Positions 1 through 12,691 of a DNA stretch of 12,691 nt are shown here, one piece after another (the stretch's first letter is position 1; each line of letters begins with the position of its first letter). The position numbers and the translations under genes are program-made. Under the pieces are notes generated by a model, which was not told the origin of the DNA, ran no database searches, and saw nothing but the letters and a program-made list of their open reading frames with translations. Source of the stretch: Chloroflexota bacterium (GTDB lineage Bacteria; Chloroflexota; Anaerolineae; Anaerolineales; Anaerolineaceae); assembly GCA_021796375.1 (NCBI GenBank), contig JAJYJF010000024.1, positions 1 through 12,691 on the forward strand, read 5' to 3'.

Positions 1-704
1 GAGGCGAAGCGGTAGCCCAGCCCCGGCTCGGTAATGATGTGCGCGGGGTGCAGTGGGTCATCTTCGATTTTGTGTCGAAGCTGAGAAATGAAAACGCGCA
101 GGTATTCGCGCTGGTCCCCCGATTCGAAACCCCATACGGAGCGCAGCAGTTCCTGGTGGGTAACCACCTTCCCGACCCGCTGGGCAAGATAGAGCAGCAT
201 CCCAAACTCGGTTGGGGTGAGCCGGACCGGTTTTCCGCGTACCAGCACCTGGCGCGCGGCAGGGTAGACGGTGAGATTCCCATGCGTGATGGAGGTTTCC
301 TGACCGTGCTGGACGGTCTCCCCGCGGTAGCTGGCCCACCGGCGCAGCGCGGAGCGAACCCGGGCCAGAAATTCCTCCATGCTGAAGGGCATCACCAGGT
401 AATCGTCCGCGCCCAGGTCCAGGGCCTGGATCTTCATGTACTCCTCGCCGATCGAGGACAGCACGATCATCGGGGACTGGCTCAGCTTCCGGAGCTGGGC
501 GCAAATTTCCAGGCCGCTCACCCTCACCTCGGTGAATTCCAGATTCAGGACGAAAAGGTCGGGCGTAATCTGCTCGGTGATCTCGTAAGTTTCCAGGTCG
601 TCCAGCGCGAGGGAAACCTCATATCCCCGGCTGACCAGATTCCGGCGCAGCGTGCGGAGAATATTGGGTTCGTCACCGATCAGCAGAATCCTGGGCTGAC
701 TCAT
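1..704 (-). CDS. KdpE/OmpR-type response regulator with degenerate receiver domain (3' end cut by window)
   Basis: Transcription regulator with a receiver domain (about residues 4-122) and an OmpR/PhoB winged-helix DNA-binding domain (about 138-234). The C-terminal part is typical of KdpE-like proteins: LTPTEF at 162-167, VVTHQELL at 180-187, EYLRVFISQLRHKIE at 200-214 and TEPGLGYRF at 225-233. Only the last few residues should lie outside the window. The receiver is atypical. The usual Asp-Asp or Glu-Asp acid pair is G10-D11. The phosphoacceptor position after beta-3 (VLDL in relatives) reads VLNL, with N54. The conserved Lys of the K-P-F motif is M105 (VMPF). S83 stands at the switch Thr/Ser position. 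Phosphorylation by the usual chemistry is therefore unlikely, while DNA binding looks intact. The start ATG lies 21 bp after the kinase-like gene and its ribosome site is weak (GGAAA). The two genes are probably co-transcribed. The family call is firm; the target genes are unknown. Confidence 0.9.
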   Translation of the reverse strand, partial: MSQPRILLIGDEPNILRTLRRNLVSRGYEVSLALDDLETYEITEQITPDLFVLNLEFTEVRVSGLEICAQLRKLSQSPMIVLSSIGEEYMKIQALDLGADDYLVMPFSMEEFLARVRSALRRWASYRGETVQHGQETSITHGNLTVYPAARQVLVRGKPVRLTPTEFGMLLYLAQRVGKVVTHQELLRSVWGFESGDQREYLRVFISQLRHKIEDDPLHPAHIITEPGLGYRFA

Positions 705-725
705 AAATCGTTGATTTCCAGAGCG

Positions 726-1484
726 TTACTTGCCGGGCAGGGCCGGGATCAAAATTCGCAGGATGCCTGATTGGGTCCCTGGATCACCAATTTCGAGGCG
801 GATATCCTGTTGAAACAGCAGGTGGACGGCCAGCCAGAGCCTGAGCTGGTACTCGGGCCCGAGAACGTCATCCGGGCTGGCGATCGTTTCCTGGTCTTTC
901 AGCAGCTTCTGGATTCTCTGGATCGTTGCATCCGGCATTCCCCGGATTTCCACAACCCAGGCCTGGGGCTGCTCGGCTGCCTCGATTTTGAAGGCCCGAG
1001 CTCCGAACTGGCAGGCTGTTTCGATCAGAAATTCGGTCGCCACAACCAGGTAATCAAAATTAACCAGCACCATTTTCCCGTCCGGGGGAAAGGCTACTTC
1101 CAGGACGAGATTGTCGATCCGCTGGGCAAGCTGTTCCTGAACCACCGAGAATACTTCCGTCAGCGCCTGGTAGCTCCGGTTGAGCTCGAGCGTGCCGGCT
1201 TTGATCCGGAAGATCAGGGTCATCAAATTGATCAGCCGGCCCACCTGGTCGATGCTGCTGTTGATGGTCTCGAGGAATTCGTGCTGGTTGGTTCCGTCCC
1301 AGAAAATATCATAGTTGAGCAGGCTGGAGACGGAGGCTTTGATGGCCGCGGAGGAGAGCTGGAGCCGCCGGTTGGTTTCAAACAACAGGTTCCAAACGGT
1401 CCGGTTTTCCTCCTGAACAGCTTCCGCTTTCTGGCGGAGAAGAAGGTTTTCCTGGTACAGGTCGTCGTAGGATCGTGGCTCCAT
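726..1484 (-). CDS. Degenerate histidine-kinase-like protein (pseudokinase)
   Basis: A 252-residue soluble protein with no membrane segment and no recognisable sensor domain. Residues 5-40 look like a coiled-coil helix. Residues 38-105 follow the two-helix dimerisation domain of KdpD-like sensor kinases: AAIKASVSSLL at 46-56, then EFLETINSSIDQVGRLINLM at 69-88, then KAGTLEL. The H-box is gone. Where relatives read SHELRTPL this protein has NRRLQLSS, and there is no histidine before residue 68. The ATPase part is also eroded: the N-box N-A becomes E-T-A (155-157), the D-x-G-x-G motif is replaced by IRGMPDA (180-186), and no GLGL motif is visible before the final strand ILRILIPAL. A longer frame could begin at 1553, but that would overlap the upstream gene; the ATG at 1484 leaves a 31 bp gap. 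Likely role: partner or ligand-binding scaffold for the adjacent degenerate regulator. That role is inference. Confidence 0.75.
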   Translation of the reverse strand: MEPRSYDDLYQENLLLRQKAEAVQEENRTVWNLLFETNRRLQLSSAAIKASVSSLLNYDIFWDGTNQHEFLETINSSIDQVGRLINLMTLIFRIKAGTLELNRSYQALTEVFSVVQEQLAQRIDNLVLEVAFPPDGKMVLVNFDYLVVATEFLIETACQFGARAFKIEAAEQPQAWVVEIRGMPDATIQRIQKLLKDQETIASPDDVLGPEYQLRLWLAVHLLFQQDIRLEIGDPGTQSGILRILIPALPGK

Positions 1485-1514
1485 AGGACTGCTTTTCGCT
1501 ATCCGCGTGTCTTT

Positions 1515-1520
1515 ATTATA
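1515..1520 (-). promoter_or_regulatory. Possible -10 box (TATAAT) upstream of the kinase-like gene
   Basis: On the minus strand a perfect TATAAT overlaps the stop codon of the upstream carbamate-kinase-like gene, with a leader of about 25 nt to the ATG at 1484. No good -35 is found (TTCGGG at 18 bp spacing is poor). It could give the two regulators expression independent of the operon. The match may be chance, created by the TAA stop. Confidence 0.3.
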
Positions 1521-2499
1521 ACGGAGTGGTTCGCTCAACCCGAAAAATATCAATTGAAGGGGAGAGCGAACCGATCCGAAGCCCGTTCTGCATGGAAAAC
1601 ACGTCGGGTAATTTCCGCAGGGTGGTGATCACCACCTGCTCCCCGCCTTCCTTCAGAAACTGGTATGCCGTCTGAAGTTTGCCCAGCACGTTGGAGGATT
1701 CAATCTTCGCCTGCTGGAGGATCGCCTCCAGGCCGTCGAGATCCAGGTGGTTCGTCCCCTCGGTAGTCAATCCGGAGAGCACATATTTTTCGTCGCTTTC
1801 AACCACCATGAGGAGCACGTTGGCCGCGATGCTGCGCGCGAAGATCTGCGCGACCTGCTCGGTACTGACGACCGCTTCGATCCCCTCATAATCTCCCCGG
1901 TCGTTCTGAATGACCGGAACGCCGCCGCCTCCTCCGGCGATCACGATATCTCTGGAGGAAACCAGCTGCTTGATGCTGTCCATTTCCAGGATTTCCCTGG
2001 CGGTATAGAGCGGAACTGCCCGGCGGTAGCCCCGGCCAGGCTCCTCGCGCATCGTCCACCCTCGGCCGAGGCGAAACGCCTCCGCTTTTTCGCGGTCGTA
2101 CCAGGGCCCGATGGTTTTTACAGGGGTATCGGAAGCGGAAGAATCAGCGTCCACGAGCGTCTGGGTGACGATGCTGGTCACCCTGCGGGAGATGGAATGT
2201 TTTTTGAGCACGTTTTTGAATGCCAGCGCCAGGATGTAGCCGGTGGCGCCCTGCGTGTCGGCCCCGCAGACATCCAGGGGAACCGTATGAAGCGCGTGGC
2301 TGGAAAGTTCGGAGCGCAGGAGCACGAATCCGACCTGGGGTTTGTTCCCATGCAAAATCAAGACCTGCAGGTCCTCCGCGAACAGCGGCAGGAGCGAGTC
2401 GGCAAGTTTGGCCGCGTTCAGCCGCTGGTCGGAGATTCTGGATCCCTGTCCATTTGCGAGAACTTCTCCATTCACGAGCACGACTACCGTTCCGCGCAT
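1516..2499 (-). CDS. Carbamate-kinase-like protein, paralogue 1, with altered active site
   Basis: Amino-acid-kinase fold protein of 327 residues, a normal to slightly long length for carbamate kinase. That enzyme makes ATP from carbamoyl phosphate and ADP. Family landmarks are clear: LHGNKPQVG at 49-57, PLDVCGADTQGATGY at 74-88, TQTLVD at 112-117, KTIGPWY at 128-134, GRGYRRAVP at 155-163, AGGGGGVPV at 188-196 and GIEAVV at 206-211. Several active-site elements differ. The N-terminal VALGGNAL loop is VLVNGEVL (7-14). The lysine of the AVIDKD motif is T213. The LTDVD-type motif is VVESD (232-236). GSMGPK is reduced to SNVLGK, keeping K274. K128 is kept. The start ATG follows GAGGGG, 8 bp after the stop of paralogue 2, so coupling is likely. 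Catalytic activity is doubtful; substrate or nucleotide binding remains possible. Family membership is sure, function is not. Confidence 0.85.
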   Translation of the reverse strand: MRGTVVVLVNGEVLANGQGSRISDQRLNAAKLADSLLPLFAEDLQVLILHGNKPQVGFVLLRSELSSHALHTVPLDVCGADTQGATGYILALAFKNVLKKHSISRRVTSIVTQTLVDADSSASDTPVKTIGPWYDREKAEAFRLGRGWTMREEPGRGYRRAVPLYTAREILEMDSIKQLVSSRDIVIAGGGGGVPVIQNDRGDYEGIEAVVSTEQVAQIFARSIAANVLLMVVESDEKYVLSGLTTEGTNHLDLDGLEAILQQAKIESSNVLGKLQTAYQFLKEGGEQVVITTLRKLPDVFSMQNGLRIGSLSPSIDIFRVERTTPL

Positions 2500-2507
2500 T
2501 CAGCCCC

Positions 2508-3482
2508 TCACCAGATCACCGATTTTAAACCCTTGATATCAATTATATCTTTTTGAAGCAGGATTCCCTGTGAGAACTCCAGGTTGGCCCGGACGCATTC
2601 CGGAGGGCAGAAATGAACCCATTTCCCACCGCTTTCCAAAAAATGTTTGGCTGCCAGGAATTTTTGATAGGTATCCGCGTCTGATTTGGAAACCTGATCC
2701 AGGATCGAATCGAGGTCCTGCAGCGAGAGTGCGGTTAGGGCCTGCGATGCGTCGACGGTCAGGAGGTTCTTCAGCCGGTCCCAGACCGAGACAAAGATGA
2801 TTCCATCGGCCTCCAGCTCCCGGGCGAGCAGTCCGGTTGTATCCGCCTTATTGACCACCGCTTCGACCCCGACCAGCTGGCCGTCCGGGTCCCGGACAAC
2901 CGGGATCCCACCGCCGCCGGCGCAGACGACGATCGTCCCCGGACCGATCAACCGGCGGATGAGGTTGATCTCCGGGATCTCTTTCGGGACCAGCAGCGGG
3001 ACCGCCCGGCGGTAGCCCCGGCCCGGGATGAGAACAAAATTCCAACCCCGGGTGTTCCGGTAAGTTTGGGATTTTTCCTGGTCGAAATATGGGCCGATCC
3101 CCCGCTCCGCCTGGCTGGCGGCGGGCTGGATCGGGTCCACGACGACCTGGGTGATGAGCGAAGCCACTTCTTTTTCGACGTGGTTTTCGCTCAACCAGTT
3201 TCGAATTGCCTGCTGCAGCAAATACCCGGTGGCGCCTTGAGTATCCGCTCCGCACACGTCCAGGGGCAGGCTGTGCACGATGTGACTGGCCAGCTCGGCG
3301 CGCAGGAGAACGAAGCCAACCTGCTGTGCATTCCCATGCGTGATCACAATCTCGTGCGGCGCGAGCAGTAAACCGCCGATCGCCCGCACGACGCAGTTGA
3401 TTTCCCGCCGCTGTCCGGCGATCCCCTGGCTCGGGTTCTGAGGGACCAACAGATCGCTGTCAATCGTAACGATCACACGCAT
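2508..3482 (-). CDS. Carbamate-kinase-like protein, paralogue 2, with altered active site
   Basis: Second amino-acid-kinase fold protein (324 residues), directly upstream of paralogue 1 and clearly related to it. The two share PLDVCGADTQGATGY exactly (73-87 here), THGNAQQVG at 48-56, GRGYRRAVP at 154-162, AGGGGIPV at 188-195 and GVEAVV at 205-210. The N-terminal GGNA loop is again missing: the first strand runs VTIDSDLLV (5-13). The lysine of the usual KPIGPFY segment is R127 (ERGIGPYF). Unlike paralogue 1, the lysine of the AVIDKD motif is kept (VVNKAD, K212). GSMGPK is replaced by ADTYQK, keeping K274. The start ATG has GAGGA upstream, 111 bp after the racemase stop. With complementary lysine losses and equal length, a heterodimer with paralogue 1 is an attractive inference, since known carbamate kinases are dimers. 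Confidence 0.85.
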   Translation of the reverse strand: MRVIVTIDSDLLVPQNPSQGIAGQRREINCVVRAIGGLLLAPHEIVITHGNAQQVGFVLLRAELASHIVHSLPLDVCGADTQGATGYLLQQAIRNWLSENHVEKEVASLITQVVVDPIQPAASQAERGIGPYFDQEKSQTYRNTRGWNFVLIPGRGYRRAVPLLVPKEIPEINLIRRLIGPGTIVVCAGGGGIPVVRDPDGQLVGVEAVVNKADTTGLLARELEADGIIFVSVWDRLKNLLTVDASQALTALSLQDLDSILDQVSKSDADTYQKFLAAKHFLESGGKWVHFCPPECVRANLEFSQGILLQKDIIDIKGLKSVIW

Positions 3483-3593
3483 ACGATCCTCGCAAAATGG
3501 GGTACTGCCGGCGAAAGAGAATATGGATTGGCCGCCCGGTGGCCTGGTTGGGGGGATGTGTGCTGAATCACCGATGCGCCCCGGCCGGCTCGA

Positions 3594-4340
3594 TTAATCG
3601 CGGTATGCCCGGCCGAACACCGGCGGGAGGTTCGGCAGCTCCACGCGCTTGGGGTGCAGGTAAGCCCGTTTTTTGCTGGTGTGCAGGCCGTATCCAACCA
3701 TGCCTTCCATCAGCTTCAATGCCGCCACCACGCCGTCCACGACCGGCACCTGCAGCTCCTGCTCCAGGCGTTTATCCATCCCGGACATCCCGGCGCAGCC
3801 CAGGCAAATCACCTCGGCCCCATCCTCTCCAATCGCCTGCTCGGAGGTGGATCGGATGACCCGGCCGGTCTCCTCAGGGGTAAGGCTTTCGAGGGCCAGG
3901 ACCGGCAGCCGCGTGGAGCGGACGGATGCGCAGCGCTCCGCCACCCCAAAATGGCGGATCCCATCCCAGAGAAGGGGCTCCCAGGCTTCGTCCGTGGTCA
4001 CGACGCTGAATTTGTAGCCCAGCATGCAGGCGTAGTATACCGACGCTTCGAAGATGCCGATGACGGGTTTGTCGGTGATTTCGCGGAGGGCGTACACGGT
4101 GGGGTGATCGCTGACGCAGGCGATCACGAATGCATCGTACTGGTCCAGCTGCGAGATCGCCACCTCCAGGGTGGGGGCCGCGCTCAGCAGCTCGTCGTAG
4201 ACGCACTCGATGGAGCGCGGTCCAGCGGCCGGGTTGCAGGCAACCGCCTCCGTCCCCGGCGCGGCGTACAGGTCGAGCGTTTCCTGCACCCTGCGGGTGA
4301 ATTCCGCGGTAGTATTCGGATTTATGAATAAGATTCGCAT
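3594..4340 (-). CDS. Asp/Glu/hydantoin racemase family protein (hydantoin or allantoin racemase)
   Basis: A 248-residue cofactor-independent racemase of the Asp/Glu/hydantoin family, the usual length. Visible landmarks are the N-terminal INPNTT (6-11), GPRSIECVYDE (40-50), the first catalytic cysteine in VIACVSD (C75), GIFEASVYYACMLGYKFSVVTT (95-116) and the second cysteine in EVICLGCAGM (C182), followed by VPVVDGVVAAL. The paired cysteines act as the two acid/base groups in this family. The family includes hydantoin racemases and allantoin racemases, and the sequence alone does not decide between them. The start ATG follows AAGGGA and is the first codon of the INPNTT-type N-terminus. It is the first gene of the leftward cluster, so its product may supply the ligand or metabolite sensed by the kinase-like proteins behind it. 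Confidence is high for the family, moderate for hydantoin-type substrates. Confidence 0.9.
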   Translation of the reverse strand: MRILFINPNTTAEFTRRVQETLDLYAAPGTEAVACNPAAGPRSIECVYDELLSAAPTLEVAISQLDQYDAFVIACVSDHPTVYALREITDKPVIGIFEASVYYACMLGYKFSVVTTDEAWEPLLWDGIRHFGVAERCASVRSTRLPVLALESLTPEETGRVIRSTSEQAIGEDGAEVICLGCAGMSGMDKRLEQELQVPVVDGVVAALKLMEGMVGYGLHTSKKRAYLHPKRVELPNLPPVFGRAYRD

Positions 4341-4582
4341 AGAGGGTCCCTTGGTCCGGCTAATTCCATTTGAAGGATGGTTCTCGGGTCGCCAGGCGGT
4401 TCCTTTTAGGAATCAGGAAAACAGCGCCCACCCGGGGCCTGTGGATGAAGTGTGGGTGGAAAGCCTCTTGCTCTCAAAGAATATTTTGGGTTGCTAGCTG
4501 CGTTGCGTTTGTACGGATAGCTTGCCTGGGAAACGAAGAACGAGGATGGTTAAATGATACAAGGCAAGTGCTTCCTTCACCC

Positions 4583-4591
4583 ATTCTAGCA
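4583..4591 (-). promoter_or_regulatory. Possible extended -10 promoter for the leftward racemase cluster
   Basis: The minus strand reads TGCTAGAAT, an extended -10 with five of six matches in the hexamer. No good -35 lies 16-18 bp upstream. The leader to the racemase ATG would be about 235 nt. No better candidate is seen closer to the gene. Low confidence. Confidence 0.25.
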
Positions 4592-4738
4592 TGTGGGGGA
4601 TTAGGATCGCATAATGGAATGATAAGGGAAATGTAAAGATTCCAAGGGATTCTTAAGCTTGCGGGGTGGAGCTTCCACGGACCCAACCGCGGGGCTGGCC
4701 GCGGTCGCTGCGCTCGATTTCCTTCGATCCTGCCCGCA

Positions 4739-4747
4739 TGCTATAAT
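4739..4747 (+). promoter_or_regulatory. Extended -10 promoter of the molybdenum hydroxylase operon
   Basis: The sequence TGCTATAAT is a perfect extended -10 for the housekeeping sigma factor. The -35 region (TTTCCT or TTCCTT near 4718-4724, spacing 17-18) is poor, as often with extended -10 promoters. Transcription would start near 4754, leaving a leader of about 110 nt before the small-subunit ATG. Confidence 0.6.
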
Positions 4748-4865
4748 CCCCGGGGATGGATCAGTCTGAACGGGGAGCGATGAGCAGACCATGAAATTCT
4801 TCGCCAGGCATGGTAGCCGGAAATAGCTTCGTACCGGCCCGGAACGCGAAAGAGGAGGTTTGCCG

Positions 4866-5348
4866 ATGGCTGGAGATCTGGTCATCAACGTCAACGGGAA
4901 ATCTCACGCGGTAACCGCCGCGCCGGATACCCCGCTGCTGTACGTCCTGCGCAACGAGCTGGGGCTGCACGGTCCGAAATACGGCTGCGGGCTGGAGCAG
5001 TGCGGCGCCTGCATGGTGCTGGTAGGCTCGGAAGCCAGGAATTCCTGCAAGCTGACCGTTGGGGAGGTCGGCCAGGCACCGGTCACCACGCTGGAAGGCC
5101 TGATCGAAAATGGGGAGCTGCACCCCGTGCAGCGCGCCTTCATTGAGGAACAGGCGGCCCAGTGCGGCTACTGCACCGGCGGCATGATCATCCGCGCCAC
5201 CGCGCTCCTCCTCCAGAACCCGGAACCAAGCGACCAGAAGATCCGCGCCGCGCTGGACGGCAACCTGTGCCGCTGCGGATCCCACCTGCGCATCCTGCGC
5301 GCGGTCAAACGCGCGTCCGAGCTGATGTGGGGAGATGCGCAGCCATGA
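4866..5348 (+). CDS. Molybdenum hydroxylase small subunit, two [2Fe-2S] clusters
   Basis: A 160-residue iron-sulfur subunit of a xanthine dehydrogenase/aldehyde oxidase family enzyme. It passes electrons from the molybdenum centre. The N-terminal ferredoxin-type domain binds one cluster through C41, C46, C49 and C61 (CGLEQCGAC, then NSC). The C-terminal helical domain binds the second through C100, C103, C135 and C137 (QCGYCTGG and NLCRCG). All eight ligands are present and the length is typical of separate small subunits such as those of isoquinoline oxidoreductase and nicotinate dehydrogenase. AGGAGG at 4853-4858 sits 7 nt before the ATG at 4866, which decides that start over an in-frame TTG two codons earlier. 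The stop overlaps the start of the large subunit (ATGA), so translation is coupled. No export signal is seen; the enzyme is probably cytoplasmic. Confidence 0.95.
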   Translation: MAGDLVINVNGKSHAVTAAPDTPLLYVLRNELGLHGPKYGCGLEQCGACMVLVGSEARNSCKLTVGEVGQAPVTTLEGLIENGELHPVQRAFIEEQAAQCGYCTGGMIIRATALLLQNPEPSDQKIRAALDGNLCRCGSHLRILRAVKRASELMWGDAQP

Positions 5349-7534
5349 CGGACGCCGGCGGCGCAGCGTTTGCGAAGGGCGGCAGGGAAGACCCGCGGAA
5401 GGCGGGGTCTGGCCGGGCGGAATCAGCCTGGGGGGAGACCTCCACCTGGCTAGACGATTGGCTGGCGATCCAACCCGACGGCGCCGTTCTGGCGTTCAGC
5501 GGTAAGGTCGAGCTCGGGACGGGGGTAAAAACCGCGCTGGCCCAGATCGTGGCCGAGGAGTTGGACGTGCCGTTCGAATCGGTGCGCATGGTGATGGGCG
5601 ATACCGACCTCACCCCCAACGAAGGCTTTACCGCGGGCAGCATGACCATCCAATCCACCGGGACCGCGCTGCGCGCGGCCGCGGCCGAAGCCCGGCGCGC
5701 GCTCCTCGAGCTGGCCTCCGACCGGCTGGACGCGGCCGTCAACGAGCTGACCGTCGAGAACGGTACGATCCGGATCGCCAATCATCCCGACCGGTCGATC
5801 ACCTATGCGGAAATCATGGGCGGCCGGCGCTTTAACCTGCAGGTGACCGGGCAGGCGCCGGTGAAGCCGCCCGAAGCGTACCGCATTGTGGGCGTCTCGG
5901 TCCCGCGGGTCGATATCCCGCGGATCGTGAGCGGCGAGCACGTCTACATCCAGGACCTGGTTGTCCCTGGAATGCTGCACGCCAGGTTGGTCCGCCCGCC
6001 TCACTTGGGGTCAAAGCTCGTTAACATCGACGAGAGCTCGATCCGGGAACTCCCGGGTCCAGTCCAGCTGGTGCGGCACGGGAATTTTATCGCGGTGGTC
6101 TCCGAACGCGAGGAGCATGCCATCCAGGCGGCCCACCAGCTCGCGGTAGGCTGGCAGATGGCGGGGAATCTGCCCGGGAATCAGGGGCTGTACGATGCCC
6201 TGCGCGGCCAGCCGGCCCAGGAGCGGGTCTTGCTGGACGAGGGCGGTGTGGAGCGCGCGCTCGAAGGTGCTGCCCGCCGACTGCATGCGATCTACACCCA
6301 GCCGTACCAGGCCCATGCCTCGATCGGGCCGTCTTGCGCCGTTGCGGATGTGCGCGGTGATCGGGCCACGATCTGGACTGCCACGGCGGGCCCGCATCCC
6401 CTGCGGGACGTGCTGGCGCAGCTGGCCGGGATGTCTCCGGAGCGGGTGCACCTGGTCAACGTGGAAGGCGCGGGGGGGTTCGGTCACAACGGCGCCGACG
6501 ACGCCGCTGCCGACGCGGTCGTACTCTCCAAGGAACTGGGCAGGCCGGTGCGGGTGCAGTGGTCGCGCGAGGACGAGTTTATCTGGGAGCCCAAAGGCCC
6601 GGCGGGGGTGATCGAGATCACCGGCGGCCTGGACGAAACCGGCCAGATCGTTGCCTGGGATTACCATCTCTGGTCGCCGACGCACGTCAACCGGTCTCCG
6701 GTCGCGCAGTTCCTGCCGACCTCCCTGCTGATCAGCGGACAGACCGCCCCGGCGTCGCCTTTCGCTTTTGGCGCCGAGCGCAACGCGCGGACCAATTATT
6801 CGTTTTCGAAACAGCGGGTGACCCTCCACTATACCTCCGACAGCCCGTTGCGGACTTCCGCTTTCCGCAGCCTGGGAGGCGCGGAGAATACCTTCGGCAA
6901 CGAATCCTTCATGGACGAGATGGCCGCTGCCGCCGGACTGGACCCGATCGAGTTCCGCCTGCGCTACCTCGACGACCCCCGCGGGCGAGCGGTGATTCAG
7001 GCCGCCGCGGAGCGCGCCCGCTGGGAGCCGCGGCCTTCCCCTGGACTCCGGCGCACCGGACCGGAGGGGGCTGCCATTGGGCGCGGCATGGCGTACGCCC
7101 AATACGAGAACGACCAGGCGATCGTCGCCAGCATCGCCGAGGTCGAGGTAGATCTTTCGAGCGGCGCGGTGCGGGTGACGCGGTTCGTCGTGGCGCAGGA
7201 CTGCGGGCTGATCATCAACCCGGATGGGGTAAAGAACCAGATCGAAGGCAACGTGATCCAATCCTTGAGCCGGGCGCTCAAAGAAGAGGTCAGGTTCGAC
7301 CAGGACCGGATCACCAGCGTGGACTGGGAGAGCTATCCCATCCTGAAGTTTTCCGAGGTGCCCGAGGTTGAGATCGTCCTGATCAACCGCCCCGACCAGA
7401 GGGCGGTCGGCGTCGGGGAGCCTGCGACGGTGACGACCGCGGCGGCGGTCGCAAACGCAATTTTCGACGCCACCGGCGTGCGCATGCGCCAGATCCCATT
7501 CACGCCAGAAAGGGTCAGGGCCGGCATCTCGTGA
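5345..7534 (+). CDS. Molybdenum hydroxylase large subunit, molybdopterin-binding
   Basis: A 729-residue catalytic subunit of the xanthine dehydrogenase/aldehyde oxidase family (COG1529 type), carrying the molybdopterin centre that hydroxylates N-heterocycles or aldehydes. Features in order: the N-terminal GKVELGTGVKTALAQIVAEELD stretch (about residues 50-70), AGSMTIQSTG, the VPRVDIPRIVSGEHVYIQDL linker, a GGFGHNGADDAAADA segment like that of nicotinate-dehydrogenase-type enzymes, LRTSAFRSLGGAENTFGNESFMDEMA, and the active-site VGVGEPA motif with the probable catalytic E692 (codon 7418-7420). No twin-arginine signal is present, unlike many relatives. The start is fixed by the ATGA overlap with the small subunit; the open frame extends further upstream only inside that gene. 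No FAD subunit is adjacent, so electrons probably go to another carrier. The true substrate cannot be read from the sequence. Confidence 0.93.
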   Translation: MTDAGGAAFAKGGREDPRKAGSGRAESAWGETSTWLDDWLAIQPDGAVLAFSGKVELGTGVKTALAQIVAEELDVPFESVRMVMGDTDLTPNEGFTAGSMTIQSTGTALRAAAAEARRALLELASDRLDAAVNELTVENGTIRIANHPDRSITYAEIMGGRRFNLQVTGQAPVKPPEAYRIVGVSVPRVDIPRIVSGEHVYIQDLVVPGMLHARLVRPPHLGSKLVNIDESSIRELPGPVQLVRHGNFIAVVSEREEHAIQAAHQLAVGWQMAGNLPGNQGLYDALRGQPAQERVLLDEGGVERALEGAARRLHAIYTQPYQAHASIGPSCAVADVRGDRATIWTATAGPHPLRDVLAQLAGMSPERVHLVNVEGAGGFGHNGADDAAADAVVLSKELGRPVRVQWSREDEFIWEPKGPAGVIEITGGLDETGQIVAWDYHLWSPTHVNRSPVAQFLPTSLLISGQTAPASPFAFGAERNARTNYSFSKQRVTLHYTSDSPLRTSAFRSLGGAENTFGNESFMDEMAAAAGLDPIEFRLRYLDDPRGRAVIQAAAERARWEPRPSPGLRRTGPEGAAIGRGMAYAQYENDQAIVASIAEVEVDLSSGAVRVTRFVVAQDCGLIINPDGVKNQIEGNVIQSLSRALKEEVRFDQDRITSVDWESYPILKFSEVPEVEIVLINRPDQRAVGVGEPATVTTAAAVANAIFDATGVRMRQIPFTPERVRAGIS

Positions 7535-7546
7535 GCCGGGCCTGCC

Positions 7547-7566
7547 CGCGGTTTTGACGAACCGCG
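7547..7566 (+). terminator. Hairpin after hydroxylase operon, terminator-like
   Basis: The stem CGCGGTT/AACCGCG is perfect over 7 bp with a TTGACG loop, 12 nt after the large-subunit stop. No T-run follows, so an intrinsic terminator is not proven. It may instead mark a Rho-dependent end or protect the 3' end. Confidence 0.4.
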
Positions 7567-7676
7567 TGGATATGGGAAGGGCGGCGTGAGGATCCTTAAA
7601 AGCAGCCGGCCGTGCAGCCCCTGATTTACCGATCGAATCGCTGCTGAACTTAGGTGCATCCCCCGCTCTGATCCTC

Positions 7677-7705
7677 TTCAAACGGGGATTAAAGAGATAT
7701 ATAAT
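7677..7705 (+). promoter_or_regulatory. Sigma-70-type promoter of the LuxR-family regulator
   Basis: A -35 box TTCAAA (7677-7682, four of six matches), a 17-bp spacer and a perfect -10 TATAAT (7700-7705). Transcription would begin near 7712, giving a leader of about 60 nt before the GTG start at 7773. Confidence 0.65.
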
Positions 7706-7772
7706 TGTCCAGGAATCAGCGCAGTTTTAAAGTTCCAGATACCGTCGAAATTTCCAAAACGGAGATGTCGGA

Positions 7773-10442
7773 GTGCAGGGCACCGATCCGCTCATCCGCA
7801 CGAAACTACGCCCGCCGTTCATCCGGCCCAGCCGGGTGGCCCGTCCGCACCTGGCTGCCCGCCTGGCCGAAGGCTTGCGCGGACCGCTCAGCCTGATCGT
7901 CGCCCCGGCCGGGTTTGGCAAGACCACACTGGCGGCTGAGGCCCTGGCTGCCGCTGGCCTCCCGGCCGCCTGGCTGTCGCTGGACGCAGGGGATAACCAG
8001 CCCGGACGGCTGCTCGTCTACCTGATCGCCGCCCTGCAGGCGGTCGACCCGGGGATGGGCCGGGAGGCAGACCAGCTCCTTTCTGGGCTGCAGCCAGCCC
8101 CCGAAGAGGCGGTGCTCGGGAGCCTGATCAACGACCTGGAGGAGGGCAGCGGCGACCTGGCGCTGGTGCTGGACGACCTCCAGTTCCTCACCCACCCGGC
8201 CGCTTACAGGCCGGTAGCCTTTCTGGTCGAGCACTGCCCCCGCCGGCTGCACCTGCTGGTGGCCAGCCGTTCGGACCCGGCCCTGCCGCTGGCCCGGCTG
8301 CGGGCGCGCGGGCAGCTGGTGGAGCTGCGCGCCGCGGACCTGCGCTTCAGCCGGGAGGAGGCGGGCGCCTTCCTCACCGGTGTGATGGGGCTGCAGCTGG
8401 ACGGCGGATCGGTGGCCCTGCTCGAAGCGCGCACCGAGGGATGGGTGGCCGGGCTGCAGATGGCGGCCCTCTCCTTACGCGAGCGGGAAGACGTGGCCGG
8501 GTTTATCCAGGGTTTCTCGGGCACCCACCGCCACATCCTGGATTACCTCTTAGAGGAGATCCTCTCGGCTCAGCCGGAGCAGGTGCAGGCCTTCCTGCTG
8601 GAGACCGCGCTCCCCGAGCGGTTGTGCGGGGGGTTATGCGAGGCCCTGGTGGGGGGAGAAGTGGGGTCGGGGCAGGCGATGCTGGAATACCTGGACCACA
8701 ATAACCTGTTTGTGGTGGGGCTGGACGAGGAGCGGGGCTGGTTCCGCTACCACCACCTTTTTGCCGACCTGCTGAGGGCCCGGCTGGCACAGGCCCATCC
8801 GGAGCGGGTGGGGGAGCTGCACCGGCGGGCGGCGGGATGGTTCGAGGGGCAGGGGTGGATCGCGGAGGCGGTGCAGCAGCGGGTGGCCGGCGGGGAGGTG
8901 GAGAGTGCGGCGCGGCTGATCGAGCGCTATGGGCCGGCCCGCTGGGTGGTGAGCGACCCCTCGATCATCCAGATGGCCGACAGCCTGCCCCCTGACCTGC
9001 TCGCGAACTATCCCAAATTGAATCTATACCGGTCCTGGCTGCTGATCAGCCGGGGATCCATTGAGAAAGCGCTGCCCCTGTTGAAAAATTTGGAGGAGCA
9101 GCTTGCCGGTGCTGACCCGGCCTCCGGGCAGCATTGGATGTCCATGCTGGTCGGGCTGGCTTTATCCTTCCTGGCCTCCTCGCCGGTCGCGCCCGAAGCA
9201 GACCCACTCCCCGACCCCCGAGCTTTGGAGGAGATCCCTGCTGACGAGCCGATCTTGCGGGATGCCGCGGATAACTTTTATGGGATGACCCTGAGCAGGC
9301 GCGGGGATATCGACCGGGCTGCAGATTTCTCTGCCCGGTGCATTCAAAAGAAGAGGGTTTCCCAGGGGAGCCTGGAAGATATCGCCCTGACCCCGCTGCT
9401 GGCCAGCCTGTATCTTTTCCAGGGCCGCCTGCACGCTGCAGCCGCCCTCTGCCGGGAATTTTTAGCCTCCGTCCACTTGAAGGGGATCCGGGTCTCGACG
9501 GCCTGCAATATGGAGGTCGTTTTGGGGGACGTGCTCTATGAATGGAACTGTCTGGAGGAGGCCGAAAAGACCCTCCGGGATGGAATTCGGGCGAATGAGC
9601 CCTGGGGGAATATCATGGCGGACGGCTTTGGGCTCTTAGCCCTGACCTTCGTCCTCCAGGCAAAGGGCGACTTTCAGGGAGCGATGCAGGCCGTGGATCA
9701 GTTCGAGCAAAGGATGGGGGGGCAATTCCGGCCGGTCGAAATGAGAGGGCCTTTCCGCACCCTCCGGGTTCGCGTGCAGCTCGCCAGCGGCGACCTTCCG
9801 GGGGCGGCTGATTGGGCGGACCGGATTGAGCGCAGCGAAGACTTCCAGCTCCACCGCGATGATTACCGGATCACCCTCGCCAGCATCCGACTGGCGCAGG
9901 GCAGGTACGCGGAGGTCGAAAAAATACTGTCAGGGACGCCGGCCGTGCCGGTGGCCGGTAATCGGATTGCCTGGCAGATTGAATCCCACCTGCTCCTGGC
10001 CGCAGCGATCGCGGGGCAGGGGCGCCAGACGGAGGCATTCGGAATCGTCGAATCTTGTCTCGTGCTGGCCGAGCCGGAGGGGTATATCCAGGTCTTTTTG
10101 AATGCCGGCGGGCCGGCCCGGGAATTGTTGGTCGCTTTGCTTCGGTCTGGAGCTTCCGGACATGGAGCATTCGCCCGAAAGCTGCTTGAGGCATTTCTAC
10201 CGCCGGGAGAGGCTGATTCTCCTGCCTCTCAGCCAGCCGGGTTGGTCGAGCCGCTTTCAGAGCGCGAGGTCGAGGTGCTCCGCCTCATCGCCACGGGGAA
10301 GACCAACCAGGAGATCGCCCACCAGCTGGTGGTGGCCCGGGGCACCATCAAAGCCCACTCCGCCAGCATCTTCCGCAAGCTGGATGTCTCCAACCGGACC
10401 GAGGCAGTCGCCCGCGCCCGGCAGCTCGGCATTCTTCCCTAA
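7773..10442 (+). CDS. LuxR-family transcriptional regulator, MalT-like (LAL) ATPase
   Basis: An 889-residue signal-transduction ATPase with a C-terminal LuxR DNA-binding domain, close in size to E. coli MalT. Residues 5-16 (DPLIRTKLRPPF) are the usual opening of this group. The Walker A loop is APAGFGKTT (44-52) and the Walker B is LVLDD (131-135). WLSLD (67-71) and a SRSDP motif (165-169) follow the STAND ATPase pattern. Residues about 330-800 are helical repeats that probably sense a ligand or protein. The LuxR helix-turn-helix occupies 823-889 (LSEREVEVLRLIATGKTNQEIA, then GTIKAHSASIFRKLDVSNR). The start is GTG, preceded by GGAG; no in-frame ATG has a better site. The inducer is unknown. 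Likely targets include the small-protein/toast-rack/methyltransferase genes just downstream or the hydroxylase operon upstream; this is inference from position. Base use changes along the gene near 9000. Confidence 0.95.
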   Translation: MQGTDPLIRTKLRPPFIRPSRVARPHLAARLAEGLRGPLSLIVAPAGFGKTTLAAEALAAAGLPAAWLSLDAGDNQPGRLLVYLIAALQAVDPGMGREADQLLSGLQPAPEEAVLGSLINDLEEGSGDLALVLDDLQFLTHPAAYRPVAFLVEHCPRRLHLLVASRSDPALPLARLRARGQLVELRAADLRFSREEAGAFLTGVMGLQLDGGSVALLEARTEGWVAGLQMAALSLREREDVAGFIQGFSGTHRHILDYLLEEILSAQPEQVQAFLLETALPERLCGGLCEALVGGEVGSGQAMLEYLDHNNLFVVGLDEERGWFRYHHLFADLLRARLAQAHPERVGELHRRAAGWFEGQGWIAEAVQQRVAGGEVESAARLIERYGPARWVVSDPSIIQMADSLPPDLLANYPKLNLYRSWLLISRGSIEKALPLLKNLEEQLAGADPASGQHWMSMLVGLALSFLASSPVAPEADPLPDPRALEEIPADEPILRDAADNFYGMTLSRRGDIDRAADFSARCIQKKRVSQGSLEDIALTPLLASLYLFQGRLHAAAALCREFLASVHLKGIRVSTACNMEVVLGDVLYEWNCLEEAEKTLRDGIRANEPWGNIMADGFGLLALTFVLQAKGDFQGAMQAVDQFEQRMGGQFRPVEMRGPFRTLRVRVQLASGDLPGAADWADRIERSEDFQLHRDDYRITLASIRLAQGRYAEVEKILSGTPAVPVAGNRIAWQIESHLLLAAAIAGQGRQTEAFGIVESCLVLAEPEGYIQVFLNAGGPARELLVALLRSGASGHGAFARKLLEAFLPPGEADSPASQPAGLVEPLSEREVEVLRLIATGKTNQEIAHQLVVARGTIKAHSASIFRKLDVSNRTEAVARARQLGILP

Positions 10443-10468
10443 ACCCTCTCAGTCCATCCCTAAACCCT
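10436..10468 (+). repeat. Pair of 12-bp direct repeats (TCCCTAAACCCT)
   Basis: TCCCTAAACCCT occurs at 10436-10447 and again at 10457-10468, 21 bp apart, the first copy spanning the stop of the regulator gene. It could be a small duplication or a protein binding site just before the terminator-like hairpin. Its meaning is unknown. Confidence 0.6.
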
Positions 10469-10475
10469 GAAAATA

Positions 10476-10509
10476 ACCCCCGGATCTGCCATTTGGCGGA
10501 TGCGGGGGT
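10476..10509. terminator. Long hairpin downstream of the LuxR-family regulator
   Basis: The outer stem ACCCCCG/CGGGGGT and inner stem ATCTGCC/GGCGGAT (one G-T pair) are separated by a single G-G mismatch, with an ATTT loop. No T-run follows on the plus strand. On the minus strand the hairpin is followed by TATTTT, so as an intrinsic terminator it would act best against leftward transcripts. It may work in both directions. Confidence 0.55.
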
Positions 10510-10559
10510 CCTTCCCGCGCGCTAAATTATGGACAGTACTTGATCAGGAGGGCTGTGGG

Positions 10560-10760
10560 ATGCCGGAATTTTACGAGATCAAAATTCAAGGCCGTCTGGA
10601 TCCAGGCTGGTCGGAGTGGTTTTCCGGCTTGCAGCTGAGTCACCTGGAGGGGGATGAGACCCTGCTCTCCGGCTGGCTGGCAGACCAGGCGGCTCTGCAT
10701 GGGCTGCTCGAGCGGATTCGCGATCTCAACCTGACCCTCATTTCCGTCAATCGAGTTTGA
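10560..10760 (+). CDS. Small conserved-looking hypothetical protein, 66 aa
   Basis: A 66-residue soluble protein starting at the ATG at 10560, with AGGAGG at 10546-10551 and an 8-nt spacer. The open frame continues upstream to 10500, but that part crosses the terminator-like hairpin and is unlikely to be translated. The sequence pattern is a beta strand (YEIKIQGRLD), a W-x-x-W-F-x-G-L segment (residues 18-25), a short strand and a helix DQAALHGLLERIRDLNL ending in ISVNRV. This looks like a compact two-strand plus helix domain. I recall similar short proteins in Chloroflexi and actinobacteria annotated only as hypothetical, but this cannot be verified here. The stop is 17 bp before the start of the toast-rack gene, so the two are probably co-transcribed. 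Function unknown. Confidence 0.8.
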   Translation: MPEFYEIKIQGRLDPGWSEWFSGLQLSHLEGDETLLSGWLADQAALHGLLERIRDLNLTLISVNRV

Positions 10761-10777
10761 TGCAAAAGGAGAAAAAC

Positions 10778-11611
10778 ATGAACACGTTCGTCAATAGCAC
10801 CACAATTCTGGCCGGAGGGATCGGCCTGGTCCTGCTGGGGGCGGGGGTTGGTTTCGCCTCCCTGGGGATCGCTTCGGGCAGCAAAGTTCTCAGCCAGCCG
10901 CTGGCGGAGCCGCTCAACGGCGCTACGAGCGCAAAGGTTGAAATCAGCGCCGGCTCCGGCAACCTGGCGGTCGACCCGCTGGCGAGCGAAGGCACGCTTC
11001 TGGCCAGCGGCACGCTGGAGTACCCGGAGAAGCAGGCAGCCCCTACCCGCACCCGGAGCTGGAACAGCGGCCAGGAAACCTTCAGCATCCAGGCGGGCAG
11101 CTACCGGCAGTCCGGATTCCACTTTCCCTGGCAAGCCTGCAACGGGCTGATCAACTGGCAGATCCACCTCAACCCAGCGGTCCGCATGGATCTCACCACC
11201 CACAGCGGGGGCGGCAACCTCAACCTGAACCTGGCCGAGATGTCCCTCAGCAGGGTGGCGGCCGACACCGGCGGCGGGAATGTCGAGCTGGTCCTTCCGG
11301 CGAATGCATCGGATCTGAGCGTGAACGCAAAGACCGGCGGGGGCAATGTGACCGTCGAGGTGGGGGAAGGCATCACCGGCAGCAGCACGATCCTGGCGAA
11401 GAGTGGGGCAGGCAACGTCACCGTGCGCGTGCCGTCTGGGATCGCGGTCCGGGTGCAGGCCTCGAGCGGGATGGGCAAAAAGCTGATGGACGCGAGCTTG
11501 ACCCAGGTGGATCAAAGCACCTACCAGACGCCCGGGTATGAGACCGCGGCGAATAAGATCGAGATCACGGTCTCGAGCGGCGCGGGGAATGTGAGCGTCA
11601 TCACGAGGTGA
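10778..11611 (+). CDS. Membrane-anchored toast-rack (DUF4097-like) protein
   Basis: A 277-residue protein with one N-terminal hydrophobic segment (about 8-33) and a long extracytoplasmic part. The core is a glycine-rich beta repeat of about 20 residues: GSGN (59-62), GGGN (144-147), GGGN (165-168), GGGN (187-190), GAGN (210-213) and GAGN (268-271), each followed by alternating hydrophobic residues such as VTVEV or LNLNL. This is the pattern of toast-rack/putative-adhesin domains, also seen at the end of LiaF-like stress proteins. Residues 93-133 form a repeat-free insert containing two tryptophans and the only cysteine, C121. AAGGAG before the ATG at 10778 decides the start over an in-frame ATG at 10760 that overlaps the previous stop. 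Likely role: cell-surface or envelope-stress protein. Its partner is unknown. Confidence 0.8.
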   Translation: MNTFVNSTTILAGGIGLVLLGAGVGFASLGIASGSKVLSQPLAEPLNGATSAKVEISAGSGNLAVDPLASEGTLLASGTLEYPEKQAAPTRTRSWNSGQETFSIQAGSYRQSGFHFPWQACNGLINWQIHLNPAVRMDLTTHSGGGNLNLNLAEMSLSRVAADTGGGNVELVLPANASDLSVNAKTGGGNVTVEVGEGITGSSTILAKSGAGNVTVRVPSGIAVRVQASSGMGKKLMDASLTQVDQSTYQTPGYETAANKIEITVSSGAGNVSVITR

Positions 11612-11619
11612 GACCGAAA

Positions 11620-11648
11620 AGGCTGGCGGCGAAGGATGCCGCCAGCCT
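11620..11648. terminator. Perfect 11-bp hairpin between toast-rack and methyltransferase genes
   Basis: AGGCTGGCGGC and GCCGCCAGCCT pair perfectly around a GAAGGAT loop, 9 nt after the toast-rack stop. The T-run (CCTTTTC) is on the minus strand only; the plus strand continues with GGCCTGCCCC. It may terminate antisense transcription, stabilise the upstream mRNA or act in both directions. Confidence 0.55.
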
Positions 11649-11748
11649 GGCCTGCCCCTGGGATCATCAATCAACCCTGTCTAGCAAGGCAGTTCATTGC
11701 CCCGCGGTTTGGATGAGCGCGGGAAAGCAAAACAAAAGGAGTCCTGAA

Positions 11749-12270
11749 ATGAATAAAAAAATAGTGGACATGCAAGCAAATCATACAACCCACACGGATG
11801 CTGGAGAGACGACGATAAAGCTAAAAGAACTGGTCGGAAGTGGTGAAAAGATCGGGCTGCTGGCCCTCCCCTTTTTGGTCGTCGGAGTCATTCTGAATAT
11901 CCTGGTTCCAGCGGAATTCAGCGTCGGCGGTCCATCCACCCTGCTGAGCGTGATTTCGATCCTTGTTCTGATCCCGGGGGTGACCGTCTGGATCTGGTCG
12001 GTGGTTTTGATCCTAACCCGGGTGCCCCAGAGAAAGCTGATCACGGACGGGCCGTATGCTCTGGCCAGGCATCCCCTGTATACCGGCGTGGCATTCCTGG
12101 TCCTGCCATGGGCTGGCTTTCTGCTGAACACGTGGTTGGGACTGGTCTTCGGGATCGTTATCTATATTGGATCCAGGCTGTTCTCGCCGGATGAAGATGC
12201 AGCGCTTTCAAAGACTTTTGGCGCAGCCTGGGCCAAATACAACCAAACGGTCTTACTCCCGTGGCTGTAA
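11749..12270 (+). CDS. Membrane methyltransferase, isoprenylcysteine/phospholipid methyltransferase type
   Basis: A 173-residue integral membrane protein with hydrophobic segments at about 34-54, 64-90, 112-127 and 128-145. The C-terminal half carries the family signature: KLITDGPYALARHPLYTG at 96-113, then a helical hairpin, then DEDAALSKTFGAAWAKYNQ (148-166). This corresponds to the E-x-x-L-x-x-x-F-G-x-x-Y-x-x-Y end motif of ICMT/PEMT-like enzymes that bind S-adenosylmethionine. Here the first motif tyrosine is W161. These enzymes methylate isoprenyl-cysteine, phospholipids or, in many bacteria, unknown lipophilic substrates. The start ATG at 11749 has AAGGAG 7 nt upstream; an open frame reaching back to 11608 crosses a strong hairpin and is rejected as the start. 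The N-terminal 30 residues are polar and cytosolic. The substrate is unknown. Confidence 0.85.
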   Translation: MNKKIVDMQANHTTHTDAGETTIKLKELVGSGEKIGLLALPFLVVGVILNILVPAEFSVGGPSTLLSVISILVLIPGVTVWIWSVVLILTRVPQRKLITDGPYALARHPLYTGVAFLVLPWAGFLLNTWLGLVFGIVIYIGSRLFSPDEDAALSKTFGAAWAKYNQTVLLPWL

Positions 12271-12380
12271 AGCGGATTGGCGCGTCCGGAGAAGCCGGTT
12301 TTCGGGCGTCTACAGGAGTGCGGCCCTGATCGCGACCGGGACCCGGTATCCGGCAGACGCGCCAGCCTGCCAAACCCTGC

Positions 12381-12466
12381 GAAGGCCTGTCCTGCGAATC
12401 CTCCTCTCCTCGCTGCGAGATTATTTAGGAAAGCGGGGTCAGATGCGAGATGCAGGGCAGGCCTTC
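12381..12466. repeat. 15-bp inverted repeat with 56-nt loop
   Basis: The left arm GAAGGCCTGTCCTGC (12381-12395) pairs with the right arm GCAGGGCAGGCCTTC (12452-12466) over 15 positions, with one G-T pair. The loop also has a CTCGC/GCGAG match (12409-12413 with 12445-12449), so a larger folded structure is possible. It could be a structured non-coding RNA, a small mobile-repeat remnant or a regulatory stem. No T-run follows directly. Confidence 0.6.
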
Positions 12467-12518
12467 AACCTGGTCTCGTCTCCTTCCCGGCCATTTTTCT
12501 CGGCGAAGGTTTATAAAT

Positions 12519-12527
12519 TGGTATAAT
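12519..12527 (+). promoter_or_regulatory. Extended -10 promoter before the last, partial gene
   Basis: TGGTATAAT is a perfect extended -10. No -35 match is visible at normal spacing. Transcription would begin near 12534, about 20 nt before the ATG at 12554. Confidence 0.55.
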
Positions 12528-12553
12528 CAGGTCCGGATCCGGGAAATTATTAA

Positions 12554-12691
12554 ATGAATTCTCGCCGAAGAAGATTGCCGTTATTGTGGGTAGGTTGGAT
12601 CTTGATCGTCGCCGCCGGGGCCGGGGCGGGGTATTTCGTCACGAAAAACCAGATCGGTCAGAACGTCCCGCCCGCGGCCACCGCGACCAGC
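12554..12691 (+). CDS. Start of a membrane-anchored protein of unknown function (cut by window end)
   Basis: Only the first 46 codons are present. The N-terminus is basic (MNSRRRR), followed by one hydrophobic segment (about residues 8-27: LPLLWVGWILIVAAGAGAGY), then TKNQIGQNVPPAATATS. The basic start before the hydrophobic stretch fits an inside-to-outside anchor or uncleaved signal, followed by a Pro/Ala/Thr-rich linker. Such linkers commonly lead to an extracytoplasmic domain. The ribosome site is weak (CCGGGAAA). A promoter sits just upstream, so this is likely the first gene of a new unit. The function cannot be judged. Confidence 0.7.
   Translation, partial: MNSRRRRLPLLWVGWILIVAAGAGAGYFVTKNQIGQNVPPAATATS

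Follow-up and report, generated by a model that had tools for sequence, protein, structure and literature searches.

In yeast, the inactive galactokinase Gal3 senses galactose and is thus a metabolic kinase turned sensor of its own pathway. We propose the same role for CK2, a degenerate carbamate kinase encoded by a Chloroflexota bacterium; Gal3 differs from CK2 in fold and partners and has no two-component link. Carbamate kinase itself (ArcC; E. faecalis structures 1b7b and 2we4, P. furiosus structure 1e19) shares with CK2 and its neighbour CK1 the amino-acid-kinase fold and the HGN and GGGG motifs. Unlike ArcC, these two proteins have lost the GGN loop together with Lys209 (CK2) or Asp210 (CK1), and CK2 goes together with two regulatory proteins.

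This pair, a pseudo-histidine kinase (HKL) and an OmpR-family regulator (RR), can be compared with KdpD/KdpE, since RR resembles a KdpE-like protein in sequence and putative recognition helix, and a repeat of the type found at our locus adjoins a KdpDE-like pair. However, HKL lacks the KdpD sensor domains, the phospho-His and the G2-box GTG, RR has Asn in place of the phospho-Asp of KdpE and scores higher against the RpaB and YycF models than against KdpE, and the genes linked to HKL-RR are allantoin genes. Aspartate-less OmpR/PhoB regulators of the ChxR type, like RR, lack the phosphorylation residues and retain the DNA-binding domain; a title in the reference list of PMC12632262 has ChxR binding a direct repeat, and the available text of that paper describes the characterised pseudo-receivers as greatly enriched for orphans. 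In the case of RR, by contrast, the same operon encodes a pseudo-histidine kinase that is itself conserved and a metabolic enzyme that is dead. The pseudo-histidine kinases DivL and a ChrS variant, as presented in the accessible portions of their sources, keep the shell without full kinase function, as HKL does, but work in networks with functional partners, while RR, the partner of HKL, has no phosphorylation site. Finally, E. coli AllS and AllR control allantoin utilisation operons, as we propose for CK2-HKL-RR; theirs is another system, and the accessible source text indicates neither a relative of carbamate kinase nor a protein derived from a two-component system as its regulator.

Gene order and the conserved unit

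The window, that is the whole stretch of DNA analysed, is the entire 12,691-bp contig C426; the MAG to which it belongs has a completeness of 64%. The ORF list bears out the leftward operon of the preliminary description, with five minus-strand genes separated by gaps of 111, 8, 31 and 21 bp. An intact racemase of the Asp/Glu/hydantoin family (3594..4340; Pfam PF01177), nearest to allantoin racemase, is followed by CK1 (2508..3482), assigned as a degenerate carbamate kinase by alignment and forming its own group in the tree, and by CK2 (1516..2499), assigned by alignment and structure model and proposed to be a ligand sensor. Next come HKL (726..1484 from an ATG, with an alternative TTG-started frame reaching 1553), recognised by structure model and alignment and proposed as an adaptor, and RR (3..704; PF00072 and PF00486), which combines a pseudo-receiver with an intact-looking winged helix and whose gene runs off the contig end. 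Four of the five genes are degenerate, as had been claimed and as alignment confirmed. A candidate operator of three 11-bp direct repeats (4609..4641, plus strand), found by motif search, consensus scans and a genome scan, separates the racemase operon from a divergent plus-strand operon. The latter encodes the 2Fe-2S subunit (4860..5348; Pfam Fer2 and Fer2_2) and the large subunit (5345..7534; MoCoBD_1 and MoCoBD_2) of a molybdenum hydroxylase of the xanthine dehydrogenase family, both scoring below all NCBIfam cut-offs.

Among the genomes searched, HKL was found in 10 and the ordered triplet CK2-HKL-RR in nine of these, HKL-RR directly following CK2 in all nine CK2-bearing genomes. The tenth (G609) has HKL-RR without CK2 and with CK1, and every one of the ten carries at least one dead carbamate kinase. 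These genomes are all draft MAGs or of unknown finish, and related ones are not independent counts. Only the window genome showed all five genes in exactly this order. According to the preliminary description, an order confined to this genome would point to decay or error; among the genomes searched the five-gene order was so confined, but the triplet was not. In these genomes the conserved unit is the three genes CK2-HKL-RR, and we rejected the five-gene unit.

Residues lost from the four degenerate proteins

Against the arcC model TIGR00746 (cut-off 358 bits), CK1 scored 196 bits and CK2 211 bits, the latter with a query six residues short at the C-terminus (1537 instead of 1519), whereas an intact paralogue on contig C329 scored 383 bits. 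The shortened query also served in the NCBIfam/Pfam comparison as a whole and in the triplet-order and racemase-homologue scripts; family counts, structure model and the 23-genome search for relatives used the full protein. Neither protein retains the carbamate kinase active site (GGN, Lys128, Lys209, Asp210, Lys271), while all sites are intact in the alignment of 32 ordinary carbamate kinases taken from related genomes. Because the GGN and HGNGPQ motifs served to select these enzymes, the counts for those motifs are circular and the counts for the remaining sites are not.

Among the 120 CK1 matches listed, three of which are gapped at the loop, Asp replaces the first Gly of GGN in 116 of 117, Asn11 is changed to Asp or Glu in 104 of 117 and retained in two, and Asp210 is gone in 119 of 120; Lys209 is retained in all 120 and Lys271 in 112. 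The window CK1 has DSD for GGN (DGD in most of the family) and NKA for DKD, and keeps the equivalents of both lysines. Among the CK2 matches listed, Asn11 has become Glu (118/119), Lys209 Thr or Ser (120/120) and HGNG HGNK (120/120), the window copy reading NGE for GGN, STE for DKD and HGNK. CK1 and CK2 have thus lost different things, and CK1, with its two active-site lysines, could be an enzyme. In the carbamate kinase tree CK1, CK2 and the ordinary enzymes form three separate groups. The CK2 model (pLDDT 85.6) matches carbamate kinases and has the amino-acid-kinase fold, with 1e19 as best match (TM 0.76-0.79); for CK1 this fold is supported by sequence only.

The preliminary description treated the two kinase-like proteins as one device, which now appears doubtful. 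Relatives of CK2 at 48% identity or more occur in 9 of 10 HKL-positive genomes compared to 0 of 13 others searched, and the CK1 family in three of the genomes searched, all HKL-positive. CK2 was found without CK1 in seven genomes, the absence of CK1 being judged by a CK1 profile in five and by ordinary kinases as the sole other matches in two (G002 and G364); CK1 occurs without CK2 in G609. An obligatory pair was consequently rejected. Furthermore, each of the 10 HKL-positive genomes encodes an ordinary carbamate kinase whose motifs are intact, which makes the dead ones additional.

The HKL family comprises 65 proteins including the window copy. In alignment to one KdpD-like protein, the phospho-His column holds Arg in 58, Leu in one, Lys in one and His in none of 60 proteins, and a deletion has removed the G2-box GTG from all 60. 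A Pfam search returned no match to HKL, hence none to the ATP-binding HATPase_c, and its best NCBIfam matches are KdpD (21.4 bits) and NblS (21.0 bits). The predicted structure (pLDDT 87.2) nevertheless has DHp-like helices and a CA-like domain, matching HK853 (6rh0; TM 0.70-0.74) and other histidine kinases, and the DivL structure is among the matches. Homologues are 31-65% identical to the window copy with 17 invariant columns, and the frames are free of inner stops in 10 genomes. A further candidate, G463, was rejected because its match is weak (78 bits) and falls within an ORF some 950 aa long, with no triplet present.

RR matches PF00072 (62 bits) and PF00486 (79 bits). Its receiver is above the Pfam cut-off, yet in the loci fetched from all 10 genomes the alignment has Asn for the phospho-Asp, Met or Leu for the conserved Lys, and Gly, Ser or Asn for the first acidic residue. 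The NCBIfam models RpaB (173.2 bits), YycF (166.6 bits) and, third, KdpE (PRK10529, 160.6 bits against a cut-off of 325) all stay below their cut-offs; the protein shares 45% identity with a KdpE-like regulator and keeps nearly the same putative recognition helix. The comparison of altered positions that had been suggested as a check shows the losses to be fixed within each degenerate family, which supports reading them as features of these protein families and not as decay.

Allantoin genes and the 11-bp repeat

The racemase scores 205 bits against PF01177, and its closest solved relatives are 5lfd and 5lg5 ('Allantoin racemase', 163 bits), followed by 3qvj ('Putative hydantoin racemase', 146 bits). 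Homologues 66-68% identical lie on island contigs of three genomes (G609, G242 and G002). As a relative of allantoin racemase it is more likely a target gene than a component of the switch.

An allantoin-type carbamoyltransferase together with a dual binding protein is present in 8 of 10 HKL-positive genomes. In a 251-genome order sample, taken as a subset of a 400-genome sample, the C329-type carbamoyltransferase occurs in six genomes, all HKL-positive (Fisher 2e-11), and AllE in six, five of them HKL-positive (Fisher 1.6e-8); the dual binding protein is found in 8 of 10 HKL-positive genomes compared to 0 of 20 others. G116 and G364 have the triplet, and neither carbamoyltransferase nor binding protein was found there. 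Carbamoyltransferase, dual binding protein, repeats and HKL co-occur in eight genomes of four families. The link of the module to allantoin genes is thus well supported, and these genes, which share a repeat with the module's own operon, are a setting that the preliminary description had missed.

The repeat has the consensus RTAARGAA-N3-RTAARGA, with an 11-bp period. In the window the copies are GCATAATGGAA TGATAAGGGAA ATGTAAAGATT, with a core match at 4622-4639 (one mismatch). Allowing two mismatches, we found it upstream of the dual binding protein in 8 of 8 cases and upstream of the carbamoyltransferase in 7 of 7 that were readable. Motif search in 23 intergenic regions gave a likelihood of 121.0 compared to 59.7-67.1 in four shuffled sets searched with equal effort at one motif width. 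Scanning 234 kb with the consensus, which derives from the same loci, gave 37 matches (overlapping registers counted) in 16 arrays compared to 1-4 in shuffles. Spacing is periodic, with 22 matches at 11, 10 at 22 and 0-1 at each remaining period between 8 and 21. Genome-wide, one-mismatch counts are not above the reversed-pattern control, neither in the ten HKL-positive genomes (74 vs 71) nor in twenty others (108 vs 156), and they do not set the two groups of genomes apart: the signal lies in where the copies stand and in their tandem arrangement, not in their raw number.

The fetched triplet loci of G116 and G364 contain no repeat, and none of seven tested regions upstream of CK2 has a good one (best scores at most 13.6, compared to about 18-24 at target genes). 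A repeat before every triplet is thus unsupported, and a suggestion of self-regulation arises only at loci such as that of the window, in which a target gene precedes the module. Exact matches in five HKL-less genomes, viewed in one context per genome out of at least six such matches and taken as background, adjoin genes unrelated by eye, as does an exact match in G071:C283; the one-mismatch match inspected in G364 is inside a gene.

A proposed switch and its alternatives

We consider it somewhat probable that CK2-HKL-RR is a phosphotransfer-free switch for allantoin/purine catabolism with a dead carbamate kinase as metabolite sensor. The operon would join an allantoin racemase to the regulator of a catabolic regulon, a former KdpDE-like two-component pair in which neither end presumably takes part in phosphotransfer any longer. 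CK2, in origin a carbamate kinase and presumably now without substrate turnover, may bind a small anionic pathway metabolite (carbamoyl phosphate, carbamate, or a ureido-acid product such as oxamate), perhaps alongside nucleotide, and would pass its state by contact to HKL. The latter, as an adaptor retaining the helical and CA-like histidine kinase shell, would control dimerisation or DNA binding of RR. We infer that the RR winged helix binds the tandem repeats before the operons of the racemase, of the dual binding protein with its ABC genes, and of the carbamoyltransferase and allantoinase, to activate or to repress. CK1, where present, may be a second sensor, an alternative input or a carbamoyltransferase partner; in G609 it is the only dead carbamate kinase found. 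A carbamate-kinase-like input reporting to a dead two-component pair seems the best reading of these sequences. For the entire chain of dead enzymes, with the carbamate kinase as receptor, the histidine kinase as mechanical adaptor and a phosphate-free regulator acting on the allantoin/purine regulon through 11-bp repeats, our confidence is evenly balanced.

The literature searched yielded no description of such a system. If the proposal is true, it would provide a pseudo-kinase and a pseudo-receiver that are cognate and inherited together and whose operator is known, as well as an example of a catabolic enzyme turned receptor for its own pathway, and would tie uncultured Chloroflexota to allantoin/purine use. 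Since the pseudo-receiver and its conserved pseudo-kinase partner come with candidates for the sensor, the regulon and the operator, the question is directly testable.

CK1 and CK2 could instead be allantoin-pathway enzymes with changed chemistry, or channelling partners handling carbamoyl phosphate with the carbamoyltransferase, HKL-RR being regulated otherwise. A CK1 relative lies immediately downstream of the carbamoyltransferase in G242 and G609, the CK1 lysines are retained as described above, and the available part of PMC6022934 describes catabolic transcarbamylases as being coupled to carbamate kinase. We nonetheless find this unlikely, as the side chain of Lys209, absent from every CK2 match listed, is said in the accessible text of PMC3474736 to contact the phosphate of carbamoyl phosphate, HKL-RR directly follows CK2 in all nine of the genomes with CK2, and an ordinary carbamate kinase is always at hand in the HKL-positive genomes.

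It is rather improbable that the repeat belongs to a canonical KdpE or another intact regulator, with the triplet a passenger or acting elsewhere. The same 18-mer is exact in G071:C446, where it has a permease operon on one side and a KdpDE-like pair on the other, so that the repeat could belong to KdpE, and again at a distantly related locus, G000:C199; the lack of a repeat in front of CK2 points the same way. Against this stand the joint occurrence of the allantoin carbamoyltransferase, the dual binding protein, repeats and HKL in eight genomes of four families, and 23 ordinary carbamate kinase loci of HKL-less genomes (86 kb; not allantoin operons) in which no repeat was found. Because the putative recognition helices of RR and the KdpE-like protein are nearly the same, one type of box fits both.

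Very improbable, in turn, is a constitutively active RR set by its amount only, with CK2 and HKL modulating stability or vestigial, although the available text of PMC12632262 discusses control of a pseudo-receiver regulator through its expression level. The conservation of HKL noted above and that of CK2 (56-78% identity, many invariant columns) are not expected of vestiges.

An explanation by random decay or by sequencing error confined to one genome, which an incomplete MAG contig might invite, has practically no chance, given 64 HKL homologues beyond the window copy, altered residues conserved across the 120 matches listed and open HKL frames in 10 genomes, and was rejected on the conservation of HKL, CK1 and CK2. 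The repurposing envisaged in the preliminary description is supported, since every degenerate family is conserved and has fixed losses of its own and the triplet order is kept in 9 of 10 HKL-positive genomes.

Gene content and genome distribution

The ORF list of the window bears out the five leftward genes and the gaps between them given in the preliminary description: on the minus strand, a racemase (3594-4340), the degenerate carbamate kinases CK1 (2508-3482) and CK2 (1516-2499), the pseudo-histidine kinase HKL (726-1484) and the OmpR-type regulator RR with its pseudo-receiver (3-704). The window is a complete contig, and its genome is 64% complete. Pfam places an AA_kinase domain in CK2 (28.2 bits) and CK1 (26.3 bits) just above the cut-off of 24.9, an Asp/Glu racemase domain, and a receiver with a winged helix in RR; HKL has no Pfam match. 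NCBIfam groups CK1 and CK2 with carbamate kinases at scores far under the arcC cut-off. Among solved structures, the nearest relative of the window racemase is an allantoin racemase, and homologues with 66-68% identity lie on contigs of the genomes G242, G002 and G609. Opposite the racemase operon, beyond the repeat region, are two subunits of the xanthine dehydrogenase family (Pfam, NCBIfam). This molybdenum hydroxylase (4860-7534) comprises 2Fe-2S and large subunits, the FAD subunit gene not directly adjoining, and on the same strand an 889-aa protein (7773-10442) resembles, by eye, a MalT-type LuxR regulator.

We found HKL in the window's genome and seven others among 400 Anaerolineales genomes, in G609 as the one clear case among 396 genomes of the class Anaerolineae, and in G002 among 61 relatives, where the weaker matches in other relatives are ordinary-sized kinases. 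G463, another candidate among the 396 class genomes, was rejected, its match being weak and outside any triplet. The five genes had been described as one cluster, and a search for their order upheld this for part of it: the order CK2-HKL-RR is kept in nine of the ten HKL-positive genomes. CK1 was found in three genomes, all HKL-positive: two among 251 from the order and two among 298 from the class, with the window's genome in both sets; the next best scores drop from above 490 to 314 bits. CK2, at identities of at least 48%, is present in 9/10 HKL-positive and 0/13 other genomes. The exception, G609, has HKL-RR without an adjoining CK2, and no CK2 relative above 38% identity was found in it, the 38% match being CK1. 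An ordinary carbamate kinase that keeps the motifs GGN, DKD and GSMxPK is encoded in all ten genomes as well (six read in the main alignment, four separately). Among GenBank-named proteins, CK2 and HKL bear the neighbouring locus tags AB9891_03730 and AB9891_03735, and contigs of equal size (11,034, 15,194 and 88,117 bp) suggest that CK1 lies on the same contigs as CK2 or HKL in further metagenomes.

Fixed residue losses and a proposed mechanism

The loss of catalytic or phosphotransfer residues, noticed beforehand in CK1, CK2, HKL and RR of the window, is confirmed by alignments and is fixed across relatives. We aligned the best 120 of 5411 CK1 matches and the best 120 of 4275 CK2 matches with 32 ordinary carbamate kinases; the latter came from fetched loci and were selected for carrying the GGN and HGNGPQ motifs, which makes these positions circular for them. 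Among the best 120 CK1 matches, the first Gly of the GGN loop is Asp in 116/117, the Asn11 position is Asp or Glu in 104/117 with Asn remaining in 2, Lys209 is present in 120/120, Asp210 is gone in 119/120, and the Lys128 position is divided between Lys (90) and Arg (30). Among the best 120 CK2 matches, Asn11 is replaced by Glu (118/119) and Lys209 by Thr or Ser (120/120), the Asp210 position is mostly Glu (109, against 11 with Asp), Lys is found at Lys128 in 63/120 and at Lys271 in 62/120, and HGNK replaces HGNG in 120/120. The position numbers given for Asp210 and Lys271, and those carried over from one enzyme to another, are presumed from our own alignment. In an 82-row tree built from 25 of the 120 CK1, 25 of the 120 CK2 and all 32 ordinary carbamate kinases, CK1, CK2 and the ordinary enzymes each form a single group (support 100/97, 100/99 and 100/100).

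The HKL search returned 65 proteins, the window's own included, among 5.8 billion, with lengths of 244-279 aa in 61/65. In an alignment of 60 (P0019, P0029, P0047, P0059 and P0060 omitted), with the His column and G2 box located by alignment to one KdpD-like protein of the genome G071, the phospho-accepting His has given way to Arg (58), Leu (1) or Lys (1), and 60/60 have a deletion of the G2-box GTG. In RR, the phospho-Asp position is Asn, the conserved Lys is Met or Leu, and the first acidic residue is Gly, Ser or Asn in 10/10 genomes. The HKL model (pLDDT 87.2) matches HK853 and other histidine kinases with a TM of about 0.7, and the CK2 model (pLDDT 85.6, residues 54-76 below 50) has carbamate kinases as its best structural matches; the fold assignment of CK1 and RR rests on sequence.

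Because the phospho-His, the G2 GTG and the phospho-Asp are all missing, an ordinary phosphate relay from HKL to RR is impossible, and the features still conserved in this system are shape and surface. As a proposal, CK2 would bind a pathway metabolite, HKL would transmit the state of CK2, and RR would respond by dimerisation or DNA binding. The best argument for a dead carbamate kinase as the input is that one is present in every HKL-positive genome found, CK1 replacing CK2 in G609. As described in PMC3474736, the phosphate of carbamoyl phosphate is contacted by the Lys209 side chain and the backbone nitrogens of Gly10 and Asn11, and Lys128, in the protruding subdomain of carbamate kinase, closes on it. 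The altered phosphate loop of CK2, with the new Lys of HGNK, Glu for Asn11 and the loss of Lys209, speaks against the usual mode of carbamoyl phosphate binding by CK2; CK1, in which Lys209 is kept, might still use that mode. Among 5.39 million open papers, subscription journals being largely outside this set, nothing was found on carbamate kinase combined with response regulator, histidine kinase and Chloroflexi, nor on carbamate kinase with allantoin and Anaerolineae or with pseudoenzyme; among the matches listed for at least three of allantoin, carbamate kinase, oxamate and carbamoyltransferase, no such regulator is described in the titles and abstract openings.

The allantoin island

Beside CK1 on contig C123 of G242 lie an ATCase-like carbamoyltransferase (233 bits against a cut-off of 237), an ordinary carbamate kinase, allantoinase AllB and ureidoglycine aminohydrolase AllE (these three above cut-offs), as well as an M20 hydrolase, a ketol-acid reductoisomerase homologue and a second carbamoyltransferase. 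In the window's genome, contig C329 carries a carbamoyltransferase, an intact carbamate kinase and AllB. Like gene kinds are clustered in G227, G257, G151, G071 and G002 (mostly by eye), and a model match confirms AllE in each of these except G002. In G609 such genes are spread over two contigs: C146 has the carbamoyltransferase, whereas C67 has an AllE-like gene, a racemase, the binding protein and ABC genes (by eye); the fetched stretches of this genome showed no allantoinase.

The C329-type carbamoyltransferase occurs in 6/251 order genomes, all HKL-positive, with 71-81% identity in the five besides the window's genome, and in G002 (78%) and G609 (72%); only 32-36% relatives were found in G116, G364 and G463, and none in G045. 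AllE is found in 6/251 order genomes, five HKL-positive and one (G045) HKL-negative, and is absent from the window's genome as sequenced (64% complete). A dual periplasmic binding protein (Peripla_BP_6 and Peripla_BP_4) is encoded by 8/10 HKL-positive and 0/20 other genomes.

The fusion of the two binding domains is seen at L105:1814-4195 (contig C206 of the window's genome) and in relatives at loci L121-L128, some of which adjoin both ribose-type and branched-chain-type ABC genes (by eye). The ketol-acid reductoisomerase homologue within the allantoin operon (L086:3669-4655, L088:7742-8728) scores above the TIGR00465 cut-off and may serve as the oxidoreductase of a step like that of ureidoglycolate. 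The island-linked ATCase-like carbamoyltransferase (L003:3-1031, L086:10228-11229), just below the aspartate carbamoyltransferase cut-off, is a candidate catabolic transcarbamylase. In E. coli, allFGH is reported to encode the oxamic transcarbamylase.

An 11-bp direct repeat and its candidate regulator

A motif search over 23 intergenic regions, chosen by us around island and triplet genes, gave a single dominant motif, a direct repeat with an 11-bp period, RTAARGAA-N3-RTAARGA (likelihood 121.0 vs 59.7, 67.1, 63.0 and 59.7 in shuffled sets at equal effort). With up to two mismatches, we found 37 matches in 16 arrays (20 loci of ten genomes, 234 kb), compared to 2, 3, 1 and 4 in shuffled controls; with ORFs as picked by the script, 34 of these fall between genes and one inside a gene, and a doubtful 104-aa ORF contains the other two. 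When 22 loci (247 kb) were scanned at one mismatch or fewer, period 11 has 22 matches and period 22 has 10, and all remaining periods from 8 to 21 have 0 or 1 each. Even with two mismatches allowed, there is no repeat at 23 ordinary carbamate kinase loci of HKL-less genomes (86 kb). At the same tolerance, the repeat lies 5′ of the dual binding protein in 8/8 genomes, in G002 preceding a racemase that in turn precedes the binding protein, and 5′ of the carbamoyltransferase in 7/7 with readable upstream DNA. The candidate operator in the window consists of three repeats at 4609-4641, where the motif scan gives its sole window match (4622-4639, one mismatch), and the same genome carries an exact copy ahead of the dual-binding-protein gene on C206. 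Against these results count exact copies found once or twice in some HKL-less genomes, genome-wide one-mismatch counts that are not above those of the reversed pattern (74 vs 71 in the ten HKL-positive genomes; 108 vs 156 in twenty others), a good score in 0/7 CK2 upstream regions, and the absence of the repeat from the loci that contain the triplet in G116 and G364.

OmpR/PhoB-family dimers bind tandem repeats of 10-11 bp. An identical 18-mer, ATAAGGAAAAAATAAAGA, is found at L104:4537 and L107:2733, distantly related permease-like loci of two families. At L107, on contig C446 of G071, the 18-mer has a permease operon (PF13520) on one side and a KdpDE-like pair on the other; the other copy is on contig C199 of the window's genome, in a locus distantly related to that of G071 (two proteins with 24-28% identity). 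The 18-mer is possibly a KdpE box of Chloroflexota. The pseudo-RR is 45% identical to the KdpE-like protein of G071, and their putative recognition helices, EYLRVFISQLRHKIE and EYLRVFMRQLRKKLE, show few differences, although the NCBIfam RpaB and YycF models outscore KdpE for RR. The repeat thus suits a KdpE relative, given the 18-mer beside the KdpDE-like pair together with this identity and helix likeness. The rival candidate is a canonical KdpE, and the island's own pseudo-RR is the simplest candidate to bind the repeat.

Tandem repeats of the same type also lie at L090:1610-1650 and L108:2772-2800, adjoining genes that by eye resemble those for glycine-cleavage T-protein and the serine pathway, which suggests that glycine and serine metabolism come within the regulon.
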